64,000 nt of DNA from Serinicoccus profundi (lineage in GTDB: Bacteria; Actinomycetota; Actinomycetes; Actinomycetales; Dermatophilaceae). The translations under genes were made by a program, and so were the position numbers. The DNA is taken from the NCBI RefSeq assembly GCF_008001015.1, contig NZ_CP042862.1, positions 620,001 to 684,000 on the forward strand, given 5' to 3'. The notes under the pieces were generated by a model. It worked only from the letters and a program-made list of their open reading frames with translations. It made no database searches and was not told where the DNA came from. Below, one piece after another: positions 1-64,000 of this stretch; the first letter of the stretch is position 1; every line of letters starts with the position of its first letter.

Positions 1-2
1 GG

Positions 3-185
3 GCGGGCGTCATCGGCTGGGTGGTGCACCAGGGCTTCTTCCAGCGTCGCCTGGGTCTGGCCGACCTCACGGCGACCACCGCGGCGGGCTCGGAGAGCGT
101 CGTCGCCCCCAACATCCCGCTCGGCGTCGCGCTCGACCTCGCCGACGCCACGACCCCGGGAATGCTGGCGGGCTGGCGGGCGTAG
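3..185 (+). CDS. C-terminal end of a bacterial PH-domain (YdbT/DUF304-like) membrane protein, 5' end outside window
   Basis: The frame is open from the left edge to a TAG at 183-185 and gives about 60 residues. They contain GWVVHQGFFQRRLGLADLT, then TTAAGSESVVAPNIPL and a LADATTPGML end. This matches the last PH (DUF304) domain of the paired membrane-flanked PH proteins YdbS/YdbT, in which FFQRRLGLAxL and a closing TPG are typical. The role of the family is poorly defined (membrane-associated, linked to stress resistance in some Firmicutes). The gene ends 7 nt before the TPR gene and may share its transcript. The family call comes from motif memory only; the N-terminus and membrane segments lie outside the window. 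Confidence 0.7.
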   Translation, partial: AGVIGWVVHQGFFQRRLGLADLTATTAAGSESVVAPNIPLGVALDLADATTPGMLAGWRA

Positions 186-192
186 AGCAGGC

Positions 193-756
193 ATGGGTGA
201 CTTCGACATCGAGAAGCTGTTGGCCGAGCAGGGTGGGGCGCCCGAGGCGGCCGGGGACCGCGACGGTGCGAGCCGCGAGGGCTCCGCGACCGACGCCGAG
301 GTACCGGGCGGCGACGGCTCCGCGACCGACGCCGAGGTGCCGGGCGGCGAGGGCTCCGCGACCGACGCCGAGGGGCCGGGCGGCGACGGAGCGGTGGACC
401 TGACCTCGGCGTCCGGGGTGCGGATGGCTGACGACGCGGACCTCGACGACCACGCCCGCTACGACCGCGCCACCTTCGCCTTCGAGACCAAGGACTACCT
501 GCGGGCGGCCGCGCTCCTCGGACCGTTGGCCGAGGCCGACCCGGGCAATGCCGAGGTGCGGCTACTGCTGGCCCGCAGCTACTACCACTCCGCGCGGCTG
601 GGCCGGGCCGAGACCGAGCTCCGGGCGCTCCTCGAGCGTTGGCCCAGCGAGGCCTACGCCCACCTCGTCCTGGCCCGCACCCTGCAGCGCGCGGGCCGCG
701 CCGAGGAGGGCGCCCCGCACCTCAAGATCGCCGAGGCGATGGGCCTGGAGGCCTAG
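193..756 (+). CDS. TPR-repeat protein with a low-complexity acidic N-terminus
   Basis: The 187-residue protein starts at ATG 193. Residues about 1-85 are disordered, Gly/Asp/Ala-rich, and include three near-identical 12-residue repeats (GSATDAEVPGGD type). Residues about 90-185 form helical tetratricopeptide repeats: YDRATFAFETKDYLRAAALL, then AEVRLLLARSYYHSARL, then AYAHLVLARTLQRAGR. TPR domains mediate protein-protein contacts, and no catalytic motif is visible. Similar small TPR proteins occur in actinobacteria without an assigned role. The next gene starts one base after the stop, so the two are probably co-transcribed and translationally coupled. Confidence 0.75.
   Translation: MGDFDIEKLLAEQGGAPEAAGDRDGASREGSATDAEVPGGDGSATDAEVPGGEGSATDAEGPGGDGAVDLTSASGVRMADDADLDDHARYDRATFAFETKDYLRAAALLGPLAEADPGNAEVRLLLARSYYHSARLGRAETELRALLERWPSEAYAHLVLARTLQRAGRAEEGAPHLKIAEAMGLEA
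280..387 (+). repeat. Three in-frame 36-bp tandem repeats inside the TPR gene
   Basis: Three consecutive 36-bp units begin at 280, 316 and 352, each starting GGCTCCGCGACCGACGCCGA. They differ at a few positions (GTACCG/GTGCCG/GGGCCG, GGCGAC/GGCGAG) and encode GSATDAE(V/G)PGG(D/E). The unit is a multiple of three, so copy-number change by slippage would lengthen or shorten the linker without a frameshift. Confidence 0.9.
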
Positions 757-757
757 C

Positions 758-1228
758 GTGGACGAGCGGCCCGGCACGCAGGCGCGCACGACCGACCTGC
801 GCCGTGGTCGCATCGCCGGCCGGCTGCTCGTCCTGAGCCCGGGCGTCGTGGGGGCCCTGCACGTGACGCTGCTCCTCGCCGATCCCGGCCAGGGCGCCCC
901 CGCGGACGTCCCCTCCGGGGATCCCCACGGCTATGCGCTCTTCGCCGCCACCTTCCTGGCGTTCGTGGCGCTGCCGGTCCTGCTGGGCCTGGGACTTTGG
1001 GGTGGGCATGGCCTGCGTCGCCAGCGGCGCTCGGGGGTGGTGCTGCTCCTGCTCGCGGCCGCCGCCGGCCTGCTCCAGTGCGCCCTCTTCCTGTGGCTCA
1101 CCCCCGCCTGGGGGCCGTACGCCGTCGTCACGCTGCTCACGGTCCTTGCCGTCCTCTGGGTGCTCGTGGTGCTCGGGTGCGCGCTGCTCGTGGCCCGCAC
1201 ATGGCGGGCGGTGGGCGGCCCTCGCTGA
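758..1228 (+). CDS. Small four-helix membrane protein of unknown function
   Basis: The GTG at 758, one base after the TPR gene's TAG, gives 156 residues. There are four hydrophobic segments: around LLVLSPGVVGALHVTLLLA, ALFAATFLAFVALPVLLGLG, GVVLLLLAAAAGLLQCALFL and YAVVTLLTVLAVLWVLVVLG. The N-terminus and the loop after helix 2 are Arg-rich, which suggests a cytoplasmic location for them. No conserved domain is recognised. The tight spacing to the TPR gene suggests one operon. The stop is followed directly by the repeat array, and no separate terminator is evident. Confidence 0.65.
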   Translation: MDERPGTQARTTDLRRGRIAGRLLVLSPGVVGALHVTLLLADPGQGAPADVPSGDPHGYALFAATFLAFVALPVLLGLGLWGGHGLRRQRRSGVVLLLLAAAAGLLQCALFLWLTPAWGPYAVVTLLTVLAVLWVLVVLGCALLVARTWRAVGGPR

Positions 1229-1288
1229 GGGAGGGCACGGCATACCTCACGTCGCCAGCGACCATCTGCGACGCTCGGCTCTGCGACG

Positions 1289-1815
1289 CTCGGTGAGGAG
1301 GAGCGCGTGCACGGGTCCAATTCGGGTATGCCGCTGCCAGCGGTGAGGATGGGTGCGCGTGTACGGATCCTCTTCGGGTTTGCCGCGTCCAGCGGTGAGG
1401 ATGGGTGCGCGTGTACGGATCCTTCTCGGGTATGCCGCTGCCAGCGGTGAGGGGTCCGCGTGTACGGATCCTCCTCGGGTATGCCGCTGCCAGCGGTGAG
1501 GATCGCTGCGCGTGTACGGATCCTCCCCGCTGACGGCATACCTCCCGTCCCCGGAAGCCGTTGCCCGCGACCATCTGCGACGCTCGGTGAGGATGGGTGC
1601 GTGTGTACGGATCCTCCCCGCTGACGGCATACCCCCGTTCCCGGAAGCCGTCGCCGGCGACCATCTACGACGCTCGGTGAGGATGGGTGCGTGTGTACGG
1701 ATCCTCCCCGGGTAGGCCGCTGCTAGCGGTGAGGATGGGCGCGCGTGTACGGATCCTCCTCGGGTATGCCGCTGCCAGCGGTGAGGATGGGTGCGCCTGC
1801 ACGGATCCTCCCCAC
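1289..1815 (+). repeat. Intergenic array A: nine copies of a 52-bp hairpin-bearing repeat
   Basis: The core reads GGTGAGGATGGGTGCGCGTG then TACGGATCCTC. GAGGAT-type cores begin at about 1295, 1345, 1397, 1449, 1498, 1589, 1679, 1731 and 1783, so most spacings are exactly 52 bp. Each unit carries GAGGAT...ATCCTC as a 6-bp stem, and most also carry CCGCT-GCC-AGCGG as a second small stem that overlaps GGTATGCC. Around 1530-1710 the spacing rises to 90 bp because of an inserted module (GACGGCATACC ... GCGACCATCTGCGACGCTCGG). The array fills the gap between two convergent genes. It is stop-free in several frames but the period is not a multiple of 3, so it is not coding. Confidence 0.9.
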
Positions 1816-1824
1816 CGGCGAGGC

Positions 1825-3435
1825 TCAGGTCCAGAAGTCGAACCACATCCGCAGGTTCCAGGCCTCGCGCGGGATGGTGATGGCGGTGTGGACCGGCCAG
1901 TACCACGCGAAGGCGGCGATGGCGAGGGTGAGGTAGCCGATGACGACGACCGCGCCCCAGCGGCGCCGCTCCGGGCTCGCGTCGGCGCGGCCGAGCACGA
2001 GCGCCAGGCAGGTGACGACGACCAGGACGAGCCACGGCACGAAGGCGACGGCGTAGAAGCTGTAGATCGTGCGGGTCTGGTAGAGGAACCACGGCAGCCA
2101 GCCCGCGGCGATCCCCGCGAGCGCCGCCCCCGCGCGCCAGTCGCGGCCCAGCAGCCAGAGGAAGAGCACGACGAGCAGCCCGATCGTGGCGCCCCACCAG
2201 AGGACGATGTTGCCGAGGGAGGCGATGTACTCGACGCACTCGGCGACCTCGCAGCCCTTCTCGCCCTCCTTGGGCCACTCGGCGTAGAACAGCGTGGGTC
2301 GCCACTGCACGGTCCAGCTCCACGGGTTGGAGCTCCACGCGTGCTCGTTGGCGAGGTCGATGTGGAAGTTCCACTGCTCCACGTGGTAGGCCCACAGGGA
2401 GCGCAGCGGGTCGGGGACCAGCGCGGCCAGGCTCCCGGACGTCGCCGGGTTGTCGGCACCCCACTGCCGCTTCCACCCACCCTCGGTGGCGAACCACCCG
2501 GCCCAGCTGGCGACATACGTCATCAGAGCGGTCGGCACCATGAGCAGGAACGCGGGTATGCCGTCGCGCACCACGGTCCCGGCGAGCCAGTCGCGCGCCC
2601 CGACGGCGCGGCGGGCCCCGAGGTCCCAGGCGACGGTCATGAGGCCGAAGACGGCCAGGAAGTAGAGCCCCGACCACTTGGTGCCGATCGCCAGGCCCAG
2701 GCAGACACCCGCCGCCAGCCGCCACCACCGGATCCCCAGCGAGGGGCCCCACCAGCGGCGGGCGCGGGCCCACGCCGAGCGCGGCGCCCCTGTGCCCGAG
2801 CCGTGCGTGGCCTCCCACCACGGCCCCCACCGGTCCGCGAGCCGGCGTCGCCCCTGCTCCCGGTCCAGCAGCAGGGCGAGGAAGGCCAGCAGCACCCACC
2901 ACATGAGGAAGAGGTCGAGCAGACCGATCCGGGAGGAGGCGAAGTGGTGACCGTCCACCGCCAGCAGCGTCGAGGCGCTGATCGCCAGCAGCGCGTTCTT
3001 CCACAGCAGCCAGGCGACGACGCCGAGGACGGCGATCGACAGGGTGCCGATCGTGGCGGCGGACAACCGCCAGCCGAAGGGCGACTCCGGCCCGGTGACG
3101 AGCTCGCCGAGGCCGATCATCCACTTGCCCACCGGCGGGTGGACGACGAGGTCGGGCTGGTTGCCGAAGACGTCGGGGTTGCCGGCCGTCCACAGCTCGT
3201 CGGGCTCCTCCAGGCCGGCCTTGATCTCGCGCTCGTGGCCGAAGCGCACGAGGGACCAGGCCTGCTTGACGTAGTAGGTCTCGTCGAAGACGAGCCGGTC
3301 GGGGTAGCCCAGCCGCCAGAAGCGCAGGGCACCACCGATGAGGGTCACCAGGGCGATGCCGAGGGCGGCCACGCGACGCTGCCGGGCGAGTGCTGCGGGC
3401 GCCGGGCCGAGCAGGCGCTCCCGCAGTGACGTCAT
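1825..3435 (-). CDS. pmt: Dolichyl-phosphate-mannose (polyprenyl-P-Man) protein O-mannosyltransferase, GT39
   Basis: This 536-residue polytopic membrane protein is a GT-C glycosyltransferase that should transfer mannose from polyprenyl-phosphate-mannose to Ser/Thr of secreted proteins. The Asp-Glu pair essential in PMTs is in VFDETYYVKQAW at residues 51-52. A second loop has HPPVGKW, and the GHHFASSRIGLLDLFLMWW segment is also family-typical. About ten further transmembrane helices follow. The start ATG 3435 is chosen because a TACGAT -10 box lies 7 nt upstream, which implies a leaderless transcript. In-frame starts at 3444 and 3468 are alternatives but lack a ribosome site. The gene is divergent from sdhC and its 3' end abuts repeat array A. 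Confidence 0.88.
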   Translation of the reverse strand: MTSLRERLLGPAPAALARQRRVAALGIALVTLIGGALRFWRLGYPDRLVFDETYYVKQAWSLVRFGHEREIKAGLEEPDELWTAGNPDVFGNQPDLVVHPPVGKWMIGLGELVTGPESPFGWRLSAATIGTLSIAVLGVVAWLLWKNALLAISASTLLAVDGHHFASSRIGLLDLFLMWWVLLAFLALLLDREQGRRRLADRWGPWWEATHGSGTGAPRSAWARARRWWGPSLGIRWWRLAAGVCLGLAIGTKWSGLYFLAVFGLMTVAWDLGARRAVGARDWLAGTVVRDGIPAFLLMVPTALMTYVASWAGWFATEGGWKRQWGADNPATSGSLAALVPDPLRSLWAYHVEQWNFHIDLANEHAWSSNPWSWTVQWRPTLFYAEWPKEGEKGCEVAECVEYIASLGNIVLWWGATIGLLVVLFLWLLGRDWRAGAALAGIAAGWLPWFLYQTRTIYSFYAVAFVPWLVLVVVTCLALVLGRADASPERRRWGAVVVIGYLTLAIAAFAWYWPVHTAITIPREAWNLRMWFDFWT

Positions 3436-3442
3436 ACCCGTC

Positions 3443-3448
3443 ATCGTA
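3443..3448 (-). promoter_or_regulatory. -10 box of pmt, leaderless type
   Basis: On the minus strand TACGAT is followed by seven bases (GACGGGT) and then ATG at 3435. No purine-rich ribosome site lies upstream of that ATG. The spacing puts the transcription start at or next to the A of ATG. Confidence 0.5.
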
Positions 3449-3542
3449 GGCGCTGAGCTGCACGTCACCAGCGGCTCGGCGCCGGCGCCGGAGGACGGTG
3501 CGACGGTGGGAGGGTCGCGCTGAGGCTGCGCGGGGCGGGCGG

Positions 3543-3548
3543 TAGAGT
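3543..3548 (+). promoter_or_regulatory. -10 box of sdhC, leaderless type
   Basis: TAGAGT is followed by seven bases and then the GTG start at 3556. There is no Shine-Dalgarno. This promoter would drive sdhCAB. Confidence 0.5.
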
Positions 3549-3555
3549 CGGGGGC

Positions 3556-4257
3556 GTGGCCACGTCAACTGCTCCCGCGCGAGCGGCCCGCAAAGGGCCG
3601 CCGAGCATCCTGCTGAAGACCGTCGTCGCGGTCACCGGGGTGTTCTTCATCCTCTTCGTGCTCGTGCACATGTACGGCAACCTCATGATCCTCAGCGGAC
3701 CCGAGGCCTTCGACGAGTACGCCCACCACCTGCGGACCTTCGGGGAGCCGATGCTGCCCGAGCGTGGTCTGCTGTGGGTCGCGCGGATCGGTCTGCTGGC
3801 TTCAGTGCTGCTGCACATCTGGGCGAGCATGACGCTGTGGCGCCGGGCCGGCAGCGCCCGCAGCAGCAGGTATGCCGCGAAGCCGAAGACCAGCTACGGC
3901 ACCTTCTACGCCAAGGCCATGCGGTGGGGCGGGCTGGCGCTGCTCGCCTTCGTCGTCTTCCACATCCTGCACTTCACCACCCAGACCGTGACCATCGCCG
4001 GCGAGCACGCGAGCCCGGCCGAGCGGGTCATCACGAGCTTCGGCGTGTGGTGGGCGGTCCTCATCTACGCCGTCGCCATGGTCTTCCTCGGGATGCACCT
4101 GCTGCACGGGGTGTGGGGGGCCGCGATGACGCTGGGTCTCAACACCTCCCTGCAGCGGGCCGAGCAGATCAGGTTCGTCTCGATCCTGCTCGCGACGATC
4201 GTCGTCGTCGGCTTCCTCATCCCGCCCTTCGCCATCCTCTTCGGCTTCATCGAGTGA
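3556..4257 (+). CDS. sdhC: Succinate dehydrogenase cytochrome b558-type membrane anchor
   Basis: The 233-residue membrane protein (GTG start) has five hydrophobic helices and the His residues expected of a heme-binding anchor ([40 protein letters not shown]). The length and five-helix layout match the single-subunit b558 family (Bacillus type), which carries two hemes and needs no SdhD. None is present here: sdhA follows 8 nt downstream. The protein anchors SdhA/SdhB in the membrane and passes electrons to the quinone (menaquinone in most actinobacteria). First gene of sdhCAB, transcribed from a leaderless promoter. Confidence 0.92.
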
Positions 4258-4265
4258 GTGCACCC

Positions 4266-6247
<1,982 letters not shown>

Positions 6248-6251
<4 letters not shown>

Positions 6252-6994
6252 GGATCTCGCTCAAGATCTGGCGCCAGGACGGGCCGACCGACGAGGGCCG
6301 CATGGTCGACTACCAGCTGGACGACGTCAGCGAGGACAGCTCCTTCCTGGAGATGCTGGACCTGCTCAACGAGCAGCTCATCGCCCGGGAAGAGGAGCCG
6401 GTGGCCTTCGACTCCGACTGTCGCGAGGGCATCTGCGGCATGTGCGGCGTCGTCATCAACGGCCAGGCGCACGGCCCGGAGCGCACCACCACCTGCCAGC
6501 TGCACATGCGCAGCTTCGACGACGGCGACGAGATCATCATCGAGCCGTGGCGCGCCGACCCCTTCCCGGTCATCAAGGACCTCTGTGTCGACCGCAGCTC
6601 CTTCGACCGGATCATCCAGGCCGGCGGCTTCATCTCCGCCAACACCGGCTCGGCGCCCGACGCGCACGCGACCCCCGTGCCCAAGGAGGACGCCGACCGC
6701 GCCTTCATGGCCGCCGAGTGCATCGGCTGCGGCGCCTGCGTCGCGGCCTGCCCCAACGCGGCGGGCATGCTCTTCATGGGTGCCAAGGTCACCCACCTCG
6801 GCGAGCTGCCCCAGGGCCAGCCCGAGCGAGAGGCCCGGGTGCTGGCCATGACCGAACAGCACGACCTCGAGGGCTTCGGTGGCTGCACCAACCTCGGCGA
6901 GTGCACCCGCGCCTGCCCCAAGGGCATCCCGCTCAACGTCATCAGCCAGCTCAACGCCGACTACCGGCACGCGGGCTACGGCGGGCGCGGCTGA
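6248..6994 (+). CDS. sdhB: Succinate dehydrogenase iron-sulfur subunit
   Basis: The 248-residue protein carries a plant-type [2Fe-2S] motif (Cys58, Cys63, Cys66 in CREGICGMC and Cys83). It also has the bacterial ferredoxin-like pattern [12 protein letters not shown] (Cys158, 161, 164, 168) and a second set in [19 protein letters not shown] for the [4Fe-4S] and [3Fe-4S] clusters. These clusters relay electrons from the SdhA flavin to the SdhC quinone site. The GTG start at 6248 overlaps the sdhA stop by four bases. It is the last gene of sdhCAB; 62 nt separate it from rsmI, which has its own promoter. Confidence 0.96.
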
Positions 6995-7043
6995 CGGCAG
7001 GCCCGCCACCTGCGGGAGTGCGTCGCTCTCCCGCACCCTCGCC

Positions 7044-7049
7044 TACCGT
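7044..7049 (+). promoter_or_regulatory. -10 box of rsmI, leaderless type
   Basis: TACCGT is followed by a seven-base spacer (GGGGGGT) and then ATG at 7057. Although G-rich, the spacer is too close to the ATG to serve as a ribosome site. Confidence 0.45.
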
Positions 7050-7056
7050 GGGGGGT

Positions 7057-7896
7057 ATGCCTGAAGCCGCGCTCGTCCTCGCCGCCACCCCCATCGGCGA
7101 CAGCCGCGACGCCAGCCCGCGGCTGCTGACCGAGCTCGAGCAGGCGCCGGTGGTCGCCGCCGAGGACACCCGGCGGCTGCGCCGGCTCACCGATCGCCTC
7201 GGGATCACCGTGTCCGGTGAGGTCGTGAGCTACCACGAGCACAACGAGGCCGCCCGTACCCCCGAGCTGGTCGAGCGCATCAGCGCCGGTGAGCGGGTGC
7301 TGCTCGTCACCGACGCCGGGATGCCCTCGGTCTCCGACCCCGGCTACCGCCTCGTCCAGGCCTGTGTCGCCGCCGACCTGCCGGTGACCTGCGTGCCCGG
7401 GCCCTCGGCGGTGCTCATGGCGCTGGCCGTCAGCGGGCTGCCGGTGGACAGGTTCTGCTTCGAGGGTTTCCTGCCGCGCAAGACGGGGGAGCGCGAGCGC
7501 ACGCTCGGGGCCCTGGTCGACGAGCCGCGCACCATGGTCTTCTTCGAGGCGCCCCACCGGCTGGCCTCGACCCTGACGTCGATGGCGGGTGTCCTGGGCG
7601 AGGACCGTCCCGCAGCCGTCTGCCGCGAGCTCACCAAGACCTATGAGGAGGTGCACCGCGGGCCGCTCGCCGACCTCGCCGCCTGGGCCGGTGACGGCGT
7701 CAAGGGGGAGATCACCGTCGTCGTGGCCGGGCGGTCACCGGCCGCCGCAGGCGACGTCGACCCGGCCGACGTCATACCTGAGATCCTCGAGCGCGTCGGG
7801 GCCGGGGAACGGCTCAAGGACGTGTGTCGCGACGTCGCCGCACGCAGCGGGCTGTCGAGCAGGACGCTCTACGACGCCGCCGTCCAGGCCCGCTGA
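7057..7896 (+). CDS. rsmI: 16S rRNA (cytidine-1402-2'-O)-methyltransferase
   Basis: The 279-residue TP-methylase family enzyme should 2'-O-methylate C1402 of 16S rRNA using S-adenosylmethionine. Diagnostic segments are the N-terminal LVLAATPIGD (family consensus LVxxPTPIGNL), AEDTRRLRRL, SYHEHNE, VLLVTDAGMPSVSDPGYRLV, the SAM pocket CVPGPSAVLMALAVSGLP, FEGFLPRK, FFEAPHRL and CRELTKTYEEVHRG. Length is normal. A C-terminal ERLKDVCRDVAARSGLSSRTLYD helix-turn-helix-like tail is typical of the family. The gene appears monocistronic with a leaderless promoter. Confidence 0.95.
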   Translation: MPEAALVLAATPIGDSRDASPRLLTELEQAPVVAAEDTRRLRRLTDRLGITVSGEVVSYHEHNEAARTPELVERISAGERVLLVTDAGMPSVSDPGYRLVQACVAADLPVTCVPGPSAVLMALAVSGLPVDRFCFEGFLPRKTGERERTLGALVDEPRTMVFFEAPHRLASTLTSMAGVLGEDRPAAVCRELTKTYEEVHRGPLADLAAWAGDGVKGEITVVVAGRSPAAAGDVDPADVIPEILERVGAGERLKDVCRDVAARSGLSSRTLYDAAVQAR

Positions 7897-8022
7897 CCCG
7901 GTGCTCGGGCTACGTCGCTGCGGGGCGGCCCGCGAGGTGGCGCCCTTGACAGACGCGGCGGGCATGGTTGACTGTCCGCGGCGCCGCAGAGCAGCGGGCC
8001 CCCGTGACGGAGGACGACACCG

Positions 8023-8451
8023 ATGACCTACAACTGGCAGGCGATCCTGGGCGGCCTCGTCGGCGGCGTGCTCGCCGGTCTCGTCGCGGGCTACGCCACG
8101 ACCCAGGTGCTGCCCGCCGCCTCAGCCGACTACAGCGTGACCGACATGCTCTGGGCCGCCGTGGTCGCCGCCGTGGGCGGGGTGTTCGGTGTCGCCGCCG
8201 GGTGGCTCGTCAACGCGCGCCGGGCCCGAGGACTCGGCGGGATCGCCGCCCTCACCAGCCTGCTCGGCTCGGTCATCGGGACGTATGCCTGGGCCCGTGT
8301 CGTCGGCCCGCTCGATGAGACCGGGCTGTTCGTCGTCGGGGGGATCCTCATGCTCGGCGGCGGCCTCATCATGCTCGCGGCGGTCTGCGGCCTCACCGCG
8401 GCGCTGCTGCGGGTGCAGTCGCCGGCCGTGGAGAGGCCCGCCCGCGCCTGA
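8023..8451 (+). CDS. Small membrane protein of unknown function
   Basis: The 142-residue protein starts at ATG 8023 with a good ribosome site (GGAGG at about 8010). It has four predicted helices: ILGGLVGGVLAGLVAGYATT, WAAVVAAVGGVFGVAAGWLV, GIAALTSLLGSVIGTYAWAR and FVVGGILMLGGGLIMLAAVC. The helices are Gly-rich with GxxxG-like spacing, which suggests tight packing or oligomerisation. No known domain is recognised. It converges on the DUF4126 gene with only 13 bp between the stops. Confidence 0.65.
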   Translation: MTYNWQAILGGLVGGVLAGLVAGYATTQVLPAASADYSVTDMLWAAVVAAVGGVFGVAAGWLVNARRARGLGGIAALTSLLGSVIGTYAWARVVGPLDETGLFVVGGILMLGGGLIMLAAVCGLTAALLRVQSPAVERPARA

Positions 8452-8464
8452 CGCTCGCCGGTGC

Positions 8465-9076
8465 TCAGCTGTAGCCGGCGTCCGCCATGAGCTGGTCGCG
8501 GTGCGCCCGGCGTCGACGGCCGCGACGCCAGAGCACGAAGCCGCCCCAGAGCAGGAGCAGCAGCAGGAAGATCACGAGCACCGGCAGGAAGATCGCGACG
8601 AGCGACAGCGTCAGCGCCGCGCCGTCCTCCGCCGCCGAGACGACCGGGGTGCCCAGGCCACCCGTCGTGGTGTTGACGACCGGCCGGCTCACCGCTTTGC
8701 CGGTGTGGACGATCCCGGCGGTGATGATGCCGAGCAGCACACCCACCCAGGGGTTGTCCTGCATGAAGTTCGAGCCCTGCTCGAAGTCCTCCGCGGCCGT
8801 CGTGGCGGCAAAGATCAGGCCCCCTGTGGCCGGGCGCACGAAGGTGCCGACGGCGTCGTTGAGGTGGTCGACGATGGCCACCTTGTCGAGCACGACCTCG
8901 GAGAGCAGGAGCACGGCGGCGATGCCGATGGCCCAGTTGGACTCGATCCAGGCGTACTGGTGGGGCAGGTTGATGACGTCGGTGAAGCGGGCGATGAGCG
9001 CGACGAGGATGAACGGGATGTAGGCGTTCAGCCCCGCCGCGGCCGACAGTCCGGCACCGGTGAGGGCAGCGAGCAC
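8465..9076 (-). CDS. DUF4126-type integral membrane protein
   Basis: The 203-residue protein opens VLAALTGAGLSAAAGLNAYIPFILVALIARF, the hallmark of DUF4126. A hydrophobic core follows (VLLLSEVVLDKVAIVDHLND, PATGGLIFA, GVLLGIITAGIVHTGKAVSRP, GALTLSLVAIFLPVLVIFLLLLLLWGG) and the Arg-rich tail is cytoplasmic. The function of the family is unknown. The GTG at 9076 is chosen because GGAGG sits 7 nt upstream. The frame extends in-frame further 5' to 9130, but those residues are hydrophilic and unconserved in character. Confidence 0.75.
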   Translation of the reverse strand: MLAALTGAGLSAAAGLNAYIPFILVALIARFTDVINLPHQYAWIESNWAIGIAAVLLLSEVVLDKVAIVDHLNDAVGTFVRPATGGLIFAATTAAEDFEQGSNFMQDNPWVGVLLGIITAGIVHTGKAVSRPVVNTTTGGLGTPVVSAAEDGAALTLSLVAIFLPVLVIFLLLLLLWGGFVLWRRGRRRRAHRDQLMADAGYS

Positions 9077-9211
9077 GTCATGGCCTCCTGACTCGGGCGA
9101 CTCCCGGCGGGAGCGCTCACGACCAGTCAACCACGCGGCATACCTGCGATCTTCCCGGCAGACGCGGCCGAGGGCGCCAGGAGCGCCGATCAGGTATGCC
9201 GCGGGGTCCGC

Positions 9212-9655
9212 TCACGCCAGGTCGTCCAGCGTCATCGCTTCCGGGTCGTAGTCCTTGCGCTCCACGAGGACCATCCAGTTGCCGGAGTTGTCGCGCATGA
9301 GCGCCTCGACGCCGTAGGGGCGCTCGGTCGGCTCCTGGAGGAACTCCACGCCCTTGGCCACCAGCTCGGCGTGGGTGGCGCGACAGTCGTCGACGGTCAG
9401 GCCGACCCCGGGCAGACCGCCGTCGGCCTGCGCCCGGCGCATCGCCTCGACCAGCTCGGGGGAGAGCGGCTCCCCGGGGGTGGTGAGGTGCAGGTGCAGC
9501 TCGGGCTGCTGGGGGTGGATGACGGTGAGCCAGCGGAAGTCGGGGCCCAGCTGGACGTCGTCGGCCTTCTGGAAGCCGAGGACGTCGGTGTAAAAGGCGA
9601 GGGACTCGTCCAGGTCGGTGACCCAGACGCTGACGAGGGAGACGTTGGTGATCAT
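9212..9655 (-). CDS. VOC-fold (glyoxalase/bleomycin-resistance type) protein
   Basis: The 147-residue single-domain vicinal-oxygen-chelate protein has paired beta-alpha-beta-beta-beta modules. The N-terminal signature is VSVWVTDLDESLAFYTDVLGFQ, and the second module has GLPGVGLTVDDCRATHAELVAKGVEF and DNSGNWMVLVERKDYDP. Metal-binding candidates are His/Glu in ELHLHLTTPGEP and Glu near the C-terminus. The substrate cannot be told. It starts 11 bp after the AraC-type regulator gene on the same strand, a common actinobacterial pairing. A TAGCGT box 7 nt before the ATG shows it can also be transcribed alone as a leaderless message. Confidence 0.85.
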   Translation of the reverse strand: MITNVSLVSVWVTDLDESLAFYTDVLGFQKADDVQLGPDFRWLTVIHPQQPELHLHLTTPGEPLSPELVEAMRRAQADGGLPGVGLTVDDCRATHAELVAKGVEFLQEPTERPYGVEALMRDNSGNWMVLVERKDYDPEAMTLDDLA

Positions 9656-9662
9656 GGGCCCG

Positions 9663-9668
9663 ACGCTA
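9663..9668 (-). promoter_or_regulatory. -10 box of the VOC gene, overlapping the 3' end of the AraC gene
   Basis: On the minus strand TAGCGT is followed by seven bases and then ATG at 9655. The box overlaps the stop region of the upstream regulator gene, so the VOC gene seems to have its own leaderless promoter. Confidence 0.45.
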
Positions 9669-10136
9669 GTCGGGGGCCGCTCCGGTGCGCTTCTCCTGGA
9701 TTGCGGCGTCATCTCCGGGGCTCGGGGCGCGCTCGGCCAGGCCCCACATGAAGACGTAGCAGCCGGGGATGCGCGGGGCGCCGGCTGCGGCATACCGTGC
9801 CTGGAAGGCGCTCGGGGACTCCCCAACGATGAGCCGGAAGCGGCTGCTGAAGGACCCCAGGCTGCTGAAGCCCACGGCATGGCAGACCTCGGTGACGCTG
9901 AGGTTGGTGCCGCGCAGGAGGTCCTGCGCGCGCTCGACCCGCCGCTCGGAGAGGTAGACGCCCGGGGTGCGGCCGTAGGTGGCTCGGAAGAGGCGCAGGA
10001 AGTGGTACTTGCTCAGGCCGGCGAGGCCCGCCAGCATGTCGAGGTCGAGCGGCTCGCGGTAGTGGCGATCCACGTGGTCGCGGGCGCGCCGCAGGTGGAC
10101 GAGGACGTCGCCCGGCGCGCGCTGCGGCTCGCCCAT
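9666..10136 (-). CDS. AraC-family transcriptional regulator consisting mainly of the DNA-binding domain
   Basis: The 156-residue protein has two helix-turn-helix units: LDLDMLAGLAGLSKYHFLRLFRATYG (residues about 35-60) and NLSVTEVCHAVGFSSLGSFSSRFRLIVGESPSAFQ (about 80-115). The latter is the conserved AraC/XylS C-terminal signature. No effector-binding cupin domain precedes it, so it is a short stand-alone DNA-binding form. A tail GAPRIPGCYVFMWG follows. ATG 10136 is preferred because GGGAGGG precedes it; an upstream ATG at 10181 is less likely. It is divergent from the SigE-type gene and lies directly upstream of the VOC gene, which it may regulate. Confidence 0.85.
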   Translation of the reverse strand: MGEPQRAPGDVLVHLRRARDHVDRHYREPLDLDMLAGLAGLSKYHFLRLFRATYGRTPGVYLSERRVERAQDLLRGTNLSVTEVCHAVGFSSLGSFSSRFRLIVGESPSAFQARYAAAGAPRIPGCYVFMWGLAERAPSPGDDAAIQEKRTGAAPD

Positions 10137-10247
10137 GGTGGTGCCCTCCCTCTCCTGGGTCGCCTGGCTCGGCGGGTGCACCCCAACCTTTCCGGGGTCC
10201 GGCCCGTTCTCGAAGGGATACTAGGACCGGACCGGAGGGAGCGGCGC

Positions 10248-10733
10248 GTGCGACGCAGCGACGAGCAGGCCTACGTCGACTTCGTGACCGCCAGCCGACC
10301 GACCCTGCACGCCTACGCCTGGCTGCTCACCGCCGATGCGCACGGCGCGGAGGACCTCCTGCAGGAGACCTTCGTGCGGATGTACGTCCAGTGGCGCCGG
10401 GTCTCCTCCGGGCAACCGCTCGCGTATGCGCGTCGGGTCATGAGCAACCTGCACACCGATCGTTGGCGCAAGGGTCGCCGGGAGCGGCTCACCGACGAGG
10501 TGCCGGAGACGGCATACCGGAGCAGTGAGGAGACCGCCGGTGTCGACGTGGTGCGGGCGTTGCAGCAGCTCTCGCCGCGCGAACGCGAGTGCGTGGTGCT
10601 GCGGCACTACCTGGACCTGTCCGAGAAGGACACCGCGGCGACGCTGGGCGTGAGCGTCGGGGCGGTCAAGAGCTACACGTCGAAGGGCCTGGCCGCACTG
10701 CGGCCGCTGCTGCGGGAGGAGCGCCATGTCTGA
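10248..10733 (+). CDS. SigE-family ECF RNA polymerase sigma factor
   Basis: The 161-residue sigma-70 family protein has region 2 (AYAWLLTADAHGAEDLLQETFVRMYVQWRRV) and region 4 (LSPRERECVVLRHYLDLSEKDTAATLGVSVGAVKSYTSKGLAAL). The N-terminal DEQAYVDFVTASRPTLHAYAWLL start and short linker fit the actinobacterial SigE/ECF41-unrelated class (TIGR02983-like). GTG 10248 has a GGAGGGA site 7 nt before it. The last 8 bases overlap the start of the next gene, which places a membrane-anchored partner, presumably its regulator, in the same operon. That partner carries an in-frame stop. Confidence 0.9.
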   Translation: MRRSDEQAYVDFVTASRPTLHAYAWLLTADAHGAEDLLQETFVRMYVQWRRVSSGQPLAYARRVMSNLHTDRWRKGRRERLTDEVPETAYRSSEETAGVDVVRALQQLSPRERECVVLRHYLDLSEKDTAATLGVSVGAVKSYTSKGLAALRPLLREERHV

Positions 10734-12471
10734 GCAGCTGAGCACCATGTTGGAGCGGGCGGTCGGGCAGGCCCCCGGGTCGCGGCTGACCGGCGAGCAG
10801 ATGGTGGCGGCCGGTCGCGCGCGGGTGCGCCGGCGGCGAGCTGTCGGGGTGGGCTCGGCCGTCGGTGCGCTCGCCCTTGCGGGAGCGGTGTGGTTGGGTG
10901 CCGGCCCCGGTATGCCGTCAGTCACCGGCACTGGGCCGGCTGGTCCGCCTGCTCAGCGAACATCACCCGTGACCCAGGCACCCGATCTGGAGACCTGGCA
11001 CATGGAAAGTCTGACGGTCGGCGTGAGTGAGGAGCAGGACGCCTGGGTTGCCTAGGACCCGGAGCAGGGTGAGGTGCTGATGGACGGTCGTGTCGAGGGA
11101 CCTGGCGTGGTGCTCCCCATGGAGGCTGGCCGCGTTGCCGTGGTCCGCGTGGGCCGCGAGTCGGCGATGGAGGACGGGATCCGTTCCCGGCCCGGCACCC
11201 CGATCACGACGTCAGAGGGTTCCGTTCTGTCGTCCGAGAGTCAGGGAACGGGGGGTGTTTCCCTGGAGGACGGACCGGATCCTGGGTTCGCCATCGGAGT
11301 GACGTGGCTCAGATGTGATGGCCACGTCGAGGACTGCATCACGGGGATGGACACCACGGGAGACGGGGTCGCCGACACTCCCATGTCCTTCCAGCCGCTG
11401 AACGTGGACCTGCAAAGGTCGATAGACGTGGCAGGTCGCCTGGAGTTGGCACGGACTGCCGACGGAGCCAGGGCCCTCCTGGACGGTCGGGAGCTGGAGC
11501 GGGCGGCCGGGCAACGTCCTGAGGGCGTCTGGGCCTGGGACCTGTCGGACGGTCGGGTGCTGGTCGTCGTGGACACGACCCTCGAGGGGGGATCGGTCAG
11601 GGTGGACCCCCTCCTGCTGCGTCCCGGGGGAGCCGCGGTTGCGACCGACGAGGTGGAAGGACGGCTCACGGTCGGGGGTGAACGGCTACCGGCAGTGCTC
11701 CTCGAGACGGACGCGGTGGTGGGTGGTGCCCTGATCGTCGATGAGTCCGCACAGGGCCAGGACGCGATCACCATGGCGGGGGCAGAGCCAGTCGCCCTCG
11801 AGGCGGGCGCCGATGACGACATCTGGGTGGCCTCGTCAGGGGACACCGACCTCTGGGTCGCGCACCGAGGAGACCCCTCTGGGCCCCTGGTCACGGTGCA
11901 GGGGGGCGGTGCCATCGCGGTGGAGCAGTCCGCAACCGCGTCGACGGTGGTTGCAGCCATCTCGCCCGGAGGGAGCGAGGTCCGCCTGGTTGGAGCGTCT
12001 CGGGTCGGGGACTCCGGCGGCGCCATGAACGCGGACGGAACGGGGCCCCATGTCGTCTACTTCGATGTAGCGCAGTCGGCGTCCGGCCTGGTGGGCCCGG
12101 ATGTCGGCCTCAGTCTCGACGGCGGGACCACCGTGGACGTGCCGGTCGTGGCGGTCCTCTCGGTGGCGGATGGGTCCACTCAGATGGAGAGCCCGGCGCT
12201 GACCGCGACCCCACGGGGAGACGACACGTGGGACCTCGTGGCCCGGCTGCCGGAGGGCTCCGTGGGTGATCCGGTCCTCGTGCCGACACAGGAGGGTATG
12301 ACGGTGCAGGAGCCCATGGGCGAGGTCACCGAGAGCGGCGGCGTGCGCTGGTGGTCGCTGACGCTGCAGGCACCGGGACGCGACGACATCCGCGACGCTC
12401 TCGCCGGCCTCGACACCGACGGCGACGGCAGCGTCGACCTGCCCCTCACCGTCCAGGGTCCGACGCCCTGA
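10726..12471 (+). pseudogene. Sigma-factor-linked membrane protein (putative anti-sigma/regulatory partner) split by an in-frame amber codon
   Basis: The frame starts at ATG 10726, overlapping the sigma gene, and runs 109 codons to TAG 11053-11055. It then continues in the same frame without a further stop to TGA 12471 (582 codons in all). The N-terminal part has a short basic region then a helix (VGVGSAVGALALAGAVWLGAG) typical of ECF-linked membrane partners. The remaining ~470 residues are a secreted-type beta-rich domain with two similar passages about a DTxGDG(V/S)AD/DxP motif (GMDTTGDGVADTP and GLDTDGDGSVDLP). One base change at the TAG restores the ORF. Alternatives are a sequencing error, a recent null mutation or readthrough. 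A restart at GTG 11068 or ATG 11074 would give a piece without the membrane helix. Confidence 0.65.
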
Positions 12472-12489
12472 CGCTCGAGACGGCATACC

Positions 12490-12613
12490 GAGCGACCATC
12501 TGCGGCGCTCGGTGGGGTCGTGGGCGACCATCTGTGACGCTCGGTGGGGGCAGGGGCGACCATCTGCGGCGCTCGGTGGGGTCGGGGGCGACCATCTGCG
12601 GCGCTCGGTGGGG
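12490..12613 (+). repeat. Array C: four copies of a GCGACCATCTGCGGCGCTCGG module upstream of metG
   Basis: Near-identical copies of about 26 bp begin at 12492, 12534, 12556 and 12588, each GCGACCATCTG(C/T)G(G/A)CGCTC then GGTGGGG. The spacing is irregular. The same module occurs inside array A (about 1257, 1568 and 1658), where it continues into the GAGGATGGG repeat core. A GGCATACC word sits just before the first copy. Confidence 0.85.
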
Positions 12614-12652
12614 GAGAGGGGCGGGCCCGGGAGGGAGCCGGCGGCGCGCACC

Positions 12653-12658
12653 TAGACT
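12653..12658 (+). promoter_or_regulatory. -10 box of metG, leaderless type
   Basis: TAGACT is followed by eight bases and then ATG at 12667. No ribosome site is present between them. The same TAGACT word precedes rplY and mfd. Confidence 0.5.
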
Positions 12659-12666
12659 GGTGACCC

Positions 12667-14499
12667 ATGAGTCATGTCCTGTCCGCGGTCGCCTGGCCGT
12701 ATGCCAACGGCCCGCGCCATCTGGGCCACGTCGCCGGGTTCGGCGTGCCCTCCGACGTCTTCAGCCGCTACATGCGCATGGCGGGGCACGAGGTGCTCAT
12801 GGTGTCCGGCTCCGACGAGCACGGCACCCCGATCCTGGTGCAGGCGGACAAGGCCGGGCAGAGCCCGCAGGAGTTCATCGACGCCAACCACGCGCTCATC
12901 GCGCAGGACCTCGCCGACCTCGGCGTGAGCTACGACCTCTACACCCGCACCACGACGGCCAACCACGACGACGTCGTGCAGCAGATGTTCCTCGCCTGCT
13001 GGCGCAACGGCTACATGCTCGAGCAGACCCAGCAGGTCGCGATCAGCCCGTCCACCGGACGGACGCTGCCGGACCGCTACATCGAGGGCACCTGCCCGAT
13101 CTGCGGGTATGCCGAGGCGCGCGGCGACCAGTGCGACAACTGCGGCAACCAGCTCGACCCGGCCGACCTCAAGGACCCGCGCTCCAAGATCAACGGGGAG
13201 ACGCCGGAGTTCCGCGACACCGAGCACTTCTTCCTCGACCTGCCGGCGCTCGCCGAGGCGCTGGGCGAGTGGCTGGCCGGTCGGGAGGCGAGCGGGCTGT
13301 GGCGGCCCAACGTCATCCGCTTCTCCCGCAACATCCTTGAGGAGATCCGCCCCCGCGCGATGACGCGCGACATCGACTGGGGCATCACCATCCCGCTGGA
13401 GGGCTGGGCGGAGAACCCGACGAAGAAGCTCTACGTCTGGTTCGACGCCGTCATCGGCTACCTCTCGGCCTCGGTCGAGTGGGCGCGGCGGCTGCCCGGC
13501 GACCAGGGCGAGCGCTGGCGCGAGTGGTGGAACGATCCGCAAGCCCTGACGTACTACTTCATGGGCAAGGACAACATCACCTTCCACTCCCAGATCTGGC
13601 CGGCCGAGCTGCTCGCGCACAACGGGCAGGGCGCCAAGGGCGGCGAAGTCGGGCCGTTCGGTGAGCTCAACCTGCCGACCGAGGTGGTCTCCAGCGAGTT
13701 CCTCACGATGGAGGGTCGGCAGTTCTCGACCTCGCGCAACATTGTCATCTACGTCCGCGACGTGCTCGAGCGCTACCAGCCCGACGCGCTGCGCTTCTTC
13801 CTCTCCGCGGCGGCTCCCGAGACCGCGGACTCCGACTTCAACTGGCCGGAGTTCGTCAAGCGCACCAACACCGAGCTGGTCGCGGGCTGGGGCAACCTCG
13901 TCAACCGCACGGCCTCGATGATCGCCAAGAACTTCGGTGAGATCCCCCGGCCGGGTGAGCTGGAGGACGTCGACCGGGCCCTGCTCGACCAGGTCCGCGA
14001 GGGCTTCGAGGTCGTCGGTCGGCTCATCGCCACGCACAAGCAGAAGGCCGCGCTCGCCGAGGCGATGCGCCTGGTGGGCGAGGCCAACGCCTACGTCTCC
14101 ACCACCGAGCCGTTCAAGCTCAAGAGCGATGACCAGCGCGAACGCCTGGCGACCGTGCTGCATACCCTCGCCCAGGCGGTGGTCGACCTCAACACGATGC
14201 TCTCGCCCTACCTGCCGCACTCCTCCAGCGCGGTGCACCGGGCGCTGGGCGGCGAGGGCGACTTCCAGCCGATGCCGCAGCTGTCGACCGTGGCCGACCT
14301 CGACGACCCGTCGCGCCCGGACTACCCGATCATCACCGGCGACTACTCCTCCGCCCCGCGCTGGGAGCACCGCCCGGTCGTCGTCGGCGCCGCGATCGCC
14401 AAGCCGTCGCCGATCTTCACCAAGCTCGACCCGTCGGTGGTCGAGGAGGAGCGGGCGCGCCTCGGCCTGGTCGACGACGCGGCGGGCGCAGGGGTATGA
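12667..14499 (+). CDS. metG: Methionyl-tRNA synthetase
   Basis: The 610-residue class-I synthetase attaches methionine to tRNA-Met. It has the HIGH-equivalent HLGH (residues 18-21), the connective-peptide zinc knuckle CPICG...CDNCG (about 142-160), [12 protein letters not shown], and [20 protein letters not shown]. The KMSKS-equivalent site reads GRQFSTSRN, with Gln where the first Lys is usual. The anticodon-binding helical domain follows ([14 protein letters not shown]). No C-terminal EMAP/tRBD domain is present, but there is a 60-residue tail. It is the first gene of the run metG-tatD. Confidence 0.96.
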
Positions 14500-14518
14500 C
14501 GTCGCTCGCCTGCGCCCG

Positions 14519-15364
14519 ATGAGCGAGGACCGCGGCACGGAGCGGCCGGCGGCCCCCGACCCCCTGCCGATCCCGGTGGCGGACAACCACTGCCACCTCG
14601 ACATCTCCCGCGACGACGCCCCGGCCCGCCCGGTGGCCGACATCGTCCGGGAGGCGGCGGCGGTGGGGGTGGACCGGCTCGTCCAGATCGGCTGCGACCT
14701 GCAGTCGGCGCGCTGGACCCACGAGATCGTCGACGAGCACCCGGCGCTCCTCGGCGGCGTGGCGATCCACCCCAACGAGGCACCCACGCACGAGGCGGCC
14801 GGGGACCTCGATGCCGTGATCGACGAGATCGGTGAGCTCGCCCGGCATCCGCGGATCCGGGTCATCGGGGAGAGCGGGCTCGACTACTTCCGCACCGGGC
14901 CGGAGGGGGTCGCGGCCCAGCACCACTCGTTCCGTCGGCACATCGCGTTGGCCAAGGAACTGGGTCTCGCGCTGCAGATCCATGACCGGGATGCCCACGA
15001 CGACGTGCTGCGGATCCTCGCCGAGGAGGGCGCCCCGGAGAAGACGGTGCTGCACTGCTTCTCCGGCGACATGGAGATGGCGCGTGAGTGCGTGCGGCGC
15101 GGCTACTACCTGTCCTTCGCCGGGACCGTGACGTTCAAGAGCGCCAAGGACCTGCGCAACGCCCTGGCCGTCACGCCGGTCGAGCACCTCCTCGTCGAGA
15201 CCGACGCGCCCTACCTCACGCCCACGCCGCACCGCGGTCGGGCCAACGCGCCATACCTCGTGCCGTTGACGGTGCGCGCCATGGCCGCGACGCTCAACAC
15301 CTCGGTGCCCCAGCTGTGCGAGGCGCTCTCGGCCAACAGCGAGGCGGTCTACGGCCCCTGGTGA
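14519..15364 (+). CDS. tatD: TatD-family metal-dependent hydrolase (DNase)
   Basis: The 281-residue TIM-barrel hydrolase has the TatD metal ligands: DNHCHLD (HxH), the Glu of GESGLDYFR, His of LQIHDRDAHDD, HCFSGD, and the Asp of VETDAPYLTPTPHRG. Family members show 3'-5' exonuclease activity on DNA and RNA. ATG 14519 lies 19 nt after the metG stop, the usual actinobacterial arrangement metG-tatD. It is probably co-transcribed with metG. Where many actinobacteria carry rpfB next, this window has only intergenic DNA. Confidence 0.95.
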   Translation: MSEDRGTERPAAPDPLPIPVADNHCHLDISRDDAPARPVADIVREAAAVGVDRLVQIGCDLQSARWTHEIVDEHPALLGGVAIHPNEAPTHEAAGDLDAVIDEIGELARHPRIRVIGESGLDYFRTGPEGVAAQHHSFRRHIALAKELGLALQIHDRDAHDDVLRILAEEGAPEKTVLHCFSGDMEMARECVRRGYYLSFAGTVTFKSAKDLRNALAVTPVEHLLVETDAPYLTPTPHRGRANAPYLVPLTVRAMAATLNTSVPQLCEALSANSEAVYGPW

Positions 15365-15476
15365 GCGCAGCTGTCGCAGCCGGGCGCTGAGGAATGTCGT
15401 CCGGCGCCGCTCGGCTCCTGCTGGATCTGGGCAAGGGGGCGATGCCGGCGCGAGGTATAGGCAAGGTGAGTGCCCT

Positions 15477-15502
15477 CGATGCACCATGGCCATGGTGCAT
15501 CG
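15477..15502. promoter_or_regulatory. Perfect 26-bp palindrome between tatD and rsmA
   Basis: CGATGCACCATGG (15477-15489) is followed immediately by its exact reverse complement (15490-15502), with no loop. It lies 113 bp after tatD and 138 bp before the rsmA start. A two-fold symmetric site of this length looks like a binding site for a dimeric protein, though it could also act in termination. No T-tract follows it. The bases after it (15509-15580) contain imperfect direct repeats of a CAGCTTGCTCAGGTTGCGCA / CGGCTTGTCCAGGTGGGGGA kind. Confidence 0.6.
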
Positions 15503-15640
15503 TGCGGACCCAGCTTGCTCAGGTTGCGCAGCGGCAACGTCGGCTTGTCCAGGTGGGGGATGCGCAACGCCAGCTCGTCCGGACCGTGGACGGGCCACGG
15601 CGTCCGGGGCGAGAGGGTCCGCCATGGGAGGATGCCGGAC

Positions 15641-16612
15641 GTGAGTGCGGACACCGAGGCGATGGGCAGCCCTGATCGCGGTGACCCCGAAGGCCTGCCC
15701 CCGGCGGAGCCGACCGACTGCTATGACCATGCCGTCCCTGGGGGCCCGGCCGACGCGGACTACGCCCTCCTCGGGCCGGCGCAGATCCGCGCTCTCGCCG
15801 ACACGCTGGGCATCCGGCCGACCAAGCAGTGGGGGCAGAACTTCGTCATCGACAAGGGCACGGTGCGCCGGATCGTCCGGGCGGCCGACCTGCGTGGCGA
15901 CGACGTCGTCCTCGAGGTCGGGCCCGGCCTGGGCTCACTCACCCTCGGCCTGCTCGCGCAGGTCCGGCACGTCACGGCGGTCGAGATCGACCCGGCCCTG
16001 GCCGCCCAGCTGCCGCTGACCGTCGCGGAGCACGCCCCGCACCTGGCGGACCGCCTGCAGGTGCTGCAGACCGACGCGCTCCGGGTCACCGAGCTCCCCG
16101 GCCCGCCCCCCACCGCGCTGGTCGCCAACCTGCCCTACAACGTCGCCGTCCCGGTCGTGCTGCACCTGCTGGCGACGGTCCCCACCCTGCGCACCGTCCT
16201 CGTCATGGTGCAGCTCGAGGTCGCCGAACGCCTGGCCGCGCGCCCCGGTGGCCGGGTCTACGGCGTGCCCAGCGTCAAGGCGGCCTGGTATGCCGAGGTC
16301 ACCGGCGCCGGCAAGATCGGCCGAAACGTGTTCTGGCCGGCGCCCAACGTCGACTCCGGGCTCGTGCGGATGGTCCGGCGCGATCCGCCCGCGGCCACGG
16401 CGAGCCGGGAGCAGGTCTTCGCCGTCATCGACGCGGCCTTCGCCCAACGTCGCAAGACCCTGCGTGCGGCGCTCGCCGGGTGGGCCGGGTCACCGGCCGA
16501 GGCGGAGGCATACCTCGCGGCCGCAGGAGTCGACCACCGCGCCCGCGGCGAGGTGCTGACGGTCGAGGACTTCACCCGCATCGCGGACGCCGCCGCAGGT
16601 CAGCGCCCCTGA
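15641..16612 (+). CDS. rsmA: 16S rRNA adenine-1518/1519 N6-dimethyltransferase
   Basis: The 323-residue KsgA/Dim1 enzyme dimethylates the two adjacent adenines in the 3'-terminal helix of 16S rRNA. SAM-binding motifs are [30 protein letters not shown] and VEIDPALA. The catalytic NLPYN is at [36 protein letters not shown] and the C-terminal [12 protein letters not shown] are family-typical. GTG 15641 is chosen because GGGAGG precedes it by 9 nt; ATG 15632 abuts that site. The ~45-residue Pro/Asp-rich N-terminal extension is not part of the fold. ispE follows after 77 bp with its own promoter. Confidence 0.94.
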
Positions 16613-16677
16613 TCTCCGGGTCCGCGCCATGGACCGCGAGGGCCGACGCCCCACGACAGCCCGACGGGGCGACCCCA

Positions 16678-16683
16678 TAGGGT
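16678..16683 (+). promoter_or_regulatory. -10 box of ispE, leaderless type
   Basis: TAGGGT is followed by six bases (GAGGCC) and then ATG at 16690. The GAGG in the spacer is too close to the ATG to act as a normal ribosome site. Confidence 0.4.
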
Positions 16684-16689
16684 GAGGCC

Positions 16690-17703
16690 ATGACCACGGG
16701 CACTCAGGCGCAGACCGTCACCGTCCGGGTGCCCGGCAAGATCAACCTCGGACTGTCGGTCGGCCCGCTGCGGGAGGACGGCTACCACGAGCTGTCGACG
16801 ATCTACCACGCCGTGAGCCTCTACGACACCCTCACCGTGCAGCCCGCCGACTCCTGGTCCGTGCACGTCACCGGCCCGTGGGGCGAGCGCGTCCCGGTCG
16901 ACGACAGCAACCTCGCGCTCGTCGCCGCCAAGACGCTGGCCAAGCGCCGCGGGCGCAAGGCCAAGGTCGAGCCGGTCCGCATCGACATCGACAAGCACAT
17001 CCCCGTGGCCGGAGGCATGGCCGGTGGCAGCGCGGACGCCGCCGCGGCTCTCGTGGCGTGCCGCGAGCTCTGGGCCCTGGACCACTTCGAGAACGACCTG
17101 CTCGAGATCGTCGCGGCCAGCCTCGGCTCGGACATCCCCTTCCTCCTCCACGGCGGCACCGCGATCGGCAGCGGCCGCGGCGAGCAGATCACGCCGGTGC
17201 TCGCCCGCGGCGAGCTTCACTGGGTGCTGTGGGCCGGGGAGGACCTCTCCCTCTCCACGCCGGAGGTGTATGCCGAGTGCGACCGGTTGCGCGCCGGGCG
17301 CGACGAGCAGGCGAGTGCTCCCGAGCCCTCGGGTGCCCTCATGACCGCGCTGCGCCGGATGGACACCGATGAGGTCGCCGACGCGTTGCACAACGACCTG
17401 CAGGAGGCGGCGATCTCCTTGCAGCCGGTCCTCGCCGAGGCCCTGGCCGCAGGGCTCGACCTCGGTGCCCGCGGGGCCCTGGTGTCCGGGTCGGGTCCGA
17501 CCGTCGCCTTCCTCGTCGGCTCGCAGACCGAGGCCATCGACCTCTCGGTCGGGCTGGCCGCCAACGGACCGACCGGCGACATCGTCCGGGCCGTCGGCCC
17601 GGTGCCGGGGGCACAGATCATCCACCAGCGCACCGGACCCGAGCCGACGCGGCCGCGCCCCGACCCCGACCGCCCCGGGCCGCTCGGCCCGGTGGTCGGC
17701 TGA
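16690..17703 (+). CDS. ispE: 4-diphosphocytidyl-2-C-methyl-D-erythritol kinase
   Basis: The 337-residue GHMP kinase phosphorylates CDP-ME in the MEP isoprenoid pathway, which in actinobacteria supplies menaquinone and polyprenyl carriers. Visible motifs are VPGKINLGLSVGPLREDGYHEL (substrate site), the GHMP loop IPVAGGMAGGSADAAAAL (about residues 103-120), LGSDIPFLLHGGTAIGSGRGE, and the C-terminal GALVSGSGPTVAFLV. A Pro/Arg-rich tail of ~20 residues follows. The stop overlaps the ABC-F ATG (ATGA-type, base 17703), so the two are translationally coupled. Confidence 0.95.
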   Translation: MTTGTQAQTVTVRVPGKINLGLSVGPLREDGYHELSTIYHAVSLYDTLTVQPADSWSVHVTGPWGERVPVDDSNLALVAAKTLAKRRGRKAKVEPVRIDIDKHIPVAGGMAGGSADAAAALVACRELWALDHFENDLLEIVAASLGSDIPFLLHGGTAIGSGRGEQITPVLARGELHWVLWAGEDLSLSTPEVYAECDRLRAGRDEQASAPEPSGALMTALRRMDTDEVADALHNDLQEAAISLQPVLAEALAAGLDLGARGALVSGSGPTVAFLVGSQTEAIDLSVGLAANGPTGDIVRAVGPVPGAQIIHQRTGPEPTRPRPDPDRPGPLGPVVG

Positions 17704-19592
17704 TGGCGGCACCCGCCCGCGCCAGCCTCGTCACCCTCGACCGCGCGCACCTGCTGGCCGGCACCCAGGTGCTCCTCGACGCGGTCTCGGTCGGGGTGCT
17801 CGACGGCGACCGGATCGGCGTCGTCGGCCGCAACGGCGGCGGCAAGACCTCCCTCCTCTCGGTCCTCACCGGGCGACGCGAGCTCGATGGTGGCCGGGTC
17901 ATCCGCACCGGCGACGTCACCGTCGGCATGCTCAGCCAGACCGACGTGCTGCCGCCCGAGGCCACCGTGCGCGAGGTCGTGCTCGGTGACATGGACGAGC
18001 ACGAGTGGGCCGGTGAGGCCCGCGTGCGGGAGGTCCTGGAGGGCCTGCTGGGCGGCACCGGGGCGCAGGCCGTCGGCGGCTGGGAGACCACCGTGGGGCC
18101 GCTGTCGGGAGGGGAGCGACGCCGCCTCGCCCTCGCCTCCCTGCTCATCGCCGACCCGGACCTGCTCGTCCTGGACGAGCCCACCAACCACCTCGACGTC
18201 GAGGGTGTCGCCTGGCTGGCGGCATACCTCTCAGGCCGGAGGCCGCAACCGGGCAACGCGCTCGTCGTCGTCACCCACGACCGGTGGTTCCTCGACGTGG
18301 TGTCCACGCTGACGTGGGAGGTCTCGGACGGGGAGGTGCACACCTACGAGGGCGGGTATGCCGCCTACGTCCTGGCCAAGGTCGAGCGCTCGCGGGTCGC
18401 CCGGGTGACCCACGAGCGGCGCGCCAACCTCGCCCGTAAGGAGCTGGCCTGGCTGCGGCGGGGCGCTCCGGCGCGGACGAGCAAGCCGAAGTTCCGCATC
18501 GAGGCGGCTACCGAGCTCATCGAGGACGAACCGCCGCCGCGCGACAGCGTGGAGCTCGTGCGCTTCGCGACGACCCGGCTCGGCAAGGACGTGCTCGACC
18601 TGCTGGGCGCCACCGTGCGCGTCGGCGACCGTGACCTGCTCACCGACGTCACCTGGCGGATCGGGCCGGGTGACCGGTTCGGGGTCGTCGGCGTCAACGG
18701 CGCGGGCAAGTCGACGCTCCTGCGGGTGCTGCAGGGCGAGCACCCGCTGGCGGCCGGCAAGCTCAAGACGGGCAAGACCGTGCGGATGGCCTGCCTCACC
18801 CAGGAGCTGCGCGAGCTCGACCGGGTGGCGGGTTGGTCGGTCATCGACTCGATCACCGAGGTGCGCAGCTTCACCGTCATCGGCGGCAAGGAGGTCTCGG
18901 CGAGCTCGCTGGCCAAGCGGCTCGGCTTCTCCGGCGGGCGGCAGCAGTCGCGGGTCGGCGACCTCTCGGGCGGGGAGCGGCGACGGCTGCAGTTCGTCCG
19001 CCTGCTCATGGACGAGCCCAACGTGCTGCTGCTGGACGAGCCGACCAACGACCTCGACATCGACACCCTCACGGCGATGGAGGACGTCCTCGACGGATGG
19101 GCCGGGACCCTCATCGTCGTCTCCCACGACCGCTACCTGCTGGAGCGGATGAGCGACCGGCAGATCGCCCTGCTCGGTGACGGGTCGCTGCGCGACCTGC
19201 CCGGCGGGGTGGAGGAGTACCTCCGACTGCGTCGCCAGCGTCCGCACCCCACGGTTGGACGGGTGGGAGCGGCACGGGGTGGCGCGGGTATGCCGTCGGC
19301 CGGCTCCGGGGCTGCGTCCACCGGCGGCGGATCGTCCTCTGGCACAACGTCATCTGCAGCGTCGCGCTTCACCCCGGCGCAGGTGCGTGAGGCGCGCAAG
19401 ACCTTGGCGCGGGTGGAGAAGGCCCTGGACCGGCTGCATACGCAGCAGACGCGACTGCACGACGAGATGGCCGCTGCCGCAACGGATCCCGACGAGCTGG
19501 CCCGGCTCACGGCAAAGAACGCCGAGCTGGGTGAGCAGGAGGAGGCCTTGGAGCTGGAGTGGCTCGAGGCCTCGGAGGCGGCCGAGGGCTGA
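17703..19592 (+). CDS. ABC-F family ribosome-associated ATPase (Uup-like)
   Basis: The 629-residue protein has two ABC cassettes and no membrane domain. The first has Walker A GRNGGGKTS, signature LSGGERRRLALAS and Walker B LLVLDEPTNHLD. The second has GVNGAGKST, LSGGERRRLQFVR and LLLDEPTNDLD. The inter-domain linker contains an Arg/Lys-rich helix (RANLARKELAWLRRGAPARTSKPKFRIE), the P-site tRNA interaction motif. After the second cassette a Gly/Ser-rich stretch leads to a coiled-coil C-terminal domain (about 560-625: AQVREARKTLARVEKALDRLHTQQ), as in Uup. ABC-F proteins act on translating ribosomes. Overlap with ispE indicates an operon. It converges on the MarR gene 15 bp away. Confidence 0.92.
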   Translation: MAAPARASLVTLDRAHLLAGTQVLLDAVSVGVLDGDRIGVVGRNGGGKTSLLSVLTGRRELDGGRVIRTGDVTVGMLSQTDVLPPEATVREVVLGDMDEHEWAGEARVREVLEGLLGGTGAQAVGGWETTVGPLSGGERRRLALASLLIADPDLLVLDEPTNHLDVEGVAWLAAYLSGRRPQPGNALVVVTHDRWFLDVVSTLTWEVSDGEVHTYEGGYAAYVLAKVERSRVARVTHERRANLARKELAWLRRGAPARTSKPKFRIEAATELIEDEPPPRDSVELVRFATTRLGKDVLDLLGATVRVGDRDLLTDVTWRIGPGDRFGVVGVNGAGKSTLLRVLQGEHPLAAGKLKTGKTVRMACLTQELRELDRVAGWSVIDSITEVRSFTVIGGKEVSASSLAKRLGFSGGRQQSRVGDLSGGERRRLQFVRLLMDEPNVLLLDEPTNDLDIDTLTAMEDVLDGWAGTLIVVSHDRYLLERMSDRQIALLGDGSLRDLPGGVEEYLRLRRQRPHPTVGRVGAARGGAGMPSAGSGAASTGGGSSSGTTSSAASRFTPAQVREARKTLARVEKALDRLHTQQTRLHDEMAAAATDPDELARLTAKNAELGEQEEALELEWLEASEAAEG

Positions 19593-19607
19593 GTCCCGTC
19601 GCCTCGC

Positions 19608-20111
19608 TCAGGCCTCGTCGAAGGGCTCGAGCAAGCCCTTGAGCAGGGCGGCGAGCTCGGCCTGGCGAGCCGGGGGCAGCCCCTGGAGGAGGCGGCGCTC
19701 GTCGGCGACGAGGTCGGCCATCGCGCCGTCGACCACCTCGCGCCCCTCGGGGGCGAGCCGCACCAGGACCGATCGGTGGTCGGCGGCTGAGGCGGCCCGC
19801 TCGACCAGCCCGCGCTCGACGAGGCGGCTGATCCGGTTGGTCATCGTGCCGCTGGTCACCAGGGTCTGACGGACCAGCTGGGTGGGGGTGAGCTCATAGG
19901 GGTCGCCCGCGCGGCGCAGTGCCGACAGCACATCGAACTCCCACGACTCCAGGCCCCGCGCGCCGAAGGCGGTCCGTCGGGCCAGGTCGAGGTGCCGAGC
20001 CAGCCGGGAGACCCGCGAGAGCACCTCCAGCGGGCTGACGTCGAGGTCGGGCCGCTCGCGCGCCCACGCGGCGACGATGCGGTCGACCTCGTCGCCCGGG
20101 TGCTCACTCAT
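19608..20111 (-). CDS. MarR-family transcriptional regulator
   Basis: The 167-residue winged-helix protein has ESWEFDVLSALRRAGDPYELTPTQLVRQTLVTSGTMTNRISRLVERGLVERAASAADHRSVLVRLAPEG, the full MarR winged-helix core with the DxR turn (AADHRS) at the wing. Flanking helices form the dimer interface. The ligand is unknown. ATG 20111 follows a TACCCT box at 6 nt, so the gene is probably leaderless. It lies downstream of, and on the same strand as, the aldo/keto reductase gene and could regulate it, but they are separate promoter units. Confidence 0.9.
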   Translation of the reverse strand: MSEHPGDEVDRIVAAWARERPDLDVSPLEVLSRVSRLARHLDLARRTAFGARGLESWEFDVLSALRRAGDPYELTPTQLVRQTLVTSGTMTNRISRLVERGLVERAASAADHRSVLVRLAPEGREVVDGAMADLVADERRLLQGLPPARQAELAALLKGLLEPFDEA

Positions 20112-20117
20112 GGGGTC

Positions 20118-20123
20118 AGGGTA
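20118..20123 (-). promoter_or_regulatory. -10 box of the MarR gene, leaderless type
   Basis: On the minus strand TACCCT is followed by six bases (GACCCC) and then ATG at 20111. No ribosome site is present. Confidence 0.45.
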
Positions 20124-20166
20124 GCGAGCCGCGCCCGCTGCGCCGGCGCGACGGCATACCTGCTGA

Positions 20167-21039
20167 TCAGCGGAACTGCCCCTCGATCCGGGCCACCTCG
20201 TCCTCGCTGAGGTCGAGGTGCACCGCCTGGGCCGAGTCGGTGATCGACTGCGGGCGGCTCGCGCCCGGGATGGGGATGACGTGGTCGCCGAGCCCGAGCT
20301 CCCACGCGATGACGACCTGCTGGGCGCTGACGCCGCGCTCCTGCCCGATCTCGTGGAAGGCGGAATAGGTGGCGCCGACCTCGCTGGCCGACCCCGACCC
20401 GCCCAGCGGCGACCACGGCAGGAACGCCACGCCGTGCCGAACGCAGTGCTCCAGCTCATCGCGGCTGGAGCGGAAGCGGGGGGAGAACTCGTTCTGGACC
20501 GAGGCGAGGCCGCCCTCGCCGAGGACCTCGAGCGCGACGTCGATCTCCTCGACATTGGCGTTGGAGATGCCGACGGCCTTGATCTTGCCCTCGTCCTGGA
20601 GGTCCTTGAAGGTCTGGACGACCTCGCCGTAGAGGCGCCAGCGGTCCGGGCGGTGCCACTGGTAGAGGTCGATGACCTCGACGTCCAGCGCGCGCAGGGA
20701 GGCCTCGACCGCGCGTCGCAGGTAGGCCGGCGACCCGTCGCGGCCCCACGCCTCGCCCTCGGCGCGCGTGATGCCGCCCTTCGTGCCGACGACGACGTGG
20801 CTGGTGTCGCCGTAGGACGCGAGGGCCCGAGCGACGATCCGCTCGTTGTGGCCCATCTGGTCCCAGCTCGGGGCGTAGATGTCGGCGGTGTCGATGAAGG
20901 TCACGCCGGCGTCGAGCGCGGCGTGCACGGTGGCCACCGACTGCTCCTCGCTCGGGGCGGGGGTCTTGGCCATCGAGAAGGGCATGGCGCCCAGGCCGAT
21001 GGCGGAGACGGTGAACGGGCCGAGCTGACGGGTCTGCAT
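20167..21039 (-). CDS. Aldo/keto reductase
   Basis: The 290-residue TIM-barrel NADPH-dependent oxidoreductase contains the AKR catalytic set: Asp and Tyr in FIDTADIYAPSWDQMGHNE, Lys in HVVVGTKGG and His in LYQWHRPDRW. The cofactor loop is VGISNANVEEID, and the C-terminal PIPGASRPQSITDSAQA is the NADP-binding signature. The closest group is the YdbC/IolS-like bacterial AKRs; the substrate is unknown. ATG 21039 has TAGGCT at 7 nt, so it is probably leaderless. An in-frame GTG/ATG extension to 21075 is unlikely. Confidence 0.9.
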   Translation of the reverse strand: MQTRQLGPFTVSAIGLGAMPFSMAKTPAPSEEQSVATVHAALDAGVTFIDTADIYAPSWDQMGHNERIVARALASYGDTSHVVVGTKGGITRAEGEAWGRDGSPAYLRRAVEASLRALDVEVIDLYQWHRPDRWRLYGEVVQTFKDLQDEGKIKAVGISNANVEEIDVALEVLGEGGLASVQNEFSPRFRSSRDELEHCVRHGVAFLPWSPLGGSGSASEVGATYSAFHEIGQERGVSAQQVVIAWELGLGDHVIPIPGASRPQSITDSAQAVHLDLSEDEVARIEGQFR

Positions 21040-21046
21040 ACCGGCG

Positions 21047-21052
21047 AGCCTA
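21047..21052 (-). promoter_or_regulatory. -10 box of the aldo/keto reductase gene, leaderless type
   Basis: On the minus strand TAGGCT is followed by seven bases (CGCCGGT) and then ATG at 21039. Confidence 0.45.
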
Positions 21053-21100
21053 GGCGCGGGCCTCCCGGGTGTCACACCCGCATCACGCTGCCAGGTCGTG

Positions 21101-21135
21101 CGGATCTGCGCGGCGCATCACACCGGGCAGATCCG
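21101..21135 (-). terminator. Candidate hairpin downstream of tRNA-Gln
   Basis: CGGATCTGC (21101-21109) and GCAGATCCG (21127-21135) form a 9-bp perfect stem with a 17-nt loop, 45 nt beyond the tRNA 3' end. No T-tract follows on the minus strand, so this would be a U-less terminator or a processing structure. Confidence 0.35.
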
Positions 21136-21179
21136 GATTTCCCGGCAGTCCGGTGCGTCTGTGACGGCTGGGCCCTGGG

Positions 21180-21258
21180 CTCCCCGGGTAGGAATCGAAC
21201 CTACGTCGCTAATCCTGATTCAAAGTCAGGCGGCCCCTACCAGCAGAGCAACCGGGGA
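21180..21258 (-). tRNA. tRNA-Gln, anticodon UUG
   Basis: The minus strand gives acceptor TCCCCGG pairing with CCGGGGA, anticodon arm CCTGA-CTTTGAA-TCAGG (anticodon TTG, decodes CAA), and T arm GTAGG-TTCGATT-CCTAC. The discriminator is G, and CCA is not encoded (CCCA follows). The D arm is GCTC...GGGC with a GG in its loop. Two departures from standard are a 2-nt link between the D and anticodon stems and a 9-nt variable region, which make it 79 nt. It lies between an aldo/keto reductase gene and a TetR gene. Confidence 0.85.
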
Positions 21259-21296
21259 TCGTGCGGAGGCACCCGGACCAGCCTAACGGGGAGGGC

Positions 21297-21941
21297 TCAG
21301 CCGGAGGTGCGGGCGCGCAGGACAGGCTTGGCCTCCATGCCGGCCAGGCCGTTCCAGGCGAGGTTGACCAGGTGCGCGGCGACGTCCTCCTTCTTCATCC
21401 GGCGCGAGTCCAGCCACCAGCCGCCGGGGATCGCCACCATGCCGACGAGCATCTGCGCATAGAGCGGCGCGGTCTTGGGGTCGAGCCGGCGGCGCTTGAA
21501 CTCCGCGGCGAGGATGTGCTCGACCTGGGTCGCGATGTCGCTGATGAGCGAGGCGAAGGACCCGGTCGACTGGCCGGGCGGGTTGTCGCGCACGAGGATG
21601 CGGAAGCCGTCGGTCGAGGTCTCGATGTAGTCCAGCAGCGCCATCGCCGCGGCCTCGAGCAGGGCCCGAGCGTTGCCCTCGTGCTCGGTCAGCGCGTCGG
21701 TGATCTGCCCGAGCAGGGCCTGGATCTCCCGGTCGACGACGACGGCATACAACCCTTCCTTGCCGCCGAAGTGCTCGTAGATGACCGGCTTGGAGACGCC
21801 CGCCGCCTCGGAGATCTGCTCCACGCTCGTGCCCTCGAAGCCGCGCTCGGCGAACAGCGAGCGCCCCACCTCGATGAGCTGCTGGCGCCGTTGGGGGCCG
21901 GTCATCCGGTGTCGGGAGGTCTTCGCGCTGGGGGTCACCAC
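21297..21941 (-). CDS. TetR-family transcriptional regulator
   Basis: The protein has 214 residues. The N-terminal DNA-binding domain reads RRQQLIEVGRSLFAERGFEGTSVEQISEAAGVSKPVIYEHFGGKEGLYAVVVDRE, a textbook TetR helix-turn-helix (recognition helix VSKPVIYEHF). The C-terminal helical domain (LLDYIETSTDGFRILVRDNPPG ...) would bind the ligand and dimerise; FRILVRDNP resembles regulators of lipid or membrane stress genes, but this is weak. Start codons GTG 21941 and GTG 21938 are adjacent. It is divergent from glmU, with only 56 bp between the starts, so it may share or occlude that promoter. Confidence 0.9.
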   Translation of the reverse strand: MVTPSAKTSRHRMTGPQRRQQLIEVGRSLFAERGFEGTSVEQISEAAGVSKPVIYEHFGGKEGLYAVVVDREIQALLGQITDALTEHEGNARALLEAAAMALLDYIETSTDGFRILVRDNPPGQSTGSFASLISDIATQVEHILAAEFKRRRLDPKTAPLYAQMLVGMVAIPGGWWLDSRRMKKEDVAAHLVNLAWNGLAGMEAKPVLRARTSG

Positions 21942-21984
21942 CCCATCATGCCAAGCGCTGGTCCGTGGGCCGCAGGTGCAGAGG

Positions 21985-21990
21985 TACAGT
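21985..21990 (+). promoter_or_regulatory. -10 box of glmU, leaderless type
   Basis: TACAGT is followed by seven bases (CGGTGAC) and then GTG at 21998. It would drive glmU-prs. Confidence 0.5.
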
Positions 21991-21997
21991 CGGTGAC

Positions 21998-23554
21998 GTG
22001 ACGACCCATCACCCCTCCGCCGTCATCATCCTCGCCGCCGGCCAGGGCACGCGCATGAAGAGCGCCATCCCCAAGGTCCTGCACCGCATCGGCGGCCGCT
22101 CCCTCCTCGGTCACGCGATGTATGCCGCCCGCCAGGCCGGGCCGCAGCACCTCGCCGTGGTCGTCCGGCACGAGCGGGAGCGGGTCGCCGCCCACGTCGC
22201 CGAGCTCGACGCGCAGGCCGTCGTCGCCGACCAGGACGAGGTGCCCGGCACCGGCCGCGCCTGCGAGTGCGGCCTGGATGCCCTTCCCGCCGACCTCACC
22301 GGCACCGTGCTCGTGACGATGGGCGACGTGCCGCTGCTCGCCGGCGACACCCTGCTCGAGCTGACCCGGGTCCACGAGGAGCGCGGCTCGGCCGTCACCC
22401 TCCTCTCGGCGGTCGTCGACGACGCCGGCACCTACGGCCGGGTCGTGCGCGACGCGGACGGCGAGCTGGCCGAGATCATGGAGTTCAAGGACGCGAAGCA
22501 GCGTCGGGAGGCGGGGGACCCCGACTACTCCCACGTGGTCGACATCCGGGAGTACAACTCCGGCATCTACGCCTTCGACGTCGAGGTGCTGCGGCGTGCC
22601 CTCGGGCAGGTCGGGCAGGCCAACGCCCAGGGCGAGAAGTACCTCACCGACGTCATCAAGATCGCCCGCGAGGAGGGCCGCACCGTCGTCGCCCACCCGT
22701 TGGCCGACCTCCAGCAGACCGAGGGGGTCAACGACAAGGTGCAGCTCGCCGCGCTCGGCAAGGAGCTCAACCGGCGCGTCGTCACCCAGCACCTGCGCGA
22801 CGGCGTCATCGTCGTGGACCCCGACACCACGTGGATCGACGCCGACGTCACGATCGGCCAGGACACCGTCATCCGGCCCGGCACCCAGCTGCTCGGCGCC
22901 ACGACCATCGGCAGCGAGGCCACGATCGGGCCGGACACGACGATCAGCGACTGCGAGGTCGGGGACGGCGCGAGCGTGGTGCGCACCCAGGCCGAGCACG
23001 CGCAGATCGGTCCGCGGACCAGCGTCGGACCCTTCTCCTACCTGCGGCCCGGCACGATCCTCGGTGAGGGCGGCAAGATCGGCGGCTTCGTCGAGACCAA
23101 GAACGCCGACATCGGCCCGGGCGCCAAGGTGCCCCACCTGACCTACTGCGGCGACGCCACCATCGGCGAGGGCGCCAACATTGGGGCCGGCACGATCTTC
23201 GCCAACTACGACGGAGTCGCCAAGCACCACACGACCGTCGGACGCCACAGCTTCGTCGGCTCCGACTCGGTGCTCGTCGCGCCGGTCGAGATCGCCGACG
23301 GGGCCTACGTCGCCGCCGGCTCGACCATCGAGGGCCGGGTCGAGGCCGGGCAGATCGCCGTCGCGCGCGGGCGGCAGCGCAACGTCGACGGCTGGGTCGC
23401 CCGGCGCCGTGCCGGCACCCCGACCGCGACCGCCGCGCAGGAGGCGCTCTCCCGGCAGGAGACCGACGGGGCGCGCAGCACGGACGACCCGGCTGACGGC
23501 ATACCCGATCAGACCGGCGGCCAGCACCGCGACCAGAGTTCACAGGAGAGCTGA
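21998..23554 (+). CDS. glmU: Bifunctional UDP-GlcNAc pyrophosphorylase / glucosamine-1-phosphate N-acetyltransferase
   Basis: The 518-residue enzyme makes UDP-GlcNAc for peptidoglycan. The N-terminal uridyltransferase has LAAGQGTRMKSAIPKVLHRIGG, a GTGRAC site, TMGDVPLL and EYNSGIYAF. The C-terminal left-handed beta-helix has repeated hexapeptides (IGSEATIGPDTTISDCEVGDG), VGPFSYLRPGTILGEGGKIGGFVETKNADIG, and GAGTIFANYDGVAKHHTTVG with the acetyltransferase residues. A 45-residue acidic tail follows. GTG 21998 is chosen from the TACAGT box 7 nt upstream. The stop overlaps prs by one base, the conserved glmU-prs coupling. Confidence 0.96.
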   Translation: MTTHHPSAVIILAAGQGTRMKSAIPKVLHRIGGRSLLGHAMYAARQAGPQHLAVVVRHERERVAAHVAELDAQAVVADQDEVPGTGRACECGLDALPADLTGTVLVTMGDVPLLAGDTLLELTRVHEERGSAVTLLSAVVDDAGTYGRVVRDADGELAEIMEFKDAKQRREAGDPDYSHVVDIREYNSGIYAFDVEVLRRALGQVGQANAQGEKYLTDVIKIAREEGRTVVAHPLADLQQTEGVNDKVQLAALGKELNRRVVTQHLRDGVIVVDPDTTWIDADVTIGQDTVIRPGTQLLGATTIGSEATIGPDTTISDCEVGDGASVVRTQAEHAQIGPRTSVGPFSYLRPGTILGEGGKIGGFVETKNADIGPGAKVPHLTYCGDATIGEGANIGAGTIFANYDGVAKHHTTVGRHSFVGSDSVLVAPVEIADGAYVAAGSTIEGRVEAGQIAVARGRQRNVDGWVARRRAGTPTATAAQEALSRQETDGARSTDDPADGIPDQTGGQHRDQSSQES

Positions 23555-24534
23555 TGGGCATCCACAAGACGACGGAGAAGAATCTCATGGTCTTCTCCGG
23601 CCGGGCACACCCCGCGCTGGCCGAGGAGGTCGCCGACGAGCTCGAGACCCACCTCGTGCCGATGCAGGCGCACACCTTCGCCAACAGCGAGATCTACGTT
23701 CGCTTCGACGAGTCGGTGCGCGGCTGCGACGCCTTCGTCATCCAGAGCCACACCGCTCCGGTCAACGAGTGGATCATGGAGCAGCTCATCATGGTCGACG
23801 CGCTCAAGCGCGGGTCCGCCAAGCGGATCACCGTGGTGCTGCCGTTCTACGGGTATGCCCGTCAGGACAAGAAGCACCGCGGCCGCGAGCCGATCTCGGC
23901 CCGGCTCATCGCCGACATGTTCAAGACCGCGGGCGCCGACCGGCTGCTCACCGTCGACCTGCACACGGCCCAGATCCAGGGCTTCTTCGACGGCCCCGTC
24001 GACCACCTCATGGCGACGCCGATCCTGTCCGAGCACATCAAGCAGAAGTATGGCGACCGTCAGCTCGCGGTGGTCTCCCCGGACGCCGGGCGCATCAAGG
24101 TCGCCGAGTGGTGGAGCAACAAGCTCGGCGGCGTGCCGCTGGCCTTCATCCACAAGACGCGCGACGTCACCCGCCCCAACCAGTCGGTCGCCAACCGGGT
24201 CGTCGGTGAGGTCCAGGGCCGCACCTGCATCCTCGTCGACGACATGATCGACTCCGGAGGCACCATCTGCCAGGCCGCCGAGGCGCTCATGAAGGACGGT
24301 GCCCAGGAGGTCGTCATCGCCGCGACGCATGCGATCTTCTCCGAGCCGGCCATCGAGCGGCTCACCAACTCGGTGGCCACCGAGGTCGTCGTCACCAACA
24401 CGCTGCCGATCTCGGACGAGGCGTTGGCGATGGACAAGCTCACCCAGCTCTCGATCGCGCCGCTGCTGAGCCGGGCCATCCGTGAGGTCTTCGAGGACGG
24501 CTCGGTCACCTCGATGTTCGAGGGCCGCGCCTGA
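23554..24534 (+). CDS. prs: Ribose-phosphate pyrophosphokinase
   Basis: The 326-residue class I PRPP synthase turns ribose-5-phosphate and ATP into PRPP for nucleotide, His and Trp synthesis. It shows FANSEIYVRFDESVRG, GYARQDKKHRGREPISARLIADMFKTAG (ATP and catalytic flexible loop), DLHTAQIQGFF, and the PRPP-binding loop CILVDDMIDSGGTI. ATG 23554 overlaps the glmU stop and has AGGAGAG just upstream inside glmU. Length and motifs are complete. Confidence 0.97.
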   Translation: MGIHKTTEKNLMVFSGRAHPALAEEVADELETHLVPMQAHTFANSEIYVRFDESVRGCDAFVIQSHTAPVNEWIMEQLIMVDALKRGSAKRITVVLPFYGYARQDKKHRGREPISARLIADMFKTAGADRLLTVDLHTAQIQGFFDGPVDHLMATPILSEHIKQKYGDRQLAVVSPDAGRIKVAEWWSNKLGGVPLAFIHKTRDVTRPNQSVANRVVGEVQGRTCILVDDMIDSGGTICQAAEALMKDGAQEVVIAATHAIFSEPAIERLTNSVATEVVVTNTLPISDEALAMDKLTQLSIAPLLSRAIREVFEDGSVTSMFEGRA

Positions 24535-24556
24535 CCCAGGCACCTGCGGACGATTT

Positions 24557-24577
24557 CGCCGCCCGGGGGCCGCGGCG
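24557..24577 (+). terminator. Short GC-rich hairpin after prs
   Basis: CGCCGC (24557-24562) pairs with GCGGCG (24572-24577) across a 9-nt loop. It is 23 nt past the prs stop and just before the rplY promoter. It is weak and has no T-tract. Confidence 0.3.
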
Positions 24578-24578
24578 A

Positions 24579-24584
24579 TAGACT
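24579..24584 (+). promoter_or_regulatory. -10 box of rplY with a ~120-nt leader
   Basis: TAGACT here is the same hexamer found before metG and mfd. Transcription from it would leave about 120 nt of leader before ATG 24712. The leader contains a small CCTCGGCGAGG hairpin (24597-24607). A long leader suits autoregulation by L25, but no known motif was recognised. Confidence 0.4.
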
Positions 24585-24711
24585 GAGCGACGTTGCCTCG
24601 GCGAGGGATGCTGCGTGGTGTCCGTCATCGACGAAGAGCTCACGGTGGTTGCTGCCCCGCGTCGAGGCCCGACCAGATCCCACCGCATACCCCTGAACGA
24701 GGTCCTATCCC

Positions 24712-25410
24712 ATGGCTGACGAGCTGAAGATTTCCGCCGAGAAGCGCACGGAGTTCGGCAAGGGCGCTGCCCGCCGTATCCGCCGCGCCGACAAGGTGCC
24801 GGCCGTGCTCTACGGTCACGGCACCCCGCCGCTGCACCTGTCGCTGCCGGGCCACGAGGCCATGCTGGCGCTGCGCCACTCCAACGCCGTCCTCACCCTG
24901 GACGTCGAGGGCGAGTCCCACATGGCCCTGGCCAAGGACGTCCAGCGCGACCCGATCAAGCGCTTCATCGAGCACGTCGACCTCGTCGTCGTGAAGAAGG
25001 GCGAGAAGGTCACCGTCGAGGTCGGCGTCCACCTGGAGGGCGAGGCCGCTCCGGAGACCGTCGTCACCACCGACCACTCGGTGCTCGAGGTCGAGGCCCC
25101 GATCACTGGCATCCCCGAGTGGCTCACCGTGTCCGTCGAGGGCCTGGAGGCCGGCACCCAGATCCTGGCTGGCGAGGTCGAGCTGCCCGAGGGCGTCACC
25201 TTGGTCACCGACCCGGAGGCGCTGGTAGTCAACGTGTCGCAGGCGATCTCCGAAGAGGCCCTGGAGGCCGAGCTCGCCGAGGCCGAGGCCGAGGCCGGCA
25301 TCGAGCAGGACGAGTCCGACGAGGAGGCCGCCGAGGCCGAGGCTGCCGAGGGTGGCGACGCCGACGGCGAGTCCGCCGAGGGCGAGGACGCCGACGCCAA
25401 GGACGAGTGA
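24712..25410 (+). CDS. rplY: 50S ribosomal protein L25 / general stress protein Ctc
   Basis: The 232-residue protein has an L25 N-terminal domain (KISAEKRTEFGKGAARRIRRADKVPAVLYGHG) that binds 5S rRNA. A TL5-type C-terminal beta domain follows (VEVGVHLEGEAAPETVVTTDHSVLEVEAPITGIPEWLTVSVEGLEAGTQILAGEVELPEGVTLVTDPEALVVNV). The last ~55 residues are almost pure Glu/Ala/Asp. Such acidic tails are common in the long Ctc form of actinobacteria. A GAGGT ribosome site is present. The place between prs and pth is conserved. Confidence 0.95.
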   Translation: MADELKISAEKRTEFGKGAARRIRRADKVPAVLYGHGTPPLHLSLPGHEAMLALRHSNAVLTLDVEGESHMALAKDVQRDPIKRFIEHVDLVVVKKGEKVTVEVGVHLEGEAAPETVVTTDHSVLEVEAPITGIPEWLTVSVEGLEAGTQILAGEVELPEGVTLVTDPEALVVNVSQAISEEALEAELAEAEAEAGIEQDESDEEAAEAEAAEGGDADGESAEGEDADAKDE

Positions 25411-25444
25411 TCCGGCGCGGGCATCCGCCCGCACCCAGCGTGAT

Positions 25445-25479
25445 CGTGGCCGCGCCCGGTGTCATCCGGCGCGGCCACG
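25445..25479. terminator. 12-bp perfect hairpin between rplY and pth
   Basis: CGTGGCCGCGCC (25445-25456) and GGCGCGGCCACG (25468-25479) form a perfect 12-bp stem with an 11-nt loop, 35 nt after the rplY stop and 30 nt before the pth start. There is no U-tract. It may end rplY transcription or reduce readthrough into pth. Confidence 0.5.
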
Positions 25480-25508
25480 CCGTGTCACGAGAGCAGGAAC
25501 GAGGAAGC

Positions 25509-26108
25509 ATGACTGAGGCACCGTGGCTGGTCGTGGGCCTGGGCAACCCCGGGACGAGGTATGCCGGAAACCGGCACAACGTCGGCGCCATGGTCGTTGA
25601 GGAGCTGGCCCGGCAGTCGGGGGCGAGCCTGCGTCAGCACAAGGCCGGTCAGGCGTGGGCGGCTGAGGTGCGCCTGGGGACGGCCCCCGGCGGGCTGCCG
25701 GGTCCGCGCGCCGTCCTGGCCCGGCCGATGACCTACATGAACGTCTCGGGGGGCCCGGTCTCCGGCCTGGCGACGTTCTACAAGATCCCGACCGAGCAGG
25801 TGGTCGTGGTGCACGACGAGCTCGACATCGAGCCCGGTCAGGTGCGGCTCAAGCGCGGTGGGGGCGAGGGCGGCCACAACGGGCTGCGCTCGATCAGCCA
25901 GTCGTTGGGGAGCAAGGACTACCTGCGGGTGCGGCTCGGGATCGGGCGTCCGCCCGGTCGCCAGGACCCGGCTGACTACGTGCTCTCCGACTTCCCGACC
26001 AAGGACCGGGTCGAGACCGAGCTGCTCGTCGGTGACGGCGTCGACGCCGTGGTCGACCTGGCCCACCTGGGGCTCGAGGCGACGCAGCAGCGCTTCCACT
26101 CCCGCTGA
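25509..26108 (+). CDS. pth: Peptidyl-tRNA hydrolase
   Basis: The 199-residue enzyme cleaves peptidyl-tRNA released from stalled ribosomes. It has the family motifs WLVVGLGNPGTRYAGNRHNVGAMVV (active-site Asn and His), RPMTYMNVSGGPV, VVVVHDELDIEPGQVRLKRGGGEGGHNGLRSI (catalytic Asp) and YLRVRLGIGRPPGRQDPADYVL. ATG 25509 is preceded by AGGAACGAGGAAGC. The rplY-pth neighbourhood is conserved. Confidence 0.96.
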   Translation: MTEAPWLVVGLGNPGTRYAGNRHNVGAMVVEELARQSGASLRQHKAGQAWAAEVRLGTAPGGLPGPRAVLARPMTYMNVSGGPVSGLATFYKIPTEQVVVVHDELDIEPGQVRLKRGGGEGGHNGLRSISQSLGSKDYLRVRLGIGRPPGRQDPADYVLSDFPTKDRVETELLVGDGVDAVVDLAHLGLEATQQRFHSR

Positions 26109-26186
26109 CCCGGTCGAGCGAAGAGCCGGCGACGGACGGAGTGCCCGCACTCTCCGCGCGACGGTCGGGTCACGGCTGGGAGGCGG

Positions 26187-27170
26187 TCAACGAGGCAGCG
26201 CGGACCGTGCGTCGGCCAGGTGATCGCGGGCGGAGGAGACGAGGGACCGCAGCCGCTGGAGCTCCTTGACCACCACGTCGGCGGGGAGGGTCCAGGTGAG
26301 GTCGTCCGTCGCGCCGGTCGACAGACCGGCGCGTGCCCGGTGCACCTCCAGCACCAGGTCCTCCGCGTCGGACAGCTCGGCCCTGGCCGGTGCGGTCTGC
26401 GACCGTTCCACCTCGGCCTCCGCCAGCTCGATGAGGATCCGCGTGTCCGCGAGGTCCTGGTCCAGGCTGACGACGTCACCCCCGAGGAGGCGGCTCAGCT
26501 CCTGCGCTCGTCGTCGCGCCTCGGCGGCACGTGCGGACGCGCGTCGCCGGTGACGCCAGGCGGTGATGGCGACGAGGACGACGGCGAGCGCCAGCAGGAG
26601 GCCCACGGCCCACGCTGCCGCGGTGCGCGTCTGCTGCGCGGTGTCCACAGGGTCAAGGGCGGTGATCTCGACGACGGCAGTGCGCACGGCGCCGGGTGCG
26701 TCCTGCGCCCGGGCCTGGGCGGTGAGCTCCTCGACGATGGCCGAGACCGCGTCCGGATCGAGGCCGGCCGCCGGGGGGACGAGGGCGGAGGCGTCCGCGT
26801 CGTCGACGCTGACCGCGACGGCCAGGTCCTGCTCGCCCAGCCCTGACAGCTCCGCCGTCTGCGCGAGCCAGTCCGCGCCCTCCTGCCCCGCGAAGTCGTC
26901 CACGACGACGACGAAGAGCTGGAGCCCGGTGCGTTCGGTGAACCTGTCCTGCGCCGATGTCAGCTCTTCGGTCCCGGTGAGCACCTCGGCCTGGTCCACG
27001 AGCTCGTCCGGGAGGTCGAAGGGTTCCTGGGCGCTCACCTCAGCAGGACGGAGGGGGCCGATCAGCGGGGCACCGGCGATGACGGCCAGGAGGGCGGCCC
27101 AGGCGAGGCGGTGCCGTGAGCTCGGCGGGCCCGTCGGTCTCCGTGCGTGGCCCGCTGACCGCCGCAGCAT
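26187..27170 (-). CDS. TPM-domain membrane protein 1 of the PspA cluster
   Basis: The 327-residue protein has an N-terminal signal or anchor (LAWAALLAVIAGAPLIGPLRPAEVSA). An extracellular TPM (YgcG/Psb32-type) domain starts QEPFDLPDELVDQAEVLTGTEEL and includes TGLQLFVVVVDDFAGQEGADWLAQTAELSGLGEQDLAVAVSVDD. A transmembrane helix at about 187-207 (WAVGLLLALAVVLVAITAWRHRRR) leads to a cytoplasmic coiled coil. It lacks the Gly- or Arg-rich tail of its two paralogues. Its ATG overlaps the stop of paralogue 2 (TGATG), so it is the last gene of the minus-strand cluster. The function is unknown. Confidence 0.75.
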   Translation of the reverse strand: MLRRSAGHARRPTGPPSSRHRLAWAALLAVIAGAPLIGPLRPAEVSAQEPFDLPDELVDQAEVLTGTEELTSAQDRFTERTGLQLFVVVVDDFAGQEGADWLAQTAELSGLGEQDLAVAVSVDDADASALVPPAAGLDPDAVSAIVEELTAQARAQDAPGAVRTAVVEITALDPVDTAQQTRTAAAWAVGLLLALAVVLVAITAWRHRRRASARAAEARRRAQELSRLLGGDVVSLDQDLADTRILIELAEAEVERSQTAPARAELSDAEDLVLEVHRARAGLSTGATDDLTWTLPADVVVKELQRLRSLVSSARDHLADARSALPR

Positions 27171-28828
27171 CAGAAGCGACCCCCGCCGCGGCTTCGCGAG
27201 GACCGGCCCCGCGAGGATCGCCGTCGTGCCGAGCGCCTCGCGGAGGACCGTCGGCGTGCCGAGCGCCGGCGCGCGGCGCGTGCCCCCTGAGAGCGGCCGC
27301 CGCTGCTGGAGGCGACGGCGGCCACCAGGCCCAGCACGGGTGCCATGACGGTCTGGAGCTGACCTGCCGCCGCCTGGATGGCCTCGGCGCGTGCCGGGGG
27401 GTCGTGCGGATGAGACTGCAGGGCCGAGGTCGCCCTCTCGATGGCGCGGTCCACACCGGCTGCGTCCACGGCAGCGACCTGCTCCAGGCCCAGGCGGGTA
27501 CCTCGGTCGAGGTGGGTCTGGAGGCTGGCGCGGTGCCGTCGGGCCTCGTCCAGTGCCCGACGCAAGGAGGTCTCCTGGGGGCGGAGCTCCCGCAGGGCCG
27601 CCTCCAGCTCTGCCGCGGGGTGCTCTGCCCGGTCCAGCAGCGTCTGTGCGCTCTGGCGTGCCTGCTCACCGCTCAGCAGGCTGTGGGCGGCCTTCCCGAA
27701 GTGCTGCTGACCCACGAAGGCGAGCGACGCCGCGTGGTCCGACCGGGCCTGGCGCAGCGACTCCCTGGACTCCGTGAGGAGCTGGCTGACCCGTCCGCGC
27801 AACCACGCCTGGTCGAGCTCCGCCATCCGCGACTCGACCGCGTCGGCCCTCGCCACCTGGTCCTCGACGGTGACGGTGAGGTCGTCGAGCCGGGAGGTGT
27901 CCTGCTGCATCGAACGGGCGAGGTCCACGTGCTCCAAGGCGAGGGACAGCCTGCGGTGGGCGTCCTCGAGGGACTGCCGGGCCGAGTGCAGAGAGCTCTG
28001 CCACTGGCCGAGGGTCGCCTGAGCCGGGAGCCGGCCACTCTGTTGCCGGGGGACGGTGCCGAGTTCGAGGACACCGCGATCCAGTCTGGTGGCCGCCTCC
28101 GTCGCCGTGGTGCGCAGTCGCTCGGCCTCCGCGTCCCCCAGCTGCAGCTCGACGAAGGCCTGCTCCTGCTCGGCCCGGTCCGCGAGCTCACGGGTCCGAC
28201 CCACGAGCTCGGCGACCCGGGCGCGCTCGGCGTCCACCTGCTCGGCGCGCGCCCGCCGGTCCCGTCGTCGCCGCGCGACCCTCGGACCGAGCACGGCTGC
28301 CCCGACACCGCCGAGGACGCCCAGGACCGCCGCCCAGATCCCGCCGAAGAGCCACCAGTTGAAGCCGGTGACGGCGTCCTGGAACCCCGTCGTCGCGGCG
28401 GTGGCGGCGGCGTCCCAGTCGGACTCGCGCAGGGCGGGCTCGATCTTCTCGACGGCCACCCTCTGGGTTTGCCCGTCACTGAGCTCGGTCTGCTCCACGT
28501 ACCCGTAGCGGCGGTCCTGCACGGCGACAGCGACGAGGATGTCGCCGTCCTCCAGACCGGCCAGGTCGAAGGTCTGGTCCGCCCACTCCGGGCCAGGGAG
28601 TCCGTCGAAGCTGTCCACGAAGACCAGGTGAAGGTCGACCTGGTGCTCTGCGGACAGCGCGGAGATCTGGGCCTCCACGTCCGCGCTCGTCGACGACGAC
28701 AGGACCCCGGCCTCGTCGACGAGCGGCGAGAGGTCGTCCAGCGGAGGGGTGGCCGAGGCCGACGCCGCCCCGAGCCCGAGGCTCAGGACGACGCCGGCGA
28801 GCGCCAGGGCAGGCTGCGGTCGCCTCAC
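27170..28828 (-). CDS. TPM-domain membrane protein 2 with an Arg/Ser-rich tail
   Basis: The 552-residue protein begins at GTG 28828 with a signal peptide (PALALAGVVLSLGLGAASASA). An extracellular TPM domain follows (PLVDEAGVLSSSTSADVEAQISALSAEHQVDLHLVFVDSFDGLPGPEWADQTFDLAGLEDGDILVAVAVQDRRYGYVEQ). A membrane helix is at about 184-207 (FNWWLFGGIWAAVLGVLGGVGAAVLG). About 280 residues of heptad-rich coiled coil come next, then a very basic tail of repeated ARRRS/RSSRGRS units ending RSRGGGRF. The coiled coil and tail are predicted cytoplasmic. It starts 29 nt after the pspA stop. Family members are linked to membrane stress; no reaction can be assigned. Confidence 0.75.
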   Translation of the reverse strand: MRRPQPALALAGVVLSLGLGAASASATPPLDDLSPLVDEAGVLSSSTSADVEAQISALSAEHQVDLHLVFVDSFDGLPGPEWADQTFDLAGLEDGDILVAVAVQDRRYGYVEQTELSDGQTQRVAVEKIEPALRESDWDAAATAATTGFQDAVTGFNWWLFGGIWAAVLGVLGGVGAAVLGPRVARRRRDRRARAEQVDAERARVAELVGRTRELADRAEQEQAFVELQLGDAEAERLRTTATEAATRLDRGVLELGTVPRQQSGRLPAQATLGQWQSSLHSARQSLEDAHRRLSLALEHVDLARSMQQDTSRLDDLTVTVEDQVARADAVESRMAELDQAWLRGRVSQLLTESRESLRQARSDHAASLAFVGQQHFGKAAHSLLSGEQARQSAQTLLDRAEHPAAELEAALRELRPQETSLRRALDEARRHRASLQTHLDRGTRLGLEQVAAVDAAGVDRAIERATSALQSHPHDPPARAEAIQAAAGQLQTVMAPVLGLVAAVASSSGGRSQGARAARRRSARRRSSARRSARRRSSRGRSSRSRGGGRF

Positions 28829-28857
28829 GGCGAACGTCCCCGGCAGGGCCCGGGCCG

Positions 28858-29574
28858 TCAGCCCTGGCTCTTGAGCTGCTGCAGCCGGGCCTCGATCTCG
28901 GCGTCGCCGTCCCCGGCCTCCAGCTCGGCGAACTGGTCCTCCAGGCTGGCCGACTGCGCCTCCGCGCGGCCGGCGACCATGGCCTCCTGCTTGCGGATGC
29001 TGTCCTCCCACCGGGACAGGTCGCTGCTGGGGTCCATGACGTCGATGGAGGACATGGCGTCCTGGACCTTCTCCTGCGCCTCGACCGAGCGGGCGCGGGC
29101 GACCAGCGTGCTGCGGCGGGACTTGAGGTCCTCCAGCTTGGTCTTCATCGTGACCAGCCCGGTCTTGAGCTGCTCGACGGTCTGGTTCTGCTGCGCGATC
29201 GTCGGCTCGGCGGTCTTGACGTCGTTCTCGTGCTGGATCTGACGGCCCAGCGCCACCCGCGCGAGGTTGTCAAACTTGAAGGCGCCGTCCGGGTCGCCCG
29301 CGCCCCGCATCTCCTCCGCCTTGGCCGAGGCGGCAGCAGCCTTGCGGCCCCACTCCGCCGCGGCCTCGCGGTCGGTCTGCAGGTCGGCCTCGGCCATCCG
29401 CACGTTGGCGATGGTCTGCGCCACGGCCTCCTCGGCCTCCGCGATGGAGTTGGTGTAGTCCCGGACCAGCTGGTCCAGCATCTTCTCCGGGTCCTCCGCG
29501 CGGTCCAGCAGCGCGTTGATGTTGGCGCGCGCGAGCTGGCTCACCCGGCCGAGGATCGTCTGCTTCTGGGTCAT
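28858..29574 (-). CDS. pspA: PspA/IM30-family membrane-stress protein
   Basis: The 238-residue, almost wholly helical coiled-coil protein starts KQTILGRVSQLARANINALLDRAEDPEKMLDQLVRDYTNSIAEAEEAVAQTIANVRMAEADL, the characteristic PspA/Vipp1 N-terminal amphipathic helix and hairpin. ESCRT-III-like PspA proteins polymerise on damaged membranes. It ends at the DAEIEARLQQLKSQG helix. It sits between TPM paralogues 3 and 2 on the same strand. No PspF or PspBC is visible. Confidence 0.93.
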   Translation of the reverse strand: MTQKQTILGRVSQLARANINALLDRAEDPEKMLDQLVRDYTNSIAEAEEAVAQTIANVRMAEADLQTDREAAAEWGRKAAAASAKAEEMRGAGDPDGAFKFDNLARVALGRQIQHENDVKTAEPTIAQQNQTVEQLKTGLVTMKTKLEDLKSRRSTLVARARSVEAQEKVQDAMSSIDVMDPSSDLSRWEDSIRKQEAMVAGRAEAQSASLEDQFAELEAGDGDAEIEARLQQLKSQG

Positions 29575-29691
29575 GTGTGCTGTCCTTTCTCCACCCGCGG
29601 TGATCCGCGGGTCCTGCTGGTCAGAGGTCGAGGGTATGACGTGCCCGCGCCGTTCGCGGTTGCGAGCGTCCCGGCCCGGGCCTGGGTCTGC

Positions 29692-31776
29692 TCAGAATCG
29701 GCCGCCCGAGAAGTTCCCCCCTCCGCCGCCGCCGAAGCCGCCTCCGCTGAAGCCGCCCCCGCCGCCGAAGCTCCCGCCGCCCCCGCCGAAGGAGCCTCCA
29801 CCACCCCAGCCGCCGCTGTGGCGGTGCGAGCTGCCGGCGCCCGAGAGGATGCCGCCCAGCAGCACCGACCACGGGTCGATGCCGCGGGAGCCACGACCGG
29901 AGTAGGGGCCGCCGAGGCCGCCCGGGCCGCCCCACTGGTCGGCGTCCCGCTGGGCCTCGGTGAGCGCCTGCTCCCCGAGCTGCTCGGCGCGGGTCAGCAG
30001 GTCCATGGCCGCGGTCGGCGAGTCGGAGGCCTGGGCGACCGCCTCGTCGTAGAGCCGGAGGGCCTCGGAGATCCGGGTGCGGGCGCCGCTGCTCACCGCG
30101 CCGCGACGAGTGGCGATGGTCTGGTTGATGCTCTGCAGCCGGGCTCCGACCCGGCTCACCCGGGTGTCGAAGTCGCCGCGCATCTTGGCCGCGTGACGGT
30201 CGGACTCGCGCATCGGCTCCAGCAGGGCGTCGAGGTCGTGCTCGGCGGCGTCGAGCTCCGCGAGCGCCCGCAGCGGGTCGCCGCCCTCACGGCTGGCCTG
30301 GGCCTGCTCGATCGCGGCCCGGGCCCGCTGCACCGCCTGGGTGACCGTGGGCTCGCTGCCCGCCAGCCGCCGCGCGTCCTGCAGATCGGCGGACAACGAG
30401 GCGATGCCGCCCGCGATCGCCTCACCGGCCCCGCGCAGCTCGGCGTCGGCGGTCGAGATCTGGTCGAGCAGGGCGGCCGCCTGGCCGATGGACTCCTCCG
30501 CGGCACGCGCGGCGGCGACGGCGGAGGCGCGGTCGTCGCGCTCCAGCGACTGACGGCCCGCCGTGACGAATCCGTCGGCGGAGTCGAGCAGGTTGGTCGC
30601 CTGGTCGAGGTTGCCCCGCACCGTGGCCAGCGCGGAGGCCGGATGACGCGCCTCCAGGCCGCGCAGTTCCTGCCCTGCCGCCGGCAGCCGGTCGCGGGTC
30701 TCGCGGGCCCTGGTCGCGAGCTCGGCGAGGAACTGCGGCGCGCGGTCCTGCAACGAGCGCAGCCGCGCGAACTCCTGGGTCTGGGCGTCCAGCTCGGCCC
30801 GGGCGGTCCCGGTGAGCTCCAGGATCCGGCCGAGCATGCCGCGCTGGACGCTCTCCGGCTCCTCGGTGTCGTCGTCGAGCTGCTGGCGCAGGCTGAAGGC
30901 CTCCTTCGCCGCGGCCCGCGCTCGGGCCAGCGCCGCGGTGAACGCCTCGGTCCGCTGCGTGCCGAACTGCGCCTGCGCGAAGTCGAGCTCCTCACCGGCC
31001 GAGCGCACGGCGTTGTCCATGCCCACGAGTGCCTCGGCCGCCTCGCGGTGCAGCTCGGACAGGCTGCGGCCCTGGGCCTGCGGGGGGACCGGGGCGCCCG
31101 GGTCCGGCCGTCGCTTGCGCCGGCCCGCGGCCATGGCGACGCCGCCGACGACGAGGGGGGCGAAGAAGAGCAGGGGGAAGGCGCCGCCCAGCCCGCCGGA
31201 GGAGCTGGGATAGACCGACTCGTCGTCGGGCACGCTCACGCCCCCGCCCGAGGAGCCGCCGGCATACTCCCGGGCGAAGCCCTCGGTCGCGCCCTCGATG
31301 GCTCCCGCCCAGTCGTCCTGCGCCAGCCGCGGCTCGATGTCCTCCAGCTGCACGGTCTGGAGCTGGTCGTCCGACAGGCTCCCGCCGACGTCCCCGACGC
31401 CGTAGGCGCGTTGGTCCACCGCGACCGCCAGCAGCAGGTCGCCGGTGCCCATCGCGGACTCCTCGGAGGTGAGCTCGGCCCACTGCGGCCCGTCGACCGT
31501 CTCGCCGGAGGCGTCGGTGAAGGTGTCGACGTAGGCGACGAAGAGCTGAAGGCCGGTCTCCTCGCGCAACGCCTCGATCTGCTCGGCGGCCTCGGCCTCC
31601 TCCTCGTCGCTGAGCACGTCGGCCGGGTCGTAGACCGACTCCTCGAGATAGCTCGGCTCCTCCGCGGCGGCGCTCACCGCCAGCAGCGGGGTGACGGCGA
31701 TCGCGGCGCCGACGGCCAGGATGCGGCTGGCCGCCCCCGCCCGCGCCGCCCTGGAGCGATGTGTCAACTGGCTCAC
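29692..31776 (-). CDS. TPM-domain membrane protein 3 with a Gly-rich tail
   Basis: The 694-residue protein starts at GTG 31776 with AGGAAG upstream and has a signal peptide (RILAVGAAIAVTPLLAVSAAAEE). The TPM domain is ESVYDPADVLSDEEEAEAAEQIEALREETGLQLFVAYVDTFTDASGE ... GTGDLLLAVAVDQRAYGVGDVGG. A membrane helix (FPLLFFAPLVVGGVAMAAGRRKRR) and ~400 residues of coiled coil follow. The tail after residue 645 is nearly all Gly with Phe, Ser and Trp, and ends NFSGGRF. Gly-rich tails are common in TPM proteins. It is divergent from mfd. It heads the cluster, 117 bp before pspA. Confidence 0.8.
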   Translation of the reverse strand: MSQLTHRSRAARAGAASRILAVGAAIAVTPLLAVSAAAEEPSYLEESVYDPADVLSDEEEAEAAEQIEALREETGLQLFVAYVDTFTDASGETVDGPQWAELTSEESAMGTGDLLLAVAVDQRAYGVGDVGGSLSDDQLQTVQLEDIEPRLAQDDWAGAIEGATEGFAREYAGGSSGGGVSVPDDESVYPSSSGGLGGAFPLLFFAPLVVGGVAMAAGRRKRRPDPGAPVPPQAQGRSLSELHREAAEALVGMDNAVRSAGEELDFAQAQFGTQRTEAFTAALARARAAAKEAFSLRQQLDDDTEEPESVQRGMLGRILELTGTARAELDAQTQEFARLRSLQDRAPQFLAELATRARETRDRLPAAGQELRGLEARHPASALATVRGNLDQATNLLDSADGFVTAGRQSLERDDRASAVAAARAAEESIGQAAALLDQISTADAELRGAGEAIAGGIASLSADLQDARRLAGSEPTVTQAVQRARAAIEQAQASREGGDPLRALAELDAAEHDLDALLEPMRESDRHAAKMRGDFDTRVSRVGARLQSINQTIATRRGAVSSGARTRISEALRLYDEAVAQASDSPTAAMDLLTRAEQLGEQALTEAQRDADQWGGPGGLGGPYSGRGSRGIDPWSVLLGGILSGAGSSHRHSGGWGGGGSFGGGGGSFGGGGGFSGGGFGGGGGGNFSGGRF

Positions 31777-31863
31777 GCTTCCTGATCCTGCCTGACGGCG
31801 CTGGTGGGCGCCACCCTGGGGTCGTCCGGGCTCGCGCGGGGCACGTCCGTCGGTCGCCGGATC

Positions 31864-31869
31864 TAGACT
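31864..31869 (+). promoter_or_regulatory. -10 box of mfd
   Basis: TAGACT lies 41 nt before ATG 31911, giving a leader of about 35 nt. It is the same hexamer used at metG and rplY. Confidence 0.4.
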
Positions 31870-31910
31870 GGATCGTCGTTCTCCCCGACTCTCCCGTGAG
31901 GCCTTCCCGT

Positions 31911-34900
31911 ATGCCGCTCCTCCCGCTCCTCGCCGCCCTGCGCACCCAGGCGGCGGTCGCCGCCGTGCTGGAGACCGCGGCCCGCGGCGAGGCCGCGCTC
32001 GAGGTGTCCGCAGCACCCGGTCTGCACCCGGCACTGCTGGCGCTGCTCGCCGCGGGGGAGGGCAGCGAGGGGGCCCGTGGGGACGCTGGTGATGCCGCGC
32101 CCGCGCCGCTGCTCGCCGTCACCGCCACGGGCCGGGAGGCCGACGACCTCGTCGGGATGCTCGGGGAGCTGCTGCCCGGCGGCGCCGACGACGTCGCGGG
32201 CTTCCCCAGCTGGGAGACCCTCCCGCACGAGCGGCTCAGCCCTCGCTCGGACACCGTCGGTCACCGACTGGCCACCCTGCGTCGGCTGGCCCACCCCGAC
32301 CTGACCGGTCAGGACCCGGCGACCGGCCCGGTGCGGGTCGTGGTCGCGAGCGTCCGTGCCCTGCTCCAGCCCCTCGTCAAGGGCCTCGGTGACCTCGTCC
32401 CCGTGGCCCTGCGCGCCGGCGACGACCGGCCGCTCACCGAGGTGGTCGAGGCGCTGGCGGCGGCGGCCTACACCCGCGTCGACATGGTCGAGCGGCGCGG
32501 CGAGTTCGCCGTGCGCGGCGGGATCCTCGACGTCTTCCCGCCGACCGAGGAGCACCCGGTGCGGGTGGAGTTCTGGGGCGACACGGTCGAGGAGGTGCGG
32601 TGGTTCAAGGTCGCCGACCAGCGCAGCCTGGAGATCGCCGGGCACGGGCTCTACGCCCCGCCGTGCCGGGAGGTGCTGCTCACCGATGACGTGCGCGCCC
32701 GGGCGGCCGAGCTCGTCGACGTCCTGCCCGGTGCGGAGGACATGCTCGCCAAGATCGCCGAGGGCATCGCGGTGGAGGGTATGGAGTCGCTCGCCCCCGC
32801 GCTCGTCGACGGCATGGAGACGGTGGTCGACGTGCTCCCCACGACCTCCCGGGTCGTCGTGCTCGACCCGGAGCGGGTGCGGACCCGCGCGCACGACCTG
32901 GTCCGCACCAGCGAGGAGTTCATGCGGGCCGGGTGGGCCGCCGCGGCCGGGGGCGGCGCCGCGGTGCCGATCGACCTGCAGCAGGTGCTCGGCACCGCCT
33001 CCTCGTGGTCGTTGGCGGACATGCGCGGCCACACCCTGTCCTCCGGCCGGTCGTGGTGGTCGCTGTCGACCTTCGCCGCGGACGAGTCGCTGGAGGAGTT
33101 CGTCCGGCACGACACCCCGGATGGTGAGGCCCGCGAGGGACGCGAGGAGCCGGAGGGCGCTGCGGGTGCACCGGACGACGCACCCCCCACCCTCGACGTG
33201 CCCTCGAGCCCGGTCACGGCATACCGCAGCGACGTCGATGCCTTCGTCACTGACGCGCGCGGCTGGCTCGCCCAGGGGCGCCCGGTCGTCGTGGCGCTCG
33301 AGGGTCACGGCCTGGCGCGTCGCGTCGGGGAGGTGCTCAGCGAGCGCGAGGTCGCCCACCAGGTGGTCGACAGCCTGGCCGACCTCGGTGACGACCCGCT
33401 GCCGACCGACCGGCTGACGGTGACCACCGGCCGGGTGGGTCGCGGCTTCCTGCTCGACGACGTCGGGCTCGTCCTGCTCGGCGAGACCGACCTCACCGGC
33501 AGCCAGGCCACCGGGGGCAGCACCAAGGACATGCGACGCATGCCCTCGCGCCGGCGCCAGGGCGTCGACCCGCTGCAGCTGCGGCCGGGCGACTACGTCG
33601 TGCACGAGCAGCACGGGGTGGGCCGCTTCGTCGAGATGGCGCAGCGGCAGGTGCAGGGCGCCACCCGGGAGTACGTCGTGCTGGAGTACGCCCCGTCCAA
33701 GCGCAACCAGCCCGGCGACCGGCTCTACCTGCCGACCGACCAGCTGGACCAGCTGACGAAGTACGTCGGCGGCGAGGCGCCCACCCTGCACCGCCTCGGT
33801 GGCGCGGACTGGCAGAAGACCAAGTCGCGGGCGCGCAAGCACGTCAAGCAGATCGCCGCCGAGCTCATCCGGCTCTACTCCGCGCGCCAGGCGACCAAGG
33901 GGCACGCCTTCGGCCCCGACTCGCCGTGGCAGCGCGAGCTCGAGGACGCCTTCGCCTACGTCGAGACCCCGGACCAGCTCGTCTCGATCGAGGAGGTCAA
34001 GGCCGACATGGAGAAGACCGTGCCGATGGACCGCCTCATCAGCGGCGACGTCGGCTACGGCAAGACCGAGATCGCCGTGCGCTCGGCCTTCAAGGCGATC
34101 CAGGACGGCAAGCAGGTCGGGGTGCTCGTGCCCACGACCCTGCTCGTGCAGCAGCACTTCCAGACCTTCTCCGAGCGGTATGCGCAGTTCCCGGTCACGG
34201 TGAAGGCGTTGTCGCGCTTCCAGAGCGACAAGGAGGCCAAGGAGGTCATCGACGGGCTGGCGGACGGCTCGGTCGACCTCGTCATCGGCACCCACCGCAT
34301 CCTCGGCTCCACCGTGCGCTTCAAGGACCTCGGGCTGGTCATCATCGACGAGGAGCAACGCTTCGGGGTCGAGCACAAGGAGCAGCTCAAGGCGCTGCGC
34401 ACCAATGTCGACGTGCTCGCGATGTCGGCGACGCCCATCCCGCGCACCCTGGAGATGGCGATCACCGGCATCCGGGAGATGTCGACCCTGGCCACGCCTC
34501 CCGAGGAGCGGCACCCGGTGCTGACCTTCGTCGGCGGCTACGACGAGAAGCAGATCGCGGCGGCGATCCGGCGCGAGCTGCTGCGTGACGGGCAGGTCTT
34601 CTTCGTGCACAACAAGGTCAGCTCGATCGAGAAGATCGCCTCCCGGCTGCGGGACCTCGTGCCCGAGGCCCGCGTGGAGACCGCCCACGGGCAGATGGGT
34701 GAGCACCGTCTGGAGCAGGTGGTCCTCGACTTCTGGGAGCGGCGCTTTGACGTGCTGGTCTGCACGACGATCGTCGAGACCGGGCTGGACATCTCCAACG
34801 CCAACACCCTCGTCGTGGACCGGGCGGACACCTTCGGTCTCTCCCAGCTGCACCAGCTGAGGGGCCGGGTCGGTCGTGGCCGGGAGCGGGCCTACGCCTA

Positions 34901-35621
34901 CTTCCTCTACCCGCCCGAGAAGCCGCTCACCGAGACGGCGGTGGACCGGCTCCAGACGATCGCCGCCAACACCGACCTCGGGGCCGGTATGGCGGTGGCG
35001 ATGAAGGACCTGGAGATCCGCGGTGCCGGCAACCTGCTCGGCGGTGAGCAGTCCGGTCACATCGAGGGCGTCGGCTTCGACCTCTACGTCCGGCTCGTCG
35101 GCGAGGCCGTGGCGGCCTTCAAGGGTGAGGGCGAGGCCCCGCCCGCGGAGGTCAAGATCGAGCTGCCGGTCGATGCCCACCTACCGCACGACTACGTGCC
35201 GGGGGAGCGGCTGCGGCTGGAGGCATACCGCAAGCTCGCGCAGGTGGCCGACGAGGACTCCCTGGAACGGATCCGCGAGGAGCTGGTCGACCGCTACGGC
35301 GCGCCGCCCGCCCCGGTGCAGACGCTCCTGGAGGTCGCCCGGCTGCGCACCGTGGCGCGTGCCGCCGGCATCAGCGACATCGCGATCCAGGGCCAGATGA
35401 TCCGCTTCGCCCCGGTGGAGAACCTCCGCGAGAGCCAGCAGCTAAGGCTCACCCGGGTCTACAAGGGCACGATCATCAAGCCCGCGCTGCGCCAGATCCT
35501 CGTGCCGGTGCCCAAAACCGCGCCGATCGGCGGCAAGCCGCTGCGCGACCAGGAGATCCTCGACTGGGCGAGCCAGCTCGTCCGCGGCATCCTGCTCGAC
35601 GACTTCGCCGCCGCACGCTGA
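31911..35621 (+). CDS. mfd: Transcription-repair coupling factor
   Basis: The 1236-residue ATPase releases RNA polymerase stalled at lesions and recruits UvrA. The N-terminal UvrB-homology module (FPSWETLPHERLSPRSDTVGHRL, VRGGILDVFPPTEEHPVRVEFWGD) is followed by the RNA-polymerase-interacting domain at about 555-600 (GDYVVHEQHGVGRFVEM). The SF2 translocase motor has Walker A GDVGYGKTE (about 712), the DEEQR box (about 813), MSATPIPRTL, and the TRG/VI motif HQLRGRVGRGRERAYAYF. The C-terminal autoinhibitory domain is present. ATG 31911 has GAGG 9 nt upstream; GTG 31896 is an alternative. It is complete. Confidence 0.96.
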   Translation: MPLLPLLAALRTQAAVAAVLETAARGEAALEVSAAPGLHPALLALLAAGEGSEGARGDAGDAAPAPLLAVTATGREADDLVGMLGELLPGGADDVAGFPSWETLPHERLSPRSDTVGHRLATLRRLAHPDLTGQDPATGPVRVVVASVRALLQPLVKGLGDLVPVALRAGDDRPLTEVVEALAAAAYTRVDMVERRGEFAVRGGILDVFPPTEEHPVRVEFWGDTVEEVRWFKVADQRSLEIAGHGLYAPPCREVLLTDDVRARAAELVDVLPGAEDMLAKIAEGIAVEGMESLAPALVDGMETVVDVLPTTSRVVVLDPERVRTRAHDLVRTSEEFMRAGWAAAAGGGAAVPIDLQQVLGTASSWSLADMRGHTLSSGRSWWSLSTFAADESLEEFVRHDTPDGEAREGREEPEGAAGAPDDAPPTLDVPSSPVTAYRSDVDAFVTDARGWLAQGRPVVVALEGHGLARRVGEVLSEREVAHQVVDSLADLGDDPLPTDRLTVTTGRVGRGFLLDDVGLVLLGETDLTGSQATGGSTKDMRRMPSRRRQGVDPLQLRPGDYVVHEQHGVGRFVEMAQRQVQGATREYVVLEYAPSKRNQPGDRLYLPTDQLDQLTKYVGGEAPTLHRLGGADWQKTKSRARKHVKQIAAELIRLYSARQATKGHAFGPDSPWQRELEDAFAYVETPDQLVSIEEVKADMEKTVPMDRLISGDVGYGKTEIAVRSAFKAIQDGKQVGVLVPTTLLVQQHFQTFSERYAQFPVTVKALSRFQSDKEAKEVIDGLADGSVDLVIGTHRILGSTVRFKDLGLVIIDEEQRFGVEHKEQLKALRTNVDVLAMSATPIPRTLEMAITGIREMSTLATPPEERHPVLTFVGGYDEKQIAAAIRRELLRDGQVFFVHNKVSSIEKIASRLRDLVPEARVETAHGQMGEHRLEQVVLDFWERRFDVLVCTTIVETGLDISNANTLVVDRADTFGLSQLHQLRGRVGRGRERAYAYFLYPPEKPLTETAVDRLQTIAANTDLGAGMAVAMKDLEIRGAGNLLGGEQSGHIEGVGFDLYVRLVGEAVAAFKGEGEAPPAEVKIELPVDAHLPHDYVPGERLRLEAYRKLAQVADEDSLERIREELVDRYGAPPAPVQTLLEVARLRTVARAAGISDIAIQGQMIRFAPVENLRESQQLRLTRVYKGTIIKPALRQILVPVPKTAPIGGKPLRDQEILDWASQLVRGILLDDFAAAR

Positions 35622-35627
35622 CCTTCG

Positions 35628-35644
35628 CCGAGGCGGGGCCTCGG
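35628..35644 (+). terminator. Short hairpin after mfd
   Basis: CCGAGGC (35628-35634) and GCCTCGG (35638-35644) form a 7-bp stem with a 3-nt loop, 7 nt after the mfd stop. It has no T-tract. Confidence 0.35.
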
Positions 35645-35691
35645 GCGGCGCTCGGCTGCTTCCAGCTCGACGCTGACCTACACAGGGGTTC

Positions 35692-35717
35692 CGTACGGCG
35701 GGATGTGGAGCCATAAT
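35692..35717 (+). promoter_or_regulatory. Promoter/operator region of vapBC
   Basis: CATAAT (35712-35717) lies 6 nt before the antitoxin ATG, so the message is probably leaderless. An 8-bp palindrome CCGTACGG (35692-35699) sits where an autoregulatory ribbon-helix-helix antitoxin could bind. Confidence 0.4.
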
Positions 35718-35723
35718 GGAGCC

Positions 35724-35954
35724 ATGCCCAACATCCAGATCAAGGGCGTGCCGGAAGAGACGCACGCCGTCCTGCGGCAGCGCGCGGCGCACGCCCACCA
35801 GTCACTCCAGGAGTACCTTCTCTCCCGTCTCATCAGTGAGGCCCAGCAGCCGACGCTGGAGGAGGTGCTCGACCGGGCCGCCAGACGGGACGGAGCCTCC
35901 CTGCCGTTGACGGACGCCGTGAGCACCCTGCGGTTCGAGCGTGCTCGTCGTTGA
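35724..35954 (+). CDS. vapB: VapB/FitA-type antitoxin
   Basis: The 76-residue protein starts MPNIQIKGVPEETHAVLRQRAAHAHQSLQEYLLSRL, a ribbon-helix-helix DNA-binding domain of the FitA/Arc type. A C-terminal toxin-binding tail (LTDAVSTLRFERARR) follows. It should neutralise the overlapping PIN toxin and repress the operon. Its last 14 bases overlap the toxin gene. It is the first gene of the accessory islet after mfd. Confidence 0.88.
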   Translation: MPNIQIKGVPEETHAVLRQRAAHAHQSLQEYLLSRLISEAQQPTLEEVLDRAARRDGASLPLTDAVSTLRFERARR

Positions 35955-36351
35955 TGCCAGCGTCCTCGCCGTCGCCCTTCTGGACGCCGGGCCGGACGGG
36001 GACCACCTTCGGGCACGGCTGCGCGGTGAGGACCTGGCAGCACCCAGCCTGGTCGACCTGGACGTCGTGTCGGTGTGGCGAGGCCTGGCCCGTGGTGGCC
36101 AGCTAGACGCCAGACGTGTCGCTGCTGCCCTCGACGACCTGCGCGCCCTGCCGTTGCAGCGGGTCGATCACCAGACACTCGTCGTCCGCTCCTGGGAGCT
36201 GCGGGAGGATCTCACGATCTACGACGCCTCCTACGTCGCCCTGGCTGAGGCGCTGCAGACAACCTTGCTCACGGGGGATCGGCGCATCGCTCGGGCCCCC
36301 GGCCCGAGATGCGCCATCGAGATCGCCAGGCCGCCCTCGCGCCCGCGCTGA
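35941..36351 (+). CDS. vapC: VapC-type PIN-domain ribonuclease toxin
   Basis: The 136-residue PIN domain opens with LVVDASVLAVALLDAG (first catalytic Asp), then SLVDLDVVSVWRGLARGG (second acidic position is Asp where Glu is usual). DLTIYDASYVALAEAL and LLTGDRRIARAPG carry the third and fourth acidic residues. The protein should cleave RNA (often tRNA or rRNA) when free of antitoxin. The GTG start at 35941 lies inside the antitoxin gene, so translation is coupled. It looks intact. Confidence 0.88.
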   Translation: MLVVDASVLAVALLDAGPDGDHLRARLRGEDLAAPSLVDLDVVSVWRGLARGGQLDARRVAAALDDLRALPLQRVDHQTLVVRSWELREDLTIYDASYVALAEALQTTLLTGDRRIARAPGPRCAIEIARPPSRPR

Positions 36352-36514
36352 GACATGCAGGCCTGGGGGTGGCTGGGTGGCCTCTGATGCACTGCCGCTG
36401 GCCTTCGCCGCAGAAACGTGACCCACCTCAGGTCGACATATCGCATCGTCGATGCACGGGACTTCTCTTCCTAGCCGCACGTGGATGCGGAGCATCCGAC
36501 TCGGCCGACCGCGG

Positions 36515-36828
36515 CTACTCCAGCAAGGGAATGTCGAGGTCGTAGGCGAGCGCGAAGGCCCTGGCGAGACGACGCTCCTGCTCGGACGTGAGGAAACCCA
36601 ACGTCCGTCCCCAGCAGGTCGACGGGGATGGTGAGGACGTTGTCCACCGAGACGGCACTGTCGTGGTCCAGCCCGTTGACCGGTCCGACCGGCACCTCGC
36701 TGGACAGTCCCTTGATGGTCGACGTGATGGGGGCCACGGTGACCTTCGTCATGACCGGGCGCAGCATCCCGGGTCAGGACGAGAACGGGGCGGGTCTTGT
36801 CCAGCCGCGCCAGACAGATCTCGCGCAC
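36515..36828 (-). pseudogene. mazF: MazF-type endoribonuclease toxin broken by two frameshifts
   Basis: Three pieces in different frames together read as a normal MazF: REICLARLDKTRPVLVLTR (from GTG 36828), then RPVMTKVTVAPITSTIKGL...DSAVSVDNVLTIPVDLLG, then GFLTSEQERRLARAFALAYD ... LLE and TAG at 36515. The first shift is near 36769, where one extra base sits in GGGATGCTGCG. The second is near 36605. Each piece is well conserved, so decay is recent or the indels are sequence errors. It follows the intact antitoxin with a 3-nt gap. Confidence 0.75.
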
Positions 36829-36831
36829 AGA

Positions 36832-37065
36832 TCAGTCGTCCAGCGTCGCGTGGGCCGCGGACCACGCGACGAGATCGTCGAGGTCATCGGCCGCGCCCGT
36901 GTCCTCGAGGGTCTGTGCGTCCTGCTCTGCAGCCTGCAGACGCATCTCGCGCTCCAGGGACGCAGCCACCAGTGCGGCACGACTGGGCGCCTTGCCGCTG
37001 GCGACGCTCCGGTCCAGGAAGCGGACCATCTCGTCTGGGAGCCGAACCGCGATCTGAGTGGTCAT
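36832..37065 (-). CDS. mazE: MazE-like ribbon-helix-helix antitoxin
   Basis: The 77-residue protein starts TQIAVRLPDEMVRFLDRSVASGKAPSRAALVAASLEREMRLQ, a ribbon-helix-helix DNA-binding domain, with an acidic C-terminal toxin-binding tail (TLEDTGAADDLDDLVAWSAAHATLDD). ATG 37065 has TATGCT 6 nt upstream, so it is probably leaderless. Its toxin partner downstream is frameshifted, so this may be an orphan antitoxin acting only as a repressor, or cross-neutralising another MazF. Confidence 0.85.
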   Translation of the reverse strand: MTTQIAVRLPDEMVRFLDRSVASGKAPSRAALVAASLEREMRLQAAEQDAQTLEDTGAADDLDDLVAWSAAHATLDD

Positions 37066-37071
37066 GCACCC

Positions 37072-37077
37072 AGCATA
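37072..37077 (-). promoter_or_regulatory. -10 box of mazE, leaderless type
   Basis: On the minus strand TATGCT is followed by six bases and then ATG at 37065. The box is part of a GGTATGCT word. Confidence 0.4.
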
Positions 37078-37115
37078 CCGCTACGCATCCCGATATGGGA
37101 TGCGACGGGGCGTGG

Positions 37116-37820
37116 TCAGGTGAAGCGCAGGAGGTGCAGGCCGGCCCCCGTGACGTGCGGGATGGTCTCGAGGATTCAAGGGTAGTGCGGGTCGCTGACG
37201 TGCCCGTCGAAGAACATCGGCTCCCCGGCGTCTGCGGTGCGACGCACGGCCGCACGCATCGCTGCGCGGACGTCCTCCAGTGCACTCGGCGCGTCGGGGT
37301 CGACCGCTTCGGTGACGACGCACACCGGGCCCTCCGGCTCGCGGAAGCTCAAGGCCACCGCCGTGGGTATGCCGTCGCGCAGGATGAGCACGCTCAGCTC
37401 GGGCGCCAGGTCCTCGGCCAGCATCGGCCCGAAGATCTCGCGTGCGGCGACCTCGTCCTCGAGCGGCGACCACCCCGCGTGGACCCAGGTGTAGACCCGG
37501 ATCCAGAGATCGAGGATCTCCTGCGCGTCGAGCCCGTCGACCTCGCCGAGGGTGGCCCCAGCAGGCAGGCTCTCGTCCGCCCAGGCGGCATTGGTCGGCT
37601 CCGCGCCGTCCACCTCCGACGGCGGGCACACCTGGAAGACGGCATCCCCGCCGCGTCGCGGAGTGCCGTCGCGAGCTCGCGGGTCGCCTCGACCGGCACC
37701 TGCTCATCGACGCTCAGCCAACCGAAGGAGCGGCTGAGGGCGCCCGATGAAGGCCTGGGCCGCGTGCGTCCCGTCGGTGGCCGACCAGCGCGTGCCGGGT
37801 TCGGTCTCCGTGATCTCCAT
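37116..37820 (-). pseudogene. Decayed gene of unknown function with two frameshifts and an in-frame stop
   Basis: From ATG 37820 the frame gives MEITETEPGTRWSATDGTHA then AQAFIG. It must shift to read LSRSFGWLSVDEQVPVEATR, and shift again near 37645 to read VFQVCPPSEVDGAEPTNAAW and onward to GEPMFFDGHVSDPHYP. A TGA at 37176-37178 interrupts it, but the same frame resumes ILETIPHVTGAGLHLLRFT to TGA 37116-37118. Codon bias holds through all pieces. The family is not recognised with confidence; the middle part has some acetyltransferase-like look. The promoter TAGCCT 6 nt upstream is intact. Confidence 0.65.
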
Positions 37821-37826
37821 CCGGGC

Positions 37827-37852
37827 AGGCTACGTCGGGAGATCGCTACGGT
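37827..37852. promoter_or_regulatory. Divergent leaderless promoters of the NUDIX gene and the decayed gene
   Basis: On the plus strand TACGGT (37847-37852) is 6 nt before GTG 37859. On the minus strand TAGCCT (37827-37832) is 6 nt before ATG 37820. The two boxes face away from each other with 14 bp between them. Confidence 0.4.
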
Positions 37853-37858
37853 GAACCC

Positions 37859-38293
37859 GTGGAGAAGGTACAGACGGACAAGGTGGTGTGCTACATCGTC
37901 TCGGCGGGCTGTCTCCTCGTCTTCACCCACCGTGATCTTCCCCTCGACGAGGTGGGCGTACAGGTGCCAGCCGGGAGTATCAGACCAGGAGAGGACCCCG
38001 CCGCCGCCGCACTCCGGGAAGCGTCCGAGGAGACGGGCCTCGGCGATCTCAGGGTGCTCCGAAAGCTTGGTGAGGCGGACTACGACATCACTCCCTATCG
38101 CCCGGTGGTCATGCACCGACACTTCTTCGAGCTCACCACGGACTGCCCTGTCGATGACCGGTGGCCCAGTCGGGAGCCCGACCCCGAGGGTGGAGGACGC
38201 GGTCCGGTGTTCGACTGCTACTGGATCCCGCTGGAGCAGGGGCACGTCCTGTCGGGCGGACTCGGCGCGCTTCTAGGGTGCGTCGTTCCCTGA
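37859..38293 (+). CDS. NUDIX hydrolase
   Basis: The 144-residue protein carries a full NUDIX box at about residues 40-62 (AGSIRPGEDPAAAALREASEETGL; consensus GX5EX7REUXEEXGU). A C-terminal beta region with RHFFELTT and FDCYWIPLEQGHVLSGGLGALLG follows. It should hydrolyse a nucleoside diphosphate linked to X; the substrate cannot be told. The GTG start has TACGGT 6 nt upstream. It lies in the accessory islet and converges on the next gene. Confidence 0.88.
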   Translation: MEKVQTDKVVCYIVSAGCLLVFTHRDLPLDEVGVQVPAGSIRPGEDPAAAALREASEETGLGDLRVLRKLGEADYDITPYRPVVMHRHFFELTTDCPVDDRWPSREPDPEGGGRGPVFDCYWIPLEQGHVLSGGLGALLGCVVP

Positions 38294-38370
38294 GTTTTGC
38301 GGGGCTGCGTGATCGTCGTGACCGCCCCAGACTGCACGGGCCCGCCTGGGTCCGACAGCCAGGCCCGCCC

Positions 38371-38811
38371 TCAGTGGACGAAGGTCTCCAGGGTGGCGCC
38401 GAGCCGGGGGAGGGCCGCGACGACGTGCTCCTTCGCCTTGCCGCGGAAGGAGGCATACACCCGGCCCAGGGGGTTGCCCTCGACCCGGGCGGAGGCGGAG
38501 TCGGCGACCGCGAGGAGCTCGTCGGCGACCTGGCCCGAGCGCGCCGGGTCGGAGAGGTAGGTGCCGAAGGGGAGGTCGCCCTTGGCGTCGTAGTGCGGGT
38601 CGAGCGCGCGGGCCAGGCCGGGCAGGAGGCGGTCCACGCCCTTGCGCACGTTGCTCTCGCTGGCCCTCTTGGCCCCCGCGAAGGCGGTCTTGAGCATCGT
38701 GCCGGAGATGCCCTTCTTGGTGGAGACCTCGGCGTCGGCGAGGACGAGGAGGGCGTCGACGACCCGGGGTCGCGTCGCCGGGTCCAGGACTGCGGTGCTC
38801 AGGGTGCTCAT
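38371..38811 (-). CDS. Conserved actinobacterial protein (resembles DUF6918)
   Basis: The 146-residue soluble, largely helical protein contains VVDALLVLADAEVSTKKGISGTMLKTAFAGAKRASESNVRKGVDRLLPGLARALDPHYD and ends FRGKAKEHVVAALPRLGATLETFVH. It is recognisable as a conserved actinobacterial family I associate with DUF6918; no function is known. ATG 38811 is preferred over the upstream ATG 38823 because of a CATGCT box 7 nt before it. It is divergent from the lipoprotein gene. Confidence 0.65.
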   Translation of the reverse strand: MSTLSTAVLDPATRPRVVDALLVLADAEVSTKKGISGTMLKTAFAGAKRASESNVRKGVDRLLPGLARALDPHYDAKGDLPFGTYLSDPARSGQVADELLAVADSASARVEGNPLGRVYASFRGKAKEHVVAALPRLGATLETFVH

Positions 38812-38866
38812 GGAGCCGAGCATGCCACGACGGGAGCCTCGGGCGCGTCATGCGATGATGACCATC

Positions 38867-39378
38867 GTGAAGCGCGCACACTCCCTCCCTCTCGCAGCCT
38901 CGATCGCCGCGGTCGCACTGGCCGGGTGCAGCGGGGTCGGCATGACCGAGGGTGTCGTCATCGACGGCACCGGCTACAGCGTCGAGGAGGTGCAGGAGGC
39001 CAGCCAGCAGCTCAGCGTCGTGTCGCCCGAGCCGGTCGACACCGCGGGCGCCATCTATCAGGCCGGCCTCGCGCCGCTGCTCAGCGGCTGGTTCGAGGGC
39101 ACGAGCTATGAGATCACCGACAGTGAGATCCGCAGCGAGCTGTCCGACGCCGGGCTCGAGGACGAGGCCGGGGACCTCACCGTCGAGGCCGTGAAGTTCC
39201 AGCGCTATGCCGCCCTCACCGGTGACCAGGCCGCGATGTCCAGCGAGGAACTCGCGCCCGTGCTCGCCGAGCTCCAGTCCCTGACCGAGGACGACATCGG
39301 CGCGCTGCCGGTCGAGGTCAACCCGCGCTTCGGCTCCTGGGGCCCGGCCGGTCAGGGCATCGTGCCCGAGGTGCCCGA

Positions 39379-39403
<25 letters not shown>
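38867..39403 (+). CDS. Lipoprotein upstream of mazG (SurA-N/LpqU-position protein)
   Basis: The 178-residue lipoprotein has a short basic start, a hydrophobic core (LPLAASIAAVALAGC) and a lipobox with Cys21. The mature part (MTEGVVIDGTGYSVEEVQEASQQL...) resembles the N-terminal helical domain of SurA-like proteins but lacks a PPIase domain. GTG 38867 is favoured: GATGAT lies 7 nt upstream and the signal peptide is then compact. ATG 38855/38858 are alternatives. It overlaps mazG by 25 bp. The place next to mazG and eno matches lpqU of mycobacteria, though sequence kinship is not shown. Confidence 0.75.
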
Positions 39404-41790
<2,387 letters not shown>

Positions 41791-41792
<2 letters not shown>

Positions 41793-41823
41793 GGCCCCAC
41801 CTGGCCAGAGCTCTGGGGGCCTC
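41791..41823 (+). terminator. Hairpin overlapping the eno stop codon
   Basis: GAGGCCCC (41791-41798) pairs with GGGGCCTC (41816-41823). The loop itself holds the 12-bp palindrome CCAGAGCTCTGG (41805-41816), which overlaps the right arm by one base. The stem begins within the TGA codon. Confidence 0.5.
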
Positions 41824-41849
41824 CGCCCTCGGATGACACCCTGGTCACG

Positions 41850-41897
41850 GTCATCGGGCCAGGGCGCAGGAAGTGCTCTGCGCCCTGGCCCGATGAC
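41850..41897. terminator. 20-bp perfect hairpin downstream of eno
   Basis: The 20 bases at 41850-41869 (GTCATCGGGCCAGGGCGCAG) are the exact reverse complement of 41878-41897, separated by an 8-nt loop (GAAGTGCT). No U-tract follows. The structure lies 120 bp before the septum-initiator gene and would insulate it from eno transcription. Confidence 0.6.
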
Positions 41898-42017
41898 GTG
41901 CACAGGTTCGGCCCGGGCCGACGAGCCCCTCGGCGCGGCGTCCGGCGCGCCCGCGAGCGGTCGGCATACCCTGGCCTCACCCGTCACACCGACCCCACCT
42001 GATCGACAAGGAGCCCG

Positions 42018-42560
42018 ATGAGCACGGCCCGTGGCCCGCGCGACCGGCGCACCTCCCGCGCCGGCAGCCGACCCACCGGCCCCGCGCGCCGCACCTCGGC
42101 CCGCCCGGGAGGCCGCTCGGCGACCGCGACCCCGGCGGTGGGGCAGCGGCCCACCCCCGTCCACGTGCGCCGGCTGCTGACCCTCGGCGTCCTGCTCGTC
42201 GTCATGGCCCTCGTCGTGGCGCCGGCGTTGTCGGGCTACCTGCGCCAGCGGGCCGACATCGGCGCGCTCCATCAGGAGATCGCCACCGAGAAGGAAGAGA
42301 TCGCCGCGCTGGAGCAGGAGCTCGCGCGGTGGCGCGACGAGGATTACGTCGAGCAGCAGGCCCGCGAGCGGCTGCGTTTCGTCAAGGAGGGCGAGACCGC
42401 CTTCACGGTCATCGACGACACGGGAAGCGACTACACTGAGACGCTGCCAGGAATGGCCCCGGTGAGTGATGACGTGATTGCCGACAGCCCGTGGTACGGC
42501 CAGGTGTGGGAATCCGTGACGATCGCGAACGAGGGGCTCCCCGAGACCACGGAGCCGTGA
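42018..42560 (+). CDS. FtsB/DivIC-family septum formation initiator
   Basis: This 180-residue bitopic membrane protein has an Arg/Ser/Thr-rich cytoplasmic N-terminus (1-50). A single helix (LLTLGVLLVVMALVVAPALSGY, about 53-74) follows, then an extracellular coiled coil (ADIGALHQEIATEKEEIAALEQELARWRDEDYVEQQARERLRFVKEGE). The YVEQQARERLxFVxxGE segment is the FtsB/DivIC signature. It joins the divisome with FtsQ/FtsL-type partners. The position eno-divIC-DUF501-ppx is conserved in actinobacteria. Confidence 0.93.
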   Translation: MSTARGPRDRRTSRAGSRPTGPARRTSARPGGRSATATPAVGQRPTPVHVRRLLTLGVLLVVMALVVAPALSGYLRQRADIGALHQEIATEKEEIAALEQELARWRDEDYVEQQARERLRFVKEGETAFTVIDDTGSDYTETLPGMAPVSDDVIADSPWYGQVWESVTIANEGLPETTEP

Positions 42561-42584
42561 GCCCACGGCTCCGCAGAGAAGGAC

Positions 42585-43223
42585 ATGAGCGAACTCGACC
42601 GCACCACGCTCGACGAGACTCCCACCGAGGAGGATCTCGAGGTCATCACCCGTCAGCTCGGCCGTGAGCCGCGCGGGGTCGTCTCGATCGTGCACCGCTG
42701 CCCCTGCGGCTGCCCCACGGTGATCCGCACCGAGCCGAGACTGCCGGACGGCACCCCCTTCCCCACGAGCTTCTACGCCACCTGCCCCAAGCTCACCGGC
42801 GCGATCTCGACGCTGGAGAGCGAGGGGCTGATGAAGGCGATGTCGAAGCGGCTGGCGGAGGACGAGGGTCTGCGCTGGGCCTATGCCCAGGCCCACGACG
42901 ACTACCTGCGCCGCCGCGAGGAGCTGGCCCACGTGCCGGAGATCGCCGGCATCAGCGCAGGAGGTATGCCCAACCGGGTCAAGTGCCTGCACGTGCTCGT
43001 CGCGCACAGCCTGGCGGCCGGTCCGGGCGTCAACCCGCTGGGCGACGAAGCCATCGCCGCGCTGCCCGACTGGTGGGAGGGCGGCTGCTGCTCGGGCCTG
43101 TCCGCGGTCGACGACGAGCGCTGCGACTCCTGCCCCAAGCACCACCCGCTGCCCGAGCCCCCGGCCGCCGAGGGCGAGCAGACCGAGGACCCGGAGGACC
43201 GGGCGGGCGGGTCCGCGGCATGA
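42585..43223 (+). CDS. DUF501-family protein
   Basis: The 212-residue protein contains the DUF501 core: RQLGREPRGVVSIVHRCPCGCPTVIRTEPRLPDGTPFPTSFYATCPKLTGAISTLESEGLMKAM and GGMPNRVKCLHVLVAHSLAAGPGVNPLGDEAIAALPDWW. The Cys-rich patches (CPCGCP, GCCSG, CDSCPKHH) suggest metal binding. The function is unknown. The last four bases overlap the ppx start (ATGA), so it is coupled to ppx. Confidence 0.93.
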   Translation: MSELDRTTLDETPTEEDLEVITRQLGREPRGVVSIVHRCPCGCPTVIRTEPRLPDGTPFPTSFYATCPKLTGAISTLESEGLMKAMSKRLAEDEGLRWAYAQAHDDYLRRREELAHVPEIAGISAGGMPNRVKCLHVLVAHSLAAGPGVNPLGDEAIAALPDWWEGGCCSGLSAVDDERCDSCPKHHPLPEPPAAEGEQTEDPEDRAGGSAA

Positions 43224-44188
43224 CGCGGGTCGGCGCCATCGACTGCGGCACCAACTCCATCCGGCTGCTCATCGCCGACCTCGTGCCGGGTGACGGCCCG
43301 GGCGGGGCACCGCTGCTGCGCGAGGTCACCCGCGAGATGCAGATCGTGCGCCTCGGCGAGGGCATCGACTCGACCGGCGCGATCAGCGAGGCCGCCATGT
43401 CCCGCACCCTCGCGGCCGCCGAGGGGTATGCCGCGCAGTGCCGGGAGGCGGGATGCGACCGGGTGCGCTTCGTCGCCACGTCGGCGTCGCGGGACGCCTC
43501 CAACGCGGCTGACTTCGTCGCCGGTGTGCAGGAGGCCTTCGGGTCCTTCGACGTCACCCCCGAGGTCGTGAGCGGCGAGGAGGAGGCGGCACTCTCCTTC
43601 GCCGGGGCCACCGGCCCGCTGCGGGACGCCGGTGCCCCGGGCCCCTACCTCGTCGTGGACATCGGCGGCGGGTCGACCGAGTTCGTGCTCGGTGACGCCA
43701 CCAACACGACGGTGGTGGCCTCCCGGTCGGTCGACATCGGGTGCGTGCGGATGACCGAGCGCCACCTGCACGACGACCCGCCCACCGAGGACCAGGTGTG
43801 GGCGGCGCTGTCCGACATCGTCCGGGCCGTCGACGACGCCGCGAGCACCGTCGACCTCTCCGAGGTCGGCACCCTCGTCGGCCTCGCCGGGTCGGTCACC
43901 ACGGTGACGGCGCACGCGCTCGGGCTGCCCGCCTACGAGCGCCATCGCATCCACGGCGCCGAGCTGCCCGTGGAGCAGGTGGTCGACGCCTGCACCGACC
44001 TGCTCCTGCGCCCCCGGAGCCGCCGCCGTGACCTGCCCTTCATGCACGAGGGGCGCGCCGACGTCATCGGCGCCGGCGCGCTCGTGTGGCGGACGGTCAT
44101 CCAGCGGGTGGCGCACGACGCGGGCCTGCGCACCGTGCGAGCCTCGGAGTCGGACATCCTCGACGGCATCGCGCTCTCCCAGGCCTGA
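43220..44188 (+). CDS. ppx: Exopolyphosphatase / guanosine pentaphosphate phosphatase (Ppx/GppA)
   Basis: The 322-residue ASKHA-fold phosphatase has AIDCGTNSIRLLIADLVPG (phosphate loop 1), EGIDSTGAISEAAM, RFVATSASRDASNAADFV, and the second loop YLVVDIGGGSTEFVLGD. It ends HEGRADVIGAGALVWRTVI. It would degrade polyphosphate or pppGpp. Full length for the short actinobacterial Ppx (PPX1/2 type, no C-terminal HD domain). It is the last gene of the eno-divIC-DUF501-ppx string. Confidence 0.93.
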   Translation: MTRVGAIDCGTNSIRLLIADLVPGDGPGGAPLLREVTREMQIVRLGEGIDSTGAISEAAMSRTLAAAEGYAAQCREAGCDRVRFVATSASRDASNAADFVAGVQEAFGSFDVTPEVVSGEEEAALSFAGATGPLRDAGAPGPYLVVDIGGGSTEFVLGDATNTTVVASRSVDIGCVRMTERHLHDDPPTEDQVWAALSDIVRAVDDAASTVDLSEVGTLVGLAGSVTTVTAHALGLPAYERHRIHGAELPVEQVVDACTDLLLRPRSRRRDLPFMHEGRADVIGAGALVWRTVIQRVAHDAGLRTVRASESDILDGIALSQA

Positions 44189-44196
44189 GGTCTGCT

Positions 44197-44217
44197 CGTC
44201 CACAGGATCTGTGGACG
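44197..44217 (+). terminator. Hairpin after ppx
   Basis: CGTCCACAG (44197-44205) and CTGTGGACG (44209-44217) form a 9-bp stem with a GAT loop, 9 nt after the ppx stop. There is no T-tract. Confidence 0.5.
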
Positions 44218-44599
44218 GCACGGTGGACGACCGGGGGACAACCTGTGCACCGCGACGCTGCGCCTGGGGAGGACACGCCGAGCACCACGGACACGCCGAC
44301 GGATGTGCGCAGATCCCTTGCGCGCCCCCGTCGCGGGGCGTAGACATGGTCCTACGCCACCCGAGAGGGAGGCGGGATCCACGGCAACGACGTGGTCCAC
44401 CCGAGGCTTCGGTCGCGGGATCTGGTGGCTCCGGCCACCACGTCCGACCCGGTGACGGGGTCGACGGGACCACCGCCGTTCCGCGGGTCGATCGGGACGT
44501 CACATCGCCCGGTCGCCGTGGGGCCAGGCCACCGCTCGTCGGCAGGCAGGCTTCACACCGGCTCCGGTCGGCGTCACTCCGGTGGCACCGGTCAGCCGC

Positions 44600-44638
44600 T
44601 GAGGGGCCCTTGACACTCATACTGTCGAGGGCCCCTCA
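44600..44638. terminator. Long hairpin 125 bp upstream of the M14 gene
   Basis: TGAGGGGCCCTTGACA (44600-44615) pairs with TGTCGAGGGCCCCTCA (44623-44638) with one T-G wobble and a 7-nt loop (CTCATAC). It may be a U-less terminator or a leader structure. Confidence 0.5.
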
Positions 44639-44763
44639 CCTGTGTGCCGGGTATGCCGGGGGCCAACCGGGTAAGGGTTCGGTCAAGTCTGCGGTAAGCG
44701 CTTGTCCCACCGGGCGGTAGCGGGTGTCGTGGGGGTACCCCCCCACTGTCGAAGGAGACACCT

Positions 44764-45924
44764 ATGAGGAAGTCCACCCCTGCACTCACCGGCGCCGCGA
44801 TGCTCGCCGTCGTCCTCGCCGGCGGACTGCCGCTCAGCGCGCAGGCCGTCCCGGAGACCTCGCACTGCGGCACCGAGCCCGGCAACAACAACGACGCCTT
44901 CGTCAACCACGCGCAGCTCACCCGGGCGGTGCAGCAGCTCGAGCGGACCAGCCAGGGGCGGGTGGACGTCGAGGTGGCGGGGCAGAGCAACCAGGGCCGC
45001 GACATCTACGTCGCGCGCGTGGGGGAGGGCGACACGGTCGTCTACGTGCAGACGCAGATCCACGGCAACGAGAACCACGGCACCGAGGCGCTGCTCAACC
45101 TGCTCGGCCAGATGGGCGGCAACACCCCGGAGGCTCAGGAGCTGCGCGAGAACATCACGCTCGTCGGCATCCCCCGCCTCAACGTCGACGGCGGCGAGAA
45201 CGACACCCGCCAGAACGCCCAGTCCTGGGCCGAGGTCGTCGAGGCCTTCCCGCAGCTCGCCGGGGCCGAGCCGTCCTGGAACTACCGTGAGTCGGTGCCG
45301 GGCTTCGACGTCAACCGCGACTTCAACCCCGACCTGGACTACGTGCCGCAGCCGGAGGACTTCCCGGGCAACAGCGCCGACACGGGGTGGTACATCACGC
45401 CGGAGGCGCAGACCTCGCGCGACGTCTACCGCGGTCTGGAGCAGGAGTTCGGCACGGTCGACTACTTCGTCGACCTCCACAACCAGTGGTCCTGCTACAA
45501 GCAGGAGGGCACCGACAACATGTCGAGCCTGTCGATCTCGGGGCGCTTCATCGACGACCCCAGCGAGTTCGGTGACTGGCCGAAGTTCGACTACGACGCG
45601 TCCCGCCGCGCCAACGTCGCGGTCTACGACGCGCTGCAGGGCCAGGGCAACTCCGGCTTCGGTCACCTGACGCTCTACCCGCAGGACACCAACCTGCCGG
45701 GCACCGCGCTCGGGTCGTTCGCGCTGCGTGGCAGCGCCACGGTGCTCTTCGAGACCTCGAGCCAGACGCAGTACGACGGTCAGAAGCGCAACGGCTACCT
45801 CACCAAGCAGGTCGAGATCGGGCTCAAGGGTCTGCTGGTCGCCGTCGCCGACGACAGCATCGACTCCGTGGACGCCGAGGACTACGAGCAGATCCCGAAC
45901 CGCGTCTACCTGCCCGCCGACTGA
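44764..45924 (+). CDS. Secreted M14-family zinc carboxypeptidase (short form)
   Basis: The 386-residue protein has a clear signal peptide (TPALTGAAMLAVVLAGGLPLSAQA). The peptidase M14 zinc site is QIHGNENHGTE (His and Glu ligands) with the third ligand in FVDLHNQW. Substrate residues are in NVDGGENDTRQN and GFDVNRDFN, and the catalytic Glu is in SATVLFETSSQTQ. Two Cys (SHCGTE, WSCYKQ) may form a disulfide. It should trim C-terminal residues from peptides outside the cell. The ribosome site is GAAGGAG. A larger M14 paralogue lies 1 kb downstream. Confidence 0.88.
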   Translation: MRKSTPALTGAAMLAVVLAGGLPLSAQAVPETSHCGTEPGNNNDAFVNHAQLTRAVQQLERTSQGRVDVEVAGQSNQGRDIYVARVGEGDTVVYVQTQIHGNENHGTEALLNLLGQMGGNTPEAQELRENITLVGIPRLNVDGGENDTRQNAQSWAEVVEAFPQLAGAEPSWNYRESVPGFDVNRDFNPDLDYVPQPEDFPGNSADTGWYITPEAQTSRDVYRGLEQEFGTVDYFVDLHNQWSCYKQEGTDNMSSLSISGRFIDDPSEFGDWPKFDYDASRRANVAVYDALQGQGNSGFGHLTLYPQDTNLPGTALGSFALRGSATVLFETSSQTQYDGQKRNGYLTKQVEIGLKGLLVAVADDSIDSVDAEDYEQIPNRVYLPAD

Positions 45925-45947
45925 CCCTCGGTCGCGGACCGGCCGGC

Positions 45948-46784
45948 TCACAGACGAGCGATGACCTCATCGAGCATCGCCTCGGTGAGCCGGCCGGTGA
46001 AGGTGTTCTGCTGGCTGACGTGGTAGCTGCCCAGCAGCCGGACCGGGCGCCCCGAGGGGGTATGCCGGTGGGCCTCGGCGCCGTGGCCGAAGCGAGGCCG
46101 CGGACGCGGCACCCGCCAGCCGGCGTCGCGGGCACCGGTGAGGAAGGCGTCCCAGCCGATGCCGCCGAGCGCCAGCACCGAGCGCAGCGTCGGGTCCAGC
46201 ACGTCCAGCTCGCGCCGCAACCACGCGCCGCAGGTATGCCGCTCGCTCGCCGTCGGCGCGTTGCCGGGCGGCGCGCAGTGGACGGCTGCGGTGATGCGCA
46301 CGGAGCGCAGCGAGAGGCCGTCCCCGGCGTGGGTGGAGGAGGCCTGGGAGGCGTAGCCGGCGCGATGGAGCGCGGCGTAGAGCCAGTCTCCGGAGCGGTC
46401 TCCGGTGAAGATCCGGCCGGTCCGGTTGGCGCCGTGGGCGGCCGGGGCGAGGCCCACGACGAGGATCTGCGCCGCCGGGTCCCCGAAGCCGGGCGCGGGA
46501 CGGCCCCAGTAGGGCTGGTCGGCATAGGCCGCGCGCCGGGTGTGGGCCACCTCCTCGCGCCAGGCCACCAGCCGTGGGCAGGCCGAGCACACGCTGACGC
46601 GGGCGTCGAGGGTGGCGAGGTCGCGGGCGCCGCCCGCGAGCCGTCGGACCCCGGCCTCGGACCGCGCCACTCGGGTGCCCGACCGTGCGGGGTCCTGCGG
46701 CCACCCGGACCCGGCCGGCACGGGGGAGGGGAAGGGCTCGCCGGTGAGCGGGTGCGGGTCGGTGCGCGGCGGCATACCCCTCAT
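45948..46784 (-). CDS. Family 5 (UdgB-type) uracil-DNA glycosylase
   Basis: The 278-residue base-excision repair enzyme removes uracil (and often hypoxanthine) from DNA. The [4Fe-4S] cysteines are in VCSACPRLVAWREE and in AAVHCAPPGNAPTASERHTCGAWLRREL. The catalytic-pocket motif 1 is VGLAPAAHGANRTGRIFTGDRSG, with Ala rather than Asp in the activating position, as in family 5. Motif 2 is GSYHVSQQNTFTGRLT. ATG 46784 or 46775 can start it; the latter follows GAGGGGT too closely. It lies directly downstream of a tRNA gene on the same strand. Confidence 0.88.
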   Translation of the reverse strand: MRGMPPRTDPHPLTGEPFPSPVPAGSGWPQDPARSGTRVARSEAGVRRLAGGARDLATLDARVSVCSACPRLVAWREEVAHTRRAAYADQPYWGRPAPGFGDPAAQILVVGLAPAAHGANRTGRIFTGDRSGDWLYAALHRAGYASQASSTHAGDGLSLRSVRITAAVHCAPPGNAPTASERHTCGAWLRRELDVLDPTLRSVLALGGIGWDAFLTGARDAGWRVPRPRPRFGHGAEAHRHTPSGRPVRLLGSYHVSQQNTFTGRLTEAMLDEVIARL

Positions 46785-46790
46785 CCTGCC

Positions 46791-46867
46791 TGGTGCCCCC
46801 GGCGGGACTCGAACCCGCACTGTGCCCATTTTAAGTGGGCTGCCTCTGCCGATTGGGCTACGGGGGC
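46791..46867 (-). tRNA. Class-I tRNA with anticodon UAA (nominally Leu-UUA)
   Basis: The minus strand folds as a perfect cloverleaf: acceptor GCCCCCG/CGGGGGC, anticodon arm GCCCA-CTTAAAA-TGGGC (anticodon TAA), variable region ACAGT, T arm GCGGG-TTCGAGT-CCCGC, discriminator A and encoded CCA. UAA reads UUA (Leu), but tRNA-Leu is class II with a long variable arm and this one has only 5 nt there. The D arm (TAGCCCAATCGGCAGAGGCAG) looks like actinobacterial tRNA-Lys. Its amino-acid identity is therefore uncertain. Confidence 0.85.
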
Positions 46868-46896
46868 TGACGCAGGGCGGGTGCCCAGCGACAGAG

Positions 46897-46930
46897 CCGA
46901 GGGCGGCCCGGCGGGCCGGGCCGCCCTCGG
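46897..46930 (-). terminator. 15-bp perfect hairpin after the long M14 gene
   Basis: The 15 bases at 46897-46911 (CCGAGGGCGGCCCGG) are the exact reverse complement of 46916-46930, with a 4-nt loop. It lies 3 nt past the stop of the minus-strand M14 gene and 30 bp before the tRNA. There is no U-tract. Confidence 0.65.
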
Positions 46931-46932
46931 TC

Positions 46933-49425
46933 CTACTCGGCGGCGGCGTCGGACCCGGCCCAGAGCAGAGCCCGGGCCACGAGGGCGAACTGCCCCTTGG
47001 GGTGGGCCCGGAAGAGCGGCTCGGTGCCGAGGAGGACACCGCGCGACCCCTCGGACTCGGCGCTGACGACGATGGCCTGGCCGGCGGCCGCCTCGGGTCC
47101 GCCCTCGCCGCTCTCGGTGGCCCGCCAGTGACCGCTGACCAACGGCTCGTCGCCCAGGCGCTGGTCGACCCGGACGCCCTCGCCGAGGTCGGTGAACCAC
47201 AGCGGGGAGTAGACGAAGGAGTGCGGCGTCGCAGCCGCAGAGACCGGGCTGGCCTCGTCGTTGTCGACGCGCACCACGCCGTTGGCGTCACCACGGCCCC
47301 GGACGGGGGTCGCCTCGACGAGGTCGACGGCGTCGTTGAGACGCGCACCGGCGATGCCGCGACCGACGAGGCCTCCACCGTCGGCGAGGAAGTCCTGCAC
47401 CTCGGCCCGGGCGTCGTCGGACAGGTCGGCCCAGTCGAGCCCGGTGGAGACGTAGAGCGCGTCGAGGTCGGAGAGGTCAAGGCCCTCGTTGAGCGCATCG
47501 GTGCTCACCTCGCGGACGCTGAGGCCCATCTCGGTGAGCGCCCAGCGCTCCTCGGGGCTGGCCGAGACGCCGACCACCCGGTCGAAGGCCTCGAGGGGCT
47601 CACCGGCGGCGTCGGCCGGAGCGGCGGCCAGCTCGACCCCGACGGACTCCACGACATTGGTCGCCGCCCAGGGGTAGTCCGCGGGCAGCAGGAGCGAGCC
47701 GTCGGCGAGCAGCTCGACCGGCACCCCCTGCTCCAGGAGCAGGCTGGCGGCCTGCACGTCGGCCGGGTCCTCCATCGGCAGCAGCCAGCCCGTCGTGCTG
47801 TCGGCCAGCGCTCCGGTGGGGTCGGCGCCCTCGATGAGGTCGCCGTCGATGCGCAGCGGGTCGCCGTCGGGGACGGTGTCGACATCGGCGCCCCAGAGCA
47901 GCGCGTGGCTCCAGCCGGAGATGTCGTACATCGCGTCGACGCGGTCGGAGATGTCGGTGCCGCGACCGAGGATGGTGTTGGCCATGCCCCGCTTGGCCTG
48001 CTGCAGGTCGACGACGTAGCTGCCGGCAGGGTAGGAGCGACCGGCGATGAGGCGCTCGCGGTCCAGCCGGGTCACCTCGACGTCGTTGGCCACGAGGAAG
48101 TCGACGAGCCGGGCCGCAGCGGGGCCCGAGCGCTGCCCGTCACCGACCGGGATGACGTAGGCCCGGGGGTAGGAGGTGGTGTAGACGTCCTCCGGCCCGA
48201 TGACGCCGTCGAAGAGCCCCTCCTCGACCGGGGTCTGCGGCTCGCCCGCCTCGCCCCGCCGGAAGATCTCGATGTGGTCGGCGAGGAGCTCGGCGCGGTG
48301 CTCCGCGGCATACTCCAGCGTCCCGGTGATCGCGGCGTGGGCGATGTCGGTGTTGATCGCGGACCGGCGGCGCAGCTCCTGCGCCGGCAGGTCGTAGCTG
48401 GCGTTGTTGACCCGCAACGGGATCTCGATGGTGTGCGCGACCGCGCCGTGCAGCGCGGCATACTGCGGCGTGAAGATCGGTGGCCAGTCGTCCCAGCCCT
48501 CGTCCCAGTCGCGCAGCGGCACCTGCACGGGGTCGACGCCGTCCTCCTCGCCGTAGCCGAGGCCGTTGATCGCCTCCTCCATGCCCAGGCCGTTGGGGTA
48601 GGCGTGCTTGATGAAGAGGTCGTACTCGTAGTTCTCGCCGTGCGGCGGCGTCGTGGGCTCGACGAGCGTGCCGTTGACGTAGCCGTGCAGGTCGAGCATG
48701 AGCAGCGGCTGGGTGTGGATGAGCACGTCGCGGATCGCGACGGTCTCTGGCTGGGTCGCGGTGACGAAGTCGCGGTTGAGGTCGAAGCCGGCCTGGTTGC
48801 GGCGCGTGTTGTCGTGCCGCCCGTCGGGGTTCGCCGAGATGATGAGGTGGATGCGCGAGCGCTTGAGCAGCTGGGTGACCTGCGGGTCCTTGCTCGTCGC
48901 GTAGTCCTCGACGAGGCGCAGCGCGGCATCGGTGCCCTCGAACTCGTTGCCGTGGATGTTGGCGTTGAGGAAGATCGGCGTCTTGTACTGCTGGGCCAGG
49001 CGGGTGTCCCTCGCGGCGGCCGCCGGGTCCTCGGTGATGAGCGCGCGGTAGTCCGCCTGCCGCCGGGCCTGGTTGGCGTTCTCCTTGGCCGTGAGCGTCA
49101 CGAGGTAGACCTGCCGCCCGCCGACCGTCTCGGTGAGCACCTGCGCCGAGACCCGGTTCGAGCGCTCCATCGCGGCATTGAGACGCCGCGAGATGTCGTG
49201 GTATGCCGTGAGGCCGGGCTTGAGGGCGGCGTCCGCCTCGTCCACCGGGGGTTCGGGGAGGGGCTCCTGCTGCGGGTAGGCCGCGTCGCTGATGGGGTGG
49301 GCGGCCAGGGCCGCGCCGGCGACCTGGGCGGAGGGCGCGGCTGGTGCCGGGGCGGCAGCCAGTCCGGTGCTCAGGGCCAGGGTCAGGGCTCCGGTGAGCG
49401 CGGCGGTGCCGGTGCGGTGCGACAT
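46933..49425 (-). CDS. Secreted M14-family zinc carboxypeptidase with C-terminal amidotransferase-like domain (long form)
   Basis: The 830-residue protein starts at ATG 49425 with a signal peptide (GTAALTGALTLALSTGLAAAPAPAAP). The M14 zinc site is NANIHGNEFEGTDAALRL, the third ligand is in MLDLHGYV, and HTIEIPLRV supplies the catalytic Glu region. DGRHDNTRRNQAGFDLNRDF is the substrate site. Residues about 430-830 contain PRAYVIPVGDG, VVDLQQAKRGMANTILGRG, and a flavodoxin/GATase-like part (LDALYVSTGLDWADLSDDARAEVQDFLADGGGLVG). This two-part layout is found in other actinobacterial M14 proteins. The substrate is unknown. It ends in a strong hairpin. Confidence 0.88.
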   Translation of the reverse strand: MSHRTGTAALTGALTLALSTGLAAAPAPAAPSAQVAGAALAAHPISDAAYPQQEPLPEPPVDEADAALKPGLTAYHDISRRLNAAMERSNRVSAQVLTETVGGRQVYLVTLTAKENANQARRQADYRALITEDPAAAARDTRLAQQYKTPIFLNANIHGNEFEGTDAALRLVEDYATSKDPQVTQLLKRSRIHLIISANPDGRHDNTRRNQAGFDLNRDFVTATQPETVAIRDVLIHTQPLLMLDLHGYVNGTLVEPTTPPHGENYEYDLFIKHAYPNGLGMEEAINGLGYGEEDGVDPVQVPLRDWDEGWDDWPPIFTPQYAALHGAVAHTIEIPLRVNNASYDLPAQELRRRSAINTDIAHAAITGTLEYAAEHRAELLADHIEIFRRGEAGEPQTPVEEGLFDGVIGPEDVYTTSYPRAYVIPVGDGQRSGPAAARLVDFLVANDVEVTRLDRERLIAGRSYPAGSYVVDLQQAKRGMANTILGRGTDISDRVDAMYDISGWSHALLWGADVDTVPDGDPLRIDGDLIEGADPTGALADSTTGWLLPMEDPADVQAASLLLEQGVPVELLADGSLLLPADYPWAATNVVESVGVELAAAPADAAGEPLEAFDRVVGVSASPEERWALTEMGLSVREVSTDALNEGLDLSDLDALYVSTGLDWADLSDDARAEVQDFLADGGGLVGRGIAGARLNDAVDLVEATPVRGRGDANGVVRVDNDEASPVSAAATPHSFVYSPLWFTDLGEGVRVDQRLGDEPLVSGHWRATESGEGGPEAAAGQAIVVSAESEGSRGVLLGTEPLFRAHPKGQFALVARALLWAGSDAAAE

Positions 49426-49624
49426 ACCTCTCCTCGTCGTGGGGCGCAGGTCAGGATAGCCGAGGCCGGCTCCGGCAGCCAGGGGTCGCCCTCCACGCCC
49501 CGCCCGTCCCGGTCGTGACCGTCGCGCACGATCCGGAATCTCCCGTGGGCCTCGCACGTTTATGCTGATAACACCAGACACCGGTGTCGCACGACCCCGG
49601 TGCCAAGACACACGTGGAGGTTCC

Positions 49625-50506
49625 ATGGCCGTCAATCCGGTCTTCAACCGCATCGATCGGGAGTCCGCCCAGGGTGGCTACGCCGGCTTCGGCAGCCAGC
49701 AGCCCGGCGGCTACCCCGCGCCCCAGGGTCAGCCCACGATCCCCGCGGGCTACCAGCCTGGCCCGAGCGAGAGCATGTCCGACCGGCAGCTCGAGGACAT
49801 GTACGACCAGGCTCCCGCCGGCCCCGCGCAGACCGGGCGGCTCACCCTCGACGACGTGGTCGTCAAGTCGCTCATGATCTTCGGGGTCGTGCTCGCCGTC
49901 GCCGCCGCCACCTGGATGTACGTCGGGCCCCGGCCCGAGGTGGCGATGCCCATCTGGCTGCTCGGCATGTTCGGCTCGCTGGGTCTCAGCTTCGCCATCG
50001 GCTTCAGCAAGAAGGTCAACGTCGGCCTCATCATGGCCCACGCCGTGCTGCAGGGCCTCTTCCTCGGCGCGGTCAGCGTCACCTTCAACTACCTCTACGA
50101 CGGGGTGGTGACGACCGCCGTCGTGGCGACCATGGCGACCTTCGTCGGCATGTTCATCGGCTGGAAGGCCGGCTTCATCAAGGTCACGAGCAAGTCGCGG
50201 CGCATCTTCGGCATGGCGGCGATGGGCTACATGGTCTTCCTGCTCGTCAACATCGGCGCCTCCCTCCTCGGCTTCGGTGGGGAGTGGGGCATCTACAGCG
50301 GCCCGCTCGGCATCCTCGTCTCGCTCCTGGGCGTGGGTCTGGCGTCCTACAGCCTGGCCATCGACTTCGACTCGATCGACCGCGCGGTCCGCGGCGGCGC
50401 ACCGGAGAAGTATTCCTGGCTGCTGGGTCACGGCCTCGTCGCCAGCCTGGTGTGGCTCTACATTGAGTTCCTCCGGCTCTTCTCCATCCTCCAGAGCAGC
50501 GACTGA
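49625..50506 (+). CDS. Bax inhibitor-1/YccA-family membrane protein
   Basis: The 293-residue protein has a Gly/Pro/Gln-rich cytoplasmic N-terminus (about 1-75) and then seven helices of the BI-1 (TMBIM) superfamily: VVVKSLMIFGVVLAVAAATWMYV, PIWLLGMFGSLGLSFAIGF, VNVGLIMAHAVLQGLFLGAVS, VVTTAVVATMATFVGMFIGWK and later helices. It ends DFDSIDRAVRGGAPEKYSWLLGHGLVASLVWLYIEFLRLFSIL, the BaxI_1 family signature with the buried acidic pair. A role in ion or Ca2+ leak is suggested for the family. The ribosome site is GTGGAGG. Confidence 0.92.
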   Translation: MAVNPVFNRIDRESAQGGYAGFGSQQPGGYPAPQGQPTIPAGYQPGPSESMSDRQLEDMYDQAPAGPAQTGRLTLDDVVVKSLMIFGVVLAVAAATWMYVGPRPEVAMPIWLLGMFGSLGLSFAIGFSKKVNVGLIMAHAVLQGLFLGAVSVTFNYLYDGVVTTAVVATMATFVGMFIGWKAGFIKVTSKSRRIFGMAAMGYMVFLLVNIGASLLGFGGEWGIYSGPLGILVSLLGVGLASYSLAIDFDSIDRAVRGGAPEKYSWLLGHGLVASLVWLYIEFLRLFSILQSSD

Positions 50507-50520
50507 CCCCACCCCACGAC

Positions 50521-50847
50521 GTGACCGGTATGCGGCCCGCTGGCAGTTCGACTGCTGGCGGGCCGTCTGCTGTCATCGACGCGGAGCTCGAGCGGGTGCT
50601 TCGCCGCTGGCAGCAGCTGCCGCTCGACCGCGCGCTCACGGCATACCCGGGCGTGCGGGCCGTGGTCCAGGCGCTCGCGGACGCCGTGGCCGATGCGACC
50701 GGCCAGGACCGCGCAGCGGTGCCCGACCTGGGCCCGGGGGTCGTCATGGACCAGCTGCGGGTCATGGTCTACGACGGCCGGCAGGGGGCCCTGGCCGAGC
50801 CGGACCTCGCCGCCCGCCTCACCGACCTGCGGCGCAGCCTCCCCTAG
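50521..50847 (+). CDS. Small conserved-looking protein of unknown function
   Basis: The 108-residue frame runs from GTG 50521 (or ATG 50530) and contains AELERVLRRWQQLPLDRALTAYPGVRAVVQALADAVADATG, a helical soluble core, then GPGVVMDQLRVMVYDGRQGALAEPDLAARLTDLRRSL. Codon bias is as in real genes. A 14-bp hairpin (50533-50565) sits in its first codons, just where the Bax1-like gene would terminate. The true start may therefore be further in, for example GTG 50596. Confidence 0.5.
   Translation: MTGMRPAGSSTAGGPSAVIDAELERVLRRWQQLPLDRALTAYPGVRAVVQALADAVADATGQDRAAVPDLGPGVVMDQLRVMVYDGRQGALAEPDLAARLTDLRRSLP
50533..50565 (+). terminator. Hairpin after the Bax1-like gene, overlapping the next ORF start
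   Basis: CGGCCCGC (50533-50540) pairs with GCGGGCCG (50558-50565). The inner TGGCAG (50541-50546) pairs with CTGCTG (50552-50557) with two wobbles, around a TTCGA loop. It lies 27 nt after the Bax1-like stop. Confidence 0.5.
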
Positions 50848-51037
50848 GGGTGCATCTCAAGATCCAGGAGGAGTGCCAGCGTCTCGCGGATCTCGGTCAG
50901 GACGACCGCCCCACCGACCCCCGCCGCGCTCGTGCGGACCGTGCTCGTCAGTGGGACCACCTGGATGACGTTCGGCGCTCCGCGCAGGACCCTTCCCGCG
51001 GTGACGACAACGGCTGGCCGGGAGAGGGCGTGGAGTG
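50844..51037 (-). pseudogene. Possible remnant of a MazF/PemK toxin gene
   Basis: Directly after the DUF808 stop, the minus strand reads LSRPAVVVTAGRVLRGAPNV then IQVVPLTSTVRTS, and ends LTEIRETLALLLDLEMHP and TAG. RPAVVV...VVPLTSTVR is the central beta-strand pair of PemK/MazF toxins. The N-terminal RRGEVWxVxF strand and a start codon are missing, and the C-terminus does not follow the family. It is most simply a truncated relic. The call rests on about 35 residues. Confidence 0.35.
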
Positions 51038-51040
51038 GCG

Positions 51041-52006
51041 TCAGTGCGCCTCGGCGGTGGCGTGCTCGTCGTCCTTCTTGCCGATCGGCAGCACCGAGAC
51101 GATGCCGACGATGAGCAGGCCGACCACGAGGCCGAGGATGGCCGAGAAGAAGGTGTTGGTCAGCCAGGCCAGCGCGCCGGCGATCGCCGGGATCCAGCCC
51201 GCGACGACCTCCTCGGCGTGGTGCACGAACTCGTAGATCGGGTGGAAGCCCAGCTCGTCGATGCCGACCAGCAGGATGTGGCCACCGACCCAGAGCATGG
51301 CGACGACGCCGACGATGGACAGCGTCTTGAGGACGATCGGCATCGCCTTGACCAGGCCGCGACCGAACTTCTGCGCGCCCTCGGACTCCCGCTTGGCGAG
51401 GTTGAGACCGATGTCGTCCATCTTGACGATGAGGGCCACGGCGCCGTAGATGAGCGCGGTGATGGCGATCGCCACGACCACGAGGATGATCGCCCGGTTG
51501 AGCAGCGGCTCGTCGGCGACCTCGTTGAGCGAGATGACCATGATCTCGGCGGAGAGGATGAAGTCGGTCCGGATCGCCCCGGAGGTGACCTTCTTCTCCG
51601 CCTCCGGACCCTTCTCCACTGCGGGCTCGTCGTGCGAGGAGTCGTGGCCCACCCCCATCCACTCCAGCACCTTGTGGGCGCCCTCGTAGGACAGGTAGCA
51701 CCCGCCGAGCATGAGGATCGGGGTGAGCAGCCACGGCAGGAAGATGCTGAGCAGCAGCGCCACCGGCACGATGAAGAGCAGCTTGTTGCGCAGCGAGCCG
51801 ATGGCGATCGTCTTGATCATCGGCAGCTCGCGGCTGGGGTCCACGCCGGTGACGTAGCGGGGCGTCACCGCGGCGTCGTCGACGATGACCCCGGCAGCCT
51901 TGGCTCCCGCGCGGCCCGCGGCCGCGCTGATGTCATCGACGGACGCGGCAGCGACACGGGCGATCGCCGCGATGTCGTCGAGCAGGGCAGCCAGACCAGC
52001 AGCCAT
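51041..52006 (-). CDS. DUF808-family membrane protein
   Basis: The 321-residue protein opens MAAGLAALLDDIAAIARVAAASVDDISAAAGRAGAKAAGVIVDDAAVTPRYVTG, the DUF808 (YedI) signature. Helices follow (NKLLFIVPVALLLSIFLPWLLTPILMLGGCYLSYEGAHKVLEWM; ILSAEIMVISLNEV; AIILVVVAIAITALIYGAVALIV; TLSIVGVVAMLWVGGHILLVGI; WIPAIAGALAWLTNTFFSAILGLVVGLLIV). The function is unknown. GAGGTGACC precedes the ATG. It appears monocistronic. Confidence 0.9.
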   Translation of the reverse strand: MAAGLAALLDDIAAIARVAAASVDDISAAAGRAGAKAAGVIVDDAAVTPRYVTGVDPSRELPMIKTIAIGSLRNKLLFIVPVALLLSIFLPWLLTPILMLGGCYLSYEGAHKVLEWMGVGHDSSHDEPAVEKGPEAEKKVTSGAIRTDFILSAEIMVISLNEVADEPLLNRAIILVVVAIAITALIYGAVALIVKMDDIGLNLAKRESEGAQKFGRGLVKAMPIVLKTLSIVGVVAMLWVGGHILLVGIDELGFHPIYEFVHHAEEVVAGWIPAIAGALAWLTNTFFSAILGLVVGLLIVGIVSVLPIGKKDDEHATAEAH

Positions 52007-52174
52007 GAGGTCACCTCGGAAAGTGCGTGGAACAGATCGGCGTCAGGCTACCCGCAGGAGCACCGGTATGCCGTATCTCGCGCCCGCTGGCCGACCGTCG
52101 GTGCGCTGGGGGCGGCCGGTGAGGGAGCCCGCGCGAGCCTCGCAGCCGCGAGGGGCGTCATACCGTGCGGTCGG

Positions 52175-53398
52175 TCAGGAGAGACGCTCGATGACCATCG
52201 CCATGCCCTGACCGCCGCCGACGCACATCGTCTCGAGGCCGAACTGCCCGTCACGGGTCTGGAGGGCGTTGATGAGGGTGGTCGAGATGCGGGCGCCGGT
52301 GGAGCCGAACGGGTGCCCCAGCGCGATCGCGCCACCGTGCACGTTGAGCTTGTCGTAGTCCATCCCGAGCTCGTCGGCCGAGCCCAGGACCTGCACGGCG
52401 AAGGCCTCGTTGATCTCGTAGAGGTCGAGGTCTCCGATCGACATCCCGGCGCGGGCGAGCGCCTGACGGGACGCCTCGACCGGACCCAGGCCCATGATCT
52501 CGGGGGAGAGGGCCGAGACGCCGGTGGAGACGACCCGGGCCAGCGGGGTGAGCCCGAGCTCCTTCGCGCGGGTGTCGCTCATGACGACTAGCGCCGCGGC
52601 GCCGTCGTTGAGCGGGCAGCAGTTGCCGGCGGTGACGGTGCCGTTCTCGCGGAAGACCGGCTGCAGCTGGCTGACCTTCTCCAGGGTGACGCCCGCGCGC
52701 GGCCCGTCGTCGGTGCTGACGACGGTGCCGTCGGCGAGGGTGACGGGCGCGATCTCCCGCTCGAAGACGCCGGCCGCGATGGCGGCCTCGGCGCGGTTCT
52801 GGCTGCTCACGCCCCACTCGTCCTGGCGCTCGCGGGAGATGCCGAGGGAGGTGGCGACGTTCTCGGCCGTCTGGCCCATCGCGATGTAGGCGTCGGGGAG
52901 CAGTCCCTCGGCGCGCGGGTCGGTCCAGGTGTCGTTGCTCGCGGCCATCGCCTCGGTGCGGGCGACCGCGTCGCCGAACAGCGGGTTGCGCCAGCTCTCC
53001 TTGCCGCCACCGGCGCCGGAGAAGTCGGCATACCGCGACACGCACTCGACCCCGGCGCTGATGAAGATGTCACCCTCGCCGGCCTTGATGGCGTGGAACG
53101 CCTGACGCGTCGTCTGCACCGAGCTGGCGCAGAAGCGGTTGACCGTCGCGCCCGGCACGTCGTCGAGGCCGAGCAGCACGCTGACGATGCGGGCCATGTT
53201 GAAGCCGTGTTCGCCCCAGGGCTCGGCGCAGCCGAGGTAGAGGTCCTCGACGTCGTGCGGATCCAGGCCCGGGACCTGCTCCAGCGCCGACCGGATCACC
53301 CCCGCCGCGAGGTCGTCGGGGCGGACGGAGGTCAGCGACCCCTTGAACGCGCGCCCGATCGGGGTGCGGGCGGCAGCGACGATGACGGCCTCAGCCAT
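52175..53398 (-). CDS. Acetyl-CoA C-acyltransferase (thiolase II type)
   Basis: The 407-residue thiolase starts AEAVIVAAARTPIGRAFKGSLTSVRPDDLAAGVI. The acyl-accepting Cys90 is in NRFCASSVQTTRQAF. Active-site His is in GGAIALGHPFGSTGAR, and the second Cys is in ETMCVGGGQGMAMVIE. It should catalyse thiolytic cleavage of 3-ketoacyl-CoA in beta-oxidation, or the reverse condensation. ATG 53398 has AAGGAGG 6 nt before it. No beta-oxidation partner is adjacent, so the chain-length role is open. Array B lies just upstream of its start. Confidence 0.93.
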   Translation of the reverse strand: MAEAVIVAAARTPIGRAFKGSLTSVRPDDLAAGVIRSALEQVPGLDPHDVEDLYLGCAEPWGEHGFNMARIVSVLLGLDDVPGATVNRFCASSVQTTRQAFHAIKAGEGDIFISAGVECVSRYADFSGAGGGKESWRNPLFGDAVARTEAMAASNDTWTDPRAEGLLPDAYIAMGQTAENVATSLGISRERQDEWGVSSQNRAEAAIAAGVFEREIAPVTLADGTVVSTDDGPRAGVTLEKVSQLQPVFRENGTVTAGNCCPLNDGAAALVVMSDTRAKELGLTPLARVVSTGVSALSPEIMGLGPVEASRQALARAGMSIGDLDLYEINEAFAVQVLGSADELGMDYDKLNVHGGAIALGHPFGSTGARISTTLINALQTRDGQFGLETMCVGGGQGMAMVIERLS

Positions 53399-53459
53399 GG
53401 TGTCCTCCTTGACGCGAGCGGTATGCCGTGAGTCTAGATGAGCGGTGCGGCGCCCTCGG

Positions 53460-53999
53460 GGGCGAGGGCCGTTGGGCGGGGAGGATCGGTGCACGCGCCC
53501 CCATCCTCACCGGGTCAGGGTCGTTGGGTGGGGAGGATTGGTGCACGCGCCCCCATCCTCACCGGGTCAGGGTCGTTGCGCGGGGAGGATCGGTGCACGC
53601 GCCCCCATCCTCACCGGGCCAGGGCCGTTGCGCGGGGAGGATCGGTGCACACGGCCCCATCCTCACCGGGCCAGGGCCGTTGGGCGGGGAGGATCAGTGC
53701 ACGCGCCCCCATCCTCCTCAGCGGCGTCAGGCTGCGCGGCTCAGTGCACGCCGCTGACACTCAGCGAGTGCACCGGTTGTGCCGCCAGATCAACCCATGA
53801 CGCGACATACCCCCTGCAGTCGCGCACCCGTGCGGAGATCAGACCGGTGCCCTTCGCGAAGCTGACGATGGCTCGCCAGAGTCCCTGAGCTCTGGGCGGG
53901 GAGGATCGGTGCACGCGCAGCCATGCTCGCCGGGCCAGGGCCGTTGGGCGCGGAGGATCGGTGCACGCGCCCCCATCGTCACCGAGCCAGGGCCGGACA
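53460..53999 (-). repeat. Intergenic array B: seven copies of the 52-bp repeat, opposite orientation to array A
   Basis: GAGGAT cores begin at 53481, 53533, 53585, 53637, 53689, 53901 and 53953; all adjacent spacings are exactly 52 bp. A typical unit reads GAGGATCGGTGCACGCGCCC then CCATCCTCACCGGG and CAGGGCCGTTG. Read on the minus strand this is GGTGAGGATGGGGGCGCGTG followed by CACCGATCCTC, the same core as array A. Each unit keeps the GAGGAT...ATCCTC stem. A 160-bp non-repeat insert (about 53735-53895) splits the array. No gene is visible here. Confidence 0.9.
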
Positions 54000-54009
54000 C
54001 TCGCGCGGC

Positions 54010-55077
54010 TCAGAGCCTCGTGAGGCCGTCGTCGATACTCACGGTCGGCCGCCAGTCGAGGACCTCGCGGGTCTGCCGCTGGTCGAACCAGTGCGCCGTC
54101 GAGAGCTGTTCGGCGAGGAAGCGCGTCATCGGCGGCTGGGTGATGGCCGGCAGGCCCGGCACCCGCTCGGAGAGCGCCACCGCACCCTCGACGACCGCGC
54201 CGAGGCCCCAGGCGAGGCCGGCCGGCAGGTGCAGACGTGGGGGAGGCGCACCCACGGCCCGGCAGATGTCGGCGATGAGCTCACCGATGGGGCGCGGCTC
54301 GCCATTGGTGACGACGAGCGCCTGGCCGTGGGCGACCTCGATCCGCTCGAGCCCGGCGACGATCGCGGCGGCCGCGTTGTCGGCGTAGGTCGTGTCCACG
54401 AGCGCCGTGCCCGAGCCGACCAGCGCGAGCCGGCCCTGGTGCGCGCGCTCGACGATCCGACCCACCAGCTGGGTGTCACCCGGGCCCCAGACGAGGTGCG
54501 GGCGGAGCGCGGTCACGGCCAGGTCGGTGCTGTCCGCCTCCAGCGCGAAGAGCTCGGCCGCCGCCTTGGTGCGGGCGTAGTGTCCCCGCGCGCGCATCGG
54601 GGTGGCCGCCCCGGCGCCGGACCCGGCCAGCGACCGCCCCGTGTGGGCCACGGACGGCGAGCTGACCTGCACCATCGCGCCGCCGCCCTGCGAGCGCAGG
54701 GCTTCGATGACCCGGCGGGTGCCGCGCACGTTGACGTCGACGAAGTCGCGCCAGGGGCCGACCACGTCGACCTTGGCGGCGAGGTGCACGACGGCGTCCT
54801 GACCACGGACCGCCCGAGCGACCGCCTCGGCGTCCCGGATATCCCCGAGCGACTCCCGGTGCCGCCGGCCGGCCGTGCGCCGCTGCATGACGGTCACGTC
54901 CCACCCGCGCTCGGCGAGCAGGTCGGCGACGGCGCCGCCGAGCATGCCGCTCGCACCGGTGACGAGCACCCGACGTCCGGCGCCAGCGCCGGCCTCTCGA
55001 GCGCCCATCTCGGGTGGGGTGCCCCCGTCGGTCGTCCCTGCGTCCGGTCGGGGGCCAGGTGGCTGCGGCCCGGTCAT
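54010..55077 (-). CDS. oleD: OleD: NAD(P)-dependent 2-alkyl-3-ketoacid reductase of olefin synthesis
   Basis: The 355-residue extended short-chain dehydrogenase has the Rossmann motif RVLVTGASGMLGGAVADLL (about 35-53), DAVVHLAAKVDVVG, active-site Ser in VQVSSPSVAHTG, YxxxK in HYARTKAAAELFAL, and RPHLVWGPGD. It resembles 3-beta-HSD/NSDHL-like OleD, which reduces the beta-keto acid made by OleA. A ~30-residue Pro/Gly-rich N-terminus precedes the fold. ATG 55077 overlaps the oleBC stop (TGATG). It is the last gene of oleA-oleBC-oleD. Confidence 0.88.
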   Translation of the reverse strand: MTGPQPPGPRPDAGTTDGGTPPEMGAREAGAGAGRRVLVTGASGMLGGAVADLLAERGWDVTVMQRRTAGRRHRESLGDIRDAEAVARAVRGQDAVVHLAAKVDVVGPWRDFVDVNVRGTRRVIEALRSQGGGAMVQVSSPSVAHTGRSLAGSGAGAATPMRARGHYARTKAAAELFALEADSTDLAVTALRPHLVWGPGDTQLVGRIVERAHQGRLALVGSGTALVDTTYADNAAAAIVAGLERIEVAHGQALVVTNGEPRPIGELIADICRAVGAPPPRLHLPAGLAWGLGAVVEGAVALSERVPGLPAITQPPMTRFLAEQLSTAHWFDQRQTREVLDWRPTVSIDDGLTRL

Positions 55078-57809
55078 CAACGGCTTCTCGTCCGGGGCGC
55101 GCGAACCGGACGCCCCGCCGCGCCGGGCAGGCGCTCACGCAGGCTGCGACCGTGGAGTATGCCGTCGGCCCAGTCCGCCAGCGCGCCGCGGTCGACCTTG
55201 CTCGCGTGGCGCACGTCGACCGGCAGCCAGTCGCGCACGAGGACGGCCGCGACCGGCACCCCGGCCCGCTCCCGCACCCGCTCGGCCAGGCCGGCCGGCG
55301 CCAGGACCCGCGGCCCGGAGGCCGACCCGCGCACCCGGGTGAGCATCCCTGCGCGCTCGGTCGGCACCACGACGACCACGACGAGCTGCGCGCCGCGGGG
55401 CCCGACCCCGACGACGGCGACGTCGGCCAGGCCGGGCACGGCGCGCACGCGGTCCTCGACCGGGTAGGGCGTGACGGGGCCGTCCGCCGTGGTCAGGACG
55501 TGCGCGAGACGGCCGTGCACCCACAGGCGGCCCGCAGCGTCCAGCTGGCCGACGTCGCCCGTCCGGTGCCACCCGCTCGGTCGCTCGCTGGCCCGCTGCG
55601 CCGCCCACTGCCGGTCGTAGCGCTCCTTGACGTGTGGCCCGCGCACGACGATCTCGCCGACCACCCCGGCCTCGGTGCGGAGCTCCTCGGCCGGCGCGCC
55701 GGAGGAGTCCAGCGGCGCGATGGCCACCTCCACGCGCGGCAGCGGTCGGCCGACGCACACCCCCGCCTGGCCCTGCGCCTCGGCCGCCGTGAGGGTGGTC
55801 GGGTCCAGGCTGGCCACCGGCAGCGCCTCGGTCATGCCGTAGGGCGTCTGGGTCTGCGCCGAGGACAGCAGCAACTTGACCTGGCGCAACAGCTCGACCG
55901 GCACCGGCGCGCCCGCCGACAGCACGAGCCGGGGCCGCGCCAGCACGGCACGCTGCCCGTCGGTGAGGCCACCACCGGTGGCGACGACGTTGCGCAGCGC
56001 GGCGGGCGCGGCGAAGACCATCGTCGCGTCCACCGCCTCGACCGCGTCCGCGAGGGCCGCAGCGGTGAGGGTATGTGGCGCGGTGACGTCCATGTCGGGC
56101 ACGGCGCTGGGCAGCCCCAGGGCCGGCCCGTAGAGCGCGAACGGCGCGAAGGCGGCGACGAAGCGCTCCTGCGGCCCGAAGCCGAAGGCCTCGCGCAGCA
56201 GCGCGACCTGCGCGCCCAGCCGCCGCCGGGTGTAGACCACGCCCTTGGGCGGGCCGGTCGCCCCGGAGGTGAAGAGCACCGCACCGTCGGCGTCGGGGTC
56301 GAGCTCGCTCTCTTCCGGCAGCGAGACCTGCTCACCGCCCGGCACGCCCTCGGCGGCCAGCTCGTCGAGCGTGCTGCCGTCGGGGGTCACGAGCAGCCGC
56401 TGCCCCGGCACGCGGGTCGCGGCCGCAAGCACGAGGGCCGTCCGGATCCCGATGACGTGGCGCGGACCGGCTCCCCGCAGCGCCGCCCCCAGGCGACCCA
56501 GGCCGAGCCCGGCGTCCGCCACGACGACGACCGCCCCGAGCCGCCAGAGGGCATACACGATCGTGGTCAGGTCGATGCCCGGCGGCACGAGGACGGCGAC
56601 ACGATCGCCGCGTGAGATCCCGCGGGCCGCCAGGGCACGGGCCACGTCGTCGACCCGCGTCGCGAGCTCGCCGAAGGTGATGCGGCGCCCCGCGCCGCCC
56701 AGCTCGACGACGGCCGTCTCCTGCGGGCGTCCGGCGTCGACGCGCACGGGCAGCGTCGGCGGCTCTGCGTCGGCAGCCGCGGAGGCATCGTCGGTGGCCG
56801 GGTTCGCGACGGCCCTCGCCGCGACCGGCACGTGCTGCTGCAGCCAGGCCCAGATCACCCCGACCCCCTCCGGGGCGTCCTCGAGCACGAGGTGCGAGGC
56901 GTGGGCATACCGCTGCACCTGTGCGTGCGGCAGGCGCCGCATCAGGTCCTCGAGGTAGCGCTGGGAGAACACCGGGTCGCGCGGTCCCCACACCAGCAGG
57001 GCCGGCACGTCGAGGGTCGCCGTGCCCGCTGCGATCGCGTCGAGCGTGGCCCGGCTCGGGTGATCGGGCTCGAAGGGTATGTCGCGCACGAAGTCCGCGA
57101 CCCCGTCGCGTCGGGCGGCGCCGGAGTAGGGGGCGGCAAAGGCGTCGCGGACCTCGCGGGGCAGCGACGGCCGCGACAGGGCGGTGGTGGCCCGGACGAA
57201 GGCGGGCGTGGTGCGGCAGACCTGGGCCAGCAGCATCGGGGCGCGCGCCAGCCGGATGACCGCGGGCGAGGCCTCGTCGCTCGGTTGGTGGACGGCGGTG
57301 TTGGTGAGGACGACCCCGGCCAGCTGAGCGCGGTGGGCCAGTGCCCACCCGAGGCTGATCGGCCCGCCCCAGTCGTGGGCGAGCGTGACGACGGGGCCGG
57401 TCAGGCCGAGGGCGTCGGTGAGCCCGCCGAGGTCGTCGACCCGCTGCGCGAGGGTCCGCGGTCGGCCCGGTCGCTCCGACCAGCCCATGCCGAGCTGGTC
57501 GACCGCGACCACCCGCCACCCCGTCGGCGCCTCGTCCAGGACCCGGCGCCAGAGGTAGGACCACGTGGGGTTGCCGTGCACGGCGAGCACGGTGGTGTGC
57601 ACCGGCACCCCGGCGGCCTCGAGCTGAGGGCCGTTGTCGAGCACGTGCCACCGGCGGGTCCGGCCGTCGGCGTCGTCGGCGAGGACGACCCGCGACCACT
57701 GGGGGTCCAGCCCCGGGAGCGCCCGGGCCGGCAGGCCGACCGGGTGCTGGCCGGCGTCGCGCGCGGGGTCGTGGATGCGGTGGCGGGGGGAGGGGTCAGT
57801 GGTGGCCAC
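55077..57809 (-). CDS. oleBC: OleBC fusion: alpha/beta hydrolase (beta-lactone decarboxylase) plus beta-lactone synthetase
   Basis: The 910-residue protein has two domains. Residues about 1-335 are an alpha/beta hydrolase related to haloalkane dehalogenases: HGNPTWSYLWR (78-88) and nucleophile Asp146 in LAHDWGGPISLGWAL, as in OleB, which decarboxylates beta-lactones to olefins. From about 365 on is an ANL-type adenylation domain (ITFGELATRVDDVARAL; ATP loop LFTSGATGPPKGVVYT at about 511-526; YGMTEALPV; GWHRTGDVGQLD; final Lys in HASKVDRGALADW), as in OleC, which closes beta-hydroxy acids to beta-lactones. Such fusions are known in Micrococcus and other actinobacteria. The GTG start is 17 nt after oleA. 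Confidence 0.9.
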   Translation of the reverse strand: MATTDPSPRHRIHDPARDAGQHPVGLPARALPGLDPQWSRVVLADDADGRTRRWHVLDNGPQLEAAGVPVHTTVLAVHGNPTWSYLWRRVLDEAPTGWRVVAVDQLGMGWSERPGRPRTLAQRVDDLGGLTDALGLTGPVVTLAHDWGGPISLGWALAHRAQLAGVVLTNTAVHQPSDEASPAVIRLARAPMLLAQVCRTTPAFVRATTALSRPSLPREVRDAFAAPYSGAARRDGVADFVRDIPFEPDHPSRATLDAIAAGTATLDVPALLVWGPRDPVFSQRYLEDLMRRLPHAQVQRYAHASHLVLEDAPEGVGVIWAWLQQHVPVAARAVANPATDDASAAADAEPPTLPVRVDAGRPQETAVVELGGAGRRITFGELATRVDDVARALAARGISRGDRVAVLVPPGIDLTTIVYALWRLGAVVVVADAGLGLGRLGAALRGAGPRHVIGIRTALVLAAATRVPGQRLLVTPDGSTLDELAAEGVPGGEQVSLPEESELDPDADGAVLFTSGATGPPKGVVYTRRRLGAQVALLREAFGFGPQERFVAAFAPFALYGPALGLPSAVPDMDVTAPHTLTAAALADAVEAVDATMVFAAPAALRNVVATGGGLTDGQRAVLARPRLVLSAGAPVPVELLRQVKLLLSSAQTQTPYGMTEALPVASLDPTTLTAAEAQGQAGVCVGRPLPRVEVAIAPLDSSGAPAEELRTEAGVVGEIVVRGPHVKERYDRQWAAQRASERPSGWHRTGDVGQLDAAGRLWVHGRLAHVLTTADGPVTPYPVEDRVRAVPGLADVAVVGVGPRGAQLVVVVVVPTERAGMLTRVRGSASGPRVLAPAGLAERVRERAGVPVAAVLVRDWLPVDVRHASKVDRGALADWADGILHGRSLRERLPGAAGRPVRAPRTRSR

Positions 57810-57826
57810 AGCGGTGTCTGCTCAGC

Positions 57827-58849
57827 TCACCAGTCGATCTCGAGACACGTCATGTTGAGCCCGGAGCCGATGCCCATCATGAGCACGCGGTCACCGCGCT
57901 CGAGGGAGTCGGTCTCCTTCGCCAGGGTGATCGCCACCGCGGCCGGACCGACGTTGCCGTAGGTCGGGAAGGTGAGCGGGATCCGCTCGGCGTCGATCCC
58001 TAGGGCCTCGGCCGTCTTGCTGGTATGCACCTGCGAGACCTGGTGGACGATGTAGCGGTCCATGTCGCTCCAGTCGAACTCGGCGGCCGCGTCCTTCCAC
58101 AGCGCGGAGGCCAGCCCCATCCCGGCGACGAGCAGACCCTGGGCGTCGGTCCGCATCTCGGTGAAATCACCGACGCATAGCTCGTGGTGCTCGGTCGCGG
58201 CACGGGTCACGCCACCGACGACGCGGTGACCTTCCGGGTGCTCGCTGGCCCGACCGAGCAGCATCGCCGCCGCGCCGGAACCCAGGGTGAGGGTGGCGAA
58301 CTGGCTGACGATGTCCTGCGCGGTGGAGTCCGGGCCGGAAAGACGCTCCAGGGTGCGCTCCTGCGGGGTGCGCGACCCCTCGCCGCAGACGACGAGGGCG
58401 TAGTCGATCTGACCGGCGTCGATCATCGTGGCGGCGAGCTGCATACCGTTGACGAAGCCGAGGCAGGCGTTGGTGAGGTCGAAGTTGAGGCACGCGGTCG
58501 GCAGCCCGAGCGCCTGGTGGATCGACACGGCGATCGAGGGCTCGAGGTGCTCGCGGCTCACCGAGGTGTTGATGAGCAGGCCCACCCGCCCGGCATCGAC
58601 ACCGGCCTCGGTGAGGGCGTCCTGCGCCGCCTGGACCGCCCCGTCGACGAACGTCTGGTCCTTGCGCCACCAACGGCGCTCGGAGATGCCGGCGAGCTTG
58701 GCGAGCATGCCCGGGCGGAGTCCGTTGCGGGTGTAGGAGTCTCCGATGACCTCGTCGAACTCGGCCGAGGTCTTGACGACCGGGGCGTCGACAGCGGTGA
58801 CGGACAGCACGGCGGTGTCGCGGTGCCGGAAGGTGGCGTTGCCGGTCAC
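57827..58849 (-). CDS. oleA: OleA: thiolase-superfamily acyl-CoA condensing enzyme of olefin synthesis
   Basis: The 340-residue KAS-III-like enzyme contains VGLLINTSVSREHLEPSIAVSIHQALGLP, nucleophile Cys129 in DLTNACLGFVNGMQL, catalytic His in RYIVHQVSQVHTSK and Asn in FPTYGNVGPAAVAI. The last two complete the Cys-His-Asn triad. OleA condenses two long-chain acyl-CoAs head to head to a beta-keto acid. Context (oleBC and oleD directly after) separates it from FabH. GTG 58849 is chosen with AGGAAC upstream; longer in-frame starts give unlike sequence. Confidence 0.9.
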   Translation of the reverse strand: MTGNATFRHRDTAVLSVTAVDAPVVKTSAEFDEVIGDSYTRNGLRPGMLAKLAGISERRWWRKDQTFVDGAVQAAQDALTEAGVDAGRVGLLINTSVSREHLEPSIAVSIHQALGLPTACLNFDLTNACLGFVNGMQLAATMIDAGQIDYALVVCGEGSRTPQERTLERLSGPDSTAQDIVSQFATLTLGSGAAAMLLGRASEHPEGHRVVGGVTRAATEHHELCVGDFTEMRTDAQGLLVAGMGLASALWKDAAAEFDWSDMDRYIVHQVSQVHTSKTAEALGIDAERIPLTFPTYGNVGPAAVAITLAKETDSLERGDRVLMMGIGSGLNMTCLEIDW

Positions 58850-59001
58850 GTGGTGGGTTCCTGCGTTCTGGGGAAGGGAAAGGTGAGACCTCCATTCGAC
58901 CACAGCACCGGAGGCTGGGAAGAACCGAGCAGCCCCGCTGTGCCACGATGGTGGTCCCACCACGAGGCCCGCCGGGCCGCCGCAGCGAAGGGCAGACGCA
59001 G

Positions 59002-59913
59002 ATGAGCACCACGAGGATGCGCTTCGGCGCTGTCATCACCGCAGGGATCCTGGGCCTCGGGCTCAGCGCGTGCGGGGGTGACGCCGACGGTGAGGGTGCG
59101 AGCTCTCCCGAGGCCGCGAGCCAGGACACCTCCGAGGACAGCTCCGAGGAGTCGACCGAGGACTCCACGGAGACGGCCGCGGACGACACGGCCGAGGACA
59201 CCGCCGCGAGCGACTCCGAGGACACCGGCGGCGAGGCGGCCGAGGGCGAGGAGATCCCCATCGAGGACTTCCTGGCCATGCTGCAGGAGCCGGGCGAGGA
59301 GACCCTGTCGACCTACACCCTGACGATGGACATGGAGGCCGACGGCCAGGCCATCGAGGCGGACGGCGCCGTGGACCTCTCCGGCGACGAGGCCGCCATG
59401 CAGATGATGATGACCGTGCCCGAGATGGGTGAGCTCGAGATGATCACCATCGACGGCGAGCTCTACCTCGCGATGCCCGGCGTCACCCCTGAGGGGATGT
59501 ACATGCGGGCCGGCGAGGACGTCCTCGGCCAGGCGGGCGCGATGCAGGACATCGACGTCTCCACCCAGTGGGAGGCCTGGGAGCAGGGGGCCGAGCAGGT
59601 CCTCTTCCTCGGTGACGAGGACGTCGACGGCACCGAGATGGGCCGTTACCAGGTCACCGTCGACCCGCAGGCGATCGCCGAGGCCGGTGGCGCCGACGCG
59701 GCCGCGATGACGGCGGCGGTGGGGGACGAGTCGGTCGTCTACGACGTCTGGCTGGACGAGGACAACCTCATGCGCCAGCTCACCTTCGAGCAAGAGGGCA
59801 TGACGGCCGAGATGATGATGGACAACTGGGGCGAGCCGCAGGAGATCGAGGCGCCGCCCGCCGACCAGGTCATGGAGATGGGCGACATGGGTGGCGCGCC
59901 GAGCGACGGCTGA
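59002..59913 (+). CDS. Secreted lipoprotein with acidic linker (LppX/LprG-like fold possible)
   Basis: The 303-residue protein has a lipoprotein signal peptide (MRFGAVITAGILGLGLSAC, lipidated Cys24). An 80-residue linker very rich in Glu, Asp, Ser and Thr follows. The folded part (FLAMLQEPGEETLSTYTLTMDMEADGQAIEADGAVDLSGDEAAMQMMMTVPEMGELEMITIDGELYLAMPGV) alternates beta strands with many Met. This recalls LppX_LprAFG-type lipid-binding lipoproteins, but the match is by pattern only. The Met-rich surface (QMMMT, EMMMD) is unusual. It ends in a long hairpin. Confidence 0.75.
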   Translation: MSTTRMRFGAVITAGILGLGLSACGGDADGEGASSPEAASQDTSEDSSEESTEDSTETAADDTAEDTAASDSEDTGGEAAEGEEIPIEDFLAMLQEPGEETLSTYTLTMDMEADGQAIEADGAVDLSGDEAAMQMMMTVPEMGELEMITIDGELYLAMPGVTPEGMYMRAGEDVLGQAGAMQDIDVSTQWEAWEQGAEQVLFLGDEDVDGTEMGRYQVTVDPQAIAEAGGADAAAMTAAVGDESVVYDVWLDEDNLMRQLTFEQEGMTAEMMMDNWGEPQEIEAPPADQVMEMGDMGGAPSDG

Positions 59914-59931
59914 GCCCCTTCCTCACCCGCC

Positions 59932-59973
59932 CACGGACGGGCCGCGACCAGGACCGGTCGCGGCCCGTCCGTG
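59932..59973. terminator. 18-bp perfect hairpin after the lipoprotein gene
   Basis: The 18 bases at 59932-59949 (CACGGACGGGCCGCGACC) are the exact reverse complement of 59956-59973, with a 6-nt loop (AGGACC). It begins 19 nt after the lipoprotein stop. No U-tract follows. Confidence 0.65.
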
Positions 59974-60119
59974 CGTCCGGGACGACGCTCGTGCGACGCA
60001 TCGGGGACGCCTGCGTGAACGCGCCGTGAACCCTTGCCGATCCGGGCCGATCCGGCCCTCAGCACCCCGGCACGCGGGGCAGACTGGCGGTGTCCGCGAG
60101 TCGAGGTGAGGAGTCCGAG

Positions 60120-60437
60120 ATGGCTTCAGGGTGGGTTCCCGTACGCGTTGTCCGCTGGCCCGCGCAGGAGCAGGACCGGCAGTGGTCCGCCGAGCGCGCC
60201 ATCCCCTGCCTGCTGCTGGTCGCCGAGGGCGCACCGGTCCCGCAGGAGGGTCCGACGGAGACGGTGCTGCCCGAGTCCACGGGCCAGGAGGCGATCGCCG
60301 CCGCTGTCGACGAGCTCGCGTGGCGTCCCCCGCTGACCGCCGACCCGGAGCACGAGCCGTCCGCCGCGCGACGGGTCCGCCGCAGGCAGGCCCGGGGGCC
60401 GCGCTCGCTCGTCGGCGTCGTCGCCGCGATGTTCTGA
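60120..60437 (+). CDS. Small protein of unknown function
   Basis: The 105-residue protein starts at ATG 60120 with GAGGTGAGGAG upstream. It has a Trp-containing start (SGWVPVRVVRWPAQEQDRQW), a hydrophobic strand (AIPCLLLVAEGA) and a basic Arg-rich C-terminal part (AARRVRRRQARGPRS) before LVGVVAAMF. No family is recognised. It converges on the teichoic-acid gene 12 bp away. The strong ribosome site and codon bias support a real gene. Confidence 0.55.
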   Translation: MASGWVPVRVVRWPAQEQDRQWSAERAIPCLLLVAEGAPVPQEGPTETVLPESTGQEAIAAAVDELAWRPPLTADPEHEPSAARRVRRRQARGPRSLVGVVAAMF

Positions 60438-60449
60438 CCGGCTCGCGTC

Positions 60450-63161
60450 TCAGCCGGTGTCGAAGAGGCGCCGCACGACGCGCTCGGCGCTGTGGCCGTC
60501 GTCGAGGTGGTTGAAGCGCTCGACCCACCGCGCGTAACGGTCGGCATACCCCGAGGTGTCGTCGAGGCCGCGGATCGCGGTGACCACCTCCTCCTGGGTG
60601 CTCACCACCGGCCCGGGGGCCTCCTGCTCGAGGTCGAAGTAGACGCCCCGGACGTCGTCGCGGTACTCGTCGAGGTCGGGGACGTAGAAGATCATCGGCC
60701 GTCGGGTGACGGAGAAGTCGAACATCACCGAGGAGTAGTCGGTGATCATCGCGTCCGAGGCGAGGAACAGCTCGGTGATGCTCGGGTAGGTCGTCACGTC
60801 GATCACCCCGGGCAGCTCGACGCTGCTGCCCTGGCCGACCGTGCGGGAGTGACCGCGCAGCAGGATGACGTGGTCCTCGCCCAGCTCGGCGGTGAGCCGC
60901 TCGAGGTCGAGGAAGAGCACCATGCCCTCCGCGTTGTCCCGCCAGGTGGGGGCGTAGAGGATCGCCCGCTGGTCCGGCCGGATGCCGAGGCGTTCGCGGA
61001 GGGCCGCGCCGGACCCGCCGACCAGCGCGTCGTTGCGGGGGTAGCCCTCCTCGAAGAACGTCCCCTCCCAGGCGTAGGCGCTGCGGAAGATCTCGGTGCT
61101 GTGGTGGTTCTGGCTGAGCAGGACGTCCCACTTGTCGCGCTCGAGCATGAGCGCGGCCCTGGTCGAGGCCCCGGCGCTCGGACGGTCCAGCCCGATGCGC
61201 TTGAACATCGAGCCGTGCCAGGTCTGCAGCACCGTCTGGAAGGGCTGCGGCACGAACCTGCGGCGCAGCCAGTCGTTGGCGATGACGTAGCGGGAGCGGG
61301 CCCGGGCGTCGAACCACGCCTGCGTGCCCTCCACGACGGGGACCGCGCCGTCGGGCACCGGCACCGACAGATCCGTCACGCCCCAGTAGCGCACCCAGTC
61401 GGGGTGCTGCCGGGCGATGACCGCATCGAGCGCGAACGGGTTGCACGTCGCGAGACGGCCGTAGAACGACTCGAGGTAGACCGACTGCTGCGGCTCGTGC
61501 GGCCCGGAGAGGTATGCCGCGTCCATCCGGCGCTGGTGGAAGGAACCGAGCTCATCGGCCGCCCGGGTGATCCCCACCCGCAGGCGGAGCGAGCGTCCCT
61601 GGCCGACCTCCAGGCGCAGCCGCGCCTCGGGCACCGGCAGCTTCTCGGGGGTGCGCGCCAGCAGGCCGGGAGCGGTCATGACCCGCACCGTGGCTCCCGC
61701 GTCGTCGACGCCGCGCAGGACGTAGCTGCCCAGCCGGGGCAGCCGCGCCGGGCCGCCCCACTGCCCCTGGAGCAGGTCAGCCGTGGCCGACCACGTGCCG
61801 TCGGGAGCGAGGTCCAGCTCGGCCTCGAGCGTCTGACGGCGGCCGACCAGGCTCAGGGCCAGGGTGCCCGCGGTGCCGCCCCAGGTGCCGGTGAGGCGCA
61901 ACGCCGGGGTCGGACCGGGCTCCACGGTGGCGTCGGTGACCACGAGCGCCACCCCGGACTCGCTCACGAGGAGGGCGCCGGAGTCGCCTGCGTAGGCGAG
62001 CAGCCCGGAGCGCGGCTCCTGCACCGGGGGGGTCTGGTCCAGCGTGGTCGCGACCACGTGCTCGCCGCCCTCGTCGTCGATGACGACGACGCGGTAGACC
62101 TGCGCCGCGACGCGCTGGCCCTCGTGGGGGTCACCGACCGGGGCCGGCCGGGTGAGGGCGGACTGCTCGCCGGAGATCTCCTCCGCGCCACCGGTGACGG
62201 TGGACTCCTGCGGATCTGACGTCGCCTCGTCGGCGTCCGGCGCGAGCAGCTCGCTCTCCGACGCGGTGGAGGTCCAGGTGAGGGGCACCTTGGCGGACAC
62301 CTCGATGGTGCCCGGGTCACCGGCGACCGGCTGGACGTCCATGGGGCGGCGGGCATCGAGGGACACGAGCTCGACGCGGGTCGCGTCCACCCCGCGCAGG
62401 GCCACCCGGGCGCCGACCGTCATGCCCTCGACCCGGACCGCCGTCGCCGTCGCCGTCGGGACGACGCGACGGAGGCACAGGCCGCGGCCCTGGACCCAGT
62501 ACGGCCGCAGCTGGCGACCGTCGGCGAAGGTGCGCGCGTCGAGGAAGGCCGCCGAGCCTGCGCCCCGGCGGTTCTTCAGGGTGCCGGAGCGGGCCCGACC
62601 GTCCGCGCCGGTGACGCTGACGTGCACCTCCCAGACGTCGTTCTCGTCGTCACCCGGGCCAGGGCCGTGGCGCAGGAGCGGGGCCAGGTCGAGCCGGGCC
62701 ACGAAGCCGGTGTTGGCGTAGTCGAACTCGGCCCTGCGGACGAGCCCGTTGACCTCCATCTCCGTGACCGGCTCGACGTCCGCCCGGAGGGCCACCGCCG
62801 TCCCCCGGCGACGCAGCTGCACCTCGACCCGCGGCGGGGCGGGGTGGCCGTAGCCGCGTTCGTAGGCCCAGCCGGTGATCTCATACGTCGTGCCCTCGAG
62901 CCAGCGCGCCGACCACAGGGTGGCGACCCAGCCGACCTGTCGGTCCGTCACGAGGTTGAGGGCGCGGCGCACCCCTTGCCGCCCGGCGACGTAGGCGTGC
63001 TGCAGCAGGGCGCTGTCGGAGGCCCGGGCCTTGCGCAGCTGCCGGCTCAGCAGACGTCGCGCCCGGCGGCTGAGGTGCGCGGCCTTCTCGTGCACTCCGG
63101 TCCGGACCCGGTCGACGGCCGAGGATCGCCGCGGCGCCGGCGTCTGCGCGGCGCCCGCCAT
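60450..63161 (-). CDS. CDP-glycerol glycerophosphotransferase-family (teichoic acid polymerase-like) protein with large N-terminal extension
   Basis: The 903-residue protein has its catalytic GT-B-like part in the last ~400 residues: VLQTWHGSMFKRIGLDR, ERDKWDVLLSQNHHSTEIFRSAY, GYPRNDAL, ILYAPTWRDN, VILLRGHSRTV, and SDAMITDYSSVMFDFSVTRRPMIFYVPDLDEY. This is the TagF/TarF signature. The first ~480 residues hold a basic N-terminus and two beta-rich regions, seen in actinobacterial members that make wall glycopolymers. The donor could be CDP-glycerol or CDP-ribitol. The ATG overlaps the stop of the upstream oxidoreductase (TGATG), so they form an operon that enters from the right edge. Confidence 0.88.
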   Translation of the reverse strand: MAGAAQTPAPRRSSAVDRVRTGVHEKAAHLSRRARRLLSRQLRKARASDSALLQHAYVAGRQGVRRALNLVTDRQVGWVATLWSARWLEGTTYEITGWAYERGYGHPAPPRVEVQLRRRGTAVALRADVEPVTEMEVNGLVRRAEFDYANTGFVARLDLAPLLRHGPGPGDDENDVWEVHVSVTGADGRARSGTLKNRRGAGSAAFLDARTFADGRQLRPYWVQGRGLCLRRVVPTATATAVRVEGMTVGARVALRGVDATRVELVSLDARRPMDVQPVAGDPGTIEVSAKVPLTWTSTASESELLAPDADEATSDPQESTVTGGAEEISGEQSALTRPAPVGDPHEGQRVAAQVYRVVVIDDEGGEHVVATTLDQTPPVQEPRSGLLAYAGDSGALLVSESGVALVVTDATVEPGPTPALRLTGTWGGTAGTLALSLVGRRQTLEAELDLAPDGTWSATADLLQGQWGGPARLPRLGSYVLRGVDDAGATVRVMTAPGLLARTPEKLPVPEARLRLEVGQGRSLRLRVGITRAADELGSFHQRRMDAAYLSGPHEPQQSVYLESFYGRLATCNPFALDAVIARQHPDWVRYWGVTDLSVPVPDGAVPVVEGTQAWFDARARSRYVIANDWLRRRFVPQPFQTVLQTWHGSMFKRIGLDRPSAGASTRAALMLERDKWDVLLSQNHHSTEIFRSAYAWEGTFFEEGYPRNDALVGGSGAALRERLGIRPDQRAILYAPTWRDNAEGMVLFLDLERLTAELGEDHVILLRGHSRTVGQGSSVELPGVIDVTTYPSITELFLASDAMITDYSSVMFDFSVTRRPMIFYVPDLDEYRDDVRGVYFDLEQEAPGPVVSTQEEVVTAIRGLDDTSGYADRYARWVERFNHLDDGHSAERVVRRLFDTG

Positions 63162-64000
63162 CAGCGGATCACCGTGGCGTCCGTCCGGGCCCGCTCGATG
63201 ATCTCGGCGATGGCGATCGACTCCGCGGCGCGCAGCTTGTAGGACTCCGCCGTCTCGTTGCGGATCAGCCAGGCGAACTCCGCGAGCTCATACCGCAGGC
63301 CGTCGCCGTCGAACTTGTAGTAGTACTTCTTGTTGTCGCGGCTGTCCTCGAAGCGAGCCTCGAAGTACTCGGTCTTCCACCACGGCGCCGGGACGTAGAG
63401 ATAGCCGGCGCTCCCCGCCACGACGAGGTCGCCCTCGGCCTTGACGCCGAGGCCGGTCCGGGCGGTGGCCTCCCCGTGCTGGAAGGTCACATCGATCTTG
63501 GAGTAGACCTCGACGTCCGACCCCTCGGGGCGCAGCGACGTGGTGCGCACGTCGGCGATCTCGGTGCCGAGCAGCTTGACCACCGCCACGAGCGGGTAGC
63601 TCGCCAGCTCGGAGATGCTGCCACCGGCCGGCGGCTCGAGCTCGCGCCCGTCGTCGACGAGCTTGGTGAAGGTCGCATCCACCGAGCGCACCTGACCGAT
63701 GGCCCCGCTGCGGGCCAGGGCCACCATGCGCTGGAAGCCGGGGGCGAAGGCGGTCTTGATCGCCTCCACGAGCACGACCCCCCGCTCCTCCGCGAGGGCG
63801 AGCAGCCCCTCGGTCTCGGCCCGCGAGAGGGTCATCGGCTTCTCGCACAGCACGTGGACACCAGCCTCCAGGGCGCGCCGGGTGACGTCGGCGTGGGTGT
63901 CGTGAGGTGTGGCGACGTAGACGGCGTCCACCGCCCCCAGCAGGTCGTCGTAGTCCTCGAAGGCCCGGTTGAGCTCGTGCTCGGCCGCGAACTCCTCGGC
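63161..64000 (-). CDS. Gfo/Idh/MocA-family oxidoreductase, N-terminus outside window
   Basis: At least 280 residues are open to the right edge. VDAVYVATPHDTHADVTRRALEAGVHVLCEKPMTLSRAETEGL is the family's NAD(P)-binding end and catalytic EKP motif. The C-terminal substrate domain (GQVRSVDATFTKL... GGSISELASYPLVAVVKLLG) follows. It oxidises or reduces a sugar or similar substrate. Coupled to the TagF-like gene, it probably supplies a precursor of a cell-wall polymer. The Rossmann GxGxxG lies outside the window. Confidence 0.9.
   Translation of the reverse strand, partial: AEEFAAEHELNRAFEDYDDLLGAVDAVYVATPHDTHADVTRRALEAGVHVLCEKPMTLSRAETEGLLALAEERGVVLVEAIKTAFAPGFQRMVALARSGAIGQVRSVDATFTKLVDDGRELEPPAGGSISELASYPLVAVVKLLGTEIADVRTTSLRPEGSDVEVYSKIDVTFQHGEATARTGLGVKAEGDLVVAGSAGYLYVPAPWWKTEYFEARFEDSRDNKKYYYKFDGDGLRYELAEFAWLIRNETAESYKLRAAESIAIAEIIERARTDATVIR

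Follow-up and report, generated by a model that had tools for sequence, protein, structure and literature searches.

The repeat array near the start of the window (the whole stretch of 64,000 nucleotides that was analysed, bases 620001-684000 of the source genome G000, a single contig of 3.476 Mb) belongs to a clade-restricted family, which we call F1, whose 20 arrays in this genome are dispersed and lie mostly between genes. What its members share, judged from array-weighted columns of 38 arrays, is a 36-bp dyad, CGGKGAGGATCSGTGCRSSYGCACSGATCCTCMCCG, which is polar and precedes about 16 bp of little information. The dyad is conserved without covariation of its arms, the spacing is nearly fixed while the linkers differ, and the arrays favour gene 3' ends. 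We give about even weight to the explanation that the dyad is read by a dimeric protein on helically phased sites, and that the family spreads at 3' ends in a BIME-like manner.

An array between convergent genes and its family

The array in question, array A, consists of eight clear F1 units and a degenerate one, in the gap between two convergent genes; genes were called with our own codon-score caller, and the calls on both sides agree with the arrangement proposed earlier from the sequence alone. The contig starts at dnaA (gene named by eye). The features of the window are listed below, the strand of an F1 unit being that of its strong half-site.

757..1228, plus strand: left neighbour gene; no Pfam family at E 0.001, product hydrophobic by eye
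1259..1278, plus strand: F2 module adjoining array A (= G000:C1:621259-621278)
1294..1321, no strand: degenerate first F1 unit, by eye; within the Tandem Repeats Finder array, below the detection threshold
1345..1372, minus strand: F1 unit (28-bp core), pattern scan
1397..1424, minus strand: F1 unit, pattern scan
1446..1473, minus strand: F1 unit, 5' arm damaged, 3 bp short, unit scan
1498..1525, minus strand: F1 unit, pattern scan
1568..1587, plus strand: F2 module within array A, abutting an F1 unit, F2 search
1589..1616, minus strand: F1 unit, 91 bp beyond the preceding unit, pattern scan
1658..1677, plus strand: F2 module within array A, abutting an F1 unit, F2 search
1679..1706, minus strand: F1 unit, 90 bp beyond the preceding unit, pattern scan
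1731..1758, minus strand: F1 unit, pattern scan
1783..1810, minus strand: F1 unit, the last of array A, pattern scan
1825..3468, minus strand: right neighbour gene, protein O-mannosyltransferase (PMT, PMT_4TMC)
53481..53716, plus strand: second F1 array of the window, 5 units at 52 bp, Tandem Repeats Finder and unit scan
53901..53980, plus strand: 2 more F1 units, in the intergenic region shared with the second array, unit scan

With a detection threshold of 13 of 16 scored positions, the nine copies at a period of about 52 bp seen by the sequence-only reading correspond to eight units above threshold, whose GAGGAT motifs start at window 1345, 1397, 1446, 1498, 1589, 1679, 1731 and 1783, and a degenerate ninth at about 1294. 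Tandem Repeats Finder reported the period of 52 at window 1291-1526 and 1675-1813. The unit pattern matched 28 times in the window (both strands, both window arrays) against 0.07 expected, a count reached in none of 100 shuffles. Two intervals of array A measure 91 and 90 bp instead of 52, and each holds one ACCATCTGC module (1568-1587 and 1658-1677). These modules are members of a second dispersed family, F2, and the modular make-up suspected earlier was thus borne out; the CCGCT-GCC-AGCGG joint, by comparison, turned out to be the linker of array A alone and not a feature of the F1 family. In the same part of the window, a gene at 193-756 carries an in-frame 36-bp repeat of about three copies (275-389).

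When the unit was searched in the host and its relatives, it proved to belong to a family found at one mismatch or less in four of 31 genomes of the genus, taken to be Serinicoccus: G000 (74 units in 20 arrays), G007 (39 units in 16 arrays), G021 (one array of 3 units) and G026 (1 unit). The other 27 genomes gave no match at this stringency, and a reversed-pattern control gave none among all 31. More degenerate copies stand outside all counts; examples are a lone half-unit at G000:C1:3068221, an incomplete third unit in L047 and the first unit of array A, at window 1294. In G000, the stretches analysed take in 72 of the 72 reverse-strand matches that the unit pattern has in the whole genome and 73 of its 74 forward ones, as well as 67 of 67 matches per strand for the pattern used across the 31 genomes; every G007 match of the F1 patterns is covered too. 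At those thresholds the G000 unit list is therefore nearly complete. A single weak hit at the unit threshold in G029 (L121:3552), a genome otherwise without matches at one mismatch or less, we take as chance.

Beyond the genus, an exact pattern scan of one genome per species (84,980 species, a set that may omit the window's own or very near genomes) returned 10 stretches. Only one of them looks related, NZ_VSLG01000021.1 of Serinicoccus kebangsaanensis, with one such palindrome; the remaining nine, each a lone site in a distant taxon, were judged to be chance. Array A had no match in 72,556 plasmid records and 50,697 phage records, and a plasmid or phage origin was set aside; a loose pattern matched once in one viral contig. 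Among the matches listed, searches of sequences and of the literature by sequence, genus or topic returned no description of the repeat, in agreement with the earlier remark that no named repeat fits. The four carriers form a group in a tree built from three genes, where the node including G000 has a weak support of 0.50 and G007 and G021 are sisters (support 1.00).

Anatomy of the unit and its spacing

The two halves of the dyad are unequally kept. Among 38 array-weighted units, 17.0 combine a strong with a weak half-site, 12.8 a strong with an intermediate one and 6.8 have two strong halves; 1.4 have no strong half, and the weak-weak class is empty. Polarity is the same throughout the array in 19 of the 20 G000 arrays (2 of these 19 being single units and 2 holding a unit without clear polarity), and units of both polarities occur in the remaining one.

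The near-constant spacing of about five helical turns noted in array A is a property of the whole family: the 79 intervals measure exactly 52 bp in 61 cases, 53 in 8, 51 in 2 and other lengths in 8, and a 52-bp interval is present in 31 of the 34 multi-unit arrays. The exceptional spacings (61, 88, 90, 91, 96, 147 and 212 bp) are mostly not whole turns. This regularity is kept in spite of the linkers. Between arrays, the 14 central linker bases are 0.43 identical, compared with 0.37 for random 14-mers from flanks and 0.82 for the unit cores; the excess over random may come partly from a GGTATGC motif present in many F1 linkers. Within arrays the units are 0.91 and the linkers 0.79 identical (mean centre identity, 57 pairs). 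The 61 linkers fall into 35 families, three of which span at least two arrays. A flank matching the linker (at least 0.7) was found in 5 of the 34 multi-unit arrays, and duplication of a unit together with local flank, which may hold for some arrays, was not retained as the source of linkers. Near-fixed spacing despite differing linkers and the conserved dyad are features that suggest selection as a protein-binding element, as had been proposed.

The second family, F2 (CGACCATCTGCGRCGCTCGG), has 234 matches at one mismatch or less in G000 and 2 in G028; none was found in G007, G021, G026 or G011 (six genomes searched, G000 and G028 included). Its period is about three helical turns, with 84 of 85 intervals in 25 stretches at exactly 32 bp and one at 33; a further stretch has one 27-bp interval, and the two G028 copies lie 33 apart. 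F2 also occurs in the window at 12492-12613, and in some gaps as opposed pairs of arrays. Its linkers are G-rich and, at 0.54 identity between arrays, more alike than those of F1, so that an inherited length is a stronger rival explanation for F2.

Other repeats were noted along the way. Short tandem families have periods of 22 bp at L061:4601-4703 (G007) and 19 bp at L045:2861-2914 (G000). The octamer GGTATGCC occurs 47 times in the window (e.g. at 1239, 1325, 2555 and 12482) against 0.7 to 1.4 expected, and 1695 times in G000 against 24 for its reversed control. It exceeds the reversed control at least five-fold in 31 of 31 genus genomes and, more weakly, at least four-fold in three of five other family members. 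It is also intragenic, for instance in the mannosyltransferase gene, there with an ATA codon; a genome-wide signal, Chi-like or connected with methylation for example, is one possibility.

Position at gene 3' ends and turnover between species

Mapping of the arrays relative to gene 3' ends, as had been advised, showed a bias towards them. Counted over 38 arrays, which include six orthologous pairs and are therefore not fully independent, 17 lie in convergent, 19 in co-directional and 2 in divergent gaps. The corresponding numbers are 12, 52 and 28 for the 92 control gaps of at least 60 bp, and 23, 131 and 33 for all 187 control gaps. Convergent gaps are thus enriched (17/38 vs 12/92, Fisher p 1.7e-4; p 1.5e-5 against all 187 gaps), and divergent gaps are depleted (2/38 vs 28/92, p 1.3e-3), an effect that is weak against all 187 gaps (p 0.08). 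Exceptions to the intergenic location are L049, inside a called gene, and L074, which overlaps one by 2 nt. No significant orientation relative to replication emerged: taking the terminus as opposite the dnaA end, the strong half points against the fork in 14 of 20 G000 arrays (p 0.12, not significant), and replication polarity was rejected as an explanation. No function common to the flanking genes was seen among 40 proteins scanned, i.e. the 38 beside the 20 G000 arrays (without the left gene at L049) and the 2 beside the G026 unit.

At the site of array A, downstream of the mannosyltransferase gene, no F1 unit was found in 29 of 29 congener loci, G007 included, the gap being delimited in 21 of them. 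In one of these congeners, G015 (L091), a different scattered motif, GTTGCCAGGG, is repeated several times at this place.

G000 and G007 share six pairs of orthologous arrays in five regions, and unit number differs between the partners. In two of these regions, among the eight nearest congeners examined, units were found in G007 only, although these are not all clean empty sites because the downstream gene differs in several of those congeners. In a third, between tsnR and pheS, neither G011 nor G021 has F1 arrays. Altogether G021 is without arrays at the three shared regions examined; as it is the sister of G007, arrays have been lost or have moved, which argues against an important role in the host. 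After the transporter gene (L112), where G000 and G007 have F1 arrays, G021 has another insert, with a PIN-domain-like frame by eye. Arrays thus come and go between species and, being absent at orthologous sites in relatives, no examined array is indispensable across species.

Linker length hardly differs within the orthologous pairs. In five of them the linkers of G000 and of G007 both measure 24 nt, and in the sixth 24 vs 25, while the best linker-centre identities in those five are 0.21, 0.50, 0.86, 0.29 and 0.36; a long linker (119 and 60 nt) is present as well in one array each.

Competing explanations and known systems

According to the explanation that we favour, the 36-bp dyad would be the functional part, read as double-stranded DNA by a putative dimeric protein; one half-site at least is nearly always near consensus, and its partner is often relaxed. 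A distance of about five helical turns from dyad to dyad would place several dimers on one face of the helix, where they may cooperate, and the roughly 16 bp between dyads would serve mainly as a ruler. The family would expand and contract in the manner of BIME repeats, with arrays gained, lost or altered in their number of units, chiefly at gene 3' ends, where an insertion does little harm. Some benefit to the host is conceivable, e.g. the blocking of read-through between convergent genes.

An RNA or cruciform hairpin would make the units transcribed stem-loops, acting as terminators or as stabilisers of mRNA 3' ends between convergent genes. The position of the arrays at 3' ends, often convergent, agrees with it, and the units are able to fold, the most stable of those computed reaching -39.9 kcal/mol (z -9.1). 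That much of the hairpin suggested by the sequence-only reading stands; a stem of constant strength does not, since energies spread from -8.2 to -39.9 kcal/mol over five strands of four units. The arms, moreover, do not covary: when each array was represented by a single unit, oriented by polarity, the pairing at 15 pairs of variable positions was 0.654, against 0.658 in shuffles (reached by 699 of 1000), and the hairpin itself is thus probably not what is selected. In window 1000-2100, Rfam gave nothing over its gathering score (best 20.1 bits, 45 needed), and no GC stem followed by a T-tract was present on either strand of window 700-2400, the region of array A. Actinobacterial terminators may lack a T-tract. 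A terminator has no need of fixed spacing. We find a selected hairpin quite improbable; a dimeric protein on helically phased sites, with the palindrome serving as its duplex dyad, fits better. The other main rival is an ordinary dispersed minisatellite, whose 52-bp units would be copied through slippage and recombination, would lack a selected function and would simply inherit their length. It draws on the likeness of units and linkers within arrays, on the variable unit number of orthologous arrays and on their dispensability, and the relatedness of within-array linkers (0.79) and the one clearly homologous orthologous linker (0.86) do count against our explanation, as they would fit lengths inherited from common arrays. 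However, between arrays the letters of the linkers are almost fully different and their length is not; four of five orthologous pairs have equal linker length at a centre identity of 0.50 or less, and, for comparison, the spacer that separates the mannosyltransferase gene from its next neighbour ranges from 27 to 116 nt across six congeners (G011 27, G026 27, G017 39, G028 54, G029 55, G021 116). Slippage alone would also leave aside the cores kept at 0.82 identity between arrays, the 3'-end bias and the like behaviour of the unrelated F2 at 32 bp. It had been stated at the outset that a unit confined to this strain, decaying neutrally and without positional bias, would be a plain minisatellite; three other species carry the unit and the bias is present. 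We regard this rival as unlikely.

A narrower possibility concerns the mobiliser. Between pheS and tsnR, G000 and G007 show the order array-gene-array, the gene (L050:3386-4300, about 1914.1-1915.0 kb of G000:C1) encoding a 305-residue, REase-like protein, and in G011 and G021 tsnR and pheS adjoin with neither gene nor arrays between them. This protein may propagate F1 as RAYTs do REPs. It matches PF18741 weakly (E 7e-5, under the family cut-off) and AbiEi more weakly (E 0.0007 and 0.0027). The frame is open in both species with a dN/dS of 0.28, dN and dS both being above those of pheS and tsnR, and the sequence comparison indicates that the gene is under purifying selection between G000 and G007. 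No homologue at E 1e-3 was found elsewhere in the 1.10 Mb examined (overlapping stretches included). On the other side, its two arrays are opposite in polarity in G000 but not in G007, no such gene occurs in three gene-called stretches around F2 arrays (names by eye), and the array-rich genomes are only two, a small sample. A PDB sequence search gave three hits, all at E 0.04 or worse, and a structure prediction (mean pLDDT 43.5) was too poor for use and was discarded. Such a role is very doubtful in our estimation, but the gene is a directly testable candidate partner of the F1 arrays. More broadly, and tentatively, since we think it rather unlikely, F1 and F2 might represent RAYT-free, helically phased palindromic arrays of high-GC actinobacteria, in which a dimeric protein, possibly the array-flanked REase-like one, would measure whole turns (five for F1, three for F2) as units are copied or maintained; spacing would then be inherited independently of the intervening DNA.

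Several known systems share part of this design. In the mycobacteria, actinobacteria too, the MIRU-VNTR resemble F1 in forming tandem arrays of about 50-100 bp that are dispersed in intergenic DNA, but they are not known to combine a palindromic core and free linkers with a strict period. In sopC of the F plasmid, direct repeats follow one another at constant period, and each contains an inverted repeat to which a dimer binds; this centromere type is close to F1 in layout, but occupies one plasmid locus as against twenty chromosomal loci. CRISPR has in common with F1 a palindromic repeat of about 28 bp and a constant spacer length, and is set apart by its linkers, those of F1 being not unique but alike within arrays. 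Ends of an insertion sequence or a MITE were also considered and rejected: of 56 exact half-site matches in G000, 55 lie inside listed units, a count that diverged ends would escape.

The nearest known kind is that of the REP/BIME repeats, which are usually tied to RAYT transposases and hairpins. Like F1, they are imperfect palindromes of 20-40 bp, extragenic, dispersed, arrayed and variable among relatives. RAYT, a Y1 transposase, belongs to REPs, whereas a search for Y1_Tnp (PF01797) gave 0 matches in the four F1 carriers (G000, G007, G021 and G026) while being positive in 5 of 14 control genomes; a Y1 transposase was thus rejected as the mobiliser of F1. BIME units alternate, whereas those of F1 point one way in 19 of the 20 G000 arrays. 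The passages of PMC2817692 on E. coli place BIME-2 on both sides of rayt, and F1 is similar in that one gene, here the REase-like one, has arrays on both sides. In the Stenotrophomonas BIMEs treated by the same source, the length between REPs varies substantially and the palindromes show complementary changes, unlike F1 with its nearly fixed length and arms without covariation. The end tag of a REP is GTAG or CGTC in the description of PMC3733652, and the ends of F1, in a profile with 14 bp per side, show CGGK and MCCG instead. As RAYT, alternation, complementary changes and the end tag were each looked for and are lacking in F1, we do not class it as REP/BIME. Most likely it nevertheless works like them, as a protein-bound dispersed palindrome spreading through 3' intergenic DNA. 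F1 is thus a BIME-like family with neither RAYT nor hairpin in evidence, whose period is kept while its linkers differ. The unrelated F2, which shares the genome with it, behaves in much this way with a different period, likewise close to a whole number of turns. Together, the two families offer a tractable case for how bacterial repeat arrays gain and hold exact spacing.
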